The notes beneath the pieces are model-generated. The model was not told where the DNA came from. It made no database searches and was given only the letters and a program-made list of their open reading frames with translations. Shown in pieces: positions 1-64,000 of a stretch of 64,000 bases of DNA. This DNA comes from Balneola sp. GTDB lineage: Bacteria; Bacteroidota; Rhodothermia; Balneolales; Balneolaceae. How positions within the stretch are numbered: the stretch's first letter is position 1; each line of letters starts with the position of its first letter. A program made the translations under genes and the position numbers. The stretch spans positions 62,001 to 126,000 of the forward strand of contig NZQV01000026.1 in NCBI GenBank assembly GCA_002696035.1, in the 5' to 3' direction.

Positions 1-574
1 ACATTCCTTTTACCCGATCCGGATTATCGGCTACAAAACTTGCCCAATCCCCTTTGGCATTATTTTGATGCGTTTTCTTTTTGCCTGAACCGGGAATGCC
101 TTTGCCTTTCATGAGATGGCACCAGGCTACGGCGAGGGCATCAGTGGCATCATTCGATAACTTCTCATCCGGCAATTTCACCATTTTATTTAGCATAAAA
201 GCGACCTGTTCTTTGCTGGCATTTCCATTTCCGGTGATGGATTTTTTTACCACTTTCGGGAAATACTCTACTGCCGGAAGTCCGTTATTAGTGATAGCCA
301 ACATGGCCGCTGCCTGTGCCCGCCCCAATTTCAGCATGGCCATGGGATCAACCCCATAAACAGGCGTTTCAACCGCACAGGCGGTAGGCTTGTTGGATCG
401 GATGATGGCTGAGACCTTATCAAAAATAACCTGTAATCGCTCGGCATGATCATCGATATCGGCCATTCGGATCACATCACACCGCAAGGCGATAAGCTTT
501 CCGTTTTCTTCCGTCAACAGGGCATAACCGGTGTTTCGGGAGCCGGGATCAATACCGAGGATTATATCAGGCAT
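1..574 (-). CDS. ruvC: Holliday junction resolvase RuvC, 3' end cut by window edge
   Basis: RuvC cleaves Holliday junctions moved by RuvAB during recombinational repair. I translated the minus strand from the ATG at 574-572 and found 191 open codons running off the left edge, so the stop is outside the window. The N-terminus contains the family's GIDPG strand with the first metal-binding Asp at residue 9. A second acidic residue, E69, lies in AVETP, and the C-terminal acidic pair lies in NDATDALAVAW (about residues 142 and 145). This matches the four-carboxylate RNase H-like site of the family. The visible length is already close to a full protein. The start lies 3 nt after the fabI stop, so the two genes are probably cotranscribed. 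Confidence 0.93.
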   Translation of the reverse strand, partial: MPDIILGIDPGSRNTGYALLTEENGKLIALRCDVIRMADIDDHAERLQVIFDKVSAIIRSNKPTACAVETPVYGVDPMAMLKLGRAQAAAMLAITNNGLPAVEYFPKVVKKSITGNGNASKEQVAFMLNKMVKLPDEKLSNDATDALAVAWCHLMKGKGIPGSGKKKTHQNNAKGDWASFVADNPDRVKGM

Positions 575-577
575 ATA

Positions 578-1420
578 TTATTCTTCGTTGTCTTTATCTG
601 CGTAAACTTTAGCCAGATCGTTGATCATTTCCTCAGAAATACCAGAGCTTACAAAACCACCGTCGTGAAACAGATTCTGCATGGTCACTTTTCGGGTAAG
701 GTCAGAGAATAGAGTTACACAATAATCCGCACATTCATCCGCAGATGGATTTCCCATCGGGGCGATCATATCGGCAAAAGTGTACATTCCGTCAAAGCCT
801 TTGATGCCGGTTCCGGCTGAGGTTTTAGTTGGAGCCTGAGAAACCGTATTCACGCGAATTCCCCGGTCTGCCAATCTGCTTCCATAATTTCGGGCAATGC
901 TTTCCAGAAGTGCTTTGGCATCGTTCATATCAGAATACTTGGAAAATATTCGTTGCGCCCCGATATAGGAAAGTGCTACCACGCTACCGCCATCATTCAG
1001 CATATCCATCTTGTCGGCATGATGAAGAACGCGATGCAGGGAAATAGCTGATATATCCAGCGTTTGCTGCAGCCAATTGTAGTTCAGGTCTGTATATTCT
1101 TGTTTTTTACGCACATTGGGAGACATCCCGATCGCGTGCAAAATAAAATCAACGCCACCACCTAAATGCTCCTCGGTCTTTTTCATGAGTTCCTGGATTT
1201 CATCATCTTTAGTCACATCACAGGGGATAATGGGAGCCCCTGTTTCTTCACCTAATGCATCCAACGCTCCCAGCCTGAGTGCTACCGGGGCATTTGTCAG
1301 TACAAAGTCTGCGCCCTCTCTCTTACAGGCCAAAGCTATTCTCCAGGCAATACTTCGTTCATCCAAAGCGCCAAAAATAATTCCTTTTTTTCCTTTTAGT
1401 AATCCGTAACCTTCGCTCAT
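578..1420 (-). CDS. fabI: Enoyl-[acyl-carrier-protein] reductase (NADH), FabI
   Basis: FabI catalyses the last reduction of the type II fatty acid elongation cycle, turning trans-2-enoyl-ACP into acyl-ACP with NAD(P)H. The 280-residue protein is an SDR-fold enzyme. The nucleotide-binding segment GIIFGALDERSIAW (13-26) replaces the classical GxGxxG, as in other FabI proteins. The catalytic Y-x6-K is Y162/K169, with the second conserved Tyr at 152 in SYIGA. A C-terminal DGGF segment is also typical. Length is slightly above the usual 255-265. It is the upstream gene of a fabI-ruvC pair with a 3-nt gap. The residues fit FabI rather than FabK or FabV. Confidence 0.95.
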   Translation of the reverse strand: MSEGYGLLKGKKGIIFGALDERSIAWRIALACKREGADFVLTNAPVALRLGALDALGEETGAPIIPCDVTKDDEIQELMKKTEEHLGGGVDFILHAIGMSPNVRKKQEYTDLNYNWLQQTLDISAISLHRVLHHADKMDMLNDGGSVVALSYIGAQRIFSKYSDMNDAKALLESIARNYGSRLADRGIRVNTVSQAPTKTSAGTGIKGFDGMYTFADMIAPMGNPSADECADYCVTLFSDLTRKVTMQNLFHDGGFVSSGISEEMINDLAKVYADKDNEE

Positions 1421-1526
1421 TTTTTATCAGTTTCTTATTGTTGAATGTATCCGTGGAAATTCACGATAATCTTGGTAAAATGATAGTTATGTATGGATAA
1501 AGTGATAAAGTGGGTTTTGCAGAATT

Positions 1527-1566
1527 TTTTGTAAGGAATTCGGATTTCGTGGCTCTTACTCTAGAA
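1527..1566 (+). promoter_or_regulatory. Shared 40-nt upstream motif, copy A
   Basis: Starts TTTTGTAAGGAATT and ends GCTCTTACTCTAGAA, with the dyad GTAAG/CTTAC separated by 19 nt. It is 33/40 identical to copy B (15603-15642) without gaps. It ends 12 nt before the preferred ATG at 1579. It could be a promoter/operator or an element end; the sequence cannot decide. Confidence 0.55.
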
Positions 1567-1578
1567 AAAAGAGGTTAT

Positions 1579-1983
1579 ATGAATTTCAGAGATTGGAAAA
1601 GAGACGTGCATCCCGATATTAAAAATGATGTTTTATGGAAAATTGAAGCATATAGACTGTCACTATATCTGGCAGATTTATGTTGGCTTGATACGCAAAA
1701 GATTTTACAAAAGAAGTATTTCTCTATGGCTGATCAGTTAATTAGATCTTCAGGTTCAATAAGTGCTAATATTTCGGAAGGGTATTCCAGAATTTCAAAT
1801 AAGGAAAAAGCGCGATTTTATGAGATTGCATTTGGATCAGCCCGTGAAGCCCGCGGGTGGTATTTCAAAAGCCGACACATTCTAACCCCTGAACTAGCTG
1901 CAAAAAGAATTAACCTGATCACAAAGATCATAAAACTTTTGCTGAATATGATCGCTGACAGAAGAAAAGCTCACAATACCTAA
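1579..1983 (+). CDS. Four-helix-bundle protein (23S rRNA IVS / Avd-like family)
   Basis: The 134-residue protein (MNFRDWKRDV...) belongs to the four helix bundle family known from 23S rRNA intervening sequences and related to Avd accessory proteins of diversity-generating retroelements. Family marks include the segment IRSSGSISANISEGYSR, the basic helix before the REARGW stretch and the overall helical pattern. I chose ATG 1579 over the in-frame upstream start at 1510 because AAAAGAGG lies 5 nt before it, and residues before it would be read from the 40-nt motif. There is no 23S rRNA here, so this is a stand-alone copy. The molecular role is unknown; nucleic-acid binding is inferred from the relatives. 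Confidence 0.85.
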   Translation: MNFRDWKRDVHPDIKNDVLWKIEAYRLSLYLADLCWLDTQKILQKKYFSMADQLIRSSGSISANISEGYSRISNKEKARFYEIAFGSAREARGWYFKSRHILTPELAAKRINLITKIIKLLLNMIADRRKAHNT

Positions 1984-2023
1984 ACAGCTTACTTTATTAC
2001 TCATCACTTTATCACTTTTAACT

Positions 2024-3109
2024 CTAAAACGAAAACTCAAGCTGCTCCCACACGGTTTCCTCATTCAAATTCAGATTCGAAAGTGTGATTCCAAGCAAAC
2101 GCACCGGGCGATTACCCACCTCCGTCTCCTCTAGTAATTTTCGGGTTACATCCGTAATATCCAGATACCGGTTGGTGTGGTGGGGCAGCGAATAACTGCG
2201 AGTTATGGTATCAAAATCGTCGTAGCGGACTTTTAGCGTGATGGTCTTGCCGGCGGCATTGATCTTCTTCATTCCTTCCGCAATCGTTTGGGCCAGCTCA
2301 TCCAGGAAATTATGGATCCACTCCAGACTGTCGATATCCTCTGAAAATGTCCGCTCTTTCCCATACGATTTACGCACCCGATGCGGCTTCACCTCCCGAT
2401 GATCGATTCCCCGAACAATACGGTAGTAAAACCGACCGGATTTCCCGAACGCCTTCACCAGATCAATTTCGCTCCACTTTTTCAGGTCTGCACCTGACTT
2501 AATTCCAACCGCATGCATCTTCTTTTGCGTTGCCTTTCCCACACCAAAAAAATCCTCAATAGGCAATTCTTCCAAAAATGCTTCTGCTTTTTCCGGGGTG
2601 ATTAGGGTAAGTCCGCTTGGTTTATTTACATCCGAAGCCACCTTTGCCAGAAACTTGTTGTGAGCCACTCCGGCAGAGGCCGTCAGCCTGGTTACTTCAT
2701 ATATGCGCTCTTTGATCTCTTTGGCAATCAGCGTGGCCGATGGAATATTTTTGTGATTTTCTGTGACATCGAGAAAAGCTTCATCCAGTGAAAGCGGCTC
2801 CACCAGGTCTGTATATTCAAAAAAGATCTCCCGGATCTGCTGGGAGGCTTTTTTATAGGCATCAAACCGGGCTTTCACAAAAATACCATGGGGACAAAGT
2901 CGCACCGCCTTTGATGCCGGCATAGCTGAATGGACTCCAAATTTTCGAGCTTCATAACTGCATGTTGCCACTACACCACGGCCACTGGGCGATCCCCCTA
3001 CGATCACCGGCTTCCCCTGCAATTCCGGATTATCCCGCTGCTCAACTGAGGCGTAAAAGGCATCCATATCAACATGGATAATTTTGCGTATGGGAAACTT
3101 GGAATCCAT
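2024..3109 (-). CDS. dinB: DNA polymerase IV (Y-family), DinB
   Basis: This error-prone translesion polymerase of 361 residues has the Y-family palm motif HVDMDAFYASVE with the metal-binding Asp at 14, and SLDEAF with D109/E110. A fingers region follows (near 35-75), then the helix-hairpin-helix thumb (GVGKATQKKM, about 190-200) and the little-finger domain (about 245-350). The protein ends QLEFSF at the extreme C-terminus, a good match to the beta-clamp binding motif QLxLF, which ties it to the clamp encoded at the right edge. Length is typical. No LexA-like box was recognised upstream. It appears to be a single-gene unit reading toward cassette A. Confidence 0.95.
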   Translation of the reverse strand: MDSKFPIRKIIHVDMDAFYASVEQRDNPELQGKPVIVGGSPSGRGVVATCSYEARKFGVHSAMPASKAVRLCPHGIFVKARFDAYKKASQQIREIFFEYTDLVEPLSLDEAFLDVTENHKNIPSATLIAKEIKERIYEVTRLTASAGVAHNKFLAKVASDVNKPSGLTLITPEKAEAFLEELPIEDFFGVGKATQKKMHAVGIKSGADLKKWSEIDLVKAFGKSGRFYYRIVRGIDHREVKPHRVRKSYGKERTFSEDIDSLEWIHNFLDELAQTIAEGMKKINAAGKTITLKVRYDDFDTITRSYSLPHHTNRYLDITDVTRKLLEETEVGNRPVRLLGITLSNLNLNEETVWEQLEFSF

Positions 3110-3224
3110 AACATAAATTACACATATAGATTCACTTTAAAAAGCCCCTTTATGATAAGTTTTGGAACAATATTCCTTTAAGGCTCATTTATATAATTAG
3201 AATAAGAAAAAACACCCATACAAT

Positions 3225-4001
3225 ATGAATACACTACGAAATTTCTTTGCAGTCTCTTTAATGGCTGTGATATTTTTCTTTAGCGGATGTTTTGATAATT
3301 CCTCAGGCCCGGATGTTGACGAACCCGACCGCTATTCACATGTATTAAATCCGGGGGCATCAGCCAACGACTTTCTATCTGATGAAAATTTTGATGAGTT
3401 GGTAATTGAAATTGACTACATGCCTGGATATGCTCCAAACGACCGTGCTTTGGATAGCCTGCAAGCATTCTTTGAACAAAGATTACATAAAACCTCGGTA
3501 ACCATTCTTGATCCCACTGAGGTTGAATCTGGTGGGCAAGACCAATACTCCGCCTCCGAAGTCCGTGAACTTGAAGAGCTACACCGTGATGAGTTCAGCA
3601 GTGAGCAAGTTTTGGCTGGCTATATGATCATTGTAGACGGGCAATTTGAACAGAACAATGTATTGGGAATTGCCTATTACAATACGTCAAATGCTTTTTT
3701 TGGGCCGGCTTATGATGAGGCCTCATCAGGGCTGGGATCTCCGAGCCGATATCAGGTGGAATCCACCTCATTTCAGCATGAATTTGGACACCTTTTTGGT
3801 CTGGTGAACATTGAAGGCTCCGGCACCGAGATGCAAACAGATCACCATGATGAGGAACATGGCCATCATTGCGATAACGATAATTGCCTGATGTACTACG
3901 CCATGGAGCGTCCCGATCTGATCGCACAATTCTTTGACAGCAATGTGGCTGAACTGGATGCTAATTGTATAGCTGACCTACAGGGCAATGGTGGAAAATA
4001 A
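3225..4001 (+). CDS. Metzincin-like zinc metalloprotease lipoprotein
   Basis: The N-terminus is a lipoprotein signal (hydrophobic segment 7-20, lipobox FSGC with Cys22), so export and membrane anchoring are expected. The core contains HEFGHLFGLVN at 185-195, an HExxHxxG zinc motif with Asn at the usual third-ligand position. A His/Cys-rich stretch with H207/H208, C216 and C221 follows, then NCLMYYAM, which resembles a metzincin Met-turn. The third zinc ligand may therefore be one of the later His residues. The substrate is unknown. The gene overlaps the next one by 14 nt, suggesting translational coupling. Family placement is by motif only. Confidence 0.65.
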   Translation: MNTLRNFFAVSLMAVIFFFSGCFDNSSGPDVDEPDRYSHVLNPGASANDFLSDENFDELVIEIDYMPGYAPNDRALDSLQAFFEQRLHKTSVTILDPTEVESGGQDQYSASEVRELEELHRDEFSSEQVLAGYMIIVDGQFEQNNVLGIAYYNTSNAFFGPAYDEASSGLGSPSRYQVESTSFQHEFGHLFGLVNIEGSGTEMQTDHHDEEHGHHCDNDNCLMYYAMERPDLIAQFFDSNVAELDANCIADLQGNGGK

Positions 4002-4521
4002 CCCAAATCATTATTTTGCATATGGTTCAAATCTTCATCCTATTCGACTGGAAAGCCGCCTTGGGCAAGTGGATTTTTTTGGGAAGGGGAAGTTGAAGTC
4101 CACTGAAATCCATTTTCACAAGCGGGGCAGCGATGGTTCCGGAAAAGCGACCATCCAAAGCACTTCTGATCAAGATAAAATAGCCTGGGGTGCGGTGTAT
4201 GAACTTTCCAAAAAACAGGAAAAACTACTGGATAAGTTTGAGTCGTTAGGGGCTGGCTACCACAAGACCTATGTTGATGTGGAGATGGAAAATGGAAATA
4301 TAGCACCTTGCTTTACTTACGAAGGCATGACCGAATATGTTGATTTCAACTCCCTTCCTTTTCATTGGTACAAACAGCTGGTTATAGAAGGCAGCCGGTA
4401 CCTGAAATTCCCGGAAAATTACATCGACTTTCTTGAGAACATACCTTCTGAAGCAGATCCCAATGATAAAAGAGTTTCTACCAATCGGCGTTTGATCAAG
4501 CTTATGAAAGAAAAGAAATAA
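3988..4521 (+). CDS. Gamma-glutamylcyclotransferase-like (GGCT/AIG2) protein
   Basis: The 177-residue protein begins with the nearly invariant GGCT motif YFAYGSNL (9-16). It has a candidate catalytic glutamate E85 in LDKFESLGAGY, the usual place for the acid/base residue that releases 5-oxoproline from gamma-glutamyl peptides. No signal peptide is present, so it should be cytoplasmic. The start lies inside the 3' end of the metalloprotease-like lipoprotein gene. That is odd for proteins of different compartments but implies one transcript. The exact substrate (gamma-glutamyl amino acid, glutathione or gamma-glutamylamine) cannot be told. Confidence 0.8.
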   Translation: MVENNPNHYFAYGSNLHPIRLESRLGQVDFFGKGKLKSTEIHFHKRGSDGSGKATIQSTSDQDKIAWGAVYELSKKQEKLLDKFESLGAGYHKTYVDVEMENGNIAPCFTYEGMTEYVDFNSLPFHWYKQLVIEGSRYLKFPENYIDFLENIPSEADPNDKRVSTNRRLIKLMKEKK

Positions 4522-4543
4522 CAGGCTCAGCCATGAGCCTGTT
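4520..4543. terminator. Bidirectional hairpin between convergent genes
   Basis: AACAGGCTC (4520-4528) and GAGCCTGTT (4535-4543) form a perfect 9-bp stem with a 6-nt loop. It overlaps the stop of the cyclotransferase gene and lies 12 nt beyond the stop of the convergent SulP gene. T-tracts are weak on both sides. Confidence 0.6.
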
Positions 4544-4554
4544 GTGGTCCGAAT

Positions 4555-6084
4555 CTAAACCTTATCCAAAGCCAGCTTGTAGGTAGGATCTTCCATCACA
4601 TTCACATCAATAATGGCATCTGCATTTTGAAGCATCTTCCGGCAATCTTTGCTCAGGTGTTTTAAGTGAACCGTTTTTCCAACCTTGTTGTATCGCTCTG
4701 TAATCTTATTCAAAGCTTCGATAGCAGACATATCCACCACACGACTTTCTTCAAAATCGATAATGATCTCATCCGGGTCGTTTAGCACATCAAATTTGGA
4801 ATTGAACACGGTAACGGATCCAAAGAAAAGCGGGCCGTAGATCTCGTAATGTTTGATTCCATCCTCATCAATATGCTTGCGGGCACGAATTCTTTTGGCG
4901 TTATCCCATGCAAATACCAGCGCAGCAATGATCACCCCGATCAATACCGCAAGAGCCAGGTTATGCAACACGGCTGTGACTAAAGTCACCATCACCATCA
5001 CAAAAATATCAGAATTGGGCATACGGGTGAATGTTTTTAAACTCGCCCACTCAAAGGTTCCAATGGCCACCATGATCATCAGTCCGGTGAGTGCTGCCAT
5101 AGGCAACAACTCGATCATCCCCGAGCCAAACATGATAAACACCAGCAACATCACAGCAGCTACAACTCCTGAAATACGAGTACGCGCACCCGAAGAAACA
5201 TTGATCAAACTCTGTCCGATCATGGCGCAACCGCCCATCCCTGAAAAGAATCCGGAGAAGATATTTGCTGTTCCCTGAGCTACCGCTTCCTTATTTCCAT
5301 TTCCGCGGGTTTCGGTGATCTCATCAATAATATTTAGCGTCAGCAAACTCTCGATCAGTCCAACCCCAGCCATGATAGCAGAATAGGGTAGAATGGTCAT
5401 AAAGGCTTCCCAGGTAAATGGAATCTGCGGAATATGGAATGGCGGAAATCCTCCCTGAATGGAGGCAATATCGCCCACGGTCTTAGTCTCGATCCCAAAT
5501 ACCACAACGATCGCAAAGATGGTTAAAATGGCAACCAGCGAAGCGGGAATTTTCTTACTGAATTTTGGAAGTCCCCAGATTATGGCCATGGTTAGAATCA
5601 CCAATCCGAGTAAAACATAGAGTGACTGTCCGGTCATCCAGTCTCCGGATGGAGTTTTAAACTGATCCAGCTGCGACATAAAAATGATAACAGCCAGGCC
5701 GTTCACAAACCCAAAAATTACGGGATGAGGAACAAGGCGCATCAGCTTTCCGAGCTTCAGCATACCGGCACCAACCTGGATCAAACCGGCCAAAACAACC
5801 GCTGCAAAAATGTATTCAGGCCCGTGGGAAACGGCCAGAGCCACCAACACTACCGCCACCGCACCTGTTGCTCCGGATATCATACCTGGACGACCACCGA
5901 TGATGGAAGTAACCAGCCCCATCATAAAGGCTGCATACAAACCGGTAAGGGGAGAAAGTCCTGCGATCATCGCAAAAGCAACGGCCTCCGGAATTAATGC
6001 CAGCGATACTGTTATACCCGCTAAAACTTCAGTTTTGTAATCGATCTCGTTATTGAAACCGAATAGGTCTAAATACTTTTGCAT
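4555..6084 (-). CDS. SulP-family anion transporter with STAS domain
   Basis: This 509-residue inner-membrane transporter starts with a short cytoplasmic segment and the SulP signature region AGITVSLALIPEAVAFAMIA (19-38). About ten to twelve hydrophobic segments follow up to about residue 390, then a cytoplasmic STAS domain (about 400-500) with the IIIDFEESRVVDMSAIEAL core. SulP proteins carry sulfate, bicarbonate or dicarboxylates in symport with Na+ or H+. The substrate cannot be assigned, though short marine SulP proteins are often bicarbonate or sulfate carriers. It is a single gene converging with the cyclotransferase gene. Confidence 0.92.
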   Translation of the reverse strand: MQKYLDLFGFNNEIDYKTEVLAGITVSLALIPEAVAFAMIAGLSPLTGLYAAFMMGLVTSIIGGRPGMISGATGAVAVVLVALAVSHGPEYIFAAVVLAGLIQVGAGMLKLGKLMRLVPHPVIFGFVNGLAVIIFMSQLDQFKTPSGDWMTGQSLYVLLGLVILTMAIIWGLPKFSKKIPASLVAILTIFAIVVVFGIETKTVGDIASIQGGFPPFHIPQIPFTWEAFMTILPYSAIMAGVGLIESLLTLNIIDEITETRGNGNKEAVAQGTANIFSGFFSGMGGCAMIGQSLINVSSGARTRISGVVAAVMLLVFIMFGSGMIELLPMAALTGLMIMVAIGTFEWASLKTFTRMPNSDIFVMVMVTLVTAVLHNLALAVLIGVIIAALVFAWDNAKRIRARKHIDEDGIKHYEIYGPLFFGSVTVFNSKFDVLNDPDEIIIDFEESRVVDMSAIEALNKITERYNKVGKTVHLKHLSKDCRKMLQNADAIIDVNVMEDPTYKLALDKV

Positions 6085-6350
6085 AAAATTTTGGTCGTAC
6101 TAAGGTGTAAATTTATTCTTGAAATGGGTTCTGAATTGAGATGAGCTTTATTAAAGAAGAGGAAATCTCAGAACCGTTGAATATTGGACTCCAAAATTAC
6201 GCAACTATTTAACGGCTTTGTATAGACAGGGGGAGTTTTTCGTGTTATGAAATCATGAACATAGTTGCATCTCAGTAAATTAAAATTGGAAGCGGTTTTC
6301 CAAAGAATTAGTCGATAAGCCTTTTATGAATTTTATGTGAACAAATAAAA
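6085..6350. other. Intergenic region upstream of the SulP gene
   Basis: About 270 bp of AT-rich DNA between the SulP start and the prfC terminator. It should hold the SulP promoter, but I could not pick a convincing -33/-7 pair. No ORF, repeat or RNA structure was recognised. Confidence 0.4.
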
Positions 6351-6392
6351 AAATGCCTCTCATTTAGTAAAAAAGAGAGGCATTTAAAAAAT
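6351..6392 (-). terminator. Intrinsic terminator of prfC
   Basis: On the minus strand an 11-bp stem AAATGCCTCTC/GAGAGGCATTT (plus-strand positions 6375-6385 and 6351-6361) with a 13-nt loop is followed by a T-rich stretch. It lies 40-75 nt after the prfC stop. Confidence 0.85.
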
Positions 6393-6426
6393 TTCTTTAA
6401 GTGATTTTTCAGAATTTTGTGCGAAC

Positions 6427-8034
6427 TTACCCCTGCTTGAATTTGAAGAGGTTCTCGGCACCAACCTTATCCTCGCCCTGACTCAGCGCATACTGCGAGT
6501 CAAAAAGCACAATGGGATTTTCTTCCATATCCTTGGTGACATGGGTTGAATAACTTGCAGCCAGCTTCTCCATCACATCATCGCGGTTGTTGGGCAGCCA
6601 CCGGGCACAAAAATACGAAACCGGCGTTTTGATAAGTTCAACTCCATATTCCGTCAACATGCGGTGCTCTACAACTTCAAACTGAAGAACTCCTACCGTC
6701 CCCAGTAATAATTCATTCCCAACACCATTCGGTACCTCAAATACATGAACCACCCCTTCCTCGGAAAGCTGCCTCAAACCTTCGCGTAGTTGTTTTCTCT
6801 TGAAGGGATCTTTGGTCGCTACTTTCTGAAAATGCTCTGGCGTAAACAACGGGATAACATCAAACTTCACTTCATTCTTTTCGTAGATGGTGCTTCCAAT
6901 ACGGAATGAACCAGGGTTGAAGATCGAGACGATGTCGCCGGGATAAGCTTCTTCCATGAGCTGTCGGTCGTCGCCCATTAGCGTATGCGGGGTAGACATT
7001 TTTACCTTTTTGTTGATGCCCGCTACCGTCACCTGCTGCCCCCTTTCAAACTTCCCGGAAGCCACCCGGATAAAGGCCGCACAATCGCGGTGATCGGGAT
7101 TCATGTTGGCCTGCATCTTAAAGATGAAACCAGAGAAACCATCATTCAGGTCACGAGAAACTCCGTCTGGAGTTTTATACTGTTGCGGATGCGGTGCTAA
7201 CTGATGGAAGTAATTCAGAAATACATCCAGCCCAAAATTATGAAGCGCAGACCCAAAGAAAACAGGCGTTATTTTACCGCTTGCGTAGGCCTGCCGATCC
7301 ATGTTTTCATACATGTCATCGATGAGCATGACCTCTTCTTCAAAAGCTTCCCTTTCCACCTGCGACATCACGGATTTTTCAAGCGCTTCTTCCAGATCAA
7401 GGACTTCTGTGACAGCTTTCTTGGCCCCGTGCTCTGATTTTTCATACATATGCACTTTCTTGCCGATCACATCATAGATACCCTGAAACTTCCGTCCGTA
7501 ACCCATCGGCCAACTTGCCGGCACCGCTTCAATTCCCAACTTGTTCTCAATATTACTAAGAATTTCCAGCGGCTCCATACCGGGGCGATCACACTTATTC
7601 ACAAAAGTGATAACGGGCACTTCACGAAGCTTACAAACTTCGAACAACTTCTCGGTCTGTTCCTCCACGCCTTTGGCCACGTCAATCACCATCAGGCCAC
7701 TGTCGGCAGCAACGAGCGTTCGGAGCGTGTCTTCAGAAAAATCCTTGTGACCGGGGGTATCCAGTAAGTTGTATTTGATATTATCTTTTTCAAACCTAAG
7801 TACGGAAGAAGTCACGGAGATCCCGCGTTCCTGCTCAATCGACATCCAGTCGGAGGCCGCGTGTCGGCTCGCTTTTCTGGCACGGATGGAACCGGCCTCG
7901 TGCAGGGCTCCACCATACAGCAATAGCTTTTCGGTGAGGGTGGTCTTACCCGCATCGGGATGGGATATAATGGCGAAGGTGCGTCGCTTCTTCGCTTCTT
8001 TTGTAATTTGGGATTCGGCAGTGGCCGTACTCAT
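6427..8034 (-). CDS. prfC: Peptide chain release factor 3
   Basis: RF3 is a translational GTPase that speeds release of RF1/RF2 from the ribosome after peptide release. The 535-residue protein has the P-loop in ISHPDAGKTT (23-32), the switch region RGISVTSS (70-77), G3 DTPGH (92-96) and G4 NKCD (146-149). EF-Tu-like domain 2 and the RF3 C-terminal domain follow. The HPDAGK form of the P-loop and the length separate RF3 from EF-G and LepA. It is a single gene with its own terminator. The region upstream carries an octamer repeat array. Confidence 0.95.
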   Translation of the reverse strand: MSTATAESQITKEAKKRRTFAIISHPDAGKTTLTEKLLLYGGALHEAGSIRARKASRHAASDWMSIEQERGISVTSSVLRFEKDNIKYNLLDTPGHKDFSEDTLRTLVAADSGLMVIDVAKGVEEQTEKLFEVCKLREVPVITFVNKCDRPGMEPLEILSNIENKLGIEAVPASWPMGYGRKFQGIYDVIGKKVHMYEKSEHGAKKAVTEVLDLEEALEKSVMSQVEREAFEEEVMLIDDMYENMDRQAYASGKITPVFFGSALHNFGLDVFLNYFHQLAPHPQQYKTPDGVSRDLNDGFSGFIFKMQANMNPDHRDCAAFIRVASGKFERGQQVTVAGINKKVKMSTPHTLMGDDRQLMEEAYPGDIVSIFNPGSFRIGSTIYEKNEVKFDVIPLFTPEHFQKVATKDPFKRKQLREGLRQLSEEGVVHVFEVPNGVGNELLLGTVGVLQFEVVEHRMLTEYGVELIKTPVSYFCARWLPNNRDDVMEKLAASYSTHVTKDMEENPIVLFDSQYALSQGEDKVGAENLFKFKQG

Positions 8035-8098
8035 AGTGTCTCGCTCAGCTTGATTGAAGCCTTAAAGATACGGCCTTTTCGTTGAAGTTTGTAGTGTA

Positions 8099-8138
8099 GT
8101 GATATGGTGATTTGGTGATGAAGTGATTTAGTGATTTT
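8099..8138. repeat. Five tandem GTGATNNN octamers (solo arm-like array)
   Basis: Consecutive octamers GTGATATG, GTGATTTG, GTGATGAA, GTGATTTA and GTGATTTT run in exact 8-bp register 65 nt upstream of prfC. The same octamer family (GTGATAAA) makes up the arms of cassette A. No gene is attached here, so this may be a leftover arm. Confidence 0.75.
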
Positions 8139-8150
8139 TGGGAAGCGTAG

Positions 8151-8169
8151 AACGACTCGCTGAGTCGTT
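8151..8169. repeat. Perfect short palindrome
   Basis: AACGACTC (8151-8158) and GAGTCGTT (8162-8169) form a perfect 8-bp stem with a 3-nt loop. It lies between the octamer array and the next hairpin in a gene-free stretch. Function unknown. Confidence 0.6.
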
Positions 8170-8492
8170 TATGCTGGAATTGGGCTTGATCCTTCTCGAA
8201 GCCAAAGTAAATTATTATCTGCCTCTTGCCTAACGCTTTGCATGGGCACGAATTTCTGCTCCATTAAAAGATATTGACTGGTTTTTTACCCCCTTTCTTT
8301 TGTACCGACAAAAGAAACAAAAGCTCCCGGCTGCGAAAAAAGAGCTAAAGCTGACTCCATTCCGCTAAAATAAATCAATGCTACTTCGCGTGAATTGCTT
8401 GCTTCTTAATTTCTCAGCGGAATGATTTATTTCTTAACGCTTCACTCCGTCATCTCCTTAACGCTCATTTTTCTAAGGCCGATTTTATAAGT
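8170..8492. other. Gene-free stretch with hairpin repeat remnants
   Basis: No coding sequence is supported here. It holds a 10-bp perfect stem TTTCTTTTGT/ACAAAAGAAA (8294-8303 and 8308-8317, loop ACCG). It also holds degenerate inverted copies of a segment around CATTCCGCT and AGCGGAATG (near 8357 and 8424). It looks like decayed dispersed repeat DNA between the divergently oriented upstream region of prfC and the amylase 3' end. Confidence 0.45.
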
Positions 8493-10355
8493 TCACTTCA
8501 ACTCCCAAACACCAGCCGTTTTACCAGCTACCTCAAAATCTTCTGAGACATTAATCTCCTCAGCAGAAACCACATCAATTCCCATTTCAAAACCATCCAA
8601 AATCTCGGCAAACCGATTGCGATCTAACGTAACTGCTTCCTCATTCGCATTCATAACTACCATCACGGTTTGATCTTCATGGACACGAAAGTAGACGTAA
8701 GTATTATTTTCGGGGACGAAATGAACGAGTTTGCCTTCGTGGGTTGCGACTGCATCTTTGCGCCATTCGGTGAGCTTGGTGATCCAGTTCAGGATCTCGT
8801 TTTCTTTGTCGGTGCGACCTTCTTCGGTGAACACGCTTCGGTCGTCATCGGGCCAGCCGCCGGGCATGGTTTGTCGCCAGCCTTCGTCATCGCCACCGCG
8901 GTTTTCGTGAGCCATCATCAGTTCGGTTCCGTAATACACCTGAGGGATTCCGCGTGTAGTCATCAGGAACGCATACGCCATTTTGAAGTAATCTTCGTCT
9001 TTGCCCACCGTTTCAAAAATACGTCCCATATCGTGGTTATCCAGGAAAATGACGTTCAGCATGGGATCGGCATACACAAAATCCTGGGAGAGCACATAGT
9101 ATAATTTGCTGAGTCCGGTCAGCCAGCCGAAATCTTCGTTGAAAGCCTGTCGCGCTGCATTAGCGATCTGGAAATCAGTGACACTTGGAAGATGAGAATC
9201 ATAGCCGTCATCCACGCCGGGTTCATCATATTGCCAGTAAGCTTCGGCGGGAACGGTATTCACCCACGATTCTCCCACAATATTGAAATTCGGATAAGCC
9301 TCTAGCACTTCCTTTGCCCATCGCGCCATGTATTCCTGATCGGGATAGACGTAGGTGTCCATGCGAATACCGTCGATGCCGGAATACTCGATCCACCAGA
9401 TGGTGTTTTGGATGAGGTAATCGGCCAATAATTCATTTTTCTGATTCAGGTCCGGCATTTCGGGCACAAACCAGCCGTTCATGAGTTTATCCGAATCGTA
9501 ATCTGAGGCGTAGGGATCAGAACCTACTGCTCCACGAAAATTGGTAGTGCCGTATTTTTCAATATCATGCACCCAATCAGCTGTGGGCAGATCGTCCATC
9601 CACCAGTGCTCATCACCAATATGATTGTGGATCATATCCATGATCACTTTCATATCTTTTTCATGCGCCATTTCGATGAGCACTTTGTACTCTTCGTTAC
9701 TTCCATAGCGCCGGTCTACCCGGTACAGATCCGTAGCGGCATAACCGTGATAGGCCCCATATTCCGGTGCCATATCATTTTCTATAATAGGGGTGAACCA
9801 GATGGCGGTCATGCCCAGATCTTTGATGTAACCCAGGTGATCCATCACGCCCTGGATGTCGCCGCCCTGACGTCGTTCAGGATTAGAGCGATCAGCCGTT
9901 TCTAACATTCCTTCGATGGAATCGTTTGAAGGATCTCCGTTGGCGAACCGGTCCGGCATCATCAAATAAATGACATCAGATGGATCGAAACCCTGATGTC
10001 GGCCTTCGATAGATTCACGGGTTTTGAGCTCGTAGTTAAGCTTCAACTCGTCCTCACCCCGGGACAAAATGATCTCCATTTCACCGGCTTTCGCTTTTTT
10101 GGAAATATCAAAATACAGGAAAAGGTAATTGGGGGAATCCACGGCCAGCTGTCGCGTCAATTTCACCCCGGGATAATCAACAGCTGCACGATAATGACCG
10201 ACTTCATCTCCATAAAGTTGAATCTGGAGTTCGTTGACAGGCATTTGAGTCCACCAAAATGGCGGATCTACCACTTCAATCTCATCCGGCAGCTGGGCCA
10301 TCGCCAGAATATTCACCGTAAATAATAAGAGCGCTAAGGAAAATACTTTTTTCAT
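8493..10355 (-). CDS. Secreted alpha-amylase family (GH13, neopullulanase-like) enzyme
   Basis: This 620-residue protein has a signal peptide (residues 1-20, cleavage before Q21). An N-terminal beta-rich domain (about 25-115) resembles the cyclomaltodextrinase/SusA-type N domain. The GH13 barrel has DMIHNH (240-245), GIRMDTY with nucleophile D333, GESW with acid/base E362 and FLDNHD with D442. A C-terminal beta domain follows. It should hydrolyse alpha-glucans such as starch or pullulan fragments in the periplasm. No Sus-type receptor genes are adjacent. An ATGTAA-N4-TTACAT palindrome 57 nt upstream is a candidate operator. Confidence 0.9.
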   Translation of the reverse strand: MKKVFSLALLLFTVNILAMAQLPDEIEVVDPPFWWTQMPVNELQIQLYGDEVGHYRAAVDYPGVKLTRQLAVDSPNYLFLYFDISKKAKAGEMEIILSRGEDELKLNYELKTRESIEGRHQGFDPSDVIYLMMPDRFANGDPSNDSIEGMLETADRSNPERRQGGDIQGVMDHLGYIKDLGMTAIWFTPIIENDMAPEYGAYHGYAATDLYRVDRRYGSNEEYKVLIEMAHEKDMKVIMDMIHNHIGDEHWWMDDLPTADWVHDIEKYGTTNFRGAVGSDPYASDYDSDKLMNGWFVPEMPDLNQKNELLADYLIQNTIWWIEYSGIDGIRMDTYVYPDQEYMARWAKEVLEAYPNFNIVGESWVNTVPAEAYWQYDEPGVDDGYDSHLPSVTDFQIANAARQAFNEDFGWLTGLSKLYYVLSQDFVYADPMLNVIFLDNHDMGRIFETVGKDEDYFKMAYAFLMTTRGIPQVYYGTELMMAHENRGGDDEGWRQTMPGGWPDDDRSVFTEEGRTDKENEILNWITKLTEWRKDAVATHEGKLVHFVPENNTYVYFRVHEDQTVMVVMNANEEAVTLDRNRFAEILDGFEMGIDVVSAEEINVSEDFEVAGKTAGVWELK

Positions 10356-10411
10356 AAATCATAGGTTTGTTTGAACGGAGCTATGATAACAAGCTTAAGA
10401 ACCATTTTCTT

Positions 10412-10427
10412 ATGTAAATGCTTACAT
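10412..10427. promoter_or_regulatory. Candidate operator upstream of the amylase gene
   Basis: ATGTAA and TTACAT flank a 4-nt centre, giving a 16-bp dyad 57 nt before the amylase ATG. LacI/GntR-type sugar regulators bind dyads of this size, so control by a sugar-responsive repressor is possible. No regulator gene is nearby. Confidence 0.35.
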
Positions 10428-10469
10428 GATATTTCAAAGACATATCAATAACCTGGATCTGGCATTTAG

Positions 10470-10570
10470 ATTTCCGCCTTCGCGGAAATGAGTCATTTGA
10501 ATTATCGGGTTCTATTCTTTAAAAGTGTTTCCCTAACCTAAGGTGTGGTCATCCCCGCGAAGACGGGGAT
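10470..10570. repeat. Two short G/C-capped hairpins in a gene-free stretch
   Basis: ATTTCCGC/GCGGAAAT (10470-10489, loop CTTC) and ATCCCCG/CGGGGAT (10551-10570, loop CGAAGA) are perfect stems. A relative, ATTCCCG/CGGGAAT, occurs at 46945-46964. They belong to the small dispersed palindromes common in bacterial intergenic DNA. The rest of 10356-10698 holds only the candidate operator and the promoters of the two divergent genes. Confidence 0.6.
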
Positions 10571-10698
10571 CTAATTGTATTATTGAAAGCCCTCCTGTAT
10601 CTAAAACTAACTTCAGATCGGGTCAACTTTCCCATTTTGGCAAGTCGGGAAATTTGTACATTTTAGGATCTAATTAACCACTTGATCATTCTTCATCT

Positions 10699-11475
10699 AT
10701 GGCGCAATCGATCTTTAAAACATACACCATCAATGAGGGTGAGGATGCGCTTCATCTGAACCTTGACAGCCTGCATGTGTGGATCAAAAAACAAAACCAG
10801 GAATTCTGGATCTCGTATTTACATACGGACGACACCTACAGTGCCCCTCAGATAGATGAGCAAACGGAGTGGGAGCGCTGGGCTCCAAAAGGCGATGAGA
10901 CAGAAGTTCGAGTACGCCCCGTATTCCCGGATCTTCCGGTAGTTGTGAGTTCTGAATATCCCCTGAAGCTAGTTCCTGAAGCAAATATACATGTATATTG
11001 TCGTGTTTCGGCATGGATGGAGATCAGCCTGGTGAAATCAAATTATGTACTGCACGAAATTCCCGTTACTAAGCTATCGCGCACCTGGTTTGGCAATACC
11101 ATGGAAGGGGAATTATGCTATTGGCTGACGAGTAAAGCCCGCCGTAGTTTAGAGCAGGTGGAGGGAAAGCCATACCTGATCAACTGCCCCATTCAGATCA
11201 CCAATAAATCGCATACAGATCTCAATTTTGAACGATTTTGCTTTCGCGTTGAGCGCCTTGGGATCTATTCTGTCTCAGAGAATTTCTGGGCTGACGAAAC
11301 AAAGATCTTGTATCATGGTGAAGAGCAGCACAGTGATGTAACCATGACTGGAAAACTTCCTAAATCTTTAGGAAAGGGGGAATTGATCTCCAAAGCAAGA
11401 AATCCTGTTTCCAGAAGCCTTGCCACACGTACTTTCAAGATGTTGTTTGATGACACGCTAATTTCATCCAGATAA
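10699..11475 (+). CDS. DUF432-like protein paired with MscS
   Basis: I do not recognise a function. The 258-residue soluble protein has no signal peptide or membrane segment and seems mostly beta-rich. Its composition and position directly before an mscS gene (14-nt gap) fit the DUF432 family, which is often encoded beside small mechanosensitive channels; this placement is from memory of gene context, not a search. The gene and mscS are very likely one operon, so a role in channel function or osmotic response is inferred. The Trp-rich region around 38-65 and the segment LTSKARRSLEQVEGKPYL (143-160) are good anchors for a profile search. Confidence 0.6.
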   Translation: MAQSIFKTYTINEGEDALHLNLDSLHVWIKKQNQEFWISYLHTDDTYSAPQIDEQTEWERWAPKGDETEVRVRPVFPDLPVVVSSEYPLKLVPEANIHVYCRVSAWMEISLVKSNYVLHEIPVTKLSRTWFGNTMEGELCYWLTSKARRSLEQVEGKPYLINCPIQITNKSHTDLNFERFCFRVERLGIYSVSENFWADETKILYHGEEQHSDVTMTGKLPKSLGKGELISKARNPVSRSLATRTFKMLFDDTLISSR

Positions 11476-11489
11476 TCCCGGAACCCCCC

Positions 11490-12413
11490 ATGCAACAAGA
11501 CACTACTTCTGCAATTGCTGATACTACTTCAGCTTTATCAAATATGAACCTGGAAGCATTTATTTCGGAAGAGTTTCTGGCTACTCTGCTTAGATTGGCC
11601 ATTATTTTTGTAGTAGGCCTCCCGGTAATATTCATTCTGAGGCGCTGGGTGCGCTCGTTCTTTACAAAAAAATATGCCAGTCATTACGGAATGCTGGCCG
11701 GCAAGCTCGTTTTCTATACCGGTATTGTAATCCTGATCATTATGGTAATGGGACAGCTTGGCTTTAGTCCTGCCCCGTTGTTGGGCGCTGCAGGAATCCT
11801 TGGTGTTGCTTTAGGATTTGCCTCCCAAACCAGTGTGTCAAACATCATCAGTGGATTGTTTTTAATTGCTGAACAGCCCTTTAAAGTGGATGACATCATC
11901 ATGATCAATACCACCACCGGTACCGTACTTTCCATCGATATGCTTTCGGTGAAACTTCGCACTTTTGACAACAGGTATGTTCGTATTCCCAACGAAATGA
12001 TCATCAAACAGGAAGTTACCAACATCACGAAGTTCCCCATCCGTCGGTTTAACGCCAATGTTTCCGTAGCCTATAAAGAGGATATTTCCCGCGTTCGGGA
12101 GGTGTTGCTGGATGTTGCCGAAAAAAACGAATACGCCCTTTCCGAACCTACACCATTGGTTGTGTTTGATATGTTCGGGGCTTCCTCCATCGATCTTCTA
12201 TTACTGGTGTGGGCACCTAAAGATGAATTCATTTTATTGAAGAACAGCATCAACGAAGAAGTGAAGGAGCGGTTGGATCAGGAAGACATCGAGATTCCAT
12301 TCCCACATGTTTCCATTTATTCCGGGGAAGCTTCCAAATCTATTCCTATTGAGTTGATCGGCGGCAAATTGGATGAGTTGAAACCGGAGGATGAAGAGGA
12401 AGAGAAGAAGTAG
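11490..12413 (+). CDS. Small-conductance mechanosensitive channel, MscS family
   Basis: The 307-residue protein has three membrane segments in the first 115 residues. The third contains the MscS pore-helix pattern LLGAAGILGVALGFASQT (91-108). A beta domain follows (about 130-190, including DDIIMINTTTGTVLSI) and then the alpha/beta C-terminal domain ending in an acidic/basic tail EDEEEEKK. MscS channels open on membrane tension to release solutes after hypo-osmotic shock. It follows the DUF432-like gene in an apparent two-gene operon and ends in a hairpin region shared with the convergent amidohydrolase gene. Confidence 0.93.
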   Translation: MQQDTTSAIADTTSALSNMNLEAFISEEFLATLLRLAIIFVVGLPVIFILRRWVRSFFTKKYASHYGMLAGKLVFYTGIVILIIMVMGQLGFSPAPLLGAAGILGVALGFASQTSVSNIISGLFLIAEQPFKVDDIIMINTTTGTVLSIDMLSVKLRTFDNRYVRIPNEMIIKQEVTNITKFPIRRFNANVSVAYKEDISRVREVLLDVAEKNEYALSEPTPLVVFDMFGASSIDLLLLVWAPKDEFILLKNSINEEVKERLDQEDIEIPFPHVSIYSGEASKSIPIELIGGKLDELKPEDEEEEKK

Positions 12414-12433
12414 AGTTATCTGAATCGACCTGT

Positions 12434-12525
12434 TTTGCTAGTATGAGGCGGAGCCTGCCTTTGTCGGCAGACAGGCCTCAGTGAAGCATTCCGCTGCGGA
12501 GCAACGGAATGAGAACTAAAGTTCT
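12434..12525. terminator. Hairpin cluster between convergent mscS and amidohydrolase genes
   Basis: Three stems occur in 92 bp: TGAGGC/GCCTCA (12434-12439, 12475-12480) with inner pairing, CATTCCG/CGGAATG (12487-12493, 12505-12511) extended by TGC/GCA, and AGAACT/AGTTCT (12512-12525). None has a long T-tract. They may end transcription from both sides or be repeat debris. Confidence 0.45.
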
Positions 12526-12560
12526 GAGTTCGGTATTCGATGTTCCTTGTTCAATGATCC

Positions 12561-13841
12561 CTACCGATTCATATAATCCACCACCAAATAACTCAGTGTG
12601 CGGACGCCTAATTTCATTCCGCTTTCATCGATGTAAAAATCCGGGGTATGGTGACCTGCGGCTTCGCGATCCGGTGCTTTTCCTCCAATGAAGAAATAAA
12701 ATCCAGGGATCTCTTTCTGGAAAAAGGAGAAATCTTCAGCGCCGGTGATAGCATCCATGATCACCGCATTTCCATCAGCTGCTTCTTCTAAAGTCGGTGC
12801 CATCATTTCGGTGAGTTGCGGATCATTATAGGTGATGGGATATCCATCGTGGATGGTCAGTGTGGCTTCGGCTCCGTTGCTCTCAGCTGTGTTTTGGATG
12901 ATGGTCTCAAATCGTTTGAAAATGAGTTGCCTCATTTCTTCATCCAGCGCGCGGATGGTGCCTTCCATTTTCACAGACTCCGGAATGATGTTATGCCGAA
13001 CACCACCTTCGATCACCCCAAACGTAACCACCGCTGCCTGCTTGGTGAGCTCCATATTTCGACTCACAATAGTTTGTGCATTGTTGATGATCTGAGCCGC
13101 CGTCACGATCGGATCCACCCCATTCCACGGCGCCGAACCATGTGCCTGCTTCCCTTTGATCTCCACACTAAAACTGTTCACGCTCGCCATGATTCCTTCT
13201 GACCGATAACGCAATGTTCCCACCGGTGTAGCATCGTTGATGTGCAATCCAAAGATCACATCCACTTCGGGATTTTGCAGCACGCCTTCTTTCACCATGA
13301 GTTCAGCGCCACCTTCTTCTCCCTGCGGAGCTCCTTCTTCAGCCGGTTGAAAAATGAATTTGATGGTGCCCTTGATCTGCTCTTTGTTTTCGGTGAGGAT
13401 CTTGGCCACGCCCATCAGCATGGCGATGTGCGTATCGTGTCCACACGCATGCATCACCCCAACTTCTTTGCCCTGATAGATTCCCGTAGCTTCGGATTTG
13501 AAGGGAACATCGGTGCGTTCGGTGACCGGAAGTCCGTCAATATCGGCTCGAAGTCCAATGACCGGTCCGGGCTGACCGCCTTCCAGCAATGCCACTACTC
13601 CGGTGTGAGCCACTTCGGTTTCTACTTCCAATCCCAGTTCATTCAGGTAATCTGCGATGTAAGCAGCCGTTTCAAATTCCCGGTTAGAGAGCTCGGGGTT
13701 TTCGTGAAAATGACGCCGCCATTCGATGACTTGTTCTTCAATTTCATCAGCTCGTTCATCAATAATTTGTTTGAACTGATCTTGAGCCAAGGCAGGAATA
13801 GTAAAAACAGAGATCAGTAACAGCAGCAGCATCTTTTTCAT
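12561..13841 (-). CDS. Secreted M20-family amidohydrolase (N-acyl amino acid hydrolase type)
   Basis: This 426-residue protein has a signal peptide (cleavage near ALA-Q20). It shows the M20D pattern: GLRADIDGLP (96-105), HACGHDTH (131-138) with metal-binding Cys/His, FIFQPAEEG near 168 with the catalytic Glu, and GAEDFSFF near 375. Relatives hydrolyse N-acyl or indole-acyl amino acids and aminobenzoyl-glutamate. Export suggests peptide or acyl-amino-acid scavenging in the periplasm. The gene stands 25 nt after the next upstream gene's ATG region on the same strand but has its own leader. Confidence 0.88.
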   Translation of the reverse strand: MKKMLLLLLISVFTIPALAQDQFKQIIDERADEIEEQVIEWRRHFHENPELSNREFETAAYIADYLNELGLEVETEVAHTGVVALLEGGQPGPVIGLRADIDGLPVTERTDVPFKSEATGIYQGKEVGVMHACGHDTHIAMLMGVAKILTENKEQIKGTIKFIFQPAEEGAPQGEEGGAELMVKEGVLQNPEVDVIFGLHINDATPVGTLRYRSEGIMASVNSFSVEIKGKQAHGSAPWNGVDPIVTAAQIINNAQTIVSRNMELTKQAAVVTFGVIEGGVRHNIIPESVKMEGTIRALDEEMRQLIFKRFETIIQNTAESNGAEATLTIHDGYPITYNDPQLTEMMAPTLEEAADGNAVIMDAITGAEDFSFFQKEIPGFYFFIGGKAPDREAAGHHTPDFYIDESGMKLGVRTLSYLVVDYMNR

Positions 13842-13888
13842 AGGAATATCGGTTTGGGAAAGTTGAATCCGATATTAACTAAACCGGC

Positions 13889-14536
13889 TCACAAATAAAA
13901 AATCTCGTCCAGTTCGAAAATGTGGTAACCCGGCGGACATTTATGTAGTGAGTTGATCATGCCCTGAGCCACTGTTCTTCCGAGAATGGGTCGATATTTT
14001 TTCAATCCGGGAATTTTGGTGACGAATTTCATAAAGAACATCCCGATGGATTCACCCAGGCGGCTTTCATTTCGCTCGCCTGCCAAAATGGATGGACGCA
14101 TGATCGTGATCACTTCAAAAGAAAGGTCCTTTACATCACGATCCAATTCACCCTTTAATCGGGAATAGAATACTTTGGATCGGTGGTCGGCGCCGGCCGA
14201 AGAAACCAGTGAATATTTCTTCACCCCATTTTTGGCCGCTGCCTTGGCAGTTTCAAACTGATACGTGTAGTCGATGTTGTATTGCTTCTCTTGACTTCCC
14301 GCTTTTTTGATGGTGGTACCAAGAGCCGAATAAAGTTCGTCACCCGTCAACTTCAGCTTCCAGTCATCAATGGCATCGAAATCAACGATATGTTCTTCCA
14401 ATTTGGGATGCTTGATCCCTGTGCTTCTGCGATGGAACACTTTCACTTTTGAGTAGCGATCATCCCTCAAAAGAAGATCCAGAACTTCCGAACCTACCAG
14501 TCCCGTTGCTCCTATGACGATCGCCGTTTTACTCAT
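13889..14536 (-). CDS. NAD(P)-binding Rossmann protein, HTATIP2/TIP30-like
   Basis: The 215-residue protein starts with a dinucleotide-binding fold, GATGLVG at 9-15. It has the atypical-SDR features of the HTATIP2/NAD(P)H-binding family: LGTTIKKAGS near 72, YTYQFETAKAAAKNGVKKYSLVSS and FYSRLKGELDRDV. The VSS...Y...K layout would be the catalytic Ser/Tyr/Lys. The biological role of bacterial members is poorly known; an oxidoreductase or redox-sensing function is inferred. It begins 3 nt after the stop of the upstream pseudouridine synthase gene, so the pair is an operon. Confidence 0.75.
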   Translation of the reverse strand: MSKTAIVIGATGLVGSEVLDLLLRDDRYSKVKVFHRRSTGIKHPKLEEHIVDFDAIDDWKLKLTGDELYSALGTTIKKAGSQEKQYNIDYTYQFETAKAAAKNGVKKYSLVSSAGADHRSKVFYSRLKGELDRDVKDLSFEVITIMRPSILAGERNESRLGESIGMFFMKFVTKIPGLKKYRPILGRTVAQGMINSLHKCPPGYHIFELDEIFYL

Positions 14537-14539
14537 CGA

Positions 14540-15556
14540 TCAGTATTCCTCTTTGCAGTTTTCTCGAAGCATAGTCAATACATGCTGAAAGTCATCCGGA
14601 AGTTCAGAATCAAAGCGAACCATTTCTCCGGTGGAAGGATGTTCAAATCCCAGGGTTTTAGCATGAAGCGCTTGCCGGCCCAATCCTGTGATCAGATTGT
14701 GGAACATCGCTTTTCGAGAACCGGTGTTGGGACCGTAGCGAACGGAGGTTCCGCCATAGGTTGGATCCCCAAATACATGATTCCCCATATGAGCAAAATG
14801 AACACGGATCTGGTGGGTTCGCCCTGTTTCCAGTTTTACTTCCACCAGGCTCAGATAATCAAAATACTCCAGAACTTTATAATGAGTGACCGCAGACTTT
14901 CCATTTCCGGGCGCTTTCACGGTCATCAGTTTACGGTCTTTCTTGGAACGACCAATATCTCCTTCGATGGTTCCTTCCTCATCCGGAGTTCCCCACACGA
15001 TGGCCCAGTAGGTTCGTTCCACATCTTTTTCCTGGAACAAGCCGCTTAGTTTGGCCAGAACATCATCTTTCTTCGCCACCACCAACAATCCGCTGGTATC
15101 CTTATCCAAACGATGCACAATGCCAGGGCGCAGATTTTCGTCTTCTTCATCGCCGGCCAGTTCATCCACGTGATACATTAAACCATTTACGAGCGTGCCC
15201 GTCCAGTTTCCATAGGCCGGGTGGACCACCATATCGGCGTCCTTGTTTACAATGATGATGTCGTCATCTTCATATACGATCTCCAGTTCCATTTTCTCCG
15301 CTTTAGCTTCCGGCGGTGGTGGCTTTGGGATCTCAATATAGATCTCATCGCCGGGCTGCATGATATAGGAAGTTTTTTCCTTATTCCCGTTCACGGTTAC
15401 GTGTCCTTCTTTGATGGCCTCCTGAACTTTGGTCCGCGAAGCATTCTCCACAAACGAAGTGATATACTTATCCAAACGGATATCCGTGTGTTGTCCCTCA
15501 GGAACAGTGTGTTCGTAAATTGTTGACTGTCGATCTTTACCGGCTTTCTTTTCCAT
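14540..15556 (-). CDS. RluD-family rRNA pseudouridine synthase
   Basis: This 338-residue enzyme isomerises specific uridines in 23S rRNA. An N-terminal S4 RNA-binding domain (RLDKYITSF at 27-35, about 25-85) is followed by the RluA-type catalytic domain with the HRLDKDTSG motif, catalytic Asp151. Further motifs are the TGRTHQIRVH box near 243 and the GDPTYGG segment. Length and S4 domain fit the RluD branch (helix 69 positions) better than RluA or RluC, but the exact target cannot be proved. It is transcribed with the HTATIP2-like gene. Cassette B separates its promoter from the divergent recN. Confidence 0.9.
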   Translation of the reverse strand: MEKKAGKDRQSTIYEHTVPEGQHTDIRLDKYITSFVENASRTKVQEAIKEGHVTVNGNKEKTSYIMQPGDEIYIEIPKPPPPEAKAEKMELEIVYEDDDIIIVNKDADMVVHPAYGNWTGTLVNGLMYHVDELAGDEEDENLRPGIVHRLDKDTSGLLVVAKKDDVLAKLSGLFQEKDVERTYWAIVWGTPDEEGTIEGDIGRSKKDRKLMTVKAPGNGKSAVTHYKVLEYFDYLSLVEVKLETGRTHQIRVHFAHMGNHVFGDPTYGGTSVRYGPNTGSRKAMFHNLITGLGRQALHAKTLGFEHPSTGEMVRFDSELPDDFQHVLTMLRENCKEEY

Positions 15557-15602
15557 GCTCTTAAGGTAAGCAGATTTAGGCTTTGTTTTATCGAAGAAGA
15601 AA

Positions 15603-15642
15603 TTTTGTAAGGAATTGGTTTCTCATCGCTCTTACTATAGAA
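15603..15642 (+). promoter_or_regulatory. Shared 40-nt upstream motif, copy B
   Basis: Starts TTTTGTAAGGAATT and ends GCTCTTACTATAGAA, with the same GTAAG-N19-CTTAC dyad as copies A and C. It lies 37 nt before the 4HB start. Confidence 0.55.
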
Positions 15643-15679
15643 TTCAAAATGAAAAATTTAAAATTTAAAATGGGTTGCT

Positions 15680-16030
15680 ATGAAAGAGAATGTTATTCAG
15701 GGTAAAAGCTTTGATTTTGCTCTCACAATTATTTCGCTTTACAAAATTCTTCAAAAGGAACGGGAGTACATTATTTCTAGTCAATTGTTAAGATCTGGCA
15801 CTAGCATAGGTGCAAATATTGAGGAAGCCATTGCTGGTCAGTCAAAAAAAGATTTTCTGCACAAGGTTTCTATCTCTTTAAAAGAAGCTCGTGAAACCCG
15901 ATATTGGTTACGTTTGCTGAAAGAGAGCAAACTGACGAATTATGACCTTGATGTGTATCTTAATGAATCGCTAGAGTTGATCAATATTCTGTCAGCAATA
16001 GTCAAAACTACAAGACAACGGCTCGACTAA
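15680..16030 (+). CDS. Four-helix-bundle protein (23S rRNA IVS / Avd-like family)
   Basis: This 116-residue all-helical protein matches the compact 4HB family. It contains the family core RSGTSIGANIEEAIAGQSKK, then KVSISLKEARETRYWLRLLKE. It is the more canonical of the two 4HB proteins here, while the copy at 1579 is longer and diverged. It lies in a cassette with paired arms and the shared 40-nt motif, 34 nt upstream of recN. The function is unknown; binding to structured RNA is suspected because relatives sit in 23S rRNA intervening sequences and an Avd homologue binds nucleic acid. Confidence 0.9.
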   Translation: MKENVIQGKSFDFALTIISLYKILQKEREYIISSQLLRSGTSIGANIEEAIAGQSKKDFLHKVSISLKEARETRYWLRLLKESKLTNYDLDVYLNESLELINILSAIVKTTRQRLD

Positions 16031-16064
16031 TTTTTCATTTTGAATCTTTAATTTTGAATTAACC

Positions 16065-17771
16065 ATGATCAAATCACTTTACATAAAAGATTTCGCCCTC
16101 ATTGATGAGTTGGAGGTTGAGTTTGAAGAGGGGTTTAATATTTTGACCGGGCAGACCGGGGCGGGGAAGTCTATCATTATCGGGGCGCTGAATATGATCT
16201 TGGGTGAGCGGGCTGATACCGATGTGATCCGACGCGGAGCTGATAAAGCCATTGCTGAAGCCACCATGCGGGTTGGCAAAGAAGAGGAATTGAAAAGCTT
16301 GTTTGAAGAAAATGAAGTTGAATTCAGCGAATTTGTGATCCTTCGGCGTGAAATTAGGGGAACAGGAAGCCGGGCGTTTATCAATGATACTCCGGTGAAT
16401 ATCAGCGTACTTAAAGCAGCCGGCGACCTGCTGGTAGACTTACATGGACAGCACGATCATCAGTTATTATTGAAAGAAGAAAATCACCTTGGGGTGATCG
16501 ACGGTTTTGGGGAAATTGATCCGATCCTGAAAGGCTATAAAGCTGAGTACCGGAAAATGCAGGAATTACAAAAAGAGCTTCGATCGCTGAAAAAGCGTGA
16601 ACATGAGCTTCAGGAAAAAACAGAGCTCTATCGTTTTCAGGTGAACGAACTGGAAGAAGCCCGACTGGGCGAAATTGATCTTGAGCAGCTGGATTCCGAA
16701 ATGAATTTACTGGATAACGCCGAAGTGCTCGACCAAAAAGCAGGTGCCATTTCCGAAATGGCCGATTCTGATGACGGCAACATCATTCAGCTCCTCAACT
16801 TTTTGAAGCTGAATTTAGAAGACCTCTCCCGTATTGAACCGGAATTCAACAATTACCTAGAGGAAATAAATGCAGCACGGGTAAGTGTTAATGAAGCCAT
16901 TGCTTTTGCAGAACGGTATCGAAACAGCATCGAGTTCAACCCAAAGCGACTGGAAGAATTACGTCAGCGACAATCGGAGCTGAACCGACTGCAGAAAAAA
17001 TACCAGCGTAATCTGCCGGAACTCATCAAATATCTGCACGAAATACAACGCGAGCTTTCTATTGCCGATAATTTTGATCTCGAGATCGAAAAGCTGGAAG
17101 AAAAAATTTCCACACAGGCTGAAGTACTGAAAGAACACGCCATTTCTCTTCACCAAACAAGAGAACGAATCGGCGAAAAATTATCTGAACAGATTCAGAA
17201 GGAGCTCGCCAAAGTGGGAATTCCGCATTCCAAGATGGAGGTCCGCGTAGACTGGATGCTTTCCGATAGCGGCTGGATCGAAGTGGAAGGCAAAACCATC
17301 GACTGTACCGAAACCGGCTGCGACGATGTGCGCCTCTATATCTCTACCAACAAAGGCGAGGAGCCAAAGCCACTGGCCAAGATCGCATCAGGTGGAGAGA
17401 TCAGTCGCGTGATGCTGGCGCTGAAATCCATTCTCGCCAAAGAACACAGTCTGCCCGTCATGATCTTTGATGAAATTGATACAGGAATCAGCGGTGAGAT
17501 CTCAGAAAAAGTGGGGGCTTCCATGCGGAAACTATCGGAGCACTGCCAGATCATTGCGATCACGCATCAGCCCCAAATTGCGAGTCAGGCCCACAAGCAT
17601 TACAAAGTGGCCAAAGCCGAAGAAGGCGAGCGAACCGTTTCCCGCATCATTCCGCTTTCCGATGAAGAACACATCCACGAAATTGCCAGCCTGATGAGCG
17701 GTTCCCAGATCACCGATTCCGCCCTGACCAGCGCCCGCGAACTGATCGAGAAGAATACGTTTAAGAATTAG
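16065..17771 (+). CDS. recN: DNA repair protein RecN
   Basis: This SMC-like ATPase of 568 residues acts in double-strand break repair, tethering DNA ends. It has Walker A GQTGAGKS (29-36), a long coiled coil on both sides of a central region (about 155-365), the ABC signature SGGEISRVMLALKS (about 445-458) and Walker B VMIFDEIDTGISG (about 467-479). Length is normal. The last 24 codons plus stop lie in a 74-bp sequence repeated 1.8 kb downstream, so the present 3' end may come from an inserted element. The stop is TAG here and TAA in the downstream copy. Confidence 0.96.
   Translation: MIKSLYIKDFALIDELEVEFEEGFNILTGQTGAGKSIIIGALNMILGERADTDVIRRGADKAIAEATMRVGKEEELKSLFEENEVEFSEFVILRREIRGTGSRAFINDTPVNISVLKAAGDLLVDLHGQHDHQLLLKEENHLGVIDGFGEIDPILKGYKAEYRKMQELQKELRSLKKREHELQEKTELYRFQVNELEEARLGEIDLEQLDSEMNLLDNAEVLDQKAGAISEMADSDDGNIIQLLNFLKLNLEDLSRIEPEFNNYLEEINAARVSVNEAIAFAERYRNSIEFNPKRLEELRQRQSELNRLQKKYQRNLPELIKYLHEIQRELSIADNFDLEIEKLEEKISTQAEVLKEHAISLHQTRERIGEKLSEQIQKELAKVGIPHSKMEVRVDWMLSDSGWIEVEGKTIDCTETGCDDVRLYISTNKGEEPKPLAKIASGGEISRVMLALKSILAKEHSLPVMIFDEIDTGISGEISEKVGASMRKLSEHCQIIAITHQPQIASQAHKHYKVAKAEEGERTVSRIIPLSDEEHIHEIASLMSGSQITDSALTSARELIEKNTFKN
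17697..17770 (+). repeat. 74-bp direct repeat, left copy (inside recN)
   Basis: Runs from AGCGGTTCCCAGATC to AAGAATTA and encodes the last 24 residues of RecN. It is 73/74 identical to 19583-19656. Confidence 0.95.
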
Positions 17772-17788
17772 TTATTAAAGCTTAGTTT

Positions 17789-19156
17789 TCAATCGCAATT
17801 AAAAATACTATTATCAATTCTATCAGTTGACAATGGAATTCTGATTCTATCACTATTCTTAAGTATCTCTACATTAATCATTGATTTGAAACAATCTTCA
17901 CAATCATCAACGATTTTTATTTTACCCCAAATACCCAACTGTAAAATAGCATTAGCTACTTCCTTATAGTCTTCCAGCTTTGGCTCAAAAAACCATCTCG
18001 AGTTTTTAAAAATAAAGTTAACTGGAATATGATTATCGAGACTTTGATTATAAATTTTTAATAAATTTTCAACCAATAGTTCATCTAATTCATCTATGTT
18101 TTTAACATATACTTCTGTTCTTACATTGTTACATTTTTTTATAGAATTTAAATTTATATTTGAAATTCTATTTTTATGATAGAAGTATATTTTATTATTA
18201 TAAAGTTCTATTACTTTTCCTAGCCCAAAAAATCCAAGTTCTCTAAACTCTTTTTCTGAATAGTTATATTCTAATAATAATTGTCCCCGTAAATATGAAT
18301 TTACTTGCAAAATTATTGTATTGTCTTCACTCCCTTTAACCACTGACAGTATTGATTTATAAGTTGGTGAGAACTTGTATTTAAACAAAGATTCAATATT
18401 TGAATTACCATTAAAACTCCTATCAATTTCATTTCCCAAAGATTTTGTTTCCATATTTGGGATACTTATTAATTCAAGAATATCATCTTTATATAAATAA
18501 AAATAGTTTTTATAAGGGTAGTATATTATAGAAATATCATCAATGCTTTTTGTCTTCTTTTGATCATATAATGGATTTAACTCCTCTTTTTCCTCAAACC
18601 TAAATAGGTAATTTTTTTGTGTGTCATCTGCATTAAATACCTTTTCGGAAGTAAAATATTTACCTACAATCTTCTTGCCTTCATCTTCTGAAAACTTTGG
18701 GGTGATTTTAAAGCTTAATAGAGTATCATTGTAATGAAATATATCTGTTGGATAATCCCTTATAATTGTTTCATTTATTATAGTAAAATCTTTCGTATCA
18801 ACTTCTAAAATTTTAGCCCCCCGCTTATCTAATATGTATAGAGTTTGATCGATTAGAGTTATTTCAATATTAGGTGATGAAAACTCTCCGGGACCTCTAC
18901 CTTTACCACCAATTTCTTTAATGATGCTACCATTTGTATCTATTTTTGCTACTTTTTCTTCTCCTTTTATTATCGCAAAGAAGTTTTTGCCATCAAATAG
19001 AACATCATCCAAATTTGGCAAGCTGTCTTGCCCAAATAAATTGGTACTACTAAATGTACCAATCAACATTATTGACACTATAAATTTTATCAAGTTCAAA
19101 AAAAATGGGTGCAAATAACTTCTTAAATATCTACACCCATTGAATAGATTAACCAT
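17789..19156 (-). CDS. Secreted six-bladed beta-propeller protein
   Basis: About 455 residues from the preferred ATG at 19156. An N-terminal hydrophobic signal (LIKFIVSIMLIGTF, cleavage near LFG-Q) precedes the propeller, which has the blade signature GGKGRGPGEFSSPNI of Bacteroidota 6-bladed (BF3884/NHL-like) proteins. A distinct C-terminal segment with a CEDC pair follows. An upstream in-frame start at 19189 would overlap the peptide gene. The chosen ATG lies 2 nt after that gene's stop, indicating coupling. Codons are AT-rich (many Asn, Lys, Ile), unlike recN. Pairing of a propeller with a small Cys peptide recalls the NVEALA-peptide loci of Bacteroides. Function unknown. Confidence 0.7.
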   Translation of the reverse strand: MVNLFNGCRYLRSYLHPFFLNLIKFIVSIMLIGTFSSTNLFGQDSLPNLDDVLFDGKNFFAIIKGEEKVAKIDTNGSIIKEIGGKGRGPGEFSSPNIEITLIDQTLYILDKRGAKILEVDTKDFTIINETIIRDYPTDIFHYNDTLLSFKITPKFSEDEGKKIVGKYFTSEKVFNADDTQKNYLFRFEEKEELNPLYDQKKTKSIDDISIIYYPYKNYFYLYKDDILELISIPNMETKSLGNEIDRSFNGNSNIESLFKYKFSPTYKSILSVVKGSEDNTIILQVNSYLRGQLLLEYNYSEKEFRELGFFGLGKVIELYNNKIYFYHKNRISNINLNSIKKCNNVRTEVYVKNIDELDELLVENLLKIYNQSLDNHIPVNFIFKNSRWFFEPKLEDYKEVANAILQLGIWGKIKIVDDCEDCFKSMINVEILKNSDRIRIPLSTDRIDNSIFNCD

Positions 19157-19158
19157 AT

Positions 19159-19365
19159 TTAACCACACGAATTTGCTGCGTCCACACAATAGTCATTTAA
19201 AAAAGCTTGATAAAGCTCCCATGAATATGTTCCATTTTGATATTGCTCGTCAGCTGTAATTGCGCAATTAAGGTATACATCCATTGGGTCACACATATAT
19301 GCAGAGGAATTTCCAACAAATAGTATTAAAGCGAATAAAATAGTACCGAAAACCTTTTTTTTCAT
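19159..19365 (-). CDS. Small secreted cysteine-containing peptide
   Basis: This 68-residue precursor has a clear signal peptide (MKKKVFGTILFALILFVG..., cleavage near SSA, about residue 22). The short acidic mature part contains four Cys (25, 34, 60 and 67), enough for two disulfides. It is encoded directly before the beta-propeller gene with a 2-nt gap, inside the AT-rich island. I do not recognise the family. By context it resembles the small secreted peptides encoded next to 6-bladed propeller proteins in Bacteroidota (NVEALA type), but the NVEALA motif itself is absent. A bacteriocin-like or ligand role is only a guess. Confidence 0.6.
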   Translation of the reverse strand: MKKKVFGTILFALILFVGNSSAYMCDPMDVYLNCAITADEQYQNGTYSWELYQAFLNDYCVDAANSCG

Positions 19366-19582
19366 TTTCTATGTATTTGTTAATGGTTATTTTTAATCTA
19401 ATTATATATATATGCCAATATTATATATAATAATGAAATTTATATACATAGGTCTCAACTTCATTAGACCCTCATTATTGAATAGAGAAAATATACTTGT
19501 CTACCCATATTCATAGCTATCGGAAAGAAATAAGCTGTTTGAAGCTGAGTTTTAGATCAGGATAAATAATTTGTATGGCAAT

Positions 19583-19656
19583 AGCGGTTCCCAGATCACC
19601 GATTCCGCCCTCACCAGCGCCCGCGAACTGATCGAGAAGAATACGTTTAAGAATTA
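19583..19656 (+). repeat. 74-bp direct repeat, right copy (detached recN tail)
   Basis: Encodes SGSQITDSALTSAREL and the rest of the RecN tail, with a TAA stop but no gene in front of it. It is followed directly by the palindrome at 19669-19720, presumably the original downstream flank of recN. Confidence 0.95.
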
Positions 19657-19668
19657 ATCATTTTTTGA

Positions 19669-19720
19669 TGTGAATACACCGTAGAGACGCAAGATTTTGC
19701 GTCTCTACGGTGTATTCACA
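19669..19720. repeat. 24-bp perfect palindrome (stem-loop, possible bidirectional terminator)
   Basis: Two 24-nt arms (19669-19692 and 19697-19720) pair perfectly around the loop GATT. The core is GTAGAGACGC/GCGTCTCTAC. It lies between the detached recN tail and the stop of the convergent FAD dehydrogenase gene. Core sequences of this kind are widespread as small intergenic repeats in other bacteria, so it may be a MITE-like unit used as a terminator. Confidence 0.8.
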
Positions 19721-19728
19721 AAAATAGT

Positions 19729-22629
19729 TTACAAAATGGCTCGGGCAATCAAAGAAGCAGGGTGTTCAGCCTTCCGATCTACCCCATCTTTGATCTGATG
19801 TCGGCATGAGAACCCGGGGGCACAAACTTCATCTTCTTGATTATTACGTAACGCCGGGAACAAGACCAACTCCCCAATTTCCTGCGAGACGTCGTAGTGG
19901 TCTTTCTCATAGCCGAAACTACCCGCCATTCCACAGCAGCCGGTATCAAGGACTTCCACCTCATATCCCGCAGATTTAAGAGCTTCTACCGTTGGTTCGT
20001 TTCCAACCAAGGCTTTGGCGTGGCAATGTCCGTGCAGCATCACTTTCTGGGTTGAACCGGATTCCGGAATTCGATCTTTGTTGTTTGCTACAAATTCTTC
20101 AAATGTAAAAGACTGCTGAGCTAATTTATTGGCGATTGGCAACTCTTCAGAGTCGCACAGTTCCATGAACTCATCCCGTAAAGTCAAGATCTCGGAAGGT
20201 TCCAATCCTACGACCGGAATGCCAGCTTCTATATATGCTTCAAATTCCTGCAACACCTTTTTGGTGATTGATTTTGCCTCTTTTAAAAATCCTTTAGAAA
20301 GTTGCGGGCGACCGGTTTCCATTGCTTTTGGGACGATTACCTCAAAGCCCATTTTCTCGAGCACATTCACCGCATCCATCCCAATTTCAGGATCATTGTA
20401 GTTGGTGAACAAATCTACAAAGAGTACCACTTTATCCTCTGAGCAGACCATACCATTTCGCTGATGTTTTTTGAATAAGGAACGAAAGGTTTTGGGAGCA
20501 AACTTAGGCAGATCACGCCGCGCATCAATGCCGAACACATTCTCAAACACCCATTTTCCAGGTTTTGCAGCAACTACTTTATTAGCTAAAGTTGGAGTAA
20601 GAGAAGCCAGTGGAAACAACTTTCCGGCATCCGCAAAAAAGCGTTCTGAAAGTTTGGAGCCATTTTGCTCGTGCCAGCCGTTCAGAAATTCGGCTTTCAT
20701 TTTGCCCATATCCACATTGGCCGGACATTCACTTTTACAGGCCTTACAGCTCAGGCACAGGTCCAGCGCTTCTTTCAGTTCTTTGGAAGCATATCCATGA
20801 GGATCTTCCCCTGCAAAAACCTGACGGAATACATTCGCACGACCACGGGTAGAATCTTTTTCCTCTTTGGTGGCCATATACGAAGGACACATCGTTCCGC
20901 CACTTTCGGCCAGCTTGCGACAAACGCCAGCACCATTGCATAATTCCATGGCACTGCCGAATTCTCCTTCTTTTCGCCACGCAAAAACAGTTTCCGGATC
21001 CGGTCGCTTGTAATCGGGAGAAAATCGCAGATCTTCGTCAATGGGTTTTGGGTTGACGATCTTGCCGGGATTGAAAATGTATTCCGGATCCCAGATCTCC
21101 TTCACTTGCTGTAAAACAGGGAGCATTTCCTCCCCCAGGATCTTTTTGATGTAGGGAGCCCGCACGCGACCATCACCGTGCTCGCCGGAAAGTGAACCGT
21201 TGTATTTGGTCACCAGATCAGCGATCTCATCGGCCATCACTTTCATCTTGTTCAAACCGGCTTCAGAAAAAATATCGATCTGTGGACGCAAGTGAAGTTC
21301 TCCCACCGAAGCATGCGCATAAAACACACAATGTGTATCGTGTTTGGCGAGGATCTGCTCAAATTCCTTTACGTATTCCGGCAGGTCCTGAACGCGAACA
21401 GCGGTGTCTTCACAGAAAGAAGGCGAGCGGCCGTCCTCGCCAAGTCCCATCAACAGGCCCAATCCCGCTTTACGCAGATCCCAAACGCGCTTCATTTTGT
21501 CGGCTTCCGGGATGATAGGATAGGCATACCCCAGCTCTTTCTTCTTCAACACCTCAGCCAGCTTTTCGGCTTTTTGCTGAAGTGCATCGGGTTCATTTCC
21601 TTCAAATTGTGTGATCAGAATGTAACGTGGCTCGCCTTCCAGAAAGAACCGGTTTTTGCTTTGCTCGATATTGCCTTTGGTGGCATCCATTATGATATGG
21701 TCGACCAGTTCAACTGCAGCAGGCTCATAATTCACGATCTCAACGGCCGCTTTCATGGCTTCTTCCAGTGACTCAAATTGCGGTACGATCACCAGCTTAT
21801 GTTTATCCAGCGAACTCAGGTCAAGTTTGGCAGAAGCCGTCATGGCCAGGGTACCTTCACTTCCGCACAGCAATTCACAGAGATTGAACTTACGTCCGTT
21901 TGGCGTGAAGGGCTGCATCTCCAGCATCTTATCCAATGCGTAACCTGTATTCCGGCGAATGATATCTTTATGGGGATAACTCTTCTCGATCAGCTCCCGG
22001 TTTCGCTCCAGCAATTTCAGCATGGAGCGGTAGATGTGTCCTTCGAGGTTATCGAGCTTTTTCTTGGCTTCCAGTTCATTGGAAGTCAATGGTTTGAACA
22101 CCGCTTTTGAACCATCGCTCAAAATAACTTCCACTTCCAGCGTGTGTTCGCGCGTGGTTTGGTATTTGATGGAAAAGGAGCCGGACGAATTATTCCCGAT
22201 CATCCCACCCACCATACAGCGATTGGTAGTTGCAGTATCAGGACCGAATAAAAGCTGAGATTTGGCTGCTTCCCGGTTCAGTGTATCACGGATCACCCCA
22301 GGCTGAACATGGGCCGTTTTGGAATTTGCATCGATCTCCAGAATTCGATTCATAAAACGGGAAACATCCATGATGACACCACCACCGGTCGTTTGTCCGG
22401 CCAGACTGGTACCCGCACTGCGAGCCGTGACAGTAAAGCCTTCGAGGTTGGCCTGCTTTACCAGCGTCTGAATGTCATCGATAGATTTTGGAAAGGAAAC
22501 GCCTTCCGGGACTTCCTCATACAAAGAAGCATCCTGGGCGTATAATTTACGTGTGAGTGAGTCGCGTTGAATCAAAATATCTCCTGCTGAGTGAGGCAAT
22601 AGTTTGAGGCTAATTCGGGATAATTTCAA
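19729..22629 (-). CDS. FAD-linked oxidase with Fe-S domain (YdiJ / D-2-hydroxyacid dehydrogenase type)
   Basis: This 966-residue fusion has an N-terminal FAD-binding PCMH/4 domain (about 15-250, with ARSAGTSLAGQTTGGGVIMD) and an FAD-oxidase C domain (about 290-540, ending GEHGDGRVRAPY and FNPGKI). Next comes a 4Fe-4S region with CNGAGVCRK and CLSCKACKSECP (about 585-650), and a C-terminal CCG domain with GHCHAKAL and DTGCCGMAGSFGY (near 895-910). The order matches E. coli YdiJ, a membrane-linked dehydrogenase of D-2-hydroxyglutarate and related acids, and resembles D-lactate dehydrogenases of the GlcDF fusion type. The true substrate is open. It is monocistronic and convergent with recN. Confidence 0.9.
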   Translation of the reverse strand: MKLSRISLKLLPHSAGDILIQRDSLTRKLYAQDASLYEEVPEGVSFPKSIDDIQTLVKQANLEGFTVTARSAGTSLAGQTTGGGVIMDVSRFMNRILEIDANSKTAHVQPGVIRDTLNREAAKSQLLFGPDTATTNRCMVGGMIGNNSSGSFSIKYQTTREHTLEVEVILSDGSKAVFKPLTSNELEAKKKLDNLEGHIYRSMLKLLERNRELIEKSYPHKDIIRRNTGYALDKMLEMQPFTPNGRKFNLCELLCGSEGTLAMTASAKLDLSSLDKHKLVIVPQFESLEEAMKAAVEIVNYEPAAVELVDHIIMDATKGNIEQSKNRFFLEGEPRYILITQFEGNEPDALQQKAEKLAEVLKKKELGYAYPIIPEADKMKRVWDLRKAGLGLLMGLGEDGRSPSFCEDTAVRVQDLPEYVKEFEQILAKHDTHCVFYAHASVGELHLRPQIDIFSEAGLNKMKVMADEIADLVTKYNGSLSGEHGDGRVRAPYIKKILGEEMLPVLQQVKEIWDPEYIFNPGKIVNPKPIDEDLRFSPDYKRPDPETVFAWRKEGEFGSAMELCNGAGVCRKLAESGGTMCPSYMATKEEKDSTRGRANVFRQVFAGEDPHGYASKELKEALDLCLSCKACKSECPANVDMGKMKAEFLNGWHEQNGSKLSERFFADAGKLFPLASLTPTLANKVVAAKPGKWVFENVFGIDARRDLPKFAPKTFRSLFKKHQRNGMVCSEDKVVLFVDLFTNYNDPEIGMDAVNVLEKMGFEVIVPKAMETGRPQLSKGFLKEAKSITKKVLQEFEAYIEAGIPVVGLEPSEILTLRDEFMELCDSEELPIANKLAQQSFTFEEFVANNKDRIPESGSTQKVMLHGHCHAKALVGNEPTVEALKSAGYEVEVLDTGCCGMAGSFGYEKDHYDVSQEIGELVLFPALRNNQEDEVCAPGFSCRHQIKDGVDRKAEHPASLIARAIL

Positions 22630-22715
22630 CGCAAATTTTGAGTATTTCTGAATCGAATGATCCGTTTTTAGGAGGTATTCTTTTTTTATACTGAAGCTGA
22701 ACCCAAAACACGATC

Positions 22716-23201
22716 ATGGCTCAAAAACGAACTGCTTTAACTTCCGAAGAAAAATCAACCTTAGACCAACTTCTTGAACCCATACTCGAACCGGCTGTCT
22801 TTCATCTCGGCTCCGAAGATCATCACGTAAAAAGATACGATAAGCGACAGCAGATGTATGGAGGCGAAGGCACCGTCTATTTGCTGCAGATGTTTGAAGA
22901 GGGAGAGTTGGTGAACAATCGCATTGGTGCTTTTATGGTGTTGCCCACTTCCGGCGACAGCTGCGGATTTCACACTCACGGAACCCGCAACGAGCAGGAG
23001 ATCTACCTGGTGATGAGCGGTAAAGGCGAATACCTGGAAAAAGACGAATGGGAAAGTCCGGCCCGAAGCTATCCCATCCAAAAGGGAAACTTGACTACGG
23101 TTCGCGGTGAAGCATTTCATGCTGTACAAAACACCGGAGATGAACCGCTGGTCATTTTTGTGATCACAACTAATGAGCCGGATGATTCTTCCAGCAAGTA
23201 G
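22716..23201 (+). CDS. Cupin-domain protein
   Basis: This 161-residue soluble protein carries a single cupin barrel. The first motif is GFHTHGTRNEQEIYLVMSGKGEY (its His residues near 88 and 90 and the Glu near 97 are metal-ligand candidates), and the second is GEAFHAVQNTGDEPLVIF with His near 130. The pattern suggests a metal-binding sugar isomerase-like or dioxygenase-like cupin, but the substrate cannot be inferred. It is divergent from the FAD dehydrogenase gene (86-bp shared upstream region) and convergent with recQ, separated from it by a paired REP-like repeat. Confidence 0.8.
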   Translation: MAQKRTALTSEEKSTLDQLLEPILEPAVFHLGSEDHHVKRYDKRQQMYGGEGTVYLLQMFEEGELVNNRIGAFMVLPTSGDSCGFHTHGTRNEQEIYLVMSGKGEYLEKDEWESPARSYPIQKGNLTTVRGEAFHAVQNTGDEPLVIFVITTNEPDDSSSK

Positions 23202-23207
23202 AGCCTT

Positions 23208-23288
23208 CACTGAGTCCGCTTGAATGAGCTCTTCAGCGAAGCAATTTCCTAAATTCAACACCGCACAAGCAGACGCTTGCGCTAGTTC
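23208..23288. repeat. Paired REP-like element 1
   Basis: Two palindromic units lie in opposed orientation. A degraded type-2 unit is around GAGTCCGCTTGAATGAG (23212-23228), and a type-1 unit is CCGCACAAGCAGACGCTTGC followed by GCTAGTTC (23261-23288). The same two unit types occur as pairs at 50622-50701 and 61134-61232. Confidence 0.7.
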
Positions 23289-23320
23289 TCGGTTTTAGGG
23301 TTGCCTCATAAAGAAGCTCA

Positions 23321-25510
23321 TTATCCCTTCTTCTCCGCAGCCTCATTCGCCATAAAATACAGCTGCATAATTCGGATCTGATCGTAACCGATCTTCTTGT
23401 TCATCCGGTCGTACACCACTTTCAGCATGTGAGAACCTTTTTCGTCAAAGATCTTGATGATCTCATCCTGTTGTCGGAGTGAAAGTGAAGTAGCCTCTGT
23501 GATTCCATCCAGCCGGAGATCATTTCCCTCCTTAAGGTAATCCTTGAGGTGATTCAGTATCGTGACTTCCTTCACCCCATGTTCTTCTGCCAAATGCGCT
23601 ATCGACTGTCCTTTATTGAAGGTCTTCCCAATTCGCTGATGAAGTTCTACATTTTCCAGCTCTTCTGCTTTTTCCTGAAGCGTTTGCTCCTTGGATTCGA
23701 TGTCGTGCTCGGCGGTATATTTCTTGATCACGCCGATAAATGCGGAACCGTATCTCTTCACTTTCACATCACCGACACCGTAAAGTGGCAGCAGATGTTC
23801 TTTGTCTTTGGGATAGTAATAAGCCATTTCCATGAGCGTGGTATCCGGGAAAATGGTGTATGGAGGAATGCCTTTTTCGTCGGCGAGATTCTTCCGTTCC
23901 TTCCGCAGAATTTCGAACAGGTCTTCATCATATTGCGCTTCCACTTCGTTGGCCACGCGGGAAGCCTCTTCGGTAGACATCGCCGTGGCAGTGCGATCGA
24001 GCGTACCAAATACGTTTTCATCTCCACTGATAACCGACCGTCCCTTGTCTTTGACGATCAATTCTTTGTGCTCACCTTTGGCCAGGTAATCCTGACGAAT
24101 GAGCATCCGTGATAACTGATCCCACTGATCTTTAGACCATTCTTTTCCGGTTCCGTAAGAATCCAGTTTATCGTGTTCCAGCTCCAGAACTTTTTGCGCT
24201 TTGGAACCGCGCAGCACATTGATCACCTGCGTTTTTCCGTATCCTTGTTCCATTTCTGAAATACACTTCAGCATTTTTTGGGCCTGCAGGGTGAAGTCTT
24301 CTACATCCTCATCTTTTGACAGGCAGTTGTCGCACATCCCGCATTCATCCTTGGGATATTCTTCCCCAAAATATTTCATCAGTGGAATTCGTCGACATTT
24401 TTTGGTCTCGATGAATTTTACAAGATCATCGAGATGCTTTTCAGCGATCTCTTTTTCCTGTCCTTCTTTTTTGTTGATGAAATACTTGATCTTATGACGG
24501 TCGTTATAGCTGAACAGCATCACACAATCCGAACGAAGTCCATCACGACCGGCACGACCGATCTGCTGATAATACTGCTCGATGTTCTGCGGCATGTCAT
24601 AATGCATCACAAAGCGCACATTCGGCTTGTTGATACCCATCCCAAAAGCAATGGTGGCCACAATGATCTGTACATCATCCCGAATAAACTGCCGCTGGTT
24701 GATGGCGCGGTCACGATCCGAAAGCCCCGCATGATAGGGTTTCACCGAATAGCCTTCATCATCCAGCTCCTGATAGAGCTCGTCTACCTGTCGGCGCGAA
24801 ATACAATAAATGATCCCTGACTGATTTTTGCGGGTGTACAAGAAATCCAGCACCTGATTCGTGGCGTCGTCTTTATCGGCAATTTTAAGGAACAGATTCG
24901 GGCGATCGAAACTGGCAATAAACTCTTCGGAATCCTTGAATTCCAGCGTGTTCATGATGTCTTTTCGAACACGTGGAGTGGCCGTTGCAGTCAGTGCCAT
25001 GCAGGTTGCATTGGGGAATAACTCCTTACGAACGGTAGCCAATTCGCGATAATCCGGACGAAAGTCGTGTCCCCATTCCGAGATACAGTGTGCCTCATCC
25101 ACGGCGAAAAGATCGACTTCAATATCTTGCAGCAGCTCTTTGGTCTTGTCCATGAGCAAGGTTTCCGGAGCAATATAGAGCAACTTTGCCTTGCCCTGCA
25201 GCACCTGCCGGCGGTTATATCCGTAGGCTTCCGGGGAAAGCGAGCTGTTCAGGTGAACCGCATTAATATCATATTCCCGAAGTTGCTCCACCTGATCTTT
25301 CATCAATGAGATGAGTGGGGAAACGACTACGGTCAGTCCGTCGAACAACAGTGCCGGAATTTGATAGCAGAGGGACTTCCCTCCACCGGTGGGCATAATT
25401 ACAAGTGCGTCTTTTCTCTCGAGTGCCTGACTAATGACATCTTCCTGAAGGGGGCGGAAAGTGTCGTAGCCAAATGTTTCTTTTAGGGTAGTTTTTGCCT
25501 TAGTGATCAT
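23321..25510 (-). CDS. recQ: ATP-dependent DNA helicase RecQ
   Basis: This 3'-5' superfamily 2 helicase has 729 residues. Walker A is MPTGGGKS (39-46), DEAH is at 138-141 with the RecQ aromatic loop following, and motif VI is QQIGRAGRDG near 317. The zinc module has Cys residues in KKCRR and CGMCDNC (about 375-400), then a winged-helix RQC domain and an HRDC domain near 525-600. A C-terminal helix-turn-helix extension (about 625-725) is typical of Bacteroidota RecQ. It acts in recombination and stalled-fork repair. Cassette C lies directly upstream, so its promoter is probably within or beyond that cassette's arm. Confidence 0.96.
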   Translation of the reverse strand: MITKAKTTLKETFGYDTFRPLQEDVISQALERKDALVIMPTGGGKSLCYQIPALLFDGLTVVVSPLISLMKDQVEQLREYDINAVHLNSSLSPEAYGYNRRQVLQGKAKLLYIAPETLLMDKTKELLQDIEVDLFAVDEAHCISEWGHDFRPDYRELATVRKELFPNATCMALTATATPRVRKDIMNTLEFKDSEEFIASFDRPNLFLKIADKDDATNQVLDFLYTRKNQSGIIYCISRRQVDELYQELDDEGYSVKPYHAGLSDRDRAINQRQFIRDDVQIIVATIAFGMGINKPNVRFVMHYDMPQNIEQYYQQIGRAGRDGLRSDCVMLFSYNDRHKIKYFINKKEGQEKEIAEKHLDDLVKFIETKKCRRIPLMKYFGEEYPKDECGMCDNCLSKDEDVEDFTLQAQKMLKCISEMEQGYGKTQVINVLRGSKAQKVLELEHDKLDSYGTGKEWSKDQWDQLSRMLIRQDYLAKGEHKELIVKDKGRSVISGDENVFGTLDRTATAMSTEEASRVANEVEAQYDEDLFEILRKERKNLADEKGIPPYTIFPDTTLMEMAYYYPKDKEHLLPLYGVGDVKVKRYGSAFIGVIKKYTAEHDIESKEQTLQEKAEELENVELHQRIGKTFNKGQSIAHLAEEHGVKEVTILNHLKDYLKEGNDLRLDGITEATSLSLRQQDEIIKIFDEKGSHMLKVVYDRMNKKIGYDQIRIMQLYFMANEAAEKKG

Positions 25511-25563
25511 AGGGAGTTTTTCGATCGCTGATTTCTTTGATTGCGCTGATTATAGTTCTCTTG

Positions 25564-25971
25564 CTATTGCTGTGTTAATATAAGTCTTTTGAATTGCAGG
25601 CTTTCCGTTCCAAAATTGATGAGTAAACCAATTTCCTTTTTATAAGCTTCCAAGTAATTCAGTACTTGATTGAAATTGCCTTTGTCCAATTCACTTATTG
25701 CTTTGAGCTCTAAAAATACGGCATTTTTTACAATAAAGTCAGCCCGTCTTAGTCCAACCTGAACTCCATCATATATGATTGGAATATCAACCTCTCTGGA
25801 ATAACTCAGTCCTGTTTTGTCCATCTCATATGCTAAAGCCCGCTGATAGATCACCTCCGGATATCCCGGACCTAAGCCGGAATGAACACGCATTGCACAG
25901 CCAATGATGTCACCCGTAATTTCGCTGTGTTTATAATCCTTATTTACGGATTTTGATTGATAAGATTTCAT
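25564..25971 (-). CDS. GxxExxY family protein (PD-(D/E)XK nuclease-like)
   Basis: This 135-residue protein has the name-giving motif GYPEVIY at 36-42. It has a PD-(D/E)XK-like arrangement: Asp78 in RRADFIV and the ELK triad part with E88/K90 in VFLELKAIS. The C-terminal FNQVLNYLEAYKKEIGLLINFG is also typical. Members are small, widely dispersed and of unknown function; the fold suggests nuclease activity. The gene lies within inverted arms and behind the same 40-nt motif that precedes both 4HB genes. It is intact, unlike the second GxxExxY gene at 52754. Confidence 0.88.
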   Translation of the reverse strand: MKSYQSKSVNKDYKHSEITGDIIGCAMRVHSGLGPGYPEVIYQRALAYEMDKTGLSYSREVDIPIIYDGVQVGLRRADFIVKNAVFLELKAISELDKGNFNQVLNYLEAYKKEIGLLINFGTESLQFKRLILTQQ

Positions 25972-25997
25972 AAGAAGTACCTCGATTTAATTTACTC

Positions 25998-26037
25998 TTT
26001 TTATAGTAAGAGCATTTTCAAGGCAACTCCTTACAAA
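25998..26037 (-). promoter_or_regulatory. Shared 40-nt upstream motif, copy C
   Basis: On the minus strand it starts TTTTGTAAGGAGTT and ends TGCTCTTACTATAAAA, with GTAAG-N19-CTTAC at the same spacing as copies A and B. It lies 26 nt before the GxxExxY ATG at 25971, so it is shared between two unrelated protein families. Confidence 0.6.
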
Positions 26038-26113
26038 ATTGTTCGAAATCTAATCTGTGAACACCAAAAAATCAGCGCTATCTGTGAAATCAGCGATCGC
26101 AATAACCCCCACT

Positions 26114-28942
26114 CTACTTGGAGAGATACAGGCTCTTAAACTCGTACGGTTTCTTAAAGTGATCATCATTGAAATCCTTGGCGAAATAGATACTCTCGCC
26201 CGTTGATTTCATTTCAGGCCCCAGCTCTTTCTTCACTTCCGGGAACTTATCGAATGGAAACACCGGCTCTTTGATGGCCCAGTTTTCCAGCTTCGAAGTC
26301 AGGTCGAATTCTTTGAGCTTGGCGCCCAACATCACTTTTACACCAATGGCTGCTTCCGGACGCTGTGTGGCTTTAGCCAGGAACGGGATGGTTCGGGTAG
26401 TCCGTGGATTGGCTTCCAATACATATACTTTGTCATCTTTGACAGCATACTGTACGTTCAGGAATCCGAGAATTTCCATGTTTTCGGCAATTTTCAGCTG
26501 ATGATCTTCGATGGTTTTGATGATCTCATCACTTAGAGAGTACGGAGGAAGCACCGCAGTTGAATCACCGGAATGAACACCAGCCGGCTCTATGTGCTGC
26601 ATGATCCCTGCAATGTGAAGCTGATCTCCGTCATATACTGAATCCACATCCACCTCTATAGCTTGCTCCAGATATTTATCGATGAGGAAGGCATTTTCGG
26701 GATGTGTCTTCAGGATGTTAGCTACATATTTTCGGAGCTCTTCTTCCTTCACAGCGATCCGCATGCCCTGCCCACCCAATACGTAACTTGGGCGAATAAG
26801 CACCGGGTAGCCGATCCGGTCAGCGATCCTGATCGCTTCTTCAACTTCATGGGCTGTTCCATATTCAGGAAATGGAATATCCAGTTTCTTCAGGAATTTC
26901 GAGAACTCGCCTCGGTCTTCCGCAAAATCGATCATCCCAAAATCGGTTCCAAAGATCTTGATGCCCTCTTCCACAAATCGTTTTCCGAGCTTGAGTGCTG
27001 TTTGTCCGCCAACTTGTAGGATAACCCCTTCCGGCTGTTCATGGTCAATGATATCCAGCACGCGTTCCCAGTATACCGGCTCAAAGTAGAGCTTATCGGC
27101 AAAGTCGAAGTCGGTAGAAACGGTCTCAGGGTTACAATTCACCATAATGGCCTCATAGCCCATTTCCTTTGTAGCCAAAACGGCGTGCGTACAGGAGTAA
27201 TCAAACTCGATTCCCTGCCCAATTCGGTTCGGGCCACTTCCAAGAATCAGCACTTTTTTCTTATCGGTTACTTCACTTTCATTCTCACCTTCATATGCGG
27301 AATAGTAGTAAGGCGTTTGCGCCGGGAATTCAGCCGCACAGGTATCTACCATTTTGAAGGATGGAGTGAGCCCAAGTTCTTTTCGGCGATCACGGACTTT
27401 CTTATCGTCTACTTTCTCACCGCTCTTACTGAGCAGGTAGGCGATCTGCGAATCTGAAAATCCGGCTTGCTTCAGCTCAAAGAAATCGTCTTTGGAAATC
27501 TCTTTAAGTGACTGTCCTTCGGTGCGATTTTCGAGCGAAACCATATACCGGATCTGCTGCAGGTACCAGGGATCCACTTTGGTGATATCCGCGATCTCTT
27601 CGACAGAAGCCCCCATCTTGAAGGCATTCCGGATCTGCATGGAGCGGTCCCAGTAGGGCTTCAGTAAACGCTCACGTACAGTTTTTCGGTCAAATTCTTC
27701 ATAGCCATCGGCGCCCAATCCATCACGACCTACTTCCAGCGATTGCCACGCTTTGTTGAGGGCTTCCGGGAAATTTCGGCCGATCGACATCACTTCTCCA
27801 ACCGCTTTCATTTGGGTTGACAGCTCTTCATCCACTCCGGGGAATTTGTCGAAGTTGAAGCGTGGAATCTTGCAGACCACATAATCGATACTGGGCTCAA
27901 AACACGCTGATGTGGTTCCGGTGATCTGATTCTTGAGTTCATCCAGCGTGTAGCCAACCGCCAGTTTAGTTGCCACTTTCGCGATCGGATATCCGGTAGC
28001 TTTAGAAGCAAGCGCCGAAGAACGGCTCACTCTTGGGTTGATCTCGATGGCCACTAGTCGGTCACTTCCGGGCTCCATAGCAAATTGCACGTTACATCCG
28101 CCGGCAAAGGTTCCGATACTGCGCATCATCCTGATGGCTGAATCGCGCATGTGTTGCAGTTGTTTATCGCTCAGAGTTTGGGTTGGCGCTACCGTCACGG
28201 AATCCCCGGTATGAACACCCATCGGGTCCATGTTTTCGATAGAACAGATGATGATCACATTGTCATTGGCATCCCGTAGAAGTTCGAGTTCGTATTCTTT
28301 CCACCCAAAAATAGACTCCTCGATGAGCACCTGATGCACCGGACTCATTTCAAGTCCGCGCAATACTTTTCGCTCAAACTCATCTTCATTCCAGACAATA
28401 CCACCACCGGCTCCACCCATGGTAAATGATGGGCGAATCACGATCGGCAAGCCACCTAATTCTTCCTTGATCTCTTTGGCATCCAGCAGCGATTGAGCCG
28501 TGCGACTCTTACACTGTTCAATTCCGATCTCTTCCATTTTATCACGAAACAGCTGCCGATCTTCGGTTAGCTCCACCGCATCAATATCCACCCCTATGAT
28601 CTTGACGTCATTATCTTTCCAGTAATTTTCTTTTTCAAGATCGCGGCAGAGGTTCAACCCGGTCTGACCGCCCATGGTTGGCAGCACAGCATCGGGTTTT
28701 TCTTTAGCTACAATTTCTTTGATGGAATCAGTGGTCATTGGTAGCATATAAACCGCATCGGCCATAATAGGGTCGGTCATGATGGTAGCCGGGTTCGAGT
28801 TAATGAGAACGATCTCATATCCCTCTTCCTGAAGAGAGCGGCAGGCCTGAGAACCGGAGTAATCAAATTCGCAAGCTTGACCAATTACAATAGGTCCTGA
28901 ACCAATGATAAGAATCTTATGGATATCGTCGCGTCTGGGCAT
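26114..28942 (-). CDS. carB: Carbamoyl-phosphate synthase large subunit, lacking the allosteric domain
   Basis: CarB makes carbamoyl phosphate from bicarbonate, ATP and ammonia supplied by CarA, for pyrimidines and arginine. The 942-residue protein has both ATP-grasp halves (about 1-400 and 555-935), each opening with an ILGSGP-type segment ([18 protein letters not shown] and [17 protein letters not shown]), and the oligomerisation domain between them. It stops soon after [13 protein letters not shown], where E. coli CarB continues for about 130 residues into the MGS-like domain that binds UMP and ornithine. That domain is absent. The next 15 nt lead into cassette C, and no remnant of the domain is visible before recQ. 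Shortened CarB may be a lineage trait. Confidence 0.95.
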
Positions 28943-28950
28943 GGGTTTTG

Positions 28951-29026
28951 TGAGTGGTTATTCGTTAATGGTGTATTAGTTATTTGTCTTGAAGTCCTAA
29001 ATCTTTTATCTCAAGTCTTACATCTA
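28951..29026. repeat. Short-period low-complexity spacer between carA and carB
   Basis: The 84-nt spacer contains quasi-repeated units such as AGTCCTAAATCTTTTATCT and AGTCTTACATCTATCATCT. The style matches the short-period arms of the 4HB and GxxExxY cassettes, but no gene or clear inverted partner is present. Confidence 0.4.
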
Positions 29027-30127
29027 TCATCTATTTTTCATCATGTCAATGAACTGGTCGAATAAGTACGCTGAGTCGTGCGGGCCGGGGGAGGCTTCGG
29101 GGTGATATTGTACCGAAAATCCCGGGAAGTTCTTAAACTTCAGCCCCTCAATAGTACCATCGTTCAGGTTGATGTGTGTGACTTCAGCAATGTTCTCGTC
29201 CAGCGAGTCTTCATCAACAGCAAAGCCGTGGTTTTGGGTTGAAATTTCTACCAATCCGGTCGCCAAGTTTTTTACGGGCTGATTGGCTCCGCGATGGCCT
29301 ACAAACATCTTGGTGGTTTTAAGTCCTTCGCTAAGTGCCATCAACTGATGTCCGAGACATATTCCAAAGACCGGCTTCCCGCTTTCCTTTGCATAATTCA
29401 CAGCTTCCAGCGCATATTCTGCAGTAGCTGTAGGATCGCCGGGACCATTACTGAAAAAGTAGCCATCGGCTTCCCAATCTTTGATCTCCTCGACCGATGT
29501 TTTTGCCGGAAAGATCCGCAGCGTGCAACCGCGCTTATTTAAGTTATTGATGATGTTTTGCTTGATGCCATAATCAAAAGCAGCTACCCGGAATTCATCT
29601 TCCCCGTTTACCGTCTGGGCTTCGGAGCGGGTGACTTTGGTGGCCAGTTCAAGACCTTCCATATCGTCCCAATCTTTAGCCATCTGTACGAGTTTTTCCT
29701 CATCCATTTCGGTGCTTGAGATCACAGCGTTCATCACCCCTTTTTCCCGAACGTGACGAACCAGCTTTCGGGTATCAACTCCTGAAATTCCTGTGATCTC
29801 ATTATCTTCCAGATATTCCTGAAGACTGCGGTCAGCCATGGTATTGCTGTATTCATGAGAGAAGGCCCGGCAAATAACTCCGGCCACCATCACCTTTCGG
29901 GCTTCATCATCCCTTGGCTGGGTGCCGTAATTTCCAATATGCGGATAGGTCATCATCATCAATTGACCATAGTAACTTGGGTCGGTGAATATTTCCTGAT
30001 AACCGGTCATGCTGGTGTTAAAACAAAGCTCACCGCCGGTGATGCCGTCATGGCCGATGGCTTCTCCGTGGACTACGGTTCCGTCGCTAAGTGCAAGTAT
30101 GGCTTTTTTTCGTTCTTTTAATGACAT
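29027..30127 (-). CDS. carA: Carbamoyl-phosphate synthase small (glutaminase) subunit
   Basis: CarA hydrolyses glutamine and passes ammonia to CarB. The 366-residue protein has the N-terminal CarA domain (to about 150, with GELCFNTSMTGYQEIFTDPSYYGQ near 31-54). The class I glutamine amidotransferase domain follows with nucleophile Cys in GICLGHQL (about 255) and His/Glu in QYHPEASPGP (about 338-347). carA precedes carB by 84 nt, so they form an operon. Upstream lies a leader ORF overlapping an intrinsic terminator, suggesting attenuation control. Confidence 0.96.
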   Translation of the reverse strand: MSLKERKKAILALSDGTVVHGEAIGHDGITGGELCFNTSMTGYQEIFTDPSYYGQLMMMTYPHIGNYGTQPRDDEARKVMVAGVICRAFSHEYSNTMADRSLQEYLEDNEITGISGVDTRKLVRHVREKGVMNAVISSTEMDEEKLVQMAKDWDDMEGLELATKVTRSEAQTVNGEDEFRVAAFDYGIKQNIINNLNKRGCTLRIFPAKTSVEEIKDWEADGYFFSNGPGDPTATAEYALEAVNYAKESGKPVFGICLGHQLMALSEGLKTTKMFVGHRGANQPVKNLATGLVEISTQNHGFAVDEDSLDENIAEVTHINLNDGTIEGLKFKNFPGFSVQYHPEASPGPHDSAYLFDQFIDMMKNR

Positions 30128-30136
30128 GGGTCAGAT

Positions 30137-30165
30137 GTAGTTCTGGTTTGGTGAAATAGTTTGGT
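30137..30165. repeat. Short-period TTTGGTGAA repeat before carA
   Basis: GGTTTGGTGAA and AGTTTGGTGAATGAAAC are two near copies 13 nt apart, just upstream of the carA start. The style resembles the GTGAT octamer arms. Confidence 0.4.
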
Positions 30166-30230
30166 GAATGAAACTTGTCACAAGCGGGACGCATGCGACA
30201 GGTTGTGGCTGGGCAGGTTGAGCGCCAAGA

Positions 30231-30331
30231 TGGTTACGACACAGACCGTCGTAACCAGAAGTTGTTACAAACAAAAGCGAGACGATTGTATTAGCCTTCT
30301 CATACTCGCTCCGCACGCTCTGCGTCGGAGC
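30231..30331. repeat. Two strong hairpins in the carA leader
   Basis: TGGTTACGAC/GTCGTAACCA (30231-30240 and 30248-30257) is a perfect 10-bp stem with a 7-nt loop. GCTCCG-C-ACGC/GCGT-CGGAGC (about 30308-30331) pairs over 10 bp with one bulge. Both lie between the leader terminator and carA and could be RNA structures or dispersed repeats. Confidence 0.55.
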
Positions 30332-30348
30332 GGATGGAATTTTTAGCT

Positions 30349-30436
30349 CAAAAAAAATCCGACTACGGAAACCGCGTCGGATTTGGGAAATAATATGAAT
30401 AGGTAAAAACAATATCATCACGACTGCGACCTCCTT
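30349..30436 (-). promoter_or_regulatory. Attenuator-like carAB leader: strong RBS, leader ORF and intrinsic terminator
   Basis: On the minus strand AAGGAGGT (30436-30429), an unusually perfect ribosome-binding site for this genome, stands 7 nt before GTG ATG (30421-30416). The ORF reads MMILFLPIHIISQIRRGFRS and continues through the stem AAATCCGAC/GTCGGATTT (30384-30376, 30363-30355), which ends in eight T. A T-rich stretch precedes the stem. The ORF stays open almost to carA. This resembles the E. coli pyrBI leader, where UTP level sets translation-transcription coupling across a terminator; four Arg codons in the stem also allow an arginine effect. The hairpin could instead simply end the upstream transcription unit. 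Confidence 0.5.
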
Positions 30437-30573
30437 TTTGTGAGGCAGCGCCGTAGTAATGCATCTAAACTATGGATTGCTAATGTCTTGATTTGAGTGA
30501 GTCCTTCATTTGAAGTTTGCCTAAGATAAGCAGTGGGAGTTTTTGTTTCAATTAAGATTCATGATTTTTAGAA

Positions 30574-31251
30574 CTAATATCCTCCGATCTTCAAACCAAA
30601 TGAAAAATACCAAGCTTTTGAGTTCAGGATCTTACCGCCTTCTAATTTCGCACTGTAAAATAATCGTTTGGCTCTTTGATTGATTCCCGGCGTAAATAAG
30701 TAGATGCTGGATTTCATTCCTACTGTTTTGTAAGCATCTCTGCCGTCTGGACCGAAATCAAACAGGTGGGATTCTTCCTCCAGGTCATCATAATAGACGA
30801 TCTGATTTCTGTATGCCGGCGCGGCAAGCCAACCGATCTTTTCGGAATGGAGTAATCGAACGGGAAGCGAGAGTTCATACTGCCCTACATTTGAATATCC
30901 GATAGTCACATAAACAGGATCAATGACTCTGGCTGTTGCATCAAAACCAACTCCTGTTCCGGCCGAAAAAGAAAAGGCAGCAAAGTGATTACCCTCATTC
31001 TTTAAATACAATGTGTTGAAGTAGCTTAATTCATTCGGGATCGTTAACCTATCATTATATCCTTTTCTTTCCGGATAGAGTGTTTTTGTATCCAAAAGAT
31101 CGGTATTAAATGAAAACCCCATTTGATGAGATGCTTCTATTCGTTCTCCATTGATCTTTTTTGGTGAAAATATAACGGTCTCACTCATAGGAGCATGAGC
31201 TGCACAGGAAGCCAAAAATACTGCAACCAGAATAATAAGTCCGATTCGCAT
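30574..31251 (-). CDS. Putative lipoprotein of unknown function
   Basis: I do not recognise the family. The 225-residue protein starts with a lipoprotein signal (hydrophobic 4-14, lipobox LASC with Cys16) followed by a beta-rich sequence with many aromatic residues. The C-terminus KAWYFSFGLKIGGY resembles the closing strand of a small barrel or beta-sandwich. It should sit in the outer or inner membrane facing the periplasm. It starts 3 nt after the stop of a small membrane protein gene and is probably in the same operon. Confidence 0.55.
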   Translation of the reverse strand: MRIGLIILVAVFLASCAAHAPMSETVIFSPKKINGERIEASHQMGFSFNTDLLDTKTLYPERKGYNDRLTIPNELSYFNTLYLKNEGNHFAAFSFSAGTGVGFDATARVIDPVYVTIGYSNVGQYELSLPVRLLHSEKIGWLAAPAYRNQIVYYDDLEEESHLFDFGPDGRDAYKTVGMKSSIYLFTPGINQRAKRLFYSAKLEGGKILNSKAWYFSFGLKIGGY

Positions 31252-31254
31252 ACA

Positions 31255-31599
31255 TCAACTAAATTTCCTCGGCGTTTCCTTCACCAAAGAGCCCGTCAGC
31301 GTGGCCAGCCCGCTTACCAATCCGCCAATTATTCCGGTGATCAACACCACAACTAAAGGCGAGCCAACTGATAGCATCTCTGCAATTCGGGTGGAAAGAA
31401 TAGCATCATTCCCAAAATGAATGTAAAGCGCCTGCCCGCCCCACAAGACAAACAGGGCCAAAAATCCCAACCCAAAAGAAGGCAGTGCTTTTTTGTTGAA
31501 GTAAAAACCGAAAGCGAGTCCGGGAATGGCGATGCTCCACCATGGCAGGAACAAGTTCAGGATAAAAGCTGAGATCAGGATAAGGATTGTTAGCAGCAT
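31255..31599 (-). CDS. Small integral membrane protein, unknown function
   Basis: This 114-residue protein has four probable membrane helices (about 2-20, 22-34, 40-60 and 78-105), the last Gly-rich with GIIGGLVSGLA. The C-terminal tail KETPRKFS is basic. It has no recognised domain and resembles many small Bacteroidota membrane proteins with a PWW segment. It is the first gene of a two-gene unit with the lipoprotein gene at 30574 (3-nt gap), divergent from the serine hydrolase gene. Confidence 0.6.
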   Translation of the reverse strand: MLLTILILISAFILNLFLPWWSIAIPGLAFGFYFNKKALPSFGLGFLALFVLWGGQALYIHFGNDAILSTRIAEMLSVGSPLVVVLITGIIGGLVSGLATLTGSLVKETPRKFS

Positions 31600-31687
31600 C
31601 GGATATTTTTAAGCATTGGAATGAAAGCCTGAGTGTAGCAATTATTTTGAAAACCTGTAACTCTATTCCTAAAGTTTTGGATTTCTG

Positions 31688-31695
31688 TATTTTTG
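31688..31695 (+). promoter_or_regulatory. -7 promoter box before the serine hydrolase gene
   Basis: TATTTTTG fits the Bacteroidota/FCB -7 consensus TAnnTTTG, 40 nt before the ATG at 31736. No clear -33 TTTG at the usual 19-21 nt spacing was found. Confidence 0.35.
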
Positions 31696-31735
31696 GAATG
31701 AAATTCAGTCATCTCTATAATCAAGTTTATCCTCT

Positions 31736-32953
31736 ATGAAATTACGCCGACTGCTGTTTTTGATCTTATTTGTCCTTCCCGTATCGGTACTTGCACAGGA
31801 TGTGTACTACCCCGGAAACTGGGGCAATTGGGAAAAACGGTCTCCAGAAGAACTGGGCCTCAATGCCGATAAAGTTGAGGAGGCCATTCAGTTCGCGCAA
31901 GAAAATGAGTCCGATAACCCCCGCAGCATGGAAGAAAATCATTATGGCACGTTTGGGCGTGAACCGTTTGGGGATGCCATCGGGCCCTTTAAAGACCGGG
32001 GAGATCAAACCGGCATCATCATCAAAAACGGATATATCGTAGCCGAATGGGGCGACCCGTTTCGCGTGGATATGACGCATAGTGTAACCAAAAGTTTTTT
32101 AACGACTACCGTTGGAATTGCCTACGACCGCGGACTTATACGCGATGTAAACGACAAGGCCAGTCAATACATGGCGCCCATCATGGTGATGGAGTGGGAC
32201 AACAATCAAAACAAAGCCGATGAGTTCAAAGAAGCCAAAGTGATGGAGCCTTTCAAAGGAGAGCACAATTCAAAGATCACCTGGAACCACCTGCTCCGAC
32301 AAACTTCTGATTGGGAAGGCACGCTTTGGGGCAAACCCGACTGGGCCGACCGTCCATCCGGAGACCGTTCCGAGTGGATGACCCGTGAGCGACATGAACC
32401 AGGCTCCGAATTTGAATACAATGATGTCCGTGTAAACCTGCTGGCTTTAGCGGCTATGAATGTGTTGCGTGAACCGTTGCCCAAAGTGCTCCGCGAGGAA
32501 GTAATGGACAAGATCGGTGCTTCCCCAACCTGGCGCTGGATGGGCTATGAAAACTCATGGGTCATCATAGACGGACAGCAGATGCAGGCGGTAAGCGGTG
32601 GCGGACACTGGGGCGGCGGGATGTTCATTAGTGCACGAGATCAGGCTCGATTTGGGCTACTGACGCTACGGAACGGAAAGTGGAAAGATGAGCAAATCAT
32701 CTCTGATGAGTGGAACAAAATGGCCCAAACACCCACCGAAGCCAACACTAATTATGGATTCATGAACTGGTTTTTGAACGTGAATAAAGACCGGCTTCCA
32801 AGTGCCCCGACTTCTGCTTTTTTCCATTTGGGGGCCGGCGTAAACATGGTGTATGTAGATCAGGATAATGACTTAGTCATTGTAACCCGCTGGATTTCAG
32901 GCGATGCTATGGATGGCGTAGTACAGCGTGTTCTGGATGCACTAAATAAATAA
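31736..32953 (+). CDS. Secreted beta-lactamase-family (class C-like) serine hydrolase
   Basis: This 405-residue protein has a signal peptide (cleavage near VLA-Q21). The serine hydrolase SxxK is SVTK, S116-K119, in MTHSVTKSFLTT. A YND segment near 226 would be the Tyr-x-Asn equivalent, and a GGGHWGGGM loop near 285 follows. These enzymes include esterases, D-amino-acid peptidases and carbapenem-insensitive beta-lactamase relatives. The residues do not allow a choice, and resistance should not be assumed. Export to the periplasm is expected. Confidence 0.8.
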   Translation: MKLRRLLFLILFVLPVSVLAQDVYYPGNWGNWEKRSPEELGLNADKVEEAIQFAQENESDNPRSMEENHYGTFGREPFGDAIGPFKDRGDQTGIIIKNGYIVAEWGDPFRVDMTHSVTKSFLTTTVGIAYDRGLIRDVNDKASQYMAPIMVMEWDNNQNKADEFKEAKVMEPFKGEHNSKITWNHLLRQTSDWEGTLWGKPDWADRPSGDRSEWMTRERHEPGSEFEYNDVRVNLLALAAMNVLREPLPKVLREEVMDKIGASPTWRWMGYENSWVIIDGQQMQAVSGGGHWGGGMFISARDQARFGLLTLRNGKWKDEQIISDEWNKMAQTPTEANTNYGFMNWFLNVNKDRLPSAPTSAFFHLGAGVNMVYVDQDNDLVIVTRWISGDAMDGVVQRVLDALNK

Positions 32954-33009
32954 ACCACCTAAAACAATTACCCTTCAAAAGAGACCTTTATTTCTGTTAC
33001 CTTTAGCAT

Positions 33010-34080
33010 ATGGGATTACTAATATTTTACTTACTACTGGCCATTGGCGTGTCTTTCCTTTGTTCAATACTGGAAGCAGTTCTTTTATCAATTTCTCCTT
33101 CCTTTGTGGCGGTTCAGGAGAAGAAAGATCCGGTTATAGGAAAGGTTTTAAAGGAATTAAAAAAGGATATTGATCGGCCTTTATCCGCAATTTTGACACT
33201 AAACACCATCGCCCACACTGTTGGCGCGGCCGGAGTGGGTGCCCAGGCGCAGGTTGTTTTTGGAAATGCTTATGTGAGCCTAACCTCTGCGCTGCTTACG
33301 CTGGCTATATTGGTCCTTTCAGAGATCATCCCAAAAACGCTGGGCGCAACCTATTGGAAAGCACTCTCCGGTTTTGCCGCACGTACTACGAAATTTTTGA
33401 TCTATATCACATATCCGTTTGTGATACTGTCGCAGTGGATCACCAAATGGTTATCGAGTGAGGAGAATCAGGCGCCGTCGGTAAGCCGGGAAGAATTCAG
33501 TGCCATGGCAGAACTTGGTTTTGAGGAAGGTGTTTTTGAGGAAGGCGAATCAAATATTTTCAAAAACCTGATCCGCTTTCGTTCTCTTAAGGTGAAGGAT
33601 ATTATGACGCCGCGTATTGTGGTGGTCAAGTTTCAGGAAGATCAAACCATTTCCGACATCCTTCAAGATAAAGATGAGCTTCGCGTATCACGCATGCCGG
33701 TGTATGGCGAAAATGAGGAAGACATTACCGGTTACATCCTTAAGAATGATCTGTATTATAATCTTTCAGAGAATAATGGGGCTAAGCAGCTTAAGGAAAT
33801 TCGTCGCGAAGTACTGATCCTCCCCGAAACCATTTCCCTGAAAACTCTTTTCGAACGACTGCTCGAAAAACAGGAGCATATCGCCGTAGTGGTAGACGAA
33901 TACGGCGGATTCTCAGGCGTGGTGACGATGGAAGATGTAGTCGAAACACTCCTTGGCATGGAGATCGTGGATGAAATTGACGCCATCGAAGACATGCAAA
34001 AACTGGCCCGACAACAATGGAGAGAGCGAGCTAAAAGATTGGGCATTGTGATGCCGGAGAAGTCTAAGCAACAAGAATAG
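33010..34080 (+). CDS. CNNM/CorC-type (DUF21 + CBS pair) membrane protein
   Basis: The 356-residue protein has an N-terminal DUF21 membrane domain (four hydrophobic segments within about 1-150, including LSEIIPKTLGATYW) and a CBS pair (about 195-320) with VKDIMTPRIVVV and the second repeat YGGFSGVVTMEDVVE. Relatives take part in Mg2+ or Co2+ efflux and homeostasis, and are often annotated hemolysin-like. The CorC_HlyC C-terminal domain seems absent, since the protein ends soon after the CBS pair with a basic tail. A TAccTTTA box lies directly before the ATG, so the transcript may be nearly leaderless. Confidence 0.88.
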   Translation: MGLLIFYLLLAIGVSFLCSILEAVLLSISPSFVAVQEKKDPVIGKVLKELKKDIDRPLSAILTLNTIAHTVGAAGVGAQAQVVFGNAYVSLTSALLTLAILVLSEIIPKTLGATYWKALSGFAARTTKFLIYITYPFVILSQWITKWLSSEENQAPSVSREEFSAMAELGFEEGVFEEGESNIFKNLIRFRSLKVKDIMTPRIVVVKFQEDQTISDILQDKDELRVSRMPVYGENEEDITGYILKNDLYYNLSENNGAKQLKEIRREVLILPETISLKTLFERLLEKQEHIAVVVDEYGGFSGVVTMEDVVETLLGMEIVDEIDAIEDMQKLARQQWRERAKRLGIVMPEKSKQQE

Positions 34081-34216
34081 TTTTAAACTTTTTCTATTCA
34101 GATCTTCTTTTACATCAAAGGATGAAAGGTTCATTCTCCATTATGATTCATTATATTCTCACTTTGCTTAATTGGTGAGATTTATACCCTTCACCCTACT
34201 ACCGAACACAAAATTG

Positions 34217-34256
34217 AACGAGCTCAACAAGACGAAAAACAATAGACGAGCTCGTT
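34217..34256. terminator. Hairpin between the CNNM/CBS gene and the methyltransferase gene
   Basis: AACGAGCTC (34217-34225) pairs perfectly with GAGCTCGTT (34248-34256), followed by TTTTAG. It could end the upstream transcript, though the T-tract is short. It lies only 15 nt before the TTG start of the next gene. Confidence 0.5.
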
Positions 34257-34271
34257 TTAGATGAACCCATA

Positions 34272-35384
34272 TTGAAAACATTTACCCACCGGGAAAAAGA
34301 GTACACCTTTAAACGCTACCCCGAAACCACCAATAGATCGCTGCAAGCCTGGAATGCCGGGGATGAATATGTGCTTTCAAAATTGGAGGGATTAGATCTT
34401 TCAGGAAAATCCATAGCACTCTATAATGATCGCTTCGGAGTCTTGGCTACAGTCCTCAATGAAAACCGCCCGATTGTTGTAGTGGACCGAAGAAGTCAGC
34501 TAAAATCCATAGAGAAAAATATGGAGCTGAATGGACTGAAATGGGATTCCACACAAAGTTTCTCTCCGCTGGATGAGCTTCCGGAGAAAGTGGATATCAG
34601 CATCATCGCTATTCCCAAAACTATGGATCTATTTAAGCTTTATCTGCAACATGCTTCTCACTATTTAGCAGATGATGGCGTTGTGATCTGTTCTTTTATG
34701 ACGAAGTATTTCTCCCCACAAATGTTGTCTATAGCAGAAGAATATTTTGAGGACGTGGATCAAAGCCTGGCTTTGAAAAAGTCACGGCTGCTAACACTAA
34801 AAGGCAAGAAACAGAAAACGTCCGATTCCATTATTGAAGAAATACCATTTTCCTTTGATGATACCCATCAAGAGCAGCTTCAGCAATATTCAGGTGTTTT
34901 TTCGAGTGGACATATTGACTACGCCACCCAGTTTTTGATAGCACACCTTAATGTTTCTGAAGGTGACAAAAAGATACTGGATATGGGAGCAGGAAATGGG
35001 GTAATTGCCCGCGCGGTTCAAATCAAAAATCCAACCGCTGAGATCCATCTAACTGATGATTCCCGGCTTGCTATTGCTTCTTCAAAACTAAATTTAGCTT
35101 CCGGAAATACTCATTTCCATTGGAACGATACGCTGGATGACTTGGAGAAAAACAGTTTTGACCTGGTGGTTTCAAATCCGCCTTTTCACTTTGGACACGA
35201 GACTAATATTGAAGTTTCTGTGCAGCTTTTTACTGAAGTTTTGGAAGTACTTAAACCTGGCGGCCGATTTATCTGTGTAGCTAATCAACACCTGAATTAT
35301 AAAACGCATCTGAATAAAATCTTTACATCAGGAGAAGTGATCGCTCAAAATGAGAAGTTTATTTTGTATAAAACAATAGCCTAA
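34272..35384 (+). CDS. RlmG/RsmC-like rRNA guanine-N2 methyltransferase
   Basis: This 370-residue protein has two related SAM-methyltransferase folds. The N-terminal one (about 1-175) is degenerate, with LQAWNAGDEYVL and VVVDRR as in RlmG. The C-terminal catalytic one (about 190-370) has LDMGAGNGVIA and the N6/N2-type motif VSNPPFH. RlmG modifies G1835 of 23S rRNA and RsmC modifies G1207 of 16S rRNA; the N-terminal pattern is closer to RlmG. The start is TTG at 34272, since the ATG at 34261 runs into a stop after four codons. Confidence 0.8.
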   Translation: MKTFTHREKEYTFKRYPETTNRSLQAWNAGDEYVLSKLEGLDLSGKSIALYNDRFGVLATVLNENRPIVVVDRRSQLKSIEKNMELNGLKWDSTQSFSPLDELPEKVDISIIAIPKTMDLFKLYLQHASHYLADDGVVICSFMTKYFSPQMLSIAEEYFEDVDQSLALKKSRLLTLKGKKQKTSDSIIEEIPFSFDDTHQEQLQQYSGVFSSGHIDYATQFLIAHLNVSEGDKKILDMGAGNGVIARAVQIKNPTAEIHLTDDSRLAIASSKLNLASGNTHFHWNDTLDDLEKNSFDLVVSNPPFHFGHETNIEVSVQLFTEVLEVLKPGGRFICVANQHLNYKTHLNKIFTSGEVIAQNEKFILYKTIA

Positions 35385-35521
35385 AGTAAGCAGCTAAGGC
35401 CATATCACCGTGCAACCGCCACGAAGTCTTTAGCACAGACTTGTAAAGAAATATCACCACTACTTGTTCAGCTTTTCTGATTCATTATATTCCCAAAGCA
35501 CATCAACCAAAACGGGATATT

Positions 35522-38500
35522 ATGAAACGCTTATTCGGATACTTTTTAACCACACTCCTCACTCTAACTTTTACGGCTGAACTTTTTGCACAGGGGACGC
35601 AATTGCTGCGTGAACCGACCATTTCTGAAAACAGCATCGTATTTGTACACGCCAACGACCTCTGGAAAGTGGATAGATCGGGTGGCGATGCTGTTCGACT
35701 GACTTCCAACATCGGCGGAGAATCCAACCCGCATTTTTCGCCCGATGGCAGCATGATCGCATTTACCGGTCAGTATGATGGCAATTCGGATGTATATGTG
35801 ATTCCGGCTGATGGCGGATCACCACAAAGACTAACCTGGCATCCGGGCACCGATGAGGTAACCGGCTGGACGCCCGATGGCGAGATCCTGTTTCGGTCCA
35901 CGCGAACGGCTCATCCCACAAAAATGAACCGTATCTGGAAAGTGAATACGGAGGGCGAAATGCCGGAACCGCTGCCTGTTGAGCGGGCTGCACGCGGGGA
36001 AATGTCGGAAGATGGAAAGTACCTGGCCTATAATCCCATCACCTTTTGGGATCCCGAATGGAGAAATTATCGCGGTGGACAGGCACAGCCGATCTGGATC
36101 GTGAACCTGGAAGAAAATTACGAGCTCATTCAAACACCCCGAACCGATAACGAGCGCCACACCGATCCCGTCTGGCTGGATGGAACCGTGTATTATTTGT
36201 CGGAGCGTGATTTTGCCAACAACATCTGGTCTTTCGATCCTGAAACCGAAGAGGAAAATCAGCTTACTTTTCACTCTGATTTTGACGCCAAAAGTCTGGA
36301 TGCCGGTTTTGGAATGATCGTTTATGAACAGGGCGGATATTTGCATCTGCTGAATCCTGAAAATGGCGAAACCGAACAGCTTGAAATTCACGTGGCCGGC
36401 GACATGAACTGGGCACGACCTCGCTGGGAAGAACCAAGCGCCTACGATCTTGATAATGCCGCCATTTCCCCAACCGGAAAGCGCGCTGTTTTTCAATTTC
36501 GGGGTGAAGTTATCACAGTTCCCAAAGAACATGGAACCTGGAGAAATCTTACCAATTCATCCGGAAATGCAGATCGCTATCCGATATGGTCGCCCGATGG
36601 GAGTCAGGTTGCCTGGTTTTCAGATGCTTCAGGCGAATACACCCTGATGATCGGTGATCAATACGGACTTGATGATCCAAAAATGATCGAACTTCCCAAC
36701 CCAACCTTTTATTTCCGTCCCGATTGGTCGCCCAATGGCAAATACATTGCATACACCGATACCGATTATAACCTTTGGTATGTAAATGTGGAATCCGGCG
36801 AAGCTAAAAAAGTAGACACCGACGGATATGCCCATCCAAACAGAACACTGAATCCCGTTTGGTCTCCCGACAGCAAGTGGATCGCTTATGTGAAACTGCT
36901 CGGGAATCAGTTCAAAGCGGTTCATGTGCATAATGTGGAAAGTGGGGAAACGCATCAGATCACCGATGGGATGTCGGATACCATCACCCCGGTTTGGAGT
37001 GAAGACGGCAAGTACCTGTATTTCCTGGCCAGCACCGATTATGGCCTCAACACCGGTTGGCTGGATATGAGCTCGTACAACATGCCCGTAACCCGCGCAC
37101 TGTACATGATCGTTTTAAACAATGATGAGCCTTCGCCTTTGCTTCCTAAAAGTGACGATGAGGAAACTTCAGATGAAGAAAAATCATCCGAAGAAGAAAG
37201 TAAAGAACTGGATGTGGTCATCGATCTTGAAGGAATCGCTGAGCGAACCTTGGCAGTTGATATTCCCCAGCGAAATTATACCGGTTTGATGTCCGGTCCA
37301 GGCGGTGATGTGTTCTACACCGAATCCGTAGAAAATGAAGGAACGCGTTTACACAAATACGATTTTGCCAAACGAGAGGGAAGCCTGTTCATGAGCAATT
37401 TCAATGAAGGCGTGGTTTCCCAGGATCGCAAGAATCTGTTGTATCGCAGTGGCGGAAGCTGGGGCATTGTGGGAACCGAAACCGGAGAGAAAAATGCCGG
37501 TGATGGTGCCCTCAATATTTCGGGCATCAAAGTGAATGTAGACCCACGGGAAGAATTTCAGCAGATATTTCGTGATGGATGGCGGTTCATGCGCGATTTC
37601 CTATACGTGGATAACATGCACGGAGCTCCGTGGGAAGAAGTATATGAGTGGTACGCTCCCTGGGTGGATCACGCCAAACACCGCACCGATCTCAATTACG
37701 TTTTGGATATTATGAGCGGTGAAGTGGCCGTGGGTCACTCGTATGTGGGCGGTGGGGATTTCCCAGACCTCGAGGACGTTCAAGCCGGATTGCTGGGTGC
37801 AGATATATCCCTGCATAACGGAGCTTATCGCATCGACAAAATTTACACCGGCGAAAGCTGGAATCCAGATCTCACGGCCCCGCTTTCCGGTCCCGGAATT
37901 GATGTGAATGAAGGGGATTATATTTTAGCAGTGAACGGAACCGAGATCTCACCTGAAGAAAGTTTCTACAAGTACTTTGAAGGAACCGTTGACCGTCAAG
38001 TGCAATTGCTGGTGAATGATGAGCCCGATACCGACGGAGCAGAATTGGTGACCGTGGTTCCGATCTCCAGCGAATACGGACTCCGAACCCGAGACTGGGT
38101 GGAAGGCAATCGCCGCATGGTGGATGAGATGTCGGGTGGGCAGCTCGCCTACGTCTGGGTTCCCAACACCGGAACGGGCGGATACGAATACTTCAATCGC
38201 TACTATTTTGCACAGCAGGATAAACTGGGTGCGGTGATCGACGAACGCAATAACGGCGGTGGTTCTGCAGCGGATTACATGGTGGATATAATGGCGCGCG
38301 AACTGCATGGATTCTTCAACAGCAAAGCCGGAGATCGAAAACCATTTACGACTCCCGGTGCCGGCATCTGGGGACCCAAAGTGATGGTCATCAACGAACG
38401 CGCCGGTTCCGGTGGAGACTTACTGCCGTTCTTATTCCGCAAAATGGAAATTGGTCCGCTGGTGGGTGCCCAAACCTGGGGTGGACTGGTGGGAACCTGG

Positions 38501-38770
38501 GATACGCCTCCCTTCATTGACGGCGGCTATTTCGTAGCTCCCCGCGGTGGATTTTACAACCTCGATGGCGAATGGGATGTGGAAGGCGAAGGCATCGCCC
38601 CCGATATCGAAGTGATGCAAACGCCGAAGGAAGTCATAGGCGGTCATGATCCACAATTAGAAGCAGCCGTGGAAGAAGCCCTGCGATTATTACAGAATTA
38701 CGAAGATCCCATCATCCCAACCCCGGAAGATCCTGTGAGATGGAAACGGCCGGATCGTGGGGAGAACTGA
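35522..38770 (+). CDS. Secreted tricorn-like S41 protease with WD40-like propellers
   Basis: This 1082-residue exported protein (signal peptide to about LFA-Q24) begins with PD40/WD40-like propeller blades (SPDGSMIAFTG, SPDGSQVAWFS and SPNGKYIAYTD, each a TolB-type repeat, about 35-540). An acidic linker (near 545-565) and a second beta region follow. Then come the tricorn C1 domain, a PDZ-like domain (about 770-850) and an S41 catalytic domain with Ser963 in ERAGSGGD and GGLVG following. It matches tricorn protease homologues of Bacteroidota, which trim oligopeptides; here the site is probably the periplasm or cell surface. Confidence 0.9.
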   Translation: MKRLFGYFLTTLLTLTFTAELFAQGTQLLREPTISENSIVFVHANDLWKVDRSGGDAVRLTSNIGGESNPHFSPDGSMIAFTGQYDGNSDVYVIPADGGSPQRLTWHPGTDEVTGWTPDGEILFRSTRTAHPTKMNRIWKVNTEGEMPEPLPVERAARGEMSEDGKYLAYNPITFWDPEWRNYRGGQAQPIWIVNLEENYELIQTPRTDNERHTDPVWLDGTVYYLSERDFANNIWSFDPETEEENQLTFHSDFDAKSLDAGFGMIVYEQGGYLHLLNPENGETEQLEIHVAGDMNWARPRWEEPSAYDLDNAAISPTGKRAVFQFRGEVITVPKEHGTWRNLTNSSGNADRYPIWSPDGSQVAWFSDASGEYTLMIGDQYGLDDPKMIELPNPTFYFRPDWSPNGKYIAYTDTDYNLWYVNVESGEAKKVDTDGYAHPNRTLNPVWSPDSKWIAYVKLLGNQFKAVHVHNVESGETHQITDGMSDTITPVWSEDGKYLYFLASTDYGLNTGWLDMSSYNMPVTRALYMIVLNNDEPSPLLPKSDDEETSDEEKSSEEESKELDVVIDLEGIAERTLAVDIPQRNYTGLMSGPGGDVFYTESVENEGTRLHKYDFAKREGSLFMSNFNEGVVSQDRKNLLYRSGGSWGIVGTETGEKNAGDGALNISGIKVNVDPREEFQQIFRDGWRFMRDFLYVDNMHGAPWEEVYEWYAPWVDHAKHRTDLNYVLDIMSGEVAVGHSYVGGGDFPDLEDVQAGLLGADISLHNGAYRIDKIYTGESWNPDLTAPLSGPGIDVNEGDYILAVNGTEISPEESFYKYFEGTVDRQVQLLVNDEPDTDGAELVTVVPISSEYGLRTRDWVEGNRRMVDEMSGGQLAYVWVPNTGTGGYEYFNRYYFAQQDKLGAVIDERNNGGGSAADYMVDIMARELHGFFNSKAGDRKPFTTPGAGIWGPKVMVINERAGSGGDLLPFLFRKMEIGPLVGAQTWGGLVGTWDTPPFIDGGYFVAPRGGFYNLDGEWDVEGEGIAPDIEVMQTPKEVIGGHDPQLEAAVEEALRLLQNYEDPIIPTPEDPVRWKRPDRGEN

Positions 38771-39256
38771 TTTAGGACGGGTTTTCTTGGTAAGTAGTAC
38801 AACTTGAGCGATACGATTATTCATTTTGGCTTGGTGATAAAAGCAATATCCCAAACCGTATAAACGTCTCCTTCCTTGGCGCGCTTGAGCGTTAGGGAGG
38901 GAACAAGGATGGCTTGTTTGGCCTTGCGAGCTGTTCTGTTTGATCTTGCCACGGTTCTATTCATTTGAATGCATAATTATGCTTGATTGCCATATGGTAC
39001 AGGATTCCTCTTAATCCCGGTTCAAAATGATGAGGGTGAAAGTACAAACCAAGCTCAAAAAAAGACTTCTTGTACAAACTAAAAACTCGAAGACAACATC
39101 GCTGTAATATGGAGTGTATAAGACAGGTCTGCTCAATTTGTAGTATATTGAAGACACTATTCGGCACTAAACCTGGCGTTATAAATAATTGTCATTGAGA
39201 AGGTTAAGCCATTCCTATGATCCATTTGGCAATTTTAATTACAGTACTATTCTACT
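38771..39256. other. Gene-poor stretch before the regulator pair
   Basis: A 486-bp stretch with no well-supported gene. The minus strand holds two short overlapping ORFs (38821-38964 and 38961-39167). The sequence is AT-rich with no strong hairpin. The promoter of the first regulator should lie in the last 100 bp, where no convincing -33/-7 pair was seen. Confidence 0.4.
38821..38964 (-). CDS. Possible 47-residue protein, or fragment of a broken gene
   Basis: Reading the minus strand from ATG at 38964 gives MNRTVARSNRTARKAKQAIL and, later, GDVYTVWDIAFITKPK before TGA. The sequence is basic at its start and looks protein-like, but I do not recognise it. Its ATG overlaps by ATGA the stop of another short ORF (68 codons, 39167-38961). 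The two may be remains of one gene or two tiny coupled genes. A real gene is uncertain. Confidence 0.25.
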   Translation of the reverse strand: MNRTVARSNRTARKAKQAILVPSLTLKRAKEGDVYTVWDIAFITKPK

Positions 39257-39937
39257 ATGAAAAAAATCCGATTGCTTATTATTGAAGATAATCGCCTGCT
39301 TCGGGAGGGGCTGACTGAAGTATTGAAAAGAGAACCTGATTTTGAAGTGATCACGGCTATTCAAACCGATGAGAAAATGCTTACCAAAATTCAAACCTCA
39401 GATATTGATGTGGTTTTACTCGATCTGGGTTTGCAGAGCTACGACAGTTTGGATGTGGTAAAACTATTCAGGAAAAATGACAAAAACGTAAAGATGGTTT
39501 TGATGGGGCTTTTTGCAACGCATTCTGAAGTATTAGACTTTGTGGAATGTGGCGTGAAGGGGTTTATTCTAAAGAATGCAACGGTTGATGATTTTTTAAC
39601 CACCATCCGTGCAGTCGCAAAAGGCGAAAAAGTATTACCTGCCTATCTTACGGATTCACTGTTTGCCCAAATTATAGAACAGTCTCTGAACGGACCTGAA
39701 GGGGAGAGAAAAATCATTGAGTCAGTACAAATGACCCAACGAGAGAAAGAAGTTATTGAGTTAATTGCCGAAGGTCTAACCAATAAAGAAATAGGACAAA
39801 AGTTATACATTTCTCCCCATACCATTAAAAGCCATGTCCATAATATTCTAGAAAAACTAACCCTGCACAGCCGGCTGCAAATCGCGAAATATGCCCATGA
39901 TAAAGAATCGTCTGCCATAAATGATGAAGCAGGCTAA
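39257..39937 (+). CDS. LuxR/NarL-type response regulator
   Basis: The 226-residue regulator has a receiver domain (1-120) with acidic pocket E10/D11, phosphoacceptor D56 in VVLLDLGLQ and K106 in GFILKN. The conserved Thr/Ser position is Gly (VLMG, G84). A C-terminal LuxR-type helix-turn-helix (about 155-215) has TQREKEVIELIAEGLTNKEI and SPHTIKSHVHNILEKL. It should bind DNA as a dimer. No histidine kinase is encoded in the window, so its partner is elsewhere. It is followed by a close relative and the ice-binding cluster on the same strand, so it may control these genes. Confidence 0.9.
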   Translation: MKKIRLLIIEDNRLLREGLTEVLKREPDFEVITAIQTDEKMLTKIQTSDIDVVLLDLGLQSYDSLDVVKLFRKNDKNVKMVLMGLFATHSEVLDFVECGVKGFILKNATVDDFLTTIRAVAKGEKVLPAYLTDSLFAQIIEQSLNGPEGERKIIESVQMTQREKEVIELIAEGLTNKEIGQKLYISPHTIKSHVHNILEKLTLHSRLQIAKYAHDKESSAINDEAG

Positions 39938-40119
39938 AACTATCTGTCCGAGGAAACTCTTCCTATCTCTCAATTCTGTCCTACATAAATCTAGTCCCTT
40001 TCTCATCCTTTAGTAGGATGGTCCTTTCAAGAAATAACTACTAAGCTCTGTATACCCTTTTTGTTTCTGTAACATATATGAAAAGGGTATGGGCTAATTT
40101 TATTAAAGAGAAGTTAAGA

Positions 40120-40752
40120 ATGGATACCATCAGGCTGTTGATCATTGAGGATAATACTCTGCTTCGGGAGGGCTTGGCGGAAATGCTTAAAAAACAGAAA
40201 AAACTGCACGTAGATGCTGCTTCCGGAGAGGGCGTTAAACTTGACCGAGCAATCATACGGTTTAATCCCCAGGTAATTCTATTGAATTCAGGTTTACAAA
40301 GCCAATCCAGTTTAGATGTGGTGCAACGGATAGCTAAAGGAGCACATCGCACTAAGATCGTGGTAATGGGCCTCACCCTATCAATGGATGAGATCCTGGA
40401 ATTTATGGACGCCGGAGCTGCCGGCTTTATCCTGAAAGATGACTCGCCACAGAAATTCATGAAAACAATAACCGCCGTAGCCAACGGTGAAATGGTACTC
40501 CCTTTACATCATACCGACCTGTTACTATCTCATATTGTGAGCAATACTATTGTAAAGGAAAAGATAACACAAGAGAATATGGTCCGGATCACCAAACTTG
40601 AATTACAATTGCTCAAACTATTAAGTGAGGGATTAAGTGATGAAGAACTTGGGGAAAAGCTGTCGATAACTCCCGAAAGAGTAAAATTCCACATTCATAA
40701 CATTAAACAAAACCTGTACCTCTTTTCCCTTTTGGACACTTCTTCTGATTGA
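40120..40752 (+). CDS. LuxR-type regulator with degenerate receiver (Asn at phosphoacceptor)
   Basis: I chose ATG 40120 (MDTIRLLIIEDNTLLREG) because it aligns exactly with the neighbouring regulator's start; an in-frame ATG at 40078 would add 14 residues. The 210-residue protein keeps E10/D11 and K106 but has Asn56 (VILLNSGLQ) where the phosphoacceptor Asp should be, and Gly84 instead of Thr/Ser. The receiver is therefore unlikely to be phosphorylated. The HTH region (about 160-205) is recognisable but divergent (EELGEKLSITPERVKFHIHNI). It is clearly a duplicate of the gene at 39257 and may act as a constitutive or heterodimer partner. Confidence 0.85.
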   Translation: MDTIRLLIIEDNTLLREGLAEMLKKQKKLHVDAASGEGVKLDRAIIRFNPQVILLNSGLQSQSSLDVVQRIAKGAHRTKIVVMGLTLSMDEILEFMDAGAAGFILKDDSPQKFMKTITAVANGEMVLPLHHTDLLLSHIVSNTIVKEKITQENMVRITKLELQLLKLLSEGLSDEELGEKLSITPERVKFHIHNIKQNLYLFSLLDTSSD

Positions 40753-40895
40753 AATACTCTCACCAAAATTTCACCAACAAAAACCTTCTCTACTTCTCTA
40801 TACCTAAAGGACTAGTCCGCTTTTCATTCCTACAGGCGATTACAACTGGCACAAACTAAGGGTAAGCTTAAGTAACAATTTAAAAAGGATTACCA

Positions 40896-41372
40896 ATGAA
40901 ACAATTTTACCTAATACTTATCGCATTTGCCCTGTTACTATCGGCCCAGCAAGCCACTGCACAGACAAAAAATTTCGGTCTTGGCGTGATGCTTGGAGAA
41001 CCCACTGGAATAAGCGCCAAACTATGGACTTCCAATGACAATGCTCTCGCATTCGGGCTTGGCTGGTCAACTTATCACCCACGCTTTGAAGACAGTGGGA
41101 GCCGCGTTCACTTCCACATGGATTACCTGTGGCATTCATTTGATTCTATACGTTCAGAAGAACGATTTGCCGTCCATTATGGAATTGGCGGTCGCTTCAA
41201 AGACTATGGAGCAGATAATGGCTCATTAGCAGTACGTGGTGTAGTCGGCTTAAACTGGCTTCCAAGAGAAACACCCTTCGATATATTCTTTGAATTAGCC
41301 CCTTCTCTTGAGATCACTCCTTCTACAGGTTTTGCACTTGATGGCGCCCTCGGTGCAAGATTCTACTTCTGA
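40896..41372 (+). CDS. Secreted outer-membrane barrel-like protein, unknown function
   Basis: This 158-residue protein has a signal peptide (cleavage near ATA-Q23). The rest alternates short beta strands, including GLGVMLGEPTGISAKLW and VHYGIGGRFKDYG, and ends in the aromatic terminus GARFYF. A terminal Phe after alternating strands is the usual signature of an outer-membrane barrel, so about eight strands are expected. I do not recognise a specific family. It is the first gene after the regulator pair and precedes two ice-binding protein genes on the same strand. Confidence 0.6.
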   Translation: MKQFYLILIAFALLLSAQQATAQTKNFGLGVMLGEPTGISAKLWTSNDNALAFGLGWSTYHPRFEDSGSRVHFHMDYLWHSFDSIRSEERFAVHYGIGGRFKDYGADNGSLAVRGVVGLNWLPRETPFDIFFELAPSLEITPSTGFALDGALGARFYF

Positions 41373-41435
41373 CGCCACTTCAACACTTTTTACACCAAAC
41401 ACAGTATGCTTATATAACTATCTAATCAAACCAAA

Positions 41436-42827
41436 ATGAAAACCAAAAACGTAACCTTACAGAACACTTTTACTATCCCTAAAATACTACCTCAAATTAC
41501 ACGCCTTTTAGGCACGAGCTTTGTGATGGCCTTAATGCTCTTTTCAACAGCACTGGCGCAACCTGCGGTTCCTGTATTATCAGCTCCGGCAGACTCTGCA
41601 ATGAGCCAACCACAAAACCTGACCCTGAGCTGGAATGCCTCGGCTGAAGCAACTTCCTATACTCTACAAGTATCAGAAGATGAAAATTTCAGCGGCCTGG
41701 TTTTTAATGAATCAGATCTTATAGATTCTGTGCAGTTAGTCTCAGGTTTGGATCTTAACACTGCCTATTACTGGCGGGTAAGTGCAACCAATACGAATGG
41801 TACCAGTGCCTTTTCGAACCAAATGATTTTTACAACTTGGGAATCCGTTCCAACAAGTCCTGATTCTGTAAATCTTGGAACAGCCGGTAATTACGTATTG
41901 CTGGCAAAGACTGCTATCTCAACCGTTCCCGCATCGGTTATTACCGGTGATGTCGGGATTAGTCCTGCAGCAGAAACCTATATTACAGGCTTCAACCTTA
42001 CGGATGCTACCGGCTACGCAACTTCACCCCAGGTAACTGGAACTGTGTACGCTTCTGATATGGCAAGCCCTACCCCATCAAACCTTACAACAGCCGTAAG
42101 TGATATGGAGCTTGCGTTTACTGATGCAGCCGGCCGTGTTACACCGGATTTTGTTGAACTTCATGTAGGTGACCTTGGCGGAAAAACGCTGATCCCTGGT
42201 TTATACAAATGGGGAAACACCGTAATTGCTCCAACCAGTTTTGAAATTAATGGCGATGCGAATTCCATCTGGATCTTCCAGATCGCCGGTGACCTTACTG
42301 TGAGCTCAGATATCAATGTTACCTTAGCCGGTGGCGCACAAGCCAAGAATATATTCTGGCAGGTATCAGGCGAAGTAACCATTGGCACGAATGCCCATTT
42401 CGAAGGCATCATACTTTCGATGACGGCCATCAACTTTAACACTGGAGCGAGCCTTAATGGACGTGCTTTAGCACAGAGTGCCATTACCTTAGACCAAAGC
42501 ACCATCACTCAGCCTACCAATACGCAGGCCACAAGTATTGAAGGAACGGAGAATTCACTACCGGGAACCTTCATGCTTTCACAAAACTATCCGAATCCAT
42601 TCAACCCTTCTACTGTGATCGGTTATCAGATTCCGGTAAATACAGACGTACGTCTTGAAGTATTCAACATGCTGGGACAAAGTGTGGCCCTACTGGTGAA
42701 TGAGCAAAAAGCGGCCGGTTCACATACTGTCAGTTTTGATGCTTCTGCACTTTCAAGTGGAATTTATATCTACCGCATTCATTCAGCTGGCTTTAACCAG
42801 ACCCGAAAAATGCTTCTGATCAAATAA
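41436..42827 (+). CDS. Ice-binding protein (DUF3494) with Fn3 domain and T9SS sorting tail
   Basis: This 463-residue secreted protein has a long N-terminal signal (cleavage near ALA-Q42) and an Fn3-like domain (about 44-136, SLTLS-type WNASAEATSYTLQVS and YYWRVSATN). A DUF3494 ice-binding domain follows (about 143-358; NLGTAGNYVLLAKTAIS, SVITGDVGISP, LTPGLYKW-type turn and AGGAQAKNIFWQVSG). The C-terminal type A sorting domain (about 372-463) starts with SQNYPNPFNPST and ends RKMLLIK. The tail sends it through the type IX secretion system to the surface or medium. DUF3494 proteins bind ice crystals and inhibit recrystallisation. Confidence 0.92.
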   Translation: MKTKNVTLQNTFTIPKILPQITRLLGTSFVMALMLFSTALAQPAVPVLSAPADSAMSQPQNLTLSWNASAEATSYTLQVSEDENFSGLVFNESDLIDSVQLVSGLDLNTAYYWRVSATNTNGTSAFSNQMIFTTWESVPTSPDSVNLGTAGNYVLLAKTAISTVPASVITGDVGISPAAETYITGFNLTDATGYATSPQVTGTVYASDMASPTPSNLTTAVSDMELAFTDAAGRVTPDFVELHVGDLGGKTLIPGLYKWGNTVIAPTSFEINGDANSIWIFQIAGDLTVSSDINVTLAGGAQAKNIFWQVSGEVTIGTNAHFEGIILSMTAINFNTGASLNGRALAQSAITLDQSTITQPTNTQATSIEGTENSLPGTFMLSQNYPNPFNPSTVIGYQIPVNTDVRLEVFNMLGQSVALLVNEQKAAGSHTVSFDASALSSGIYIYRIHSAGFNQTRKMLLIK

Positions 42828-42854
42828 AACACTGATCATCAACACTCCCTTTAA

Positions 42855-42887
42855 GCCCTGGTCTCTCTACGATATCAGGGCATTTTT
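42855..42887 (+). terminator. Intrinsic terminator after the first ice-binding gene
   Basis: GCCCTG (42855-42860) pairs with CAGGGC (42876-42881) and is followed by ATTTTT. It suggests the two ice-binding genes are at least partly separate transcripts. Confidence 0.65.
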
Positions 42888-42970
42888 AAGTCCCATTCCA
42901 TTTCTGGCAATCAATCTGATACAACCCTTATTACAATACAATAACCTGTTCAAATTCTAACCAAAAAATC

Positions 42971-43816
42971 ATGAAAAAATCTTTTAATGCCACCTTACAC
43001 ACATTTAAACATTCTAAATTAATGCTCGCTTTTATTGCTGTTTTGATGGCAGGAGTGCTCGTAACAGCCTGCTCAAACGAAAGCAACCCAACAGGTGGAA
43101 ATGATGATGTTGTGATCCCTATTCAAACAACTTCACAAGCAAAGGTAAACCTTAATTCTGCCGCAAATTATGTGATCCTGGCCGGCTCGGAGATCTCCAA
43201 CATTCCCACTTCTGCCATTACCGGACATATTGGAATTAGTCCTGCCTCCGCTTCTTTCATAACCGGCTTTTCAATGGTTTATACCGCTGGTGATGCGCAG
43301 TCAACCTCAGCACAGGTAACCGGAAACCTGTATGCTTCAGATTATGCCGCGCCTACTCCGGCCACATTGACTGCCGCTCAAGGTGACCTGACCACGGCCT
43401 ACAACAATGCTGCTGGCAGAACCTCCACTGATATCGTCCTTATTTCAGGAAACATTGGTGGGCTTACCCTGACTCCCGGACTCTACAAATCAAGTGGTTC
43501 ACTTGAAATTTCTTCCGGCGACCTGACTTTTGATGCCAAAGGAAATGCCAATGCTGTTTTTATCATACAGATCGCATCCACCTTGAATACGACCTCAGAC
43601 CGAAAAGTGATCCTGGCTGGTGGCGCACAAGCAGCCAATATATTCTGGCAAGTTGGAACCTCTGCAACATTAGGAACTACTTCTGTTTTTAAGGGAACCA
43701 TCATGGCTGATCAATCCATCTCGCTGGGTACCGGCGCAAGTATTGAAGGCCGACTTTTAGCACGTATTGCCGCCGTTACCATCGAAGGTAACACAGTTGT
43801 AAAACCTGCTTCTTAA
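42971..43816 (+). CDS. Ice-binding lipoprotein (DUF3494)
   Basis: This 281-residue protein has an N-terminal signal with lipobox VTAC, Cys34, then a Ser/Asn/Gly-rich linker and a single DUF3494 domain (about 57-275). Family marks are NLNSAANYVILAGSEIS, SAITGHIGISPAS, LTPGLYKSSGS and AGGAQAANIFWQVGTSA. It lacks the Fn3 and sorting domains of its neighbour, so it should stay anchored to a membrane while the neighbour is exported. The two domains are clearly paralogous. A surface lipoprotein could attach cells to ice. Confidence 0.9.
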   Translation: MKKSFNATLHTFKHSKLMLAFIAVLMAGVLVTACSNESNPTGGNDDVVIPIQTTSQAKVNLNSAANYVILAGSEISNIPTSAITGHIGISPASASFITGFSMVYTAGDAQSTSAQVTGNLYASDYAAPTPATLTAAQGDLTTAYNNAAGRTSTDIVLISGNIGGLTLTPGLYKSSGSLEISSGDLTFDAKGNANAVFIIQIASTLNTTSDRKVILAGGAQAANIFWQVGTSATLGTTSVFKGTIMADQSISLGTGASIEGRLLARIAAVTIEGNTVVKPAS

Positions 43817-43851
43817 AAATACCCCATTTGTTTCCCCACTTAAAGCCCTGA

Positions 43852-43875
43852 CTGATTCATTTTAGTTAGGGCTTT
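43852..43875 (+). terminator. Hairpin after the second ice-binding gene
   Basis: AAAGCCCT (43852-43859) and AGGGCTTT (43868-43875) form a perfect 8-bp stem 36 nt after the stop. It ends GCTTTG, giving a weak T-tract. Confidence 0.6.
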
Positions 43876-43977
43876 GTATATCAATGAATATAAACCCTCT
43901 GTTTTAAACCCTGAATCAGTTTATTCCTGGATCAACTTAAGCAGAATCCGTTAATCCTCTTACAACACCTGAACAAA

Positions 43978-45258
43978 TTGAAAACGAACTTTAATACCTT
44001 CAAAAGTTTAGCTCTCCTCGTTCTGCTAATGCTTCTCATATTTTCAACCTCTACCGTTTATCAAATAGAAACGAAGAAAAGAGTATTGAACGAGGACCTG
44101 GTTGAGCTGTCCCTTGTCAAGTACGGGATCTTTAGTGTCGATATCTGGAAAGCCTCTCTCACAACCATTGTCAGCAACCGAATAAATGAATTTGATTATG
44201 AGGATATGGATGATGCCAAAATTCGTAGGCGCATCTCAGAATTTCTTACGCTGACAGTAGATCAGCTGGAAGAAAGCTTCTATAAAGAAAACAAGGGCTC
44301 AGTGGGAGGTTTTTTTAAAGGACGCGTGGCTTCGTTCACAGATGTTTTTGGGGTGATGAAAGAAGATATACCCATGCTTACGGAATCTATTGTCAGCTTT
44401 TTCAAGGATACTGAAAACAAAGAGATGATCAAGGATTACATCATCAAAAAACTGAATGAATATTCAGACGCTACTTTTTCAGAAATTGATTATACCACCT
44501 ATGATATAATTCTTGATAGGCATGGCCAGGATACAAAAAAAGCTGCCATTGATATTATAGCTGCAAAAATAGAAATCCTGACTCAGCAACAAAGACCTTA
44601 CTCTTTTCTGATCTTCTTTATAGTAGCTCTGCTGGCGGCTTTTACCATCTTCTCCAAAAATATTAATAAAAACGAGTTCCTGATTCTAAGCGTAAGTTGT
44701 GCCGTCCTGCTAACAATAGGAGTCCTGCTGCCCATGATTAATATTGATGCCCGAATTTCGAAGATGGATTTTCATCTGATGGGTGAATCAATATCGTTTA
44801 CAGATCAAATACTTTATTTCAAGAGTAAGAGTATACTTGAGGTAGTGCTGGTAATGATTCTGAATAGTAAAATTCAGGTAGTTGCTGTCGGTATCCTGGT
44901 GTTGATATTCAGTGTTGTTTTTCCGCTCTCCAAGCTGATATCCTCTATTTTATTTATCTATTCGAAGAAACTCCAAAAGAACGCTATTGTTAAGTTTTTG
45001 ATTTTTAAAACCTCCAAATGGACCATGGCAGATGTTATGGTAGTGGCCATTTTCATGGCCTACATTGGTTTTTCAGGCATCATATCCGAACAACTGAAAG
45101 ATCTCGAGACAATGGTAACCCAGGTAGATATGCTAACAACCAACGGGTCCAGCCTGCAGATCGGATTTTTCCTTTTTACAGCTTTTGCATTCCTTAGTCT
45201 GCTGGTTTCTCATAAACTGCAGTACGGATATGGCAAAGATGTGGAAATAACCGACTAA
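43978..45258 (+). CDS. PqiA-like multi-span membrane protein
   Basis: This 426-residue protein has an N-terminal membrane helix (about 10-28) and a long hydrophilic, mostly helical periplasmic segment (about 30-200). Four or five more membrane helices follow. The C-terminal part (about 225-420) resembles the paraquat-inducible PqiA domain: VLLTIGVLLPMINIDA, FPLSKLISSILFIYSKKL and KWTMADVMVVAIFMAYIGF. Bacterial PqiA proteins work with MCE proteins in lipid transport between membranes, but no MCE gene is present. The start is TTG (43978), in frame with a good signal-like helix. It is the last gene of the ice-binding cluster strand run. Confidence 0.7.
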   Translation: MKTNFNTFKSLALLVLLMLLIFSTSTVYQIETKKRVLNEDLVELSLVKYGIFSVDIWKASLTTIVSNRINEFDYEDMDDAKIRRRISEFLTLTVDQLEESFYKENKGSVGGFFKGRVASFTDVFGVMKEDIPMLTESIVSFFKDTENKEMIKDYIIKKLNEYSDATFSEIDYTTYDIILDRHGQDTKKAAIDIIAAKIEILTQQQRPYSFLIFFIVALLAAFTIFSKNINKNEFLILSVSCAVLLTIGVLLPMINIDARISKMDFHLMGESISFTDQILYFKSKSILEVVLVMILNSKIQVVAVGILVLIFSVVFPLSKLISSILFIYSKKLQKNAIVKFLIFKTSKWTMADVMVVAIFMAYIGFSGIISEQLKDLETMVTQVDMLTTNGSSLQIGFFLFTAFAFLSLLVSHKLQYGYGKDVEITD

Positions 45259-45327
45259 TCTTGTGAATGGAAAGAGGAAGCTATAACAAAGCCCTCGGAT
45301 CGTATTATTTAAAACCACGCAATTCCG

Positions 45328-45335
45328 TATTTTTG
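45328..45335 (+). promoter_or_regulatory. -7 promoter box directly before the COG2509 gene
   Basis: TATTTTTG matches TAnnTTTG and ends 4 nt before the ATG at 45340. With the usual 4-7 nt to the start site, the mRNA would begin at or near the ATG, so a leaderless message is possible. Confidence 0.4.
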
Positions 45336-45339
45336 GAGT

Positions 45340-46896
45340 ATGCAGAAAGAACTACAGATCCGTGTGCTGCCCGAAGTGGCAGGAGAGTCTCATTTACTTG
45401 AAGAATACCTAATCGACAAAGAAGGATTGGCTTCTGAAGATCTCCGCCATATTGAGATCTTGCGAAGCTCTATTGATGCCCGCGCCAAGCAGGCTTATTA
45501 CAACCTGAAAGTTCGACTCTACATCAACGAGGAGTTTGAACCGGATGAAATTACCCTGCCTGACTATCCCAATGTCAGTAATGCTGAAGAAGTGATCATT
45601 ATAGGAGCCGGCCCGGCCGGATTGTTTGCAGCGTTAGAGTTGCTGGAAAACGGGTTGAAGCCCGTCATCATTGAGCGGGGAAAAAATGCCAAAGACCGCA
45701 TTCAGGACCTAAAAGGTATCAACGTAAAACACATTGTAAACGAAGATTCGAATTATTGTTTTGGTGAAGGAGGAGCCGGGACCTATTCTGATGGCAAGCT
45801 TTATACCCGCTCCAAAAAGCGGGGAGATGTACAAAAGGTACTTGAGCTGCTGGTTGGGTTCGGAGCCGTAAAGAATATTCTGGTAGATTCCCATCCCCAC
45901 ATTGGAACCAACAAGTTGCCAAAGATCATCGCAAATATGCGGAAATGTATTCTGCATAATGGGGGAGAAATTCACTTCAACACAAGAGTCACTGACCTTA
46001 TCATAGATTCATCCTCCATTAAAGGAGTGGAGGCTCAGCACGGTACCAAGTTCTATGCGAAGAGTGTGATCCTGGCCACAGGACATTCTGCCCGAGATAT
46101 CTTTGAGCTGTTACATCGCAAGGGAATCGAGATCGAACTGAAACCACTGGCTATCGGAGTTCGTGTGGAGCACCCGCAGTCTTTGATCGATACCATCCAA
46201 TATAGTTGTGTATCCCGTGGTGAATACCTGCCACCGGCTGACTACAGCATTGTAAAGCAAGTGGGCGATCGCGGAGTGTATTCATTTTGTATGTGCCCCG
46301 GTGGAGTGATCGCTCCATGTGCAACGGCTCCGGGAGAAATTGTCACCAACGGATGGTCATCTTCACGACGGGCCCGCTCCACGGCTAATTCGGGAATCGT
46401 GGTGGAACTCAAGCCCAAAGATTTCAAACCATTCGAGAAATATGGACCGCTGGCAGCCATGGAGTTTCAGCGATCCATTGAGCAAAAAGCCTGGGTTGAA
46501 GGCGGGAAAACCCAGACGGCTCCGGCTCAGCGTATGCGCGATTTTATCAAGGGAAATGTATCCAAAGATCTTCCTAACACTTCGTATGCTCCGGGTATAA
46601 CTTCCGTAGAATTAGGTTCCGTTCTCCCTGACTTCATTCATAAAAACCTCAAAGAGGGATTCCTGCAGTTCGAGAAAAGCATGCGTGGCTATTTGACCAA
46701 CGATGCTGTGGTTCACGCCCCTGAAACACGAACATCTAGTCCTGTTAAGATCCCCCGGAATTACGAGACTTTGCAACACGTACAGATCAGTGGACTGTAT
46801 CCTTGCGGTGAGGGAGCCGGATACGCTGGCGGAATTGTATCCGCCGCTATGGATGGGATGAAATGTGCAAAGCAGATCAAAATCTCCACAATTTAG
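45340..46896 (+). CDS. FAD-dependent oxidoreductase, COG2509 family
   Basis: This 518-residue flavoprotein has an N-terminal alpha/beta region of about 80 residues typical of COG2509. The FAD-binding motif is IIGAGPAGLFAALELLENG (about 87-105), followed by an EGGAGTYSDGKLYTR segment (about 145-160), GHSARDIFELL near 250 and a closing CGEGAGYAGGIVSAAMDG (about 488-505). No membrane or export signal is seen. The family is widespread, but its substrate and role are not established. The gene stands alone, convergent with the DUF5916 gene. Confidence 0.85.
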   Translation: MQKELQIRVLPEVAGESHLLEEYLIDKEGLASEDLRHIEILRSSIDARAKQAYYNLKVRLYINEEFEPDEITLPDYPNVSNAEEVIIIGAGPAGLFAALELLENGLKPVIIERGKNAKDRIQDLKGINVKHIVNEDSNYCFGEGGAGTYSDGKLYTRSKKRGDVQKVLELLVGFGAVKNILVDSHPHIGTNKLPKIIANMRKCILHNGGEIHFNTRVTDLIIDSSSIKGVEAQHGTKFYAKSVILATGHSARDIFELLHRKGIEIELKPLAIGVRVEHPQSLIDTIQYSCVSRGEYLPPADYSIVKQVGDRGVYSFCMCPGGVIAPCATAPGEIVTNGWSSSRRARSTANSGIVVELKPKDFKPFEKYGPLAAMEFQRSIEQKAWVEGGKTQTAPAQRMRDFIKGNVSKDLPNTSYAPGITSVELGSVLPDFIHKNLKEGFLQFEKSMRGYLTNDAVVHAPETRTSSPVKIPRNYETLQHVQISGLYPCGEGAGYAGGIVSAAMDGMKCAKQIKISTI

Positions 46897-46944
46897 CAAG
46901 CATTAGTTAACTTAAATTTGAGATGAGCTGATTTTACCACAGTC

Positions 46945-46964
46945 ATTCCCGTGCAATCGGGAAT
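46945..46964. repeat. Short dispersed palindrome
   Basis: ATTCCCG and CGGGAAT (7 bp, loop TGCAAT) resemble the ATCCCCG/CGGGGAT hairpin at 10551-10570. It lies between the convergent COG2509 and DUF5916 genes. The rest of 46897-47117 shows only degenerate CCGGAA-type repeats. Confidence 0.5.
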
Positions 46965-47117
46965 CTGATTAGTGCCACTATCTCAAAAGCTCAATCTGTA
47001 TTTGCCTTCTAGATTTCGGGCATTCGCCGCGTAATGACACTGATAAAGACTCGTTCCGAACTGCCAGTCCGGAATGCCTGCCGGAACCGCTGGTTCCAAC
47101 TATTAAGCCAAGATGTC

Positions 47118-49346
47118 TTACAACATTATCAAATAGGTAAGCTTCACGATAGCGGCTTGGTTATTCATGATCACATCTCTTCGCGGATCAAAAAGCTGCT
47201 CATTCTCTCCAGTGAGATGGTAGGAGGTATTGAACACCAAGAACAGATCACTGCCCGGCGTATGGATCCAGTTGATGCGAAGATAGGTTTGAATATCGCG
47301 GGAAAAGTTATCGTACTGGATGAGTGCTTTAGCGTAGAGCTTTCTGCTGATAGCCCCAAAAACAGAACCTGATACCGTGGTTGCCCCAAACTCTCCATTG
47401 GCGACTGGAAGGTCTATTCTGGAATGATCTACACCGCCATCAAAACTCAGGTGTTTGTTGTACCGGAATCCAAGGTCGAAGCCAAAATCAGTGCGATCCC
47501 CATTATAAAAACTGCCGAATGTAATCCCCGCAGAGCCGTACAACCGACGGCTGTCATTGCTGCTTGCATTAAAACTGAAGCGGTTGAAGGTGTAATCGCC
47601 TGACGGAATGGTTGCATTCTGCCGGATATTGAATGGAACAAAAAGTCGCTCAAACTGCTGCTGCACGTTAAAGCGTACGTTTTGTGTGCTATTGAATTCA
47701 AGACCTGCACTTCCCGATAACTGGGATGATTGCTTGATTCCATCTTGTCCTTCGATATAATCATAGCCACTGCCAAAATTCAGACGTGCCAAATTGGGCA
47801 GGGCAGAGATCTCAACCTTGGGATTATATCCCACATTCCCTGAATATTGTCGGATATTCAGGCGACGAACAAAACCGAGAGCCGGGTTATAACTTCGACC
47901 AACATGCGTATAGGAAAATCCGGAAGAATAGGTATCATTATCCAGACGAAGATTTACATGACCGGCATTATCATTGAGGGCCTCCGCATCATCCCAAACA
48001 TTTGTAAACCACGCATTGAACTGACTCGAACTCCAAAACCGATAGTTCGCATCAAACCCAAGCGCACGATTATATCCACTACCTATTTCTTCCACGTTGG
48101 TCACGATGGCGCCAACTGTTGCGCGCGGCATCACGTTAGCCTGAACCCGTGCTACGGTATTATTGGCTGACTGCCCGCCAAACAGATCCTTCATTTTTGA
48201 ACCGGTTTCAATATTCATGGCTCCATATGAAAAACGGCCCGATTGGCCGGTAACTCTGGCTCCTGTCAATATCTGATCAGCCAAACCAATGCGTCGTGAG
48301 AAAAAGGTTTGAGTAGATCGGGAATTTCCATGCTCAAACAGTCCGGCTCGTTCCAAAAAGAATTCGCGTTTTTCGGGAAAGAAGAGACTGAATCGTGATA
48401 AGTTCACTTGTACGTTGTCTGATTCAACCTGCGCGAAATCGGTGTTTACGGTCATGTCTAATGTAAGATTGGAGGTAATTCCCCATTTCATATCCCCGCC
48501 AATATCGTAGGTGGTGCTTGTAGTGGTTGCTTCTGTTTGCAGATCGGGCCGTATTTCCTGGACGCCGGAGATCACGTAAGGTTTGAGTTCAATGTTATTT
48601 CCCCGACGGATATTCTTGATTCCCTTCAAAACACCATATTGAGAGACCGCAGATATAGCACCATAATAACCCCCATATTCCTGACCAATGGCAGGCCATA
48701 ATACACTTTCACTCTTTCTGACAATAGTGCGTGAAAGCATCAAGCCAAACTCCAGTTCTTCATCATCAGGAAAACGAAGCTGCCGGAAAGGAATAGCTAC
48801 CTCGAGGGTCCAGCCTTCATCATCAATTTTAGTTTCAGTAATGAAAACGGCATCCCAGGAAAAACTGCCGTAATCCAAACTTTCGTTAGTAAGGAGAGCA
48901 TCGTCTTGAGTACCCAGCGCATTGGCTTCAAATAAATAGGCATTGCGACCATCCATATACGTATCGAGTGCAATATAGGCATGGTCATCGCGACTGTTAC
49001 GTCCGCCGCGCTCCAGATTTCGAGCTCGGATCAACTCCGGATTATCATCATAAAAACGAAAAGCGAAGTAGAGATTGTCACGGTCGTAGGCGATGCGAAC
49101 TTCGGTGTCTTCGGTAGCCGGGGCTCCATCATTTGGCCACACTTGTGTAAATTGAGTTACCGGCGGAATATTTTCCCAGGCAGCGTCACTCAGATCTCCA
49201 TCTATATAGGGAGCTTCCTCTACGAATGTTGCCGTGGCTTCAAACGCAGTTGGTTTTGGTATCAGCTCTGTAGGCTGAGCCGTTACAGTTTGAAAAAATC
49301 CCGCGCAAATACATGCCAGGCATGTAATTAAAAAAGATGACCTCAT
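47118..49346 (-). CDS. DUF5916 outer-membrane protein with CBM9-like N domain
   Basis: This 742-residue exported protein has a signal peptide (cleavage near VTA-Q24) and a CBM9-like domain (about 35-225; PYIDGDLSDAAWENIPP, DTEVRIAYDRDNLYFAFRFYD and WTLEVAIPFRQLRFP). The DUF5916 region (about 235-742) includes FFPEKREFFLERAGLF and long runs of alternating aromatic/polar beta strands ending in an outer-membrane barrel pattern. Such proteins are common in marine Bacteroidota. The function is unproved, with carbohydrate or lipid surface handling suspected. Confidence 0.85.
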   Translation of the reverse strand: MRSSFLITCLACICAGFFQTVTAQPTELIPKPTAFEATATFVEEAPYIDGDLSDAAWENIPPVTQFTQVWPNDGAPATEDTEVRIAYDRDNLYFAFRFYDDNPELIRARNLERGGRNSRDDHAYIALDTYMDGRNAYLFEANALGTQDDALLTNESLDYGSFSWDAVFITETKIDDEGWTLEVAIPFRQLRFPDDEELEFGLMLSRTIVRKSESVLWPAIGQEYGGYYGAISAVSQYGVLKGIKNIRRGNNIELKPYVISGVQEIRPDLQTEATTTSTTYDIGGDMKWGITSNLTLDMTVNTDFAQVESDNVQVNLSRFSLFFPEKREFFLERAGLFEHGNSRSTQTFFSRRIGLADQILTGARVTGQSGRFSYGAMNIETGSKMKDLFGGQSANNTVARVQANVMPRATVGAIVTNVEEIGSGYNRALGFDANYRFWSSSQFNAWFTNVWDDAEALNDNAGHVNLRLDNDTYSSGFSYTHVGRSYNPALGFVRRLNIRQYSGNVGYNPKVEISALPNLARLNFGSGYDYIEGQDGIKQSSQLSGSAGLEFNSTQNVRFNVQQQFERLFVPFNIRQNATIPSGDYTFNRFSFNASSNDSRRLYGSAGITFGSFYNGDRTDFGFDLGFRYNKHLSFDGGVDHSRIDLPVANGEFGATTVSGSVFGAISRKLYAKALIQYDNFSRDIQTYLRINWIHTPGSDLFLVFNTSYHLTGENEQLFDPRRDVIMNNQAAIVKLTYLIML

Positions 49347-49427
49347 CCGTATTATCGTTTTTTGTGACTCCTGTTTGACCTCAAAATTAGGGATAATTGA
49401 TAAAGCAGGCTTGTTAAAAGATGTGCG

Positions 49428-50582
49428 CTATTCAGCGCTTTCTTTTATTGCTTCGGCCACTCTTTTCGGAACCCGCTCATCAAACGGACTTGGTATGATC
49501 TTCTCCACTGATAGATCTTCCACCGAGTCGGCAATGGCTTTAGCGGCGGTGACAAACATCTTGGTTGTGAGTCTGGTGAGGCGTGCATCCAGCGCTCCGC
49601 GAAAGAGTCCTGGAAATGCGAGTACGTTGTTGATCTGATTGGGGTAATCCGATCGCCCGGTAGCAACTACGGATGCGCCGGCTTCTTTGGCATCTTCGGG
49701 CAGAATTTCCGGATCGGGATTCGACATCGCAAAAATAAACGGATCCTCATCCATCGACTTCACCATATCTTTGGAAAGCACATTCGGCACGGAAACGCCA
49801 ATGAACACATCCATGCCTTTTACGGCATCTTCAAGGCTGCCTTTACGCATTTTCTTATTGGTGATATCCGCCATTTTATCCTTGGTGGAATTGAGGTCGC
49901 CACGGTCTTTGTAGATGATCCCACGGCTGTCGCACATGATCACATCCTTCACCCCGGCTGCAAACAACAATTTCACAATGGCTACCCCGGCGGCTCCTGC
50001 TCCGTTGATCACCACCTGCATATCTTCCATCTTCTTGCCGGTCAATTTCAGGGCATTATACAATCCAGCGAGAGTTACGATAGCTGTACCGTGCTGATCG
50101 TCATGAAATACCGGAACATTCAGCTCTTCCTTCAGCCGTCTTTCAATTTCAAAACAGCGGGGAGCGGAAATGTCTTCAAGATTGATTCCGCCAAAACCTG
50201 GCGCAATGTTCTTTACTGTTTGTACGATCTCATCGGTATCCTGCGTATCCAAAACAATCGGGAAAGCATCCACTCCAGCGAACTTTTTGAAGAGCACTGA
50301 TTTCCCTTCCATCACGGGTAGGGCCGCTTCGGGACCAATATTTCCTAATCCAAGAACTGCCGAACCGTCACTTACAATTGCCACCATATTTCCCTTGGTA
50401 GTGTAGGTGTAGGCTTTCTCTTTGTCATCGGCAATTTCCTGACAGGGACGGGCAACACCGGGCGTATATGCGATACTGAGATCGTCCTTGGTTTCCAGCG
50501 GCATTTTAAGCTCGATGGAAATCTTTCCTTTATATTTTTCGTGGGCTTCGAGGGATAGTTTAGCGTAGTCTTTTTTGGGCAT
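49428..50582 (-). CDS. Malic enzyme (oxaloacetate-decarboxylating malate dehydrogenase)
   Basis: Converts malate to pyruvate and CO2 with NAD(P)+. The 384-residue protein contains the malic domain (about 10-155) with SIAYTPGVARPC and NMVAIVSDGSAVLGLGNIG, the metal-binding EDISAPRCFEIE and FHDDQHGTAIVTLAG, and an NAD(P)-binding domain with VINGAGAAGVAIVKLL (about 182-197). It is the short single-module form without the phosphotransacetylase-like C-terminal domain of MaeB. NAD versus NADP preference cannot be told. It is a single gene behind a paired REP-like element. Confidence 0.92.
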   Translation of the reverse strand: MPKKDYAKLSLEAHEKYKGKISIELKMPLETKDDLSIAYTPGVARPCQEIADDKEKAYTYTTKGNMVAIVSDGSAVLGLGNIGPEAALPVMEGKSVLFKKFAGVDAFPIVLDTQDTDEIVQTVKNIAPGFGGINLEDISAPRCFEIERRLKEELNVPVFHDDQHGTAIVTLAGLYNALKLTGKKMEDMQVVINGAGAAGVAIVKLLFAAGVKDVIMCDSRGIIYKDRGDLNSTKDKMADITNKKMRKGSLEDAVKGMDVFIGVSVPNVLSKDMVKSMDEDPFIFAMSNPDPEILPEDAKEAGASVVATGRSDYPNQINNVLAFPGLFRGALDARLTRLTTKMFVTAAKAIADSVEDLSVEKIIPSPFDERVPKRVAEAIKESAE

Positions 50583-50621
50583 GATATTTTTACTTAACCG
50601 ATACTATTCAATAAAACACAA

Positions 50622-50701
50622 CTAGTTCAAGCGTCCGCTTGGACCAAATATGGATATTAGCTTTTTATTAATACCGCACAAGCAATACGCTTGCGCTGGT
50701 G
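50622..50701. repeat. Paired REP-like element 2
   Basis: The type-2 unit TTCAAGCGTCCGCTTGGACC (within 50622-50648) and the type-1 unit ACCGCACAAGCAATACGCTT followed by GCGCTGG (50673-50701) lie in opposed orientation, 24 nt apart. This is the same pair as at 23208-23288 and 61134-61232. Confidence 0.75.
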
Positions 50702-50760
50702 CTGGGCTATTTCAGGGGTAGTAGAGGTCGACTTTTCTATTCATAGGTTTGATTACTCCA

Positions 50761-50792
50761 AACAAAAAAGGCGTTGCAAAACTGCAACGCCT
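50761..50792 (-). terminator. Intrinsic terminator of the M1 peptidase gene
   Basis: A perfect 10-bp stem AGGCGTTGCA/TGCAACGCCT (50769-50778 and 50783-50792, loop AAAC) is followed on the minus strand by TTTTTGTTT. It lies 26 nt past the stop. Confidence 0.88.
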
Positions 50793-50818
50793 CTAATGAT
50801 TTCATCAAAGATAAGGAT

Positions 50819-52702
50819 TTATTCATTTAACATAGAAGCCACATCAAAAGAATTATTTTCCAGATTGATGTCGGCTAATCGCTGGCTTGGATCGATTGTA
50901 ATAGTTTCGATATCGGCTGCGGGTTTGTTTATCGTGAAATTGTATTCCGGCTCAACCCATGGCCAGTCTTCCAATACTGTACGTTTTATATCGCTTTCAG
51001 CTGGTTTTTCGCCCCGCATCATTCTAAGCGGAATGTAGAATAACTCAGAAGTTCCATCTTTGTATTCCACAACCACGTCTAGCGGCATGGGCATCAGGTC
51101 AATTCGCTCCAGATTTACCACAGTTTTTTCCACATCTCCCACAACGGATTCAATTCCATAATCAATGGTTTTGGTGGTTTGCACGAAATACTCGTAATAC
51201 CAATCCAGGATCATTCCGGATTCTCTCTCCATCACTTGTAAAAAATCCTTATCCGTTGGGTGCTTCAGCTTCCATTCCTGATGATACGTTTTCATTCCTT
51301 CGCGGAAGGTTTCCTCACCGATGATATAACTGAGCTGACCCAGAAATACCGCACCTTTTGAATACGCTGCCACGCCGTATGCGCGGTTTGTATTATAATG
51401 ATCGGCATGTGTGGTCATAGGTTCTTCATCACCACTTTCTGCAATAAAACGATAGCTCCGGTAAGAACCTGAATATGGAAAATCAGACCCGCGCTCAAAT
51501 AAATGATCCATAGTTTCTGCAGAAGCAAAACTGGTAAAACCTTCGTCCATCCATTCGTATAGACTCTCGTTGGTGGCCAATACGTTTTGGAACCAGCTGT
51601 GGTACAGTTCGTGTACCATCACCCCAACAAGACTACCGAGACTTCTGCCACCGGTGATCAAAGTTCCCATGGGATATTCCATTCCGCCATCACCGCCTTG
51701 TAAATTCGTGTATTGGGGATAAGGATATTCGCCAAAGTTCTCATTTGCATACTGAACAGCGCCAACGGTATAATCTACCAACTCTTCCCAGTTCTTAGCA
51801 TACTGTTCGTTCTGCTCATCTGAAGCTCCCTCTACAACTGCTGGGTATTGATATAAGAAATGAAGCTTAGGCCCGTCGGGAACTTGTGCTGTTACATGTT
51901 TGAAATCAGGATCGGCTCCCCAGAAAAAATCGATCACATTTTCAGCCTTGAAGTGCCAGGTCATTTTTTCGCCGGAAGGGCGTTTTACGTCTGCGCCTTC
52001 TTCTTCATATCCGTAACCGATCTCATTTGGATTTTGAAGGATTCCAGTTCCACCCAATACATAATCCTGGTCGATGGTGATCTTAACATCAAAATTTCCG
52101 AAAGGAGCATGAAACTCACGGCCCACATACTCATTGGGATGCCATCCCTGATGATCATATTCGGCCAGTTTTGGGTACCACTGACTCATTGAAAACTCAA
52201 CTCCTTCTGCATTATTCCATCCGGAACGTCGAATTTGAAGCGGCACTTGTGCGTCCCATTGCATTTCAAAGGTGGAGGATTCTCCGGGTTGAATGGGGTC
52301 ATTGAGTTCTACCACCAACACGGTTCCGTCTACATTGTATTCAACGGCCTCGCCATCTTGGGTGAGGGTATTTACTTTATGATAACCGATCTCATCCTCT
52401 TCCAGATTATAGATCCGATCCATAACACGGCGGTCAGGGTCATCTATAGTTCGGGAGCGCACATCCATCATACTCCCCGGCTGGAATGCATTGAAATAGA
52501 GATGGTAATACACGCGATCCAAAGTCTCCGGAGAATTGTTGGTATACACCAGTGTTTGATTTCCGGCGTACTGATGATTTTCAGCATCTACATCAATTTC
52601 CATGGTGTAATCGACTTCCTGCTGCCAGTAATCACTGGTTTGAGCGTGAAGAGTGCTTATCGCACAAAGTGAAATTAGAAGAAAACTTAGTAGTTGTTTC
52701 AT
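50819..52702 (-). CDS. Secreted M1-family metallopeptidase
   Basis: This 627-residue zinc aminopeptidase-like protein has a signal peptide (cleavage near LHA-Q21) and an N-terminal beta domain (to about 220). The catalytic domain has exopeptidase motif GGMEYP (339-344) and HELYH at 364-368, with the third ligand E387 in DEGF, exactly 18 residues on. A catalytic Tyr candidate lies in the YSKGAVFL region near 439. It is smaller than aminopeptidase N and lacks the C-terminal helical domain. It probably trims peptides in the periplasm. Cassette D lies 10 nt upstream of its start. Confidence 0.9.
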   Translation of the reverse strand: MKQLLSFLLISLCAISTLHAQTSDYWQQEVDYTMEIDVDAENHQYAGNQTLVYTNNSPETLDRVYYHLYFNAFQPGSMMDVRSRTIDDPDRRVMDRIYNLEEDEIGYHKVNTLTQDGEAVEYNVDGTVLVVELNDPIQPGESSTFEMQWDAQVPLQIRRSGWNNAEGVEFSMSQWYPKLAEYDHQGWHPNEYVGREFHAPFGNFDVKITIDQDYVLGGTGILQNPNEIGYGYEEEGADVKRPSGEKMTWHFKAENVIDFFWGADPDFKHVTAQVPDGPKLHFLYQYPAVVEGASDEQNEQYAKNWEELVDYTVGAVQYANENFGEYPYPQYTNLQGGDGGMEYPMGTLITGGRSLGSLVGVMVHELYHSWFQNVLATNESLYEWMDEGFTSFASAETMDHLFERGSDFPYSGSYRSYRFIAESGDEEPMTTHADHYNTNRAYGVAAYSKGAVFLGQLSYIIGEETFREGMKTYHQEWKLKHPTDKDFLQVMERESGMILDWYYEYFVQTTKTIDYGIESVVGDVEKTVVNLERIDLMPMPLDVVVEYKDGTSELFYIPLRMMRGEKPAESDIKRTVLEDWPWVEPEYNFTINKPAADIETITIDPSQRLADINLENNSFDVASMLNE

Positions 52703-52711
52703 ACTGTATTT

Positions 52712-53239
52712 ATTAACCGCGAAGAGCGCTAAGGTTGCGCAAAGAACGCGAAGTTAGAGGTTATTTACTACTCGGCGAAAACCGTTTTTAAGTAATTTTG
52801 TATTGAAGTTTATAAGTAAGCCAAGTTTTGATTCAGATAATTTTAAATAAGTTAAAACCTGAGCTAAGTGAATATCATTAAGTGCATCTACAGATTTAAT
52901 TTCAATAATTACTTTCTGATTGACAAATATATCAACCCGATAACCTACTTCCATTTCTACTTCTTTGTAGACCAATGGAAGGCCTCTTTCAACTTCAATG
53001 TACAATCCGTGTTGCTCCAATTCATAAGCCAAACATTTTTTGATAAGCCGACTCAAGCAATCCCGGCCCCAAAGCCCGATGAACTTGAATTGCAGAATCC
53101 AAAATTACCTTAGAAATCTCATTCTCTGTCATGTCAAATATGTCTTTGCGTTCCTTGCGATATCTCTGCGTCTTTTGCGGTCTCAAACAATGTTCTATTA
53201 ACCGCAAAGAGCGCTAAGGATTCGCAGAGTTCGCAATGT
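52712..53239 (-). mobile_element. GxxExxY cassette D: direct and inverted short-period arms around a frameshifted gene
   Basis: A 43-nt arm starting ATTAACCGCGAAGAGCGC at 52712-52754 recurs in direct orientation at 53197-53239 with about 36 of 43 positions identical. A third copy, inverted, lies at 53141-53182 next to the second and can fold into a long hairpin with it. Units of the type CGCAAAGA recur every 8-11 nt. The GxxExxY gene lies between. The 40-nt motif of cassettes A-C is not present here. Confidence 0.55.
52754..53132 (-). pseudogene. GxxExxY family gene with a single-base frameshift
   Basis: From ATG 53132 the frame reads MTENEISKVILDSAIQVHRA and LGPGLLESAYQK, containing the motif GLLESAY, then hits a stop. 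The next frame continues CLAYELEQHGLY and goes on to VGYRVDIFVNQKVIIEIKSV, with the Asp...EIK nuclease-like signature, to the stop at 52754. Removing one A from the run of six (53036-53041) joins both parts into a normal protein of about 125 residues. It may be a decaying gene, a sequencing error in a homopolymer, or slippage-expressed. It lies between recR and the M1 peptidase gene. Confidence 0.8.
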
Positions 53240-53245
53240 ACAAAA

Positions 53246-53848
53246 TCAAAAACTGTTTCGGCTTGCAAAAGCCCGGCTCAAGGTAGCCTCGTCAATGAAT
53301 TCGAGCTCGGTGCCCATCGGGATTCCGTAGGCTATACGGGTCACACTCACTTCATAATTCTTCAGCAGTTTGTTGATATAATAGGAGGTTGCTTCTCCTT
53401 CTGCATCGGGGTTGAGCGCCAGGATCACTTCATCAATATCTTCATCTTCTCCGATTCTTTTCAGTAATTCCTGAATGCGCAATTTATCCGGACCGATGTT
53501 ATCCATGGGAGAGATCACTCCGCCCAGCACATGATACCGTCCCCGAAATTCATTTGACTTCTCAATGATATACACATCGTTGAATTCCTCTACCACACAA
53601 ATAGCAGAAGGATCGCGTTTAGGATTGTCACAAATTTTGCAAGGGTCGGAATCACTGACGTTCCCACAAACGGAGCAACGGGTTACTTTTTCCTTTAGAT
53701 CAACGATGGCCTGCGCAAGGTTTTTGGCGTAATCATCATTTTGCTTGAGCAAATGAATGGCAATACGCTGAGCCGATTTTCGTCCCGTACCGGGAAGCTT
53801 GGCGAGCTGCTCAATAGCCCGCTCCAAATATTCTGAGGTTATCTGCAT
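53246..53848 (-). CDS. recR: Recombination protein RecR
   Basis: RecR works with RecF and RecO to load RecA on gapped DNA. The 200-residue protein has an N-terminal helix-hairpin-helix (LPGTGRKSAQRIAIHLL, 18-34), a four-Cys zinc motif CSVCGNVSDSDPCKIC (58-73), and a Toprim domain (about 80-175) with VVEEFND and LNPDAEGEATSYYI, ending in a Walker B-like region. Length is exact for the family. It is downstream of ybaB and dnaX on the same strand, the common dnaX-ybaB-recR order. Confidence 0.96.
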   Translation of the reverse strand: MQITSEYLERAIEQLAKLPGTGRKSAQRIAIHLLKQNDDYAKNLAQAIVDLKEKVTRCSVCGNVSDSDPCKICDNPKRDPSAICVVEEFNDVYIIEKSNEFRGRYHVLGGVISPMDNIGPDKLRIQELLKRIGEDEDIDEVILALNPDAEGEATSYYINKLLKNYEVSVTRIAYGIPMGTELEFIDEATLSRAFASRNSF

Positions 53849-53866
53849 GTAGTGAGTTCCGAGGTG

Positions 53867-53906
53867 TTAGGTTTTAGGTGTTAGTTGAATGCCCTCTAAA
53901 ACCTAA
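53867..53906. repeat. Inverted repeat in the recR-ybaB spacer
   Basis: TTAGGTTTTAG (53867-53877) pairs perfectly with CTAAAACCTAA (53896-53906) over an 18-nt loop. Partial copies (GGTGTTAG, CTAAAACCTA) flank it on both sides, giving the short-period look of the cassette arms. No gene is inside. Confidence 0.6.
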
Positions 53907-53927
53907 AACCTTGTGACTAAAACCTAT

Positions 53928-54275
53928 TTAAAGTCCGAGTTTTGACATATCCATTCCGGGAATTCCGCCGCCGGGGATCATACCTTTGTACATTTCCTGC
54001 ATTTTTTCTTTGGAAGCTTCTTCCGCTTTTTCAAGCGCTTTGTTGACGCCAGCCACGATCAGGTCTTCCAGCATTTCTTTGTCGGCAGGATCTACCACAT
54101 CATCATCCATGTCGATAGAGACGATCTGCTTGTTGCCGTTGGCTTTCACCTTCACCATTCCGCCACCGGCTTCAGCTTCTACGATCACGTCGTTCAAGCC
54201 TTCCTGGGCTTCCTGCATTTTAGATTGCATTTCCTGAATTTTGCCGAACATATCGGCCATATTTAAATTGCTCAT
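53928..54275 (-). CDS. YbaB/EbfC family nucleoid-associated protein
   Basis: This 115-residue DNA-binding protein forms tweezer-like dimers. It starts with a Met/Gln-rich helix (MADMFGKIQEMQSKMQEAQEGL), then the central beta sheet with VEAEAGGGMVKVKANGNKQIVSIDMDDDVV and a second helical region AGVNKALEKAEEASKEKMQ. The Gly/Met-rich tail MIPGGGIPGMDM is typical. It lies between dnaX and recR, as in most bacteria, and should be cotranscribed with them. Confidence 0.93.
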   Translation of the reverse strand: MSNLNMADMFGKIQEMQSKMQEAQEGLNDVIVEAEAGGGMVKVKANGNKQIVSIDMDDDVVDPADKEMLEDLIVAGVNKALEKAEEASKEKMQEMYKGMIPGGGIPGMDMSKLGL

Positions 54276-54357
54276 AATTTTGAATTTGATTGTTTTTTCA
54301 TTGAAACCCTGCGATCGATTAAAACCTCACAGAGATAATTAAATGTTAGCTGACAGC

Positions 54358-56202
54358 TTAATACTCCAACTCTGCCCCAAATATCTCAACTATATCACGA
54401 ATGATGGGGTCCTTTTGTTGTATTTGTTTGAACCGTTCGTATACACTCATAGGTTTATCTTCTTCAGAAAGTTCACCTACGGAGATGTTAAAACGCAGCA
54501 TACTGCCCACACATTCCTTTAACTTCTTCTGAAGATCCATAGATTGCTCATCCAGCATTTTCTTGGCAAACTGATTGTCGCACTCCAGATATAATTCTCC
54601 CCCCTTCACCTTCAACAATTTAACACGCTCCATCTGCAGGTGTAACAACATCGGGAAATCACCTTTCAGCGACTCAAGGTAAGTCGGCCAGTTTTCTTCA
54701 ATATATTCAAGCGTGATCTTTTCAGGCGCCTGGGCTTCTTCTTCAGGAGATTCAGCAACTGCCACACTTTTCTGCTCTTCTTGCTTTGATTCTGACTCAA
54801 CTTTCTTCGCCAGGCTGGTTGTCAGCGCCGGGGCTCCGATATCAAAATCGTCATCTTCTTCCATTTGATCAGCAGTGTCGAAATCTACTTCTTCGGGCTC
54901 AGTTTCTTTTTCTTCCTCTGATTCCGAAGCTTCAGATCTGACCGGAGGCTTTTCAGGAGAAGTTGGTTCTACTGTTTCTGATTCTGAAGTTTCCGGCTGA
55001 GACTCTTTACTCTCATTCTCAAACTCCACTGTCTCCGGTTCATTTTTGGGGACTGAACCATTCTGAGAGCTGTTTACGAAGTTACCGGAGTTTTTTTTTA
55101 ACTCCTCAAGTCCCGCCAGCAGCTCTGAAAGCTGCTCAGAGCGTTCCATATGGATAAGCTTCAACAACGTGATCTCAAACTGAATTCTTGGCTGTGAAGC
55201 ATCCTTTAATTTGATCTGCGCTTCACTGATGATATGCAGCATCCGCATCAGGTCATCCCGAGAAAAGTCTTTGGCCGTTTCCAGATAACGCTTTTTGGTT
55301 TCTTCAGAAGCCTCCACCAAATACAGCTTTGTGGTCTCGTGGGCAATGTACAAGTTCCGAAGATGCTCGGTCATCCCGATCAAGAATTCCTGAATATCAT
55401 ATCCTTCCTGCAGCAGGGTGTTGATAAGATCGAGACCGCGGTCTGCATCGTGTTCTTTCACACAATTCATAAACTCAAACAGACGATCGGTACCAACTAC
55501 ATTCAGCGCCTGCAGCAATTCGTTATGGGTGATGGTATCTCCACAAAAGGCAATGGCCTGATCCATCAGTCCAAGAGCATCGCGCAGAGCACCATCGGCT
55601 TTTTTGGCAATTACATGGAGCGATTCTTCATCAATGGAAATGTCTTCGTCGAGGGAAATTTTACGGAGTCGCTGCACGATCTCATCCACCGAGATCCGCT
55701 TGAAATCGAAGCGTTGCACACGGGAAAGAATAGTAGGAAGGACCTTATGAGGTTCCGTCGTCGCAAAAATAAAGATCGCGTGTTCCGGCGGTTCTTCCAA
55801 TGTCTTCAGCAGCGCATTGAACGCGGCCTTACTGAGCATATGAACCTCATCCACGATAAACACTTTGTACTTGCCATTTTGCGGCGGAATGCGAACGCTT
55901 TCCCGCAGGTGATGCACATCATCCACCTTGTTGTTGGAAGCGGCATCCATCTCCACGATATTCAGCGTCTGGTTCAGCGATTCACCATCCACACTGATAT
56001 CAATTTCGTTAATGGTACGGGCCAACACGCGCGCCATGGTGGTTTTCCCAACACCGCGAGGACCGCAAAACATATACGCATGAGATAATCGTCCCTGCTT
56101 GATGGCATTTTTAATGGTACTACTCACGTGTTCTTGTGAGACAATATCCTCAAAGGAAGTCGGCCGGTATTTTCGTGTAAGTGCGCGGTAGGTTTCTGAC
56201 AT
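54358..56202 (-). CDS. dnaX: DNA polymerase III subunits tau/gamma
   Basis: This clamp-loader ATPase of 614 residues has Walker A GPRGVGKTTMA (48-58), Walker B VFIVDEVHML and sensor 1 FATTEPHKVLPTILSR. Domain III ends near 360. A long acidic Ser/Glu/Pro linker (about 370-500) and a C-terminal domain follow. Two points are unusual. The four-Cys zinc module normally found after Walker A is replaced by a Cys-free segment (TINEIDISVDGESLNQTLN, about 65-83). And nine A at 55099-55091 (codons 368-371) mark the end of domain III, with stops just beyond in the other two frames. It heads the dnaX-ybaB-recR group. Confidence 0.96.
   Translation of the reverse strand: MSETYRALTRKYRPTSFEDIVSQEHVSSTIKNAIKQGRLSHAYMFCGPRGVGKTTMARVLARTINEIDISVDGESLNQTLNIVEMDAASNNKVDDVHHLRESVRIPPQNGKYKVFIVDEVHMLSKAAFNALLKTLEEPPEHAIFIFATTEPHKVLPTILSRVQRFDFKRISVDEIVQRLRKISLDEDISIDEESLHVIAKKADGALRDALGLMDQAIAFCGDTITHNELLQALNVVGTDRLFEFMNCVKEHDADRGLDLINTLLQEGYDIQEFLIGMTEHLRNLYIAHETTKLYLVEASEETKKRYLETAKDFSRDDLMRMLHIISEAQIKLKDASQPRIQFEITLLKLIHMERSEQLSELLAGLEELKKNSGNFVNSSQNGSVPKNEPETVEFENESKESQPETSESETVEPTSPEKPPVRSEASESEEEKETEPEEVDFDTADQMEEDDDFDIGAPALTTSLAKKVESESKQEEQKSVAVAESPEEEAQAPEKITLEYIEENWPTYLESLKGDFPMLLHLQMERVKLLKVKGGELYLECDNQFAKKMLDEQSMDLQKKLKECVGSMLRFNISVGELSEEDKPMSVYERFKQIQQKDPIIRDIVEIFGAELEY
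55091..55099 (-). promoter_or_regulatory. A9 slippery run at the dnaX tau/gamma boundary
   Basis: On the coding strand TT-A9-CTCCGG encodes L368-K-K-N371. One extra A (or a -1 shift) gives ...KKKLR then TAA after two codons. One A fewer (or +1) gives ...KKTPVTS then TAA. Both alternative products stop at about 373-375 residues, which would be a gamma-like form containing the ATPase core only. Thermus thermophilus dnaX uses transcriptional slippage on an A9 run for this purpose, and E. coli uses a -1 frameshift at a similar run. Confidence 0.65.
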
Positions 56203-56283
56203 GCTTAGATCAATTTTTCAGTCAAAACAATGTACAAAATGTGTGGTAAAAATTTGGGTTTAAAGAGAGATTTAACAACCCAT

Positions 56284-57114
56284 CTATTCCAGATTAAAAC
56301 TGATATCCAACGCTTTTACCGAATGCGTAAGCCAGCCCAGAGAAATTACATCAACACCACAGCCTTTATATCCTGAAATATTTTGCGGGGTGATGCCACC
56401 CGAGACTTCCACTATAATTTCATCCGGGATGAGTTTCACCAATTCTTTTACTTCCTGGGGTGAACGATTATCCAGCATGATAACATCCGCGCCGGCCTCC
56501 ACGGCTTCCTGCACCTGCGCCTTATTTTCGGTCTCGATCTCTATCTTCACCATGTGACCAATTTCAGCCCGCACTTTTTCTAAGGCTTTGGTGATACTTC
56601 CGGCTGCTTTAATGTGATTGTCTTTGATCATCACGCCGTCATCCAGTCGAAAACGATGATTTTTTCCGCCTCCGCAGCGTACTGCATATTTCTGGATAGA
56701 ACGTAGTCCGGGCAGTGTTTTTCGGGTATCTGTGATGGTAATTGTGTTGTCATCAAGCAGTTTAATTACTTCCTGAGTAGCCGTCGCAATTCCCCCCAGA
56801 TGCTGGATCAAATTCAAGATCACACGCTCGCCGGTCAGCAGAGCCCGAACCGAAGCTTTTACTTCAGCAATTTTTTCGCCCTTTCTTACGAGATTTCCAT
56901 CTTGTTTATGAAAAACCACCTCCGCCGAAGGATCTATCATCTGATACCCAACTTCAATGATCTGAAGCCCGGCAACCACACCATCGGCTTTGGCTGTGTA
57001 TATTCCTTTTCCAAGTTGTGATTCCGGAAAAACGGAGTTGGTAGTGAGGTCGCCCATACCGATGTCTTCGGAAAAGGCGTTTTTCAAAATATCGGTTAAC
57101 TCAAGCTGATTCAT
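56284..57114 (-). CDS. nadC: Nicotinate-nucleotide diphosphorylase (carboxylating)
   Basis: NadC converts quinolinate and PRPP to nicotinate mononucleotide in de novo NAD synthesis. The 276-residue protein has the N-terminal swapped domain (FSEDIGMGDLTTN near 14-26) and the barrel with ITDTRKTLPGLRSIQKYAVRCGGGKNHRF (about 129-157) carrying phosphate- and quinolinate-binding Arg, Lys and His residues. It also has MIKDNHI, EIETEN and MLDN. No nadA or nadB is adjacent. It is monocistronic, with 81 bp to dnaX downstream. Confidence 0.95.
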   Translation of the reverse strand: MNQLELTDILKNAFSEDIGMGDLTTNSVFPESQLGKGIYTAKADGVVAGLQIIEVGYQMIDPSAEVVFHKQDGNLVRKGEKIAEVKASVRALLTGERVILNLIQHLGGIATATQEVIKLLDDNTITITDTRKTLPGLRSIQKYAVRCGGGKNHRFRLDDGVMIKDNHIKAAGSITKALEKVRAEIGHMVKIEIETENKAQVQEAVEAGADVIMLDNRSPQEVKELVKLIPDEIIVEVSGGITPQNISGYKGCGVDVISLGWLTHSVKALDISFNLE

Positions 57115-57522
57115 AAGGTATTTATTCTGATTATGGAGTAACCTTGCAGCATCCGGTAGGTCCTGCGAGCGTTACGGTTTTGCATTTTCCTTTTCAACAA
57201 CAAACGCTGCGAGGAGTGAAGCACGCTCGCGGGTTCTTTTGCATGTTTTTTAGTCTTGGTCGTGTTATTTGTCTATTTTTGATATAGAAATAATTCTCTG
57301 TACTGATAGTTGTCATCCTGAGCATCCATTCTGGAATATTTGAAGAAATTGTATTCCACGAAGGATCTCAAAACTCAAAAAACTTGGAATATATCAGCGT
57401 TTGAGACTCTTCGCGGAATACAACTAAAATCGATCAAAACTAGTACGCGCCCAGAGTTACAACATCGATGATCAGTTGTTTCAAAGATACCCTTTTTAAC
57501 TCTTTTTTATGAGCCCTTTTAG
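57115..57522. other. Divergent intergenic region with two imperfect inverted repeats
   Basis: This 408-bp region separates divergent nadC and the cysteine desulfurase gene. TTGTATTCCACGAAGGATCT at 57349-57368 has an inverted partner (AGACTCTTCGCGGAATACAA, 57404-57423) enclosing about 35 nt. It also has GTCATCCTGAGC upstream, a word common in dispersed Bacteroidota repeats. A second pair, CCTGCGAGCGT (57162-57172) and ACGCTCGCGGG (57223-57233), lies nearer nadC. No ORF is supported. Confidence 0.5.
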
Positions 57523-58683
57523 ATGATCTATCTCGACCATGCCGCAACCACGCCCATTAGTGATAAAGCCTTAGAAGTGTACCTAAATGTGGCCAGACAT
57601 TATTTCGGTAATCCAAGCAGCATGCACGATGAGGGTTCCTCGGCGGAACAAATTTTGGAGGCTTCTAAAAAGACCCTGGCTGTGACTTTAAATGCCCGCC
57701 CAAAGGATGTCTTTTTTACTTCCGGAGCATCAGAATCTAGTTTTCTGGCAATCTATTCTTTACTGAAAGCCCGGGATGGAAAACACATTATTACCACGCC
57801 CATTGAGCATTCCTCGGTTCGTAACATTTTCATTAAACTGGAGCGGGAAGGCTATGAAGTTTCAACTGTTTCTGTAGATGAGTTTGGTCAGGTTGACCTC
57901 GGTGAGTTAAGATCCCTGGTTCGGGAAGATACTGCTTTAGCTTCCGTTCAGCATGTAAATTCAGAAATTGGAACCATTCAGGATCTGGAGGCGATCGGGA
58001 AATTCCTTCATTCCAAAAACATACTGCTGCACAGCGATTGTGTGCAAAGTTTCGGGCGCATTCCTCTGAACATAAACTCCCTGAATGTAGATGCTCTTTC
58101 CATATCCGGGCACAAAATATATGGCCCCAAAGGAGTAGGAGCCGTCTGGATGAATCCCAAAGCAAACTGGAAACCCGTATTCCCTGATTCTGACAATCAG
58201 CATAAATTCAAGCCGGGCACTTCCGATGTTCCTTCCATCGCTGCTTTTGCCACGGCCGCTAAACAGGTCACCCAGAATTCACCTAAAGAACAGGAGCGGA
58301 TCGGTTCATTCCGAAAAAAACTGATCACTGAGTTGCAACAGCTTCCTTTTGAATGTGAAATCTTAGAACACGCTGAACACAAAGTGCCCAATATTTTAGG
58401 GTTGAGATTCCCTGGAATGGAAGGACAGTTTTTAATGCTGGAGTGCAATCAGGCAGGATTAGCGATCTCAACGGGCAGCGCGTGTCAGGTAGGCTCAGAG
58501 AAGCCAAATAAAACGATGACGGCCATCGGAAAAAGTGAGCAAGAAGCGCGGGAGTTTATCCGTTTATCATTTGGTAAAGAAAATTCTGAGGAGCAAATTT
58601 CACAGATAATTCAAAAAATGAATGTTATTTTAGAAAGACATTTTCAAAAGGTAAATCACCACAAATCGAAGAAAGGATCCTAA
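57523..58683 (+). CDS. Cysteine desulfurase (NifS/IscS-type)
   Basis: This PLP enzyme takes sulfur from cysteine for Fe-S clusters or tRNA thiolation. The 386-residue protein starts MIYLDHAATTPISDKALE. It has the cofactor-contact segment TSGASESSFLAI, the His in TTPIEHSSVRNIF, the Schiff-base Lys in SISGHKIYGPKGVGA (about 193) and the catalytic Cys in STGSACQVGSEKPN (about 321). The short active-site loop (class I) and lack of isc or suf neighbours leave the partner unknown. It is followed after 2 nt by the DsbA-like gene, so the pair is probably an operon. Confidence 0.92.
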   Translation: MIYLDHAATTPISDKALEVYLNVARHYFGNPSSMHDEGSSAEQILEASKKTLAVTLNARPKDVFFTSGASESSFLAIYSLLKARDGKHIITTPIEHSSVRNIFIKLEREGYEVSTVSVDEFGQVDLGELRSLVREDTALASVQHVNSEIGTIQDLEAIGKFLHSKNILLHSDCVQSFGRIPLNINSLNVDALSISGHKIYGPKGVGAVWMNPKANWKPVFPDSDNQHKFKPGTSDVPSIAAFATAAKQVTQNSPKEQERIGSFRKKLITELQQLPFECEILEHAEHKVPNILGLRFPGMEGQFLMLECNQAGLAISTGSACQVGSEKPNKTMTAIGKSEQEAREFIRLSFGKENSEEQISQIIQKMNVILERHFQKVNHHKSKKGS

Positions 58684-58685
58684 TT

Positions 58686-59252
58686 ATGAAACGCGGATTA
58701 ATTTTACTCACGGCTTTTGCACTTTTATTCACCGCACCATTGTTGGCGCAAGAATCGGATGCGTCAGAGGCTCCAATCCAGATCGTTAAATACAGCGATT
58801 ATCAGTGCCCGGCTTGTAAGTATTTTGTTTCCATTGAAGAGCAGCTGAAAGAGGAATACGGAGATCAGCTTTCGCTCACCACAAAGCACTTTCCGCTAAA
58901 CATGCACGAATACGCTCAGTTGGCTTCCCGTGCCGCAGAGGCAGCCCGCCAGCAGGGTAAGTATCAGGAGATGCATGATATGATCTTTACTGGGCAAGAG
59001 CAGTGGGCCCGGGGAAATGCAGAGGCAATGTTTATCGGGTATGCCCGAAGCCTGGATCTGGATGTGGAGCAATTCCGCGAGGATATGAATTCAGCTGAAA
59101 TGCAGCGCATTGTAATGGAGGACAAGCGCGAAGGACTAAATTTAGGCGTCAATTCTACTCCTACCTTTTTCATCAACGGACAGAAACTGGAGCAAAACCC
59201 CCGCACGTATCAGCAATTTAAATCCATTGTAGACCAGATGCTTGAACAGTAG
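58686..59252 (+). CDS. Secreted DsbA-like thioredoxin-fold protein
   Basis: This 188-residue protein has a signal peptide (cleavage near LLA-Q22), a CPAC active site (C41-C44) in YSDYQCPACKYF, an inserted helical domain (about 75-140) and the cis-Pro loop NSTPTFFINGQKL (about 159-171). This is the layout of DsbA/DsbG-like disulfide oxidoreductases of the thioredoxin_4 group. It should act in the periplasm on disulfides; the oxidising or reducing direction cannot be told. No DsbB or VKOR gene is near. It begins 2 nt after the cysteine desulfurase stop. Confidence 0.88.
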   Translation: MKRGLILLTAFALLFTAPLLAQESDASEAPIQIVKYSDYQCPACKYFVSIEEQLKEEYGDQLSLTTKHFPLNMHEYAQLASRAAEAARQQGKYQEMHDMIFTGQEQWARGNAEAMFIGYARSLDLDVEQFREDMNSAEMQRIVMEDKREGLNLGVNSTPTFFINGQKLEQNPRTYQQFKSIVDQMLEQ

Positions 59253-59278
59253 AGCTATGCTCTTACCATTTTTTTATA

Positions 59279-59312
59279 AGCCACTGGATATCTAGGTCTG
59301 GTGGCTTTTTTG
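59279..59312 (+). terminator. Intrinsic terminator after the DsbA-like gene
   Basis: AAGCCAC (59279-59285) pairs with GTGGCTT (59302-59308) and is followed by TTTTTG. A small hairpin AGAGC/GCTCT lies just before it. Confidence 0.8.
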
Positions 59313-59344
59313 TATCTGGCATCTTGGTTCCCGCTCTCCCTACA

Positions 59345-59364
59345 GTCGGACACATCTGTCCGAC
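59345..59364. repeat. Short perfect palindrome
   Basis: GTCGGACA (59345-59352) and TGTCCGAC (59357-59364) pair over the loop CATC, with CTACAGT/ACCTACG-like flanks. It is a small dispersed-repeat type of hairpin between the DsbA-like gene terminator and argS. Confidence 0.6.
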
Positions 59365-59425
59365 CTACGTTCTCATCCGGAATAAATTCCTTGTTTGTCA
59401 TTCAATATTCGAACTTCTTTTCCCT

Positions 59426-59433
59426 TATCTTTG
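59426..59433 (+). promoter_or_regulatory. -7 promoter box of argS
   Basis: TATCTTTG matches the TAnnTTTG consensus, 21 nt before the argS ATG. A TTTG at 59394-59397 is too far upstream for the usual spacing. Confidence 0.4.
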
Positions 59434-59454
59434 GGGTGAATTTGAAAACCCAAT

Positions 59455-61089
59455 ATGTCCATGAAACAGTACTTAGTTGATATTATCGGTAAATCGCTCC
59501 AACAATTTGATTTAGAAGAGGAGCCGGAAATTCAAATTGAAGACCCCAGACAGCCGGAACATGGCGATGCTTCATCCAATATCGCGATGACACTGGCACG
59601 ACCGCTAAAAAACAATCCGCGAGCCATCGCCCAGCAAATTGTTGATGGACTGGAATACGATGAGAAAAAAGTATCTGCAGTGGAGATAGCCGGTCCGGGG
59701 TTCATCAACTTTCGCTACTCTGAGGAATATTTGTTTGATGAGCTGTCTGAAATACTGAAGACCGGAGCTGAATTTGGCAAATCAGACTCCCATCAGGGAA
59801 AGCGCATATTGGTGGAATTTGTGAGTGCCAATCCTACCGGCCCCTTAACCGTAGGTCATGGCCGGAATGCCGTTTTAGGAGATACGGTGGCCCGACTTTT
59901 TGAATGGACAGGAGCCGATGTAGAGCGCGAATACTATTTCAATGATGCCGGCCGACAAATGCGCGTTTTGGGTGAAAGCGTTCGTGCCCGTTATCTCGAA
60001 TTATTGGGTAAAGATAGCGAATTTCCTGAAGGCGGATATGAAGGCGAATACATTAGAGACATTGCCCAGTCGCTGGCTGATGATAAAGGAGAAGAATTAG
60101 TTGATGCTGAAGACGAAAAGCCCTTCAAAGAAAAAGCTGAAGAGGAGATCTTTGCCGATATAAGTGGGACCCTGGAACGCATGAAGATCAAAATGGATTC
60201 GTTTTTTAATGAACGTAGTCTGTATGAGGATGGAAAAATTGAAGAGACCATCGAAAAGCTTCGCGCCAAAGGATTGGTCTATGACGAAGATGGCGCCGTT
60301 TGGTTCAAAACCACTGAATTCGGAAAAGAGAAAGACACCGTTCTCGTAAAAAGTAGCGGCGAGCCGACCTATCGACTTCCGGATATCGCCTATCATGCCA
60401 ACAAACTAGATCGCGGTTTTGATCTCTGTGTGGATGTATTTGGCGCCGACCATATTGCCACTTATCCTGATGTCCTGAACGGGATAAAATCACTAGACTA
60501 CGATCCGGAAAAAGTGGATGTGGTGGTCTATCAGTTTGTGACGCTCGTAAAAGACGGAAAGCCTTTCAAGATGAGTACCCGAAAAGCCAACTTCGTTACA
60601 CTGGATGAACTCATGGATGAAGTTGGAGCTGACGTCACCCGATTCTTCTTCCTGATGCGTTCACCCAACACGCACCTGGAATTTGATATTGGTCAGGCCA
60701 AAGAAGCCGGCGAGAAAAACCCGGTGTTTTACCTACAGTACGCCCATGCCCGTATTTCCAGTATTCTGCGTAAAGTGGAAGAGGAATATGATTTCCCTGA
60801 AGATGTTGATCTGAGTTTACTTACACATCCAAGTGAGATCGCCCTGCTCAAAACCATGCTTAAATTCCCGGAAACCATCGGCAATGCTGCCCGACTTCGG
60901 GAACCTCATCATGTGATCACTTTCTTAAATGAACTGGCTTCAGCCTTCACTACCTTCTACCACGATTGTCGAATTTTAGGTGAAGAGAAAGAACTGGTTC
61001 AAGCCCGAACAGAATTGGCCAAAGCGGTAGCCCAAGTGCTTAGAAATGGATTGGGCATCTTGGGTATTACTGCCCCGGAACAAATGTAG
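59455..61089 (+). CDS. argS: Arginine-tRNA ligase
   Basis: This class I synthetase charges tRNA-Arg. The 544-residue protein has the N-terminal Add-1 domain recognising the tRNA D-loop (about 1-95) and the HIGH-like motif in ANPTGPLTVGHGRN (HGRN about 133-136). The KMSKS-like motif is KMSTR in GKPFKMSTRKANF (about 365-377), and the C-terminal DALR helical anticodon-binding domain (about 420-544) ends LGILGITAPEQM. The HGRN and KMSTR variants are normal for ArgRS. It is a single gene with its own -7 box. Confidence 0.96.
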   Translation: MSMKQYLVDIIGKSLQQFDLEEEPEIQIEDPRQPEHGDASSNIAMTLARPLKNNPRAIAQQIVDGLEYDEKKVSAVEIAGPGFINFRYSEEYLFDELSEILKTGAEFGKSDSHQGKRILVEFVSANPTGPLTVGHGRNAVLGDTVARLFEWTGADVEREYYFNDAGRQMRVLGESVRARYLELLGKDSEFPEGGYEGEYIRDIAQSLADDKGEELVDAEDEKPFKEKAEEEIFADISGTLERMKIKMDSFFNERSLYEDGKIEETIEKLRAKGLVYDEDGAVWFKTTEFGKEKDTVLVKSSGEPTYRLPDIAYHANKLDRGFDLCVDVFGADHIATYPDVLNGIKSLDYDPEKVDVVVYQFVTLVKDGKPFKMSTRKANFVTLDELMDEVGADVTRFFFLMRSPNTHLEFDIGQAKEAGEKNPVFYLQYAHARISSILRKVEEEYDFPEDVDLSLLTHPSEIALLKTMLKFPETIGNAARLREPHHVITFLNELASAFTTFYHDCRILGEEKELVQARTELAKAVAQVLRNGLGILGITAPEQM

Positions 61090-61105
61090 GAAATTTTAAA
61101 TGTGG

Positions 61106-61274
61106 AAATGCTAAATGTTAAATTAGTCTGCGGCACTAGCGCAAGCGTCCGCTTGTGCGATGTTTGAAATGGCCACGGAAATGTATCTTCCTCAGTCTAA
61201 ACACGTTTGACCAAGCGGACGCTTGAACGAGCCTAGATGAGAATTTAACATTCAACAATAAAAATTTAGCATTC
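61106..61274. repeat. Short-period inverted arms enclosing REP-like units, no gene
   Basis: Arms around AAATGCTAAATGTTAAATT (61106-61124) recur inverted as AATTTAACATTC and AAATTTAGCATT (61242-61274). They enclose a paired REP-like element instead of a gene. The arm style is the same as in cassette B. Confidence 0.5.
61134..61232. repeat. Paired REP-like element 3
   Basis: The type-1 unit CTAGCGCAAGCGTCCGCTTG followed by TGCG (61136-61159) and the inverted type-2 unit GACCAAGCGGACGCTTGAAC (61209-61228) are the cleanest of the three pairs. The core CAAGCGTCCGCTTG is an imperfect palindrome. Confidence 0.78.
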
Positions 61275-61277
61275 CGG

Positions 61278-62084
61278 CTACGCCGGTCTCAACTTCGTAA
61301 AGCAAACAATCCCCTTCACCAGCTGTTTTTCTACTTCAAAGCCAGCTTGGCTGAAGAGTTTATTGCTTTCATCCACCGTCCAGAAGTTTATTCCACCAAT
61401 AGCTGCGGATTCTTGCAATAACCGGCCATACCAAGCGTCAGATTTTATGAGGTGCATCATGAAAAAGACGCCGTTTTCTTTTAGCACTCGCTTGGCCTCG
61501 TACAGTACTTTTATTTCTTCGGTGAGCTCATTTAACGTCCCGCCCATGACGATACCGTCAAAGGTTTTTGAAAAGAAGGGCATCTCACGTCCATCGGCGC
61601 GAAGGAAATACATATCCGTTTCGTCGGCTTCAGCTTTAAGCCGGGCTTCTTCAAGCATCTGAAAAGAAAAATCGAGTGCAACGACATTGGCTTTTTTCTG
61701 TGCGGCTTTGAGGGCTCGGCCGTATAAGGCAGTCGAACATCCAAGATCTAAATACCAACCATTTTCCTTGGGAGTTGTCCAGTCGATCAGTAATTCGTGT
61801 TCCTTTTCGATGGGAAATTCTTCACCAGAAAGAAGAGACAGGGATCGCTTCCGCCAGATGTCTTCATAAATAGCGGCCGTAAGTTTCCAGTGGTTGGTGC
61901 TTTGTGCGATGGAAGTGAATTCGGGCTCTTTCCCCAATAGGTCGATAATATTATTCTTAACCTGATATTCGTCGCCTTCTTTAGAGCCAACCGTACCATT
62001 GAAAGGCTTGGATAGACGGGCAGCTTCATCCGGGACGTGGATTCCGGCTCGCTCATCGACAGGAGAACGTAATTCTAATTTCAT
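61278..62084 (-). CDS. SAM-dependent class I methyltransferase, substrate unknown
   Basis: This 268-residue protein has an N-terminal segment of about 100 residues without a known domain. A class I methyltransferase fold follows, with motif I YLDLGCSTALYGRAL (about 111-125), the acidic strand VVALDFSFQMLEEA and the post-motif FDGIVMGGTLNEL. The family around Trm112-like or ubiquinone methyltransferases is similar in layout. The Gly-rich motif has Ser-Thr in place of the usual second Gly but still fits. It lies downstream of the SAM hydroxide adenosyltransferase gene on the same strand (71-nt gap). Confidence 0.75.
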   Translation of the reverse strand: MKLELRSPVDERAGIHVPDEAARLSKPFNGTVGSKEGDEYQVKNNIIDLLGKEPEFTSIAQSTNHWKLTAAIYEDIWRKRSLSLLSGEEFPIEKEHELLIDWTTPKENGWYLDLGCSTALYGRALKAAQKKANVVALDFSFQMLEEARLKAEADETDMYFLRADGREMPFFSKTFDGIVMGGTLNELTEEIKVLYEAKRVLKENGVFFMMHLIKSDAWYGRLLQESAAIGGINFWTVDESNKLFSQAGFEVEKQLVKGIVCFTKLRPA

Positions 62085-62155
62085 AATGATCCATTTTTTG
62101 GTGGGATACGCTTAGCGCTTCGATGTGTTACATGCATTCATCAATAAGAATGCAT

Positions 62156-62944
62156 TTACTTCTGAAGCACGATGGAGATTTGTGCGCCTTTATCAACACT
62201 AAGCATGCGGGCAGCATTTCCTTTGTTGATACCGATCTCAAGATTCCCTGAACTGCCAATGAATGCAGCCGGTTCGCCATCTTCCACATCTCCAAAGGTA
62301 GTTACGATCTTATTCAGCATCGTATTGCCTACGTAAATTTTCACATTCTTCTTTTTGAGATGATCTTTGATGAGGTCTTGGGTGAGGTTGGTGATGAGAT
62401 TTCCAAAACGGTCGATATGCAACACCCAGCCCTGCAGCCCATCTTTATCAGCGAGAGGAACGGCCCAGTGATAGGTTACAAGCTCATCAATGGGTTCTCC
62501 GATTTCCTCTAGAGAAACCCCTTCACAAAGGTGAGCCGCAACCGGGGCAAAAATATCACGGCCATGAAAGGTATTTGAGACCCCTTTTCTCCAATAATCA
62601 GGATTGTTCAGCTTGCAGGCTTCGTACTCAAATTCATTAAAAAACAAAGAGAAGATCCCATTATCAGGACCTACAAAATATTGGTCTTTGACCTTCAGGG
62701 CTACAGGATTACGAGATGTTCCCACACCCGGATCAACCACTACCAAATGCACGGTTCCCGGAGGATAAAGAAAAGCGGTATTCCGGATCACCCACGCACC
62801 AGCCATGATATCCTGCGGAGGAATTTCATGCGACACATCCACAAACCGGACATCCGGTGCAATTCCTAACATGACCGCTTTCATTGCGCTCACGTAATAA
62901 TCCTGGGTACCAAAGTCAGTTGTGAGTGTTATTATTTGACTCAT
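62156..62944 (-). CDS. SAM hydroxide adenosyltransferase (DUF62 / fluorinase-related)
   Basis: These enzymes hydrolyse S-adenosylmethionine to adenosine and methionine, using an activated water, and are related to fluorinase and chlorinase. The 262-residue protein starts MSQIITLTTDFGTQDYYVSA with the conserved Asp10 and has VVDPGVGTSRNPVAL, VGPDNGIFS and FHGRDIFAPVAAHL with the Asp/His residues of the hydrolase branch. A C-terminal beta domain has HIDRFGNLITNL. The start codon overlaps the dnaN stop by one base (TGATG), so translation is probably coupled to dnaN. Confidence 0.88.
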   Translation of the reverse strand: MSQIITLTTDFGTQDYYVSAMKAVMLGIAPDVRFVDVSHEIPPQDIMAGAWVIRNTAFLYPPGTVHLVVVDPGVGTSRNPVALKVKDQYFVGPDNGIFSLFFNEFEYEACKLNNPDYWRKGVSNTFHGRDIFAPVAAHLCEGVSLEEIGEPIDELVTYHWAVPLADKDGLQGWVLHIDRFGNLITNLTQDLIKDHLKKKNVKIYVGNTMLNKIVTTFGDVEDGEPAAFIGSSGNLEIGINKGNAARMLSVDKGAQISIVLQK

Positions 62945-64000
62945 CAGGCATAGCTGTTGAGCATAACCGGCATCACCAGCATCAGAATATCTTCGTTCTC
63001 ATTTTCTTGGGATGGCTTTACGATACCGGCGCGGTTAGGAGAAGAAAACTCAAAAGTCACTTCTTCATCGTCAATATTGCTAAGGACGTCACCTAAATAT
63101 TTCGCATTGAACCCGATCTCCATTTCTTCATCAGGGTATTCGCATTCAATGGTTTCTTTAGCTTCGCTGCTCATGTCCAGATCTTCTGCACGAATGGTGA
63201 GCTTGTCGGAACCCAACTGAAGTCGAATTTGGCGCGTAGTTGTGCTTGAGAAAATAGCCACACGTTTTACCGTTGAAAGCATTTGATCTTTGCTGATCGT
63301 CAGGAACTTGTCGTTATCGCGAGGAATCACAGAATCGTAGTTGGGATATTGCTCGTTGATCAGGCGGGTAATAACGATGGTTCCGCCACTCTTGAACCGG
63401 GCATGGTCTTCCGTTACAGTAAGATCACAATCTTCTCCGTCAATTGTCTTCTGAATGAGGCTGAGAGCTTTATCAGGCACAATGAAATTCACATCGTTAT
63501 CAGCTTTGATCTCGCGGCTGGTGTATTTCACTAACCGGTGTCCGTCTGTTGCTACAAACTTGCTTTCGTCGGTCCCGATCTGGAAATAAACGCCCATCAT
63601 GGCCGGGCGAAGGTCATCACTGGAAACGGCAAATAATGTTTTATGAATGGCTTTATGCATCAGCTCTCCGGTAGTACTGATGGTGGTTCCTTCATCAAGA
63701 CTTGGAACTTCAGGAAACTCATCCGCATCTTCTCCAACCAGCTTGTAGGTACCTTTATCTGTGCGGAAATTGATATTCATCCGGTCATCAACATCAAAGA
63801 AAACAGGTATATTTGGAAGCTGACGCAGCGTTTCGAGTAAACGACGAGCAGGAATAGCTACCGCTCCGTCTTCTTCAATATCAGCATTTATATATTCAAT
63901 GATAGAGATCTCGAGGTCGGTGGCAGTCAGCTTCAATTTACCATCTTCACTCTCAAAAAGAATGGTTTCGAGGATAGGCAAAGTTGCCTTGGAAGGAACG
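62944..64000 (-). CDS. dnaN: DNA polymerase III beta clamp, 5' end cut by window edge
   Basis: DnaN is the sliding clamp that tethers polymerases to DNA. At least 352 codons are visible. The frame stays open past the right edge, where VPSKATLPILETILFE places the sequence about 20 residues into the normal protein. Typical segments are DGKLKLTATDLEISI, VAIPARRLLETLRQLP, ATDGHRLVKYTS, FIVPDKALSLIQK and the C-terminal LMLVMPVMLN. The three-domain layout and C-terminus match the family. A TTG at 63981 is not the true start. Its stop overlaps the next gene's start. Confidence 0.96.
   Translation of the reverse strand, partial: VPSKATLPILETILFESEDGKLKLTATDLEISIIEYINADIEEDGAVAIPARRLLETLRQLPNIPVFFDVDDRMNINFRTDKGTYKLVGEDADEFPEVPSLDEGTTISTTGELMHKAIHKTLFAVSSDDLRPAMMGVYFQIGTDESKFVATDGHRLVKYTSREIKADNDVNFIVPDKALSLIQKTIDGEDCDLTVTEDHARFKSGGTIVITRLINEQYPNYDSVIPRDNDKFLTISKDQMLSTVKRVAIFSSTTTRQIRLQLGSDKLTIRAEDLDMSSEAKETIECEYPDEEMEIGFNAKYLGDVLSNIDDEEVTFEFSSPNRAGIVKPSQENENEDILMLVMPVMLNSYA

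Follow-up and report, generated by a model that had tools for sequence, protein, structure and literature searches.

The DNA that we analysed, a 64-kb stretch of a Balneola sp. contig (the window), carries recN and its conserved convergent neighbour, with an AT-rich island between them that is bordered on both sides by a copy of the recN 3′ end. The features of the locus are as follows.

16065-17771, plus strand: recN, an intact ORF of 568 aa with a Pfam SMC_N/AAA match, whose 3′ end is the attached (left) repeat copy
17697-17770, plus strand: left repeat copy, identified by repeat search as the recN 3′ end
17771-19582, no strand: AT-rich island, 27.5% GC, no recombinase found
17789-19189, minus strand: larger cargo ORF, 466 aa from TTG or 455 aa from ATG
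19159-19365, minus strand: small cargo peptide, 68 aa, with four Cys and a signal-like N-terminus (by eye)
19366-19582, minus strand: non-coding DNA, 24.9% GC, upstream of the peptide gene and extending to the boundary with the orphaned recN tail
19583-19656, plus strand: right repeat copy, the orphan (displaced) recN 3′ end, 73/74 identical to the left copy
19669-19720, no strand: hairpin with perfect 24-nt arms, likely the ancestral recN/oxidase terminator
19729-22629, minus strand: ORF convergent to recN, which we take to be a FAD-linked oxidase-type gene

A preliminary description of this DNA had claimed that the last 74 nt of recN recur in direct orientation 1.8 kb downstream with one synonymous mismatch, and that the DNA between the copies is AT-rich and free of a recombinase; all of this held. 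Repeat search paired 17697-17776 with 19583-19662 (96% of 80 nt), within which the sustained match covers 74 nt and the sole mismatch changes a leucine codon from CTG (left) to CTC (right). The stop codon lies just past the match and is TAG in the left copy and TAA in the right. Both tails code for identical residues, and thus do not represent alternative, non-homologous C-terminal tips. Because an 86-nt query found exactly two places in the genome, the left and the right recN tails, the duplication is far beyond chance. This query detected no third copy of the 74 nt, a short att core being below its sensitivity. Only three families of direct repeats of at least 35 nt occur in the window, and the two besides the recN tail are 75% and 83% alike. 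No exact 7-nt inverted repeat within 40 nt was found inside the 74-nt repeat.

Comparison with same-genus genomes, across nine of which recN is 86-90% identical, indicated which copy is native. The right copy adjoins the hairpin, whose core is common to this genome (G000) and G006, diverged in G002 and G009, and absent from G008. Since this hairpin is the likely ancestral terminator, the right copy can be recognized as the displaced resident tail. An Rfam search of 17500-20000 returned two sub-threshold microRNA matches to the hairpin, which we took as chance. The orphan codon CTC occurs in none of eight aligned relatives, while CTG is present in G006, G002, and G009; on this alignment, CTC of the orphan tail is the derived base. 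At the left edge of the motif AGCGG, the directly adjoining resident and island bases differ. Inspection by eye of recN against eight of the nine relatives (G004 was left out, its start motif being unmatched) gave no clear mosaic breakpoint.

No other 1.8 kb of the window, which averages 44.9% GC, is as low in GC as the island, whose DNA yielded only short, weak matches in 6 of 56 other genomes (E 0.003-0.006). Its ORFs of at least 50 aa comprise the two cargo ORFs and one of 65 aa; neither the ORF list for 17771-19582 nor a Pfam scan of the two cargo ORFs revealed a recombinase. The 466-aa ORF is predicted, from its N-terminus by eye, to be secreted. It had no Pfam match at E 1 or less, and gave eight weak matches (E 1.7e-9 to 2.9e-3) in its own and related genomes. 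When four of these eight were scanned against Pfam, three scored over the cut-off of DUF5128, "6-bladed beta-propeller", which lends weak support to a remote DUF5128- or 6-bladed-propeller-like relationship. The larger protein had previously been labelled a beta-propeller protein, a label that stands in this attenuated form, through its relatives. A single-sequence fold of the protein from residue 22 reached a mean pLDDT of 38.5, too poor for structure search. The other gene had been described as encoding a small secreted Cys peptide; the 68-aa peptide and its four cysteines were confirmed, and its secretion is judged by eye. No family exceeded the cut-off for this peptide. Neither cargo protein had a relative in scans of genome contigs. 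For the larger protein, queried from residue 22 of its ORF, none was found among 50,697 phage or 72,556 plasmid records, nor in IMG/VR at the sensitivity of a single-protein scan, and the same type of scan did not find the recN tail in IMG/VR.

Empty sites and alternative cargo at the recN junction, both of which had been proposed as checks, were present. In G006 and G008 the target occurs once with no insert, and six further same-genus genomes (G001, G002, G004, G005, G007, and G009) carry other genes at this junction. That these genes mark repeated use of one site by other elements was not borne out, as only 1 of 57 genomes has an intact recN accompanied by a separate recN tail, with no similar tail in the 56 others. 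Further recN matches in G009 and G022 were interpreted as an overlap of contig ends and a fragmented second recN. No donor allele, with recN followed by the island cargo, was found among the genomes searched. Synteny between G000 and G006 was too broken for an insertion count. At the opposite side of the junction, G002 and G009 retain a remnant of the oxidase 3′ end beside recN, and the oxidase end that adjoins the cargo differs from it. The remnant matches at 22-24 of 40 positions in fixed register (shuffle P 0.0001 or less). Because a free sliding search gives matches as good (0.007-0.012% of 60,000 positions reach at least 22 of 40, with a maximum of 23), the case that this is a mirror image of the recN layout rests on the register fixed by the flank.

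We scanned 1,944 ORFs in 2.524 Mb (1.46 Mb of G000 and 1.06 Mb of five relatives) for genes whose 3′ end is copied downstream at a score of 20 or more. The scan returned 13 candidates, of which three were clear, all in G000: recN (score 72), a DNA-glycosylase-like gene (57), and ribF (89). Behind each of the latter two lies a single small convergent gene and then an orphan copy of the core gene's own tail; the cargo is convergent to the core gene at all three loci. By eye, the three repeats share no obvious common core. No clear case occurred in the 1.06 Mb of the five relatives, a small sample. Three control directions gave 5, 4, and 3 orphans, with best scores of 61 and 53 for a repeated element (G002:C37:475808) and a tRNA-adjacent ORF (G000:C14:686339), followed by 34 and 31.

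Five other candidates were dropped. At G002:C37:475808 an ORF, partly masked, has both of its ends repeated, which marks a repeated element, and Rfam found no rRNA there; the stretch shared at G000:C14:686339 abuts a tRNA-Leu. G003:C6:109337 comprises tandem paralogues (by eye), G000:C11:297 is a recombinase paralogue, and we interpreted G000:C3:453041 as a dispersed repeat. Two more, G000:C14:677653 and G008:C12:161548, have the appearance of decayed orphan tails; G000:C14:350493, G006:C5:123826, and G000:C25:90582 are weak candidates.

The glycosylase copies differ at 14 of 78 nt, 10 of these at third positions, and only two codons are nonsynonymous versus 9.9 expected (0 of 5,000 simulations were as low). 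Over 72 nt, the orphan is nearer than the attached tail to six of nine relatives, equal for two, and slightly further for one; its identity to G009 is 0.92, compared with 0.76 for the attached tail. Given the mostly synonymous differences and the closeness of the orphan to six of nine relatives, the attached tail was probably brought in along with the cargo. Behind the orphan lie two propeller genes, the second of which is 46-66% identical, and the first 33-38% identical, to the gene directly following the glycosylase gene in G002, G004, G006, and G009. Because the orphan is thus followed by genes like those of its relatives and is itself nearer to them, the attached glycosylase tail appears, from these comparisons, to derive from another lineage. 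The two ribF copies share an almost identical block of about 125 nt, most of their divergence falling in the final ~80 nt, and the orphan tail is 84% identical over 81 aa to the attached tail versus 68-79% to nine relatives. A local or very close donor therefore fits ribF better than a distant one. A second ribF tail occurs in only 1 of 10 genus genomes. Local duplication is possible at both recN and ribF.

We consider it somewhat probable that the island originated as a short segment of foreign chromosomal DNA and was captured behind recN through homology-anchored recombination. The process is best read as akin to homology-facilitated illegitimate recombination (HFIR) or to insertion with long target duplication. 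The donor DNA would have comprised the 3′ end of recN and, behind it, a convergent operon for secreted proteins. Its recN part would have paired with resident recN and been joined there, while the far end, immediately ahead of the operon promoter region, would have been connected to the resident sequence at a point 74 nt short of the recN stop. The far-end join may have occurred by end joining without homology, or the fragment may have circularised, keeping only a short stretch of recN. The outcome is a whole recN with cargo behind it and the resident tail and terminator orphaned on the far side. The same layout was observed at the glycosylase-like gene and ribF, where capture may likewise be the mechanism. 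No integrase would be needed, and the 74-nt repeat would permit precise loss of the cargo by ordinary recombination. In keeping with this reading, ComEC and DprA are present in the genome, and Ku was not found in it. The recN repeat proves no foreign donor, as its copies are 73/74 identical and a local duplication round captured DNA would look alike. The preliminary description had suggested, as one option, a cassette swapped by homologous recombination at recN, which comes close to the reading that the evidence favours.

One sub-route of this capture, with a probability that overlaps that of the whole, is a Campbell-type single crossover of a circularised donor fragment carrying a shortened recN tail. 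We regard this as a tentative possibility: duplications in E. coli conjugation (PMC3240628) provide a precedent, and displacement of rhs tips is explained likewise (PMC2935791), but neither circle nor donor was observed, and with one genome per species this route is indistinguishable from HFIR.

It is rather unlikely that a break in recN took up DNA of arbitrary origin, by copying or ligation, with duplication of resident sequence and no donor recN, either through template switching or through the filling of a 74-nt staggered break. The near-identity of the recN copies with the derived base in the orphan, the near-identical ribF block with an orphan closer to the attached tail than to relatives, and the insert-free single target in G006 and G008 all agree with such long target duplication, and insertions of this kind are described in Helicobacter pylori, according to a citing paper (PMC1643837). 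The glycosylase locus speaks against it: local duplication does not yield copies that differ with the synonymous bias of two working genes, nor an orphan nearer to most relatives. With Ku not found in the genome, classical end joining is also unlikely.

Integrase-type genomic islands at gene 3′ ends show a direct repeat at both borders, a restored gene, and AT-rich cargo, and it is routine to interpret direct repeats of a gene's 3′ end as attachment sites for an integrase. The recN locus shares all these traits, and the preliminary description accordingly raised a site-specific integrative element or satellite. On such a reading, a tyrosine recombinase encoded elsewhere would have integrated a small circular element at an att site in the 3′ end of recN, and the recN tail of the element would have restored the gene. 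The suggested integrase search did return 17 tyrosine-recombinase matches in the genome, but none in the window, the nearest on the contig being about 368 kb away. Moreover, the island ORFs include no recombinase, the genome offers no third 74-nt copy as an autonomous partner, and no element family was found, the larger protein being absent from the phage, plasmid, and IMG/VR scans and the recN tail from that of IMG/VR. The lack of an exact inverted repeat or an obvious common core, and the single occurrence of a separate recN tail among 57 genomes, also argue against it. Because two unrelated core genes show the layout as well, and the oxidase end mirrors it, a recN-specific integrase is unlikely. 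Taken together, these observations make an integrative element improbable. An assembly or contamination artefact is highly implausible, since both copies lie inside a 518-kb contig with unique flanks and differ in sequence, and two similar cases exist elsewhere in the genome.

Among known systems, the capture favoured here has partial counterparts. HFIR is known in S. pneumoniae, A. baylyi, and P. stutzeri (PMC3240628, PMC2884548) and would, on the proposed capture, resemble our case in having homology at one end only, with which the glycosylase tail agrees, and an illegitimate junction, in HFIR with a short microhomology of 3-10 bp, at the other; ComEC and DprA are present here. Unlike our loci, which show a displaced tail and no deletion, published HFIR mostly deletes about as much resident DNA as is inserted, and does not duplicate it (PMC3240628). 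In E. coli conjugation, duplications of the Campbell type made up 56 of 60 recombinants in one class and measured 109-950 bp in the 14 sequenced (PMC3240628). The H. pylori insertions (Nobusato et al., 2000, cited in PMC1643837 and PMC4978471) likewise bring in genes with a long direct duplication of a sequence that is single in the empty allele. Those insertions often carry restriction-modification genes, whereas at our core-gene 3′ ends the cargo encodes secreted propeller-like or small proteins, and the glycosylase copies look like different alleles rather than products of local duplication. In displacement of Rhs C-terminal tips (PMC2935791) and in T6SS immunity arrays (PMC5361080), incoming DNA also joins a conserved gene and shunts the old 3′ part downstream as an orphan; in those systems the exchanged part is a variable tip or effector, unlike the housekeeping-gene tail with a separate cargo gene observed here. 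Among the matches listed, our literature search returned none on recN as an integration site, and no paper in the collection searched named both Balneolaceae and natural transformation.

With three clear cases in 1.46 Mb as a rough rate, our findings suggest that such capture is not rare in this genome, and the recurrent pattern looks like genes captured beside core genes rather than an integrase-bearing mobile element. The recN-tail signature most likely arose from plain recombination, and a codon-by-codon comparison of the two copies can help to separate recombination from integrase cases. As fossils that mark the anchor gene and the native copy, orphan tails make homology-anchored capture countable in genomes. 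More speculatively, and with considerable doubt, single-gene cassettes of this lineage may dock at the 3′ ends of core genes and travel between species with the tail as a homology handle. If so, cassettes convergent to a housekeeping gene would insert and, through the repeat, leave by ordinary recombination, and gene content would turn over without a dedicated mobility enzyme.

The 3′ end of recN is indeed repeated downstream, as the preliminary description had reported: 74 nt recur in direct orientation with one synonymous difference, and a search of the 3.97-Mb genome turned up only these two copies. The 1.8 kb between the copies has a GC content of 27.5%, against 44.9% for the window.

16065-17771, plus strand: recN, ending in the 74-nt repeat unit
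Island, minus strand: 68-aa Cys peptide, convergent with recN; N-terminus signal-like by eye
Island, minus strand: 455/466-aa protein, convergent with recN; N-terminus signal-like by eye
19583-19656, direct orientation: orphan copy of the recN 3′ end, from repeat comparison

Labeling the larger cargo protein a beta-propeller is a fair guess, because the protein itself matches no Pfam family but three of four scanned weak matches exceed the Pfam cut-off for DUF5128, a 6-bladed propeller (eight weak matches, with E-values from 1.7e-9 to 2.9e-3, across this genome and its relatives). Directly before recN (window 15680-16030) lies a gene for a PF05635 protein (23S rRNA-intervening-sequence family), with a homologue (60-81%) in nine of the 10 related recN loci compared.

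recN is kept in all nine same-genus genomes (G001-G009), and the oxidase gene is its convergent neighbor in eight, the pairing in G009 being read from a contig that starts within the recN tail; in G003 the oxidase gene was not within the 16 kb fetched around recN. Both the empty sites and the alternative cargo sought in these relatives were found. The recN-oxidase gap is only about 54 nt in G006 and 0 nt in G008, while six genomes carry other genes there: one for a ~220-aa protein in G001, G004, G005 and G007 (and in at least five family members), which we take to be cytochrome-like with a sorting tail, and one for a 294-aa protein in G002 and G009. Two genomes without an insert and others with different genes indicate that the content of this junction turns over, and by the same comparison the island is an insertion. 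At L043, a locus in genome G026, an array of long near-identical repeats lies near the oxidase gene (2171-3944).

The right copy of the tail runs into a hairpin (19669-19720) whose core also lies behind the single recN of G006, which identifies this copy as the resident tail, displaced when the island inserted. The codon in which it departs from the left copy, CTC, occurs in none of eight aligned relatives; G006, G002 and G009 have CTG. Similarity to relatives hardly differs between the two copies (0.88 and 0.86 to G006), so recN alone cannot separate a resident attached tail from one that arrived with the cargo.

The neighboring gene offers a mirror case. Beside recN in G002 and G009 (loci L038 and L041), a relic of the old terminator is followed by 22-24 matches in 40 nt to the oxidase 3′ end of G000 (the genome studied here), G006 or G008, with a shuffle P of at most 0.0001. 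When these 40 nt were slid over 60,000 positions without a fixed register, at least 22 matches also came up at 0.007-0.012% of them (best 23), so the case hinges on the conserved flank, which sets the register. The oxidase gene itself has an altered end in both genomes, adjoining the 294-aa protein gene, and the stretch beside recN is likely a remnant of its old 3′ end.

To ask whether recN is a special site, we scanned 2.524 Mb for orphaned gene ends, covering 1,944 ORFs of at least 100 aa in 1.464 Mb from the same genome and 1.06 Mb from five relatives. Thirteen orphan 3′ ends lay downstream at a score of at least 20, and three, all in G000, were clear: those of recN, a glycosylase-like gene and ribF. 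The remaining 10 were not accepted as clear cases. Three control directions gave 5, 4 and 3 orphans, none of which is as clear a gene end as those three, the weaker ones having been looked at only coarsely. An insert behind an intact gene, with the orphan resident tail beyond it, thus recurs at unrelated genes. Weaker, decayed-looking orphan tails lie 3.9 kb (G000, contig C14, 673784-679005) and 0.4 kb (G008, contig C12, 161117-162030) downstream of intact ORFs. A short stretch adjoining a tRNA-Leu (L179; C14, 686202-687052) is repeated twice over 0.8 kb of AT-rich sequence; remnants of the tRNA or an array of attachment sites might explain this.

The glycosylase case (L084) bears most of the mechanistic weight.

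C14:17509-18456: glycosylase-like gene, HhH-GPD match below cut-off
C14:16197-16286: orphan glycosylase tail, 1.2 kb downstream of the gene

A single convergent cargo gene in 36% GC DNA, encoding a 359-aa lipoprotein-like protein, separates gene and orphan tail, and two propeller genes follow. The second is 46-66% and the first 33-38% identical to the direct glycosylase follower in G002, G004, G006 and G009. Of 78 nt compared between the tails, 14 differ, 10 of them at third codon positions, with two nonsynonymous codons against 9.9 expected (0 of 5,000 simulations that low); including the omitted junction codon gives 15 of 81 and three (0 of 20,000). Because these differences are mostly synonymous, the copies seem to have diverged in different lineages while both genes functioned. 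In a 72-nt comparison, six of nine relatives are closer to the orphan than to the attached tail, two are equally close to both and one is slightly further from the orphan (two of 11 loci, in G003 and G006, lacked the placing motif and fall outside this comparison). Relatives of the cargo protein occur in the same neighborhood in G004 (54%) and G001 (32%). Taken together, the synonymous bias, the orphan's affinity and the nearby cargo relatives make it most likely that foreign tail and foreign cargo entered together, displacing the resident tail.

At ribF (L183; C14, 772310-773863), the order is ribF, a convergent 79-aa gene, the orphan tail, a 160-aa ORF and rpsO.

C14:772934-773863: ribF, with FAD synthetase and flavokinase domains

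The orphan retains ~258 nt of tail with an in-frame stop, and only this one of 10 genus genomes has a second ribF tail. At the nucleotide level the copies are 84% identical, with 18 nonsynonymous codons where 29.4 would be expected; ~125 nt match almost completely, after which the last ~80 nt diverge. In protein sequence (81 aa) the orphan is 84% identical to the attached tail and 68-79% to the nine relatives. This pattern could stem from a donor that was close, from gene conversion at a later time or from resident DNA duplicated around a crossover, and does not demonstrate a distant donor on its own.

Incoming DNA carrying a gene's 3′ end would pair with the resident gene, its other end being joined illegitimately or via a circle. 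Homology-facilitated illegitimate recombination (HFIR) and single crossover of recircularized DNA are two published routes yielding the anatomy seen here; in a study of E. coli conjugation, the latter accounted for 56 of the 60 recombinants in one class, with duplications of 109-950 bp in the 14 sequenced (PMC3240628). Other reports describe old 3′ parts likewise displaced at rhs genes and T6SS loci (PMC2935791; PMC5361080) and, in H. pylori, insertion with long target duplication (cited in PMC1643837). Against homology-anchored capture, HFIR generally deletes resident DNA (PMC3240628); a donor allele was sought and none found, and the sample holds one genome per species. ComEC and DprA are present and Ku was not found in this genome, but DNA uptake genes are only permissive because ComEC also occurs in 10 of 14 control genomes.

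Local duplication fits recN and ribF as well as capture does. The integrative element proposed in the preliminary description is disfavored: no recombinase was found with the insert, and the same layout stands at unrelated genes. A recombinase supplied in trans and acting on a very short core might still account for it. As far as can be seen, the feature is real, an insertion and not an integrase element, and we regard it as a variation on the homology-anchored or long-duplication insertions already described. It matters for its recurrence and for tails that allow a test of origin.
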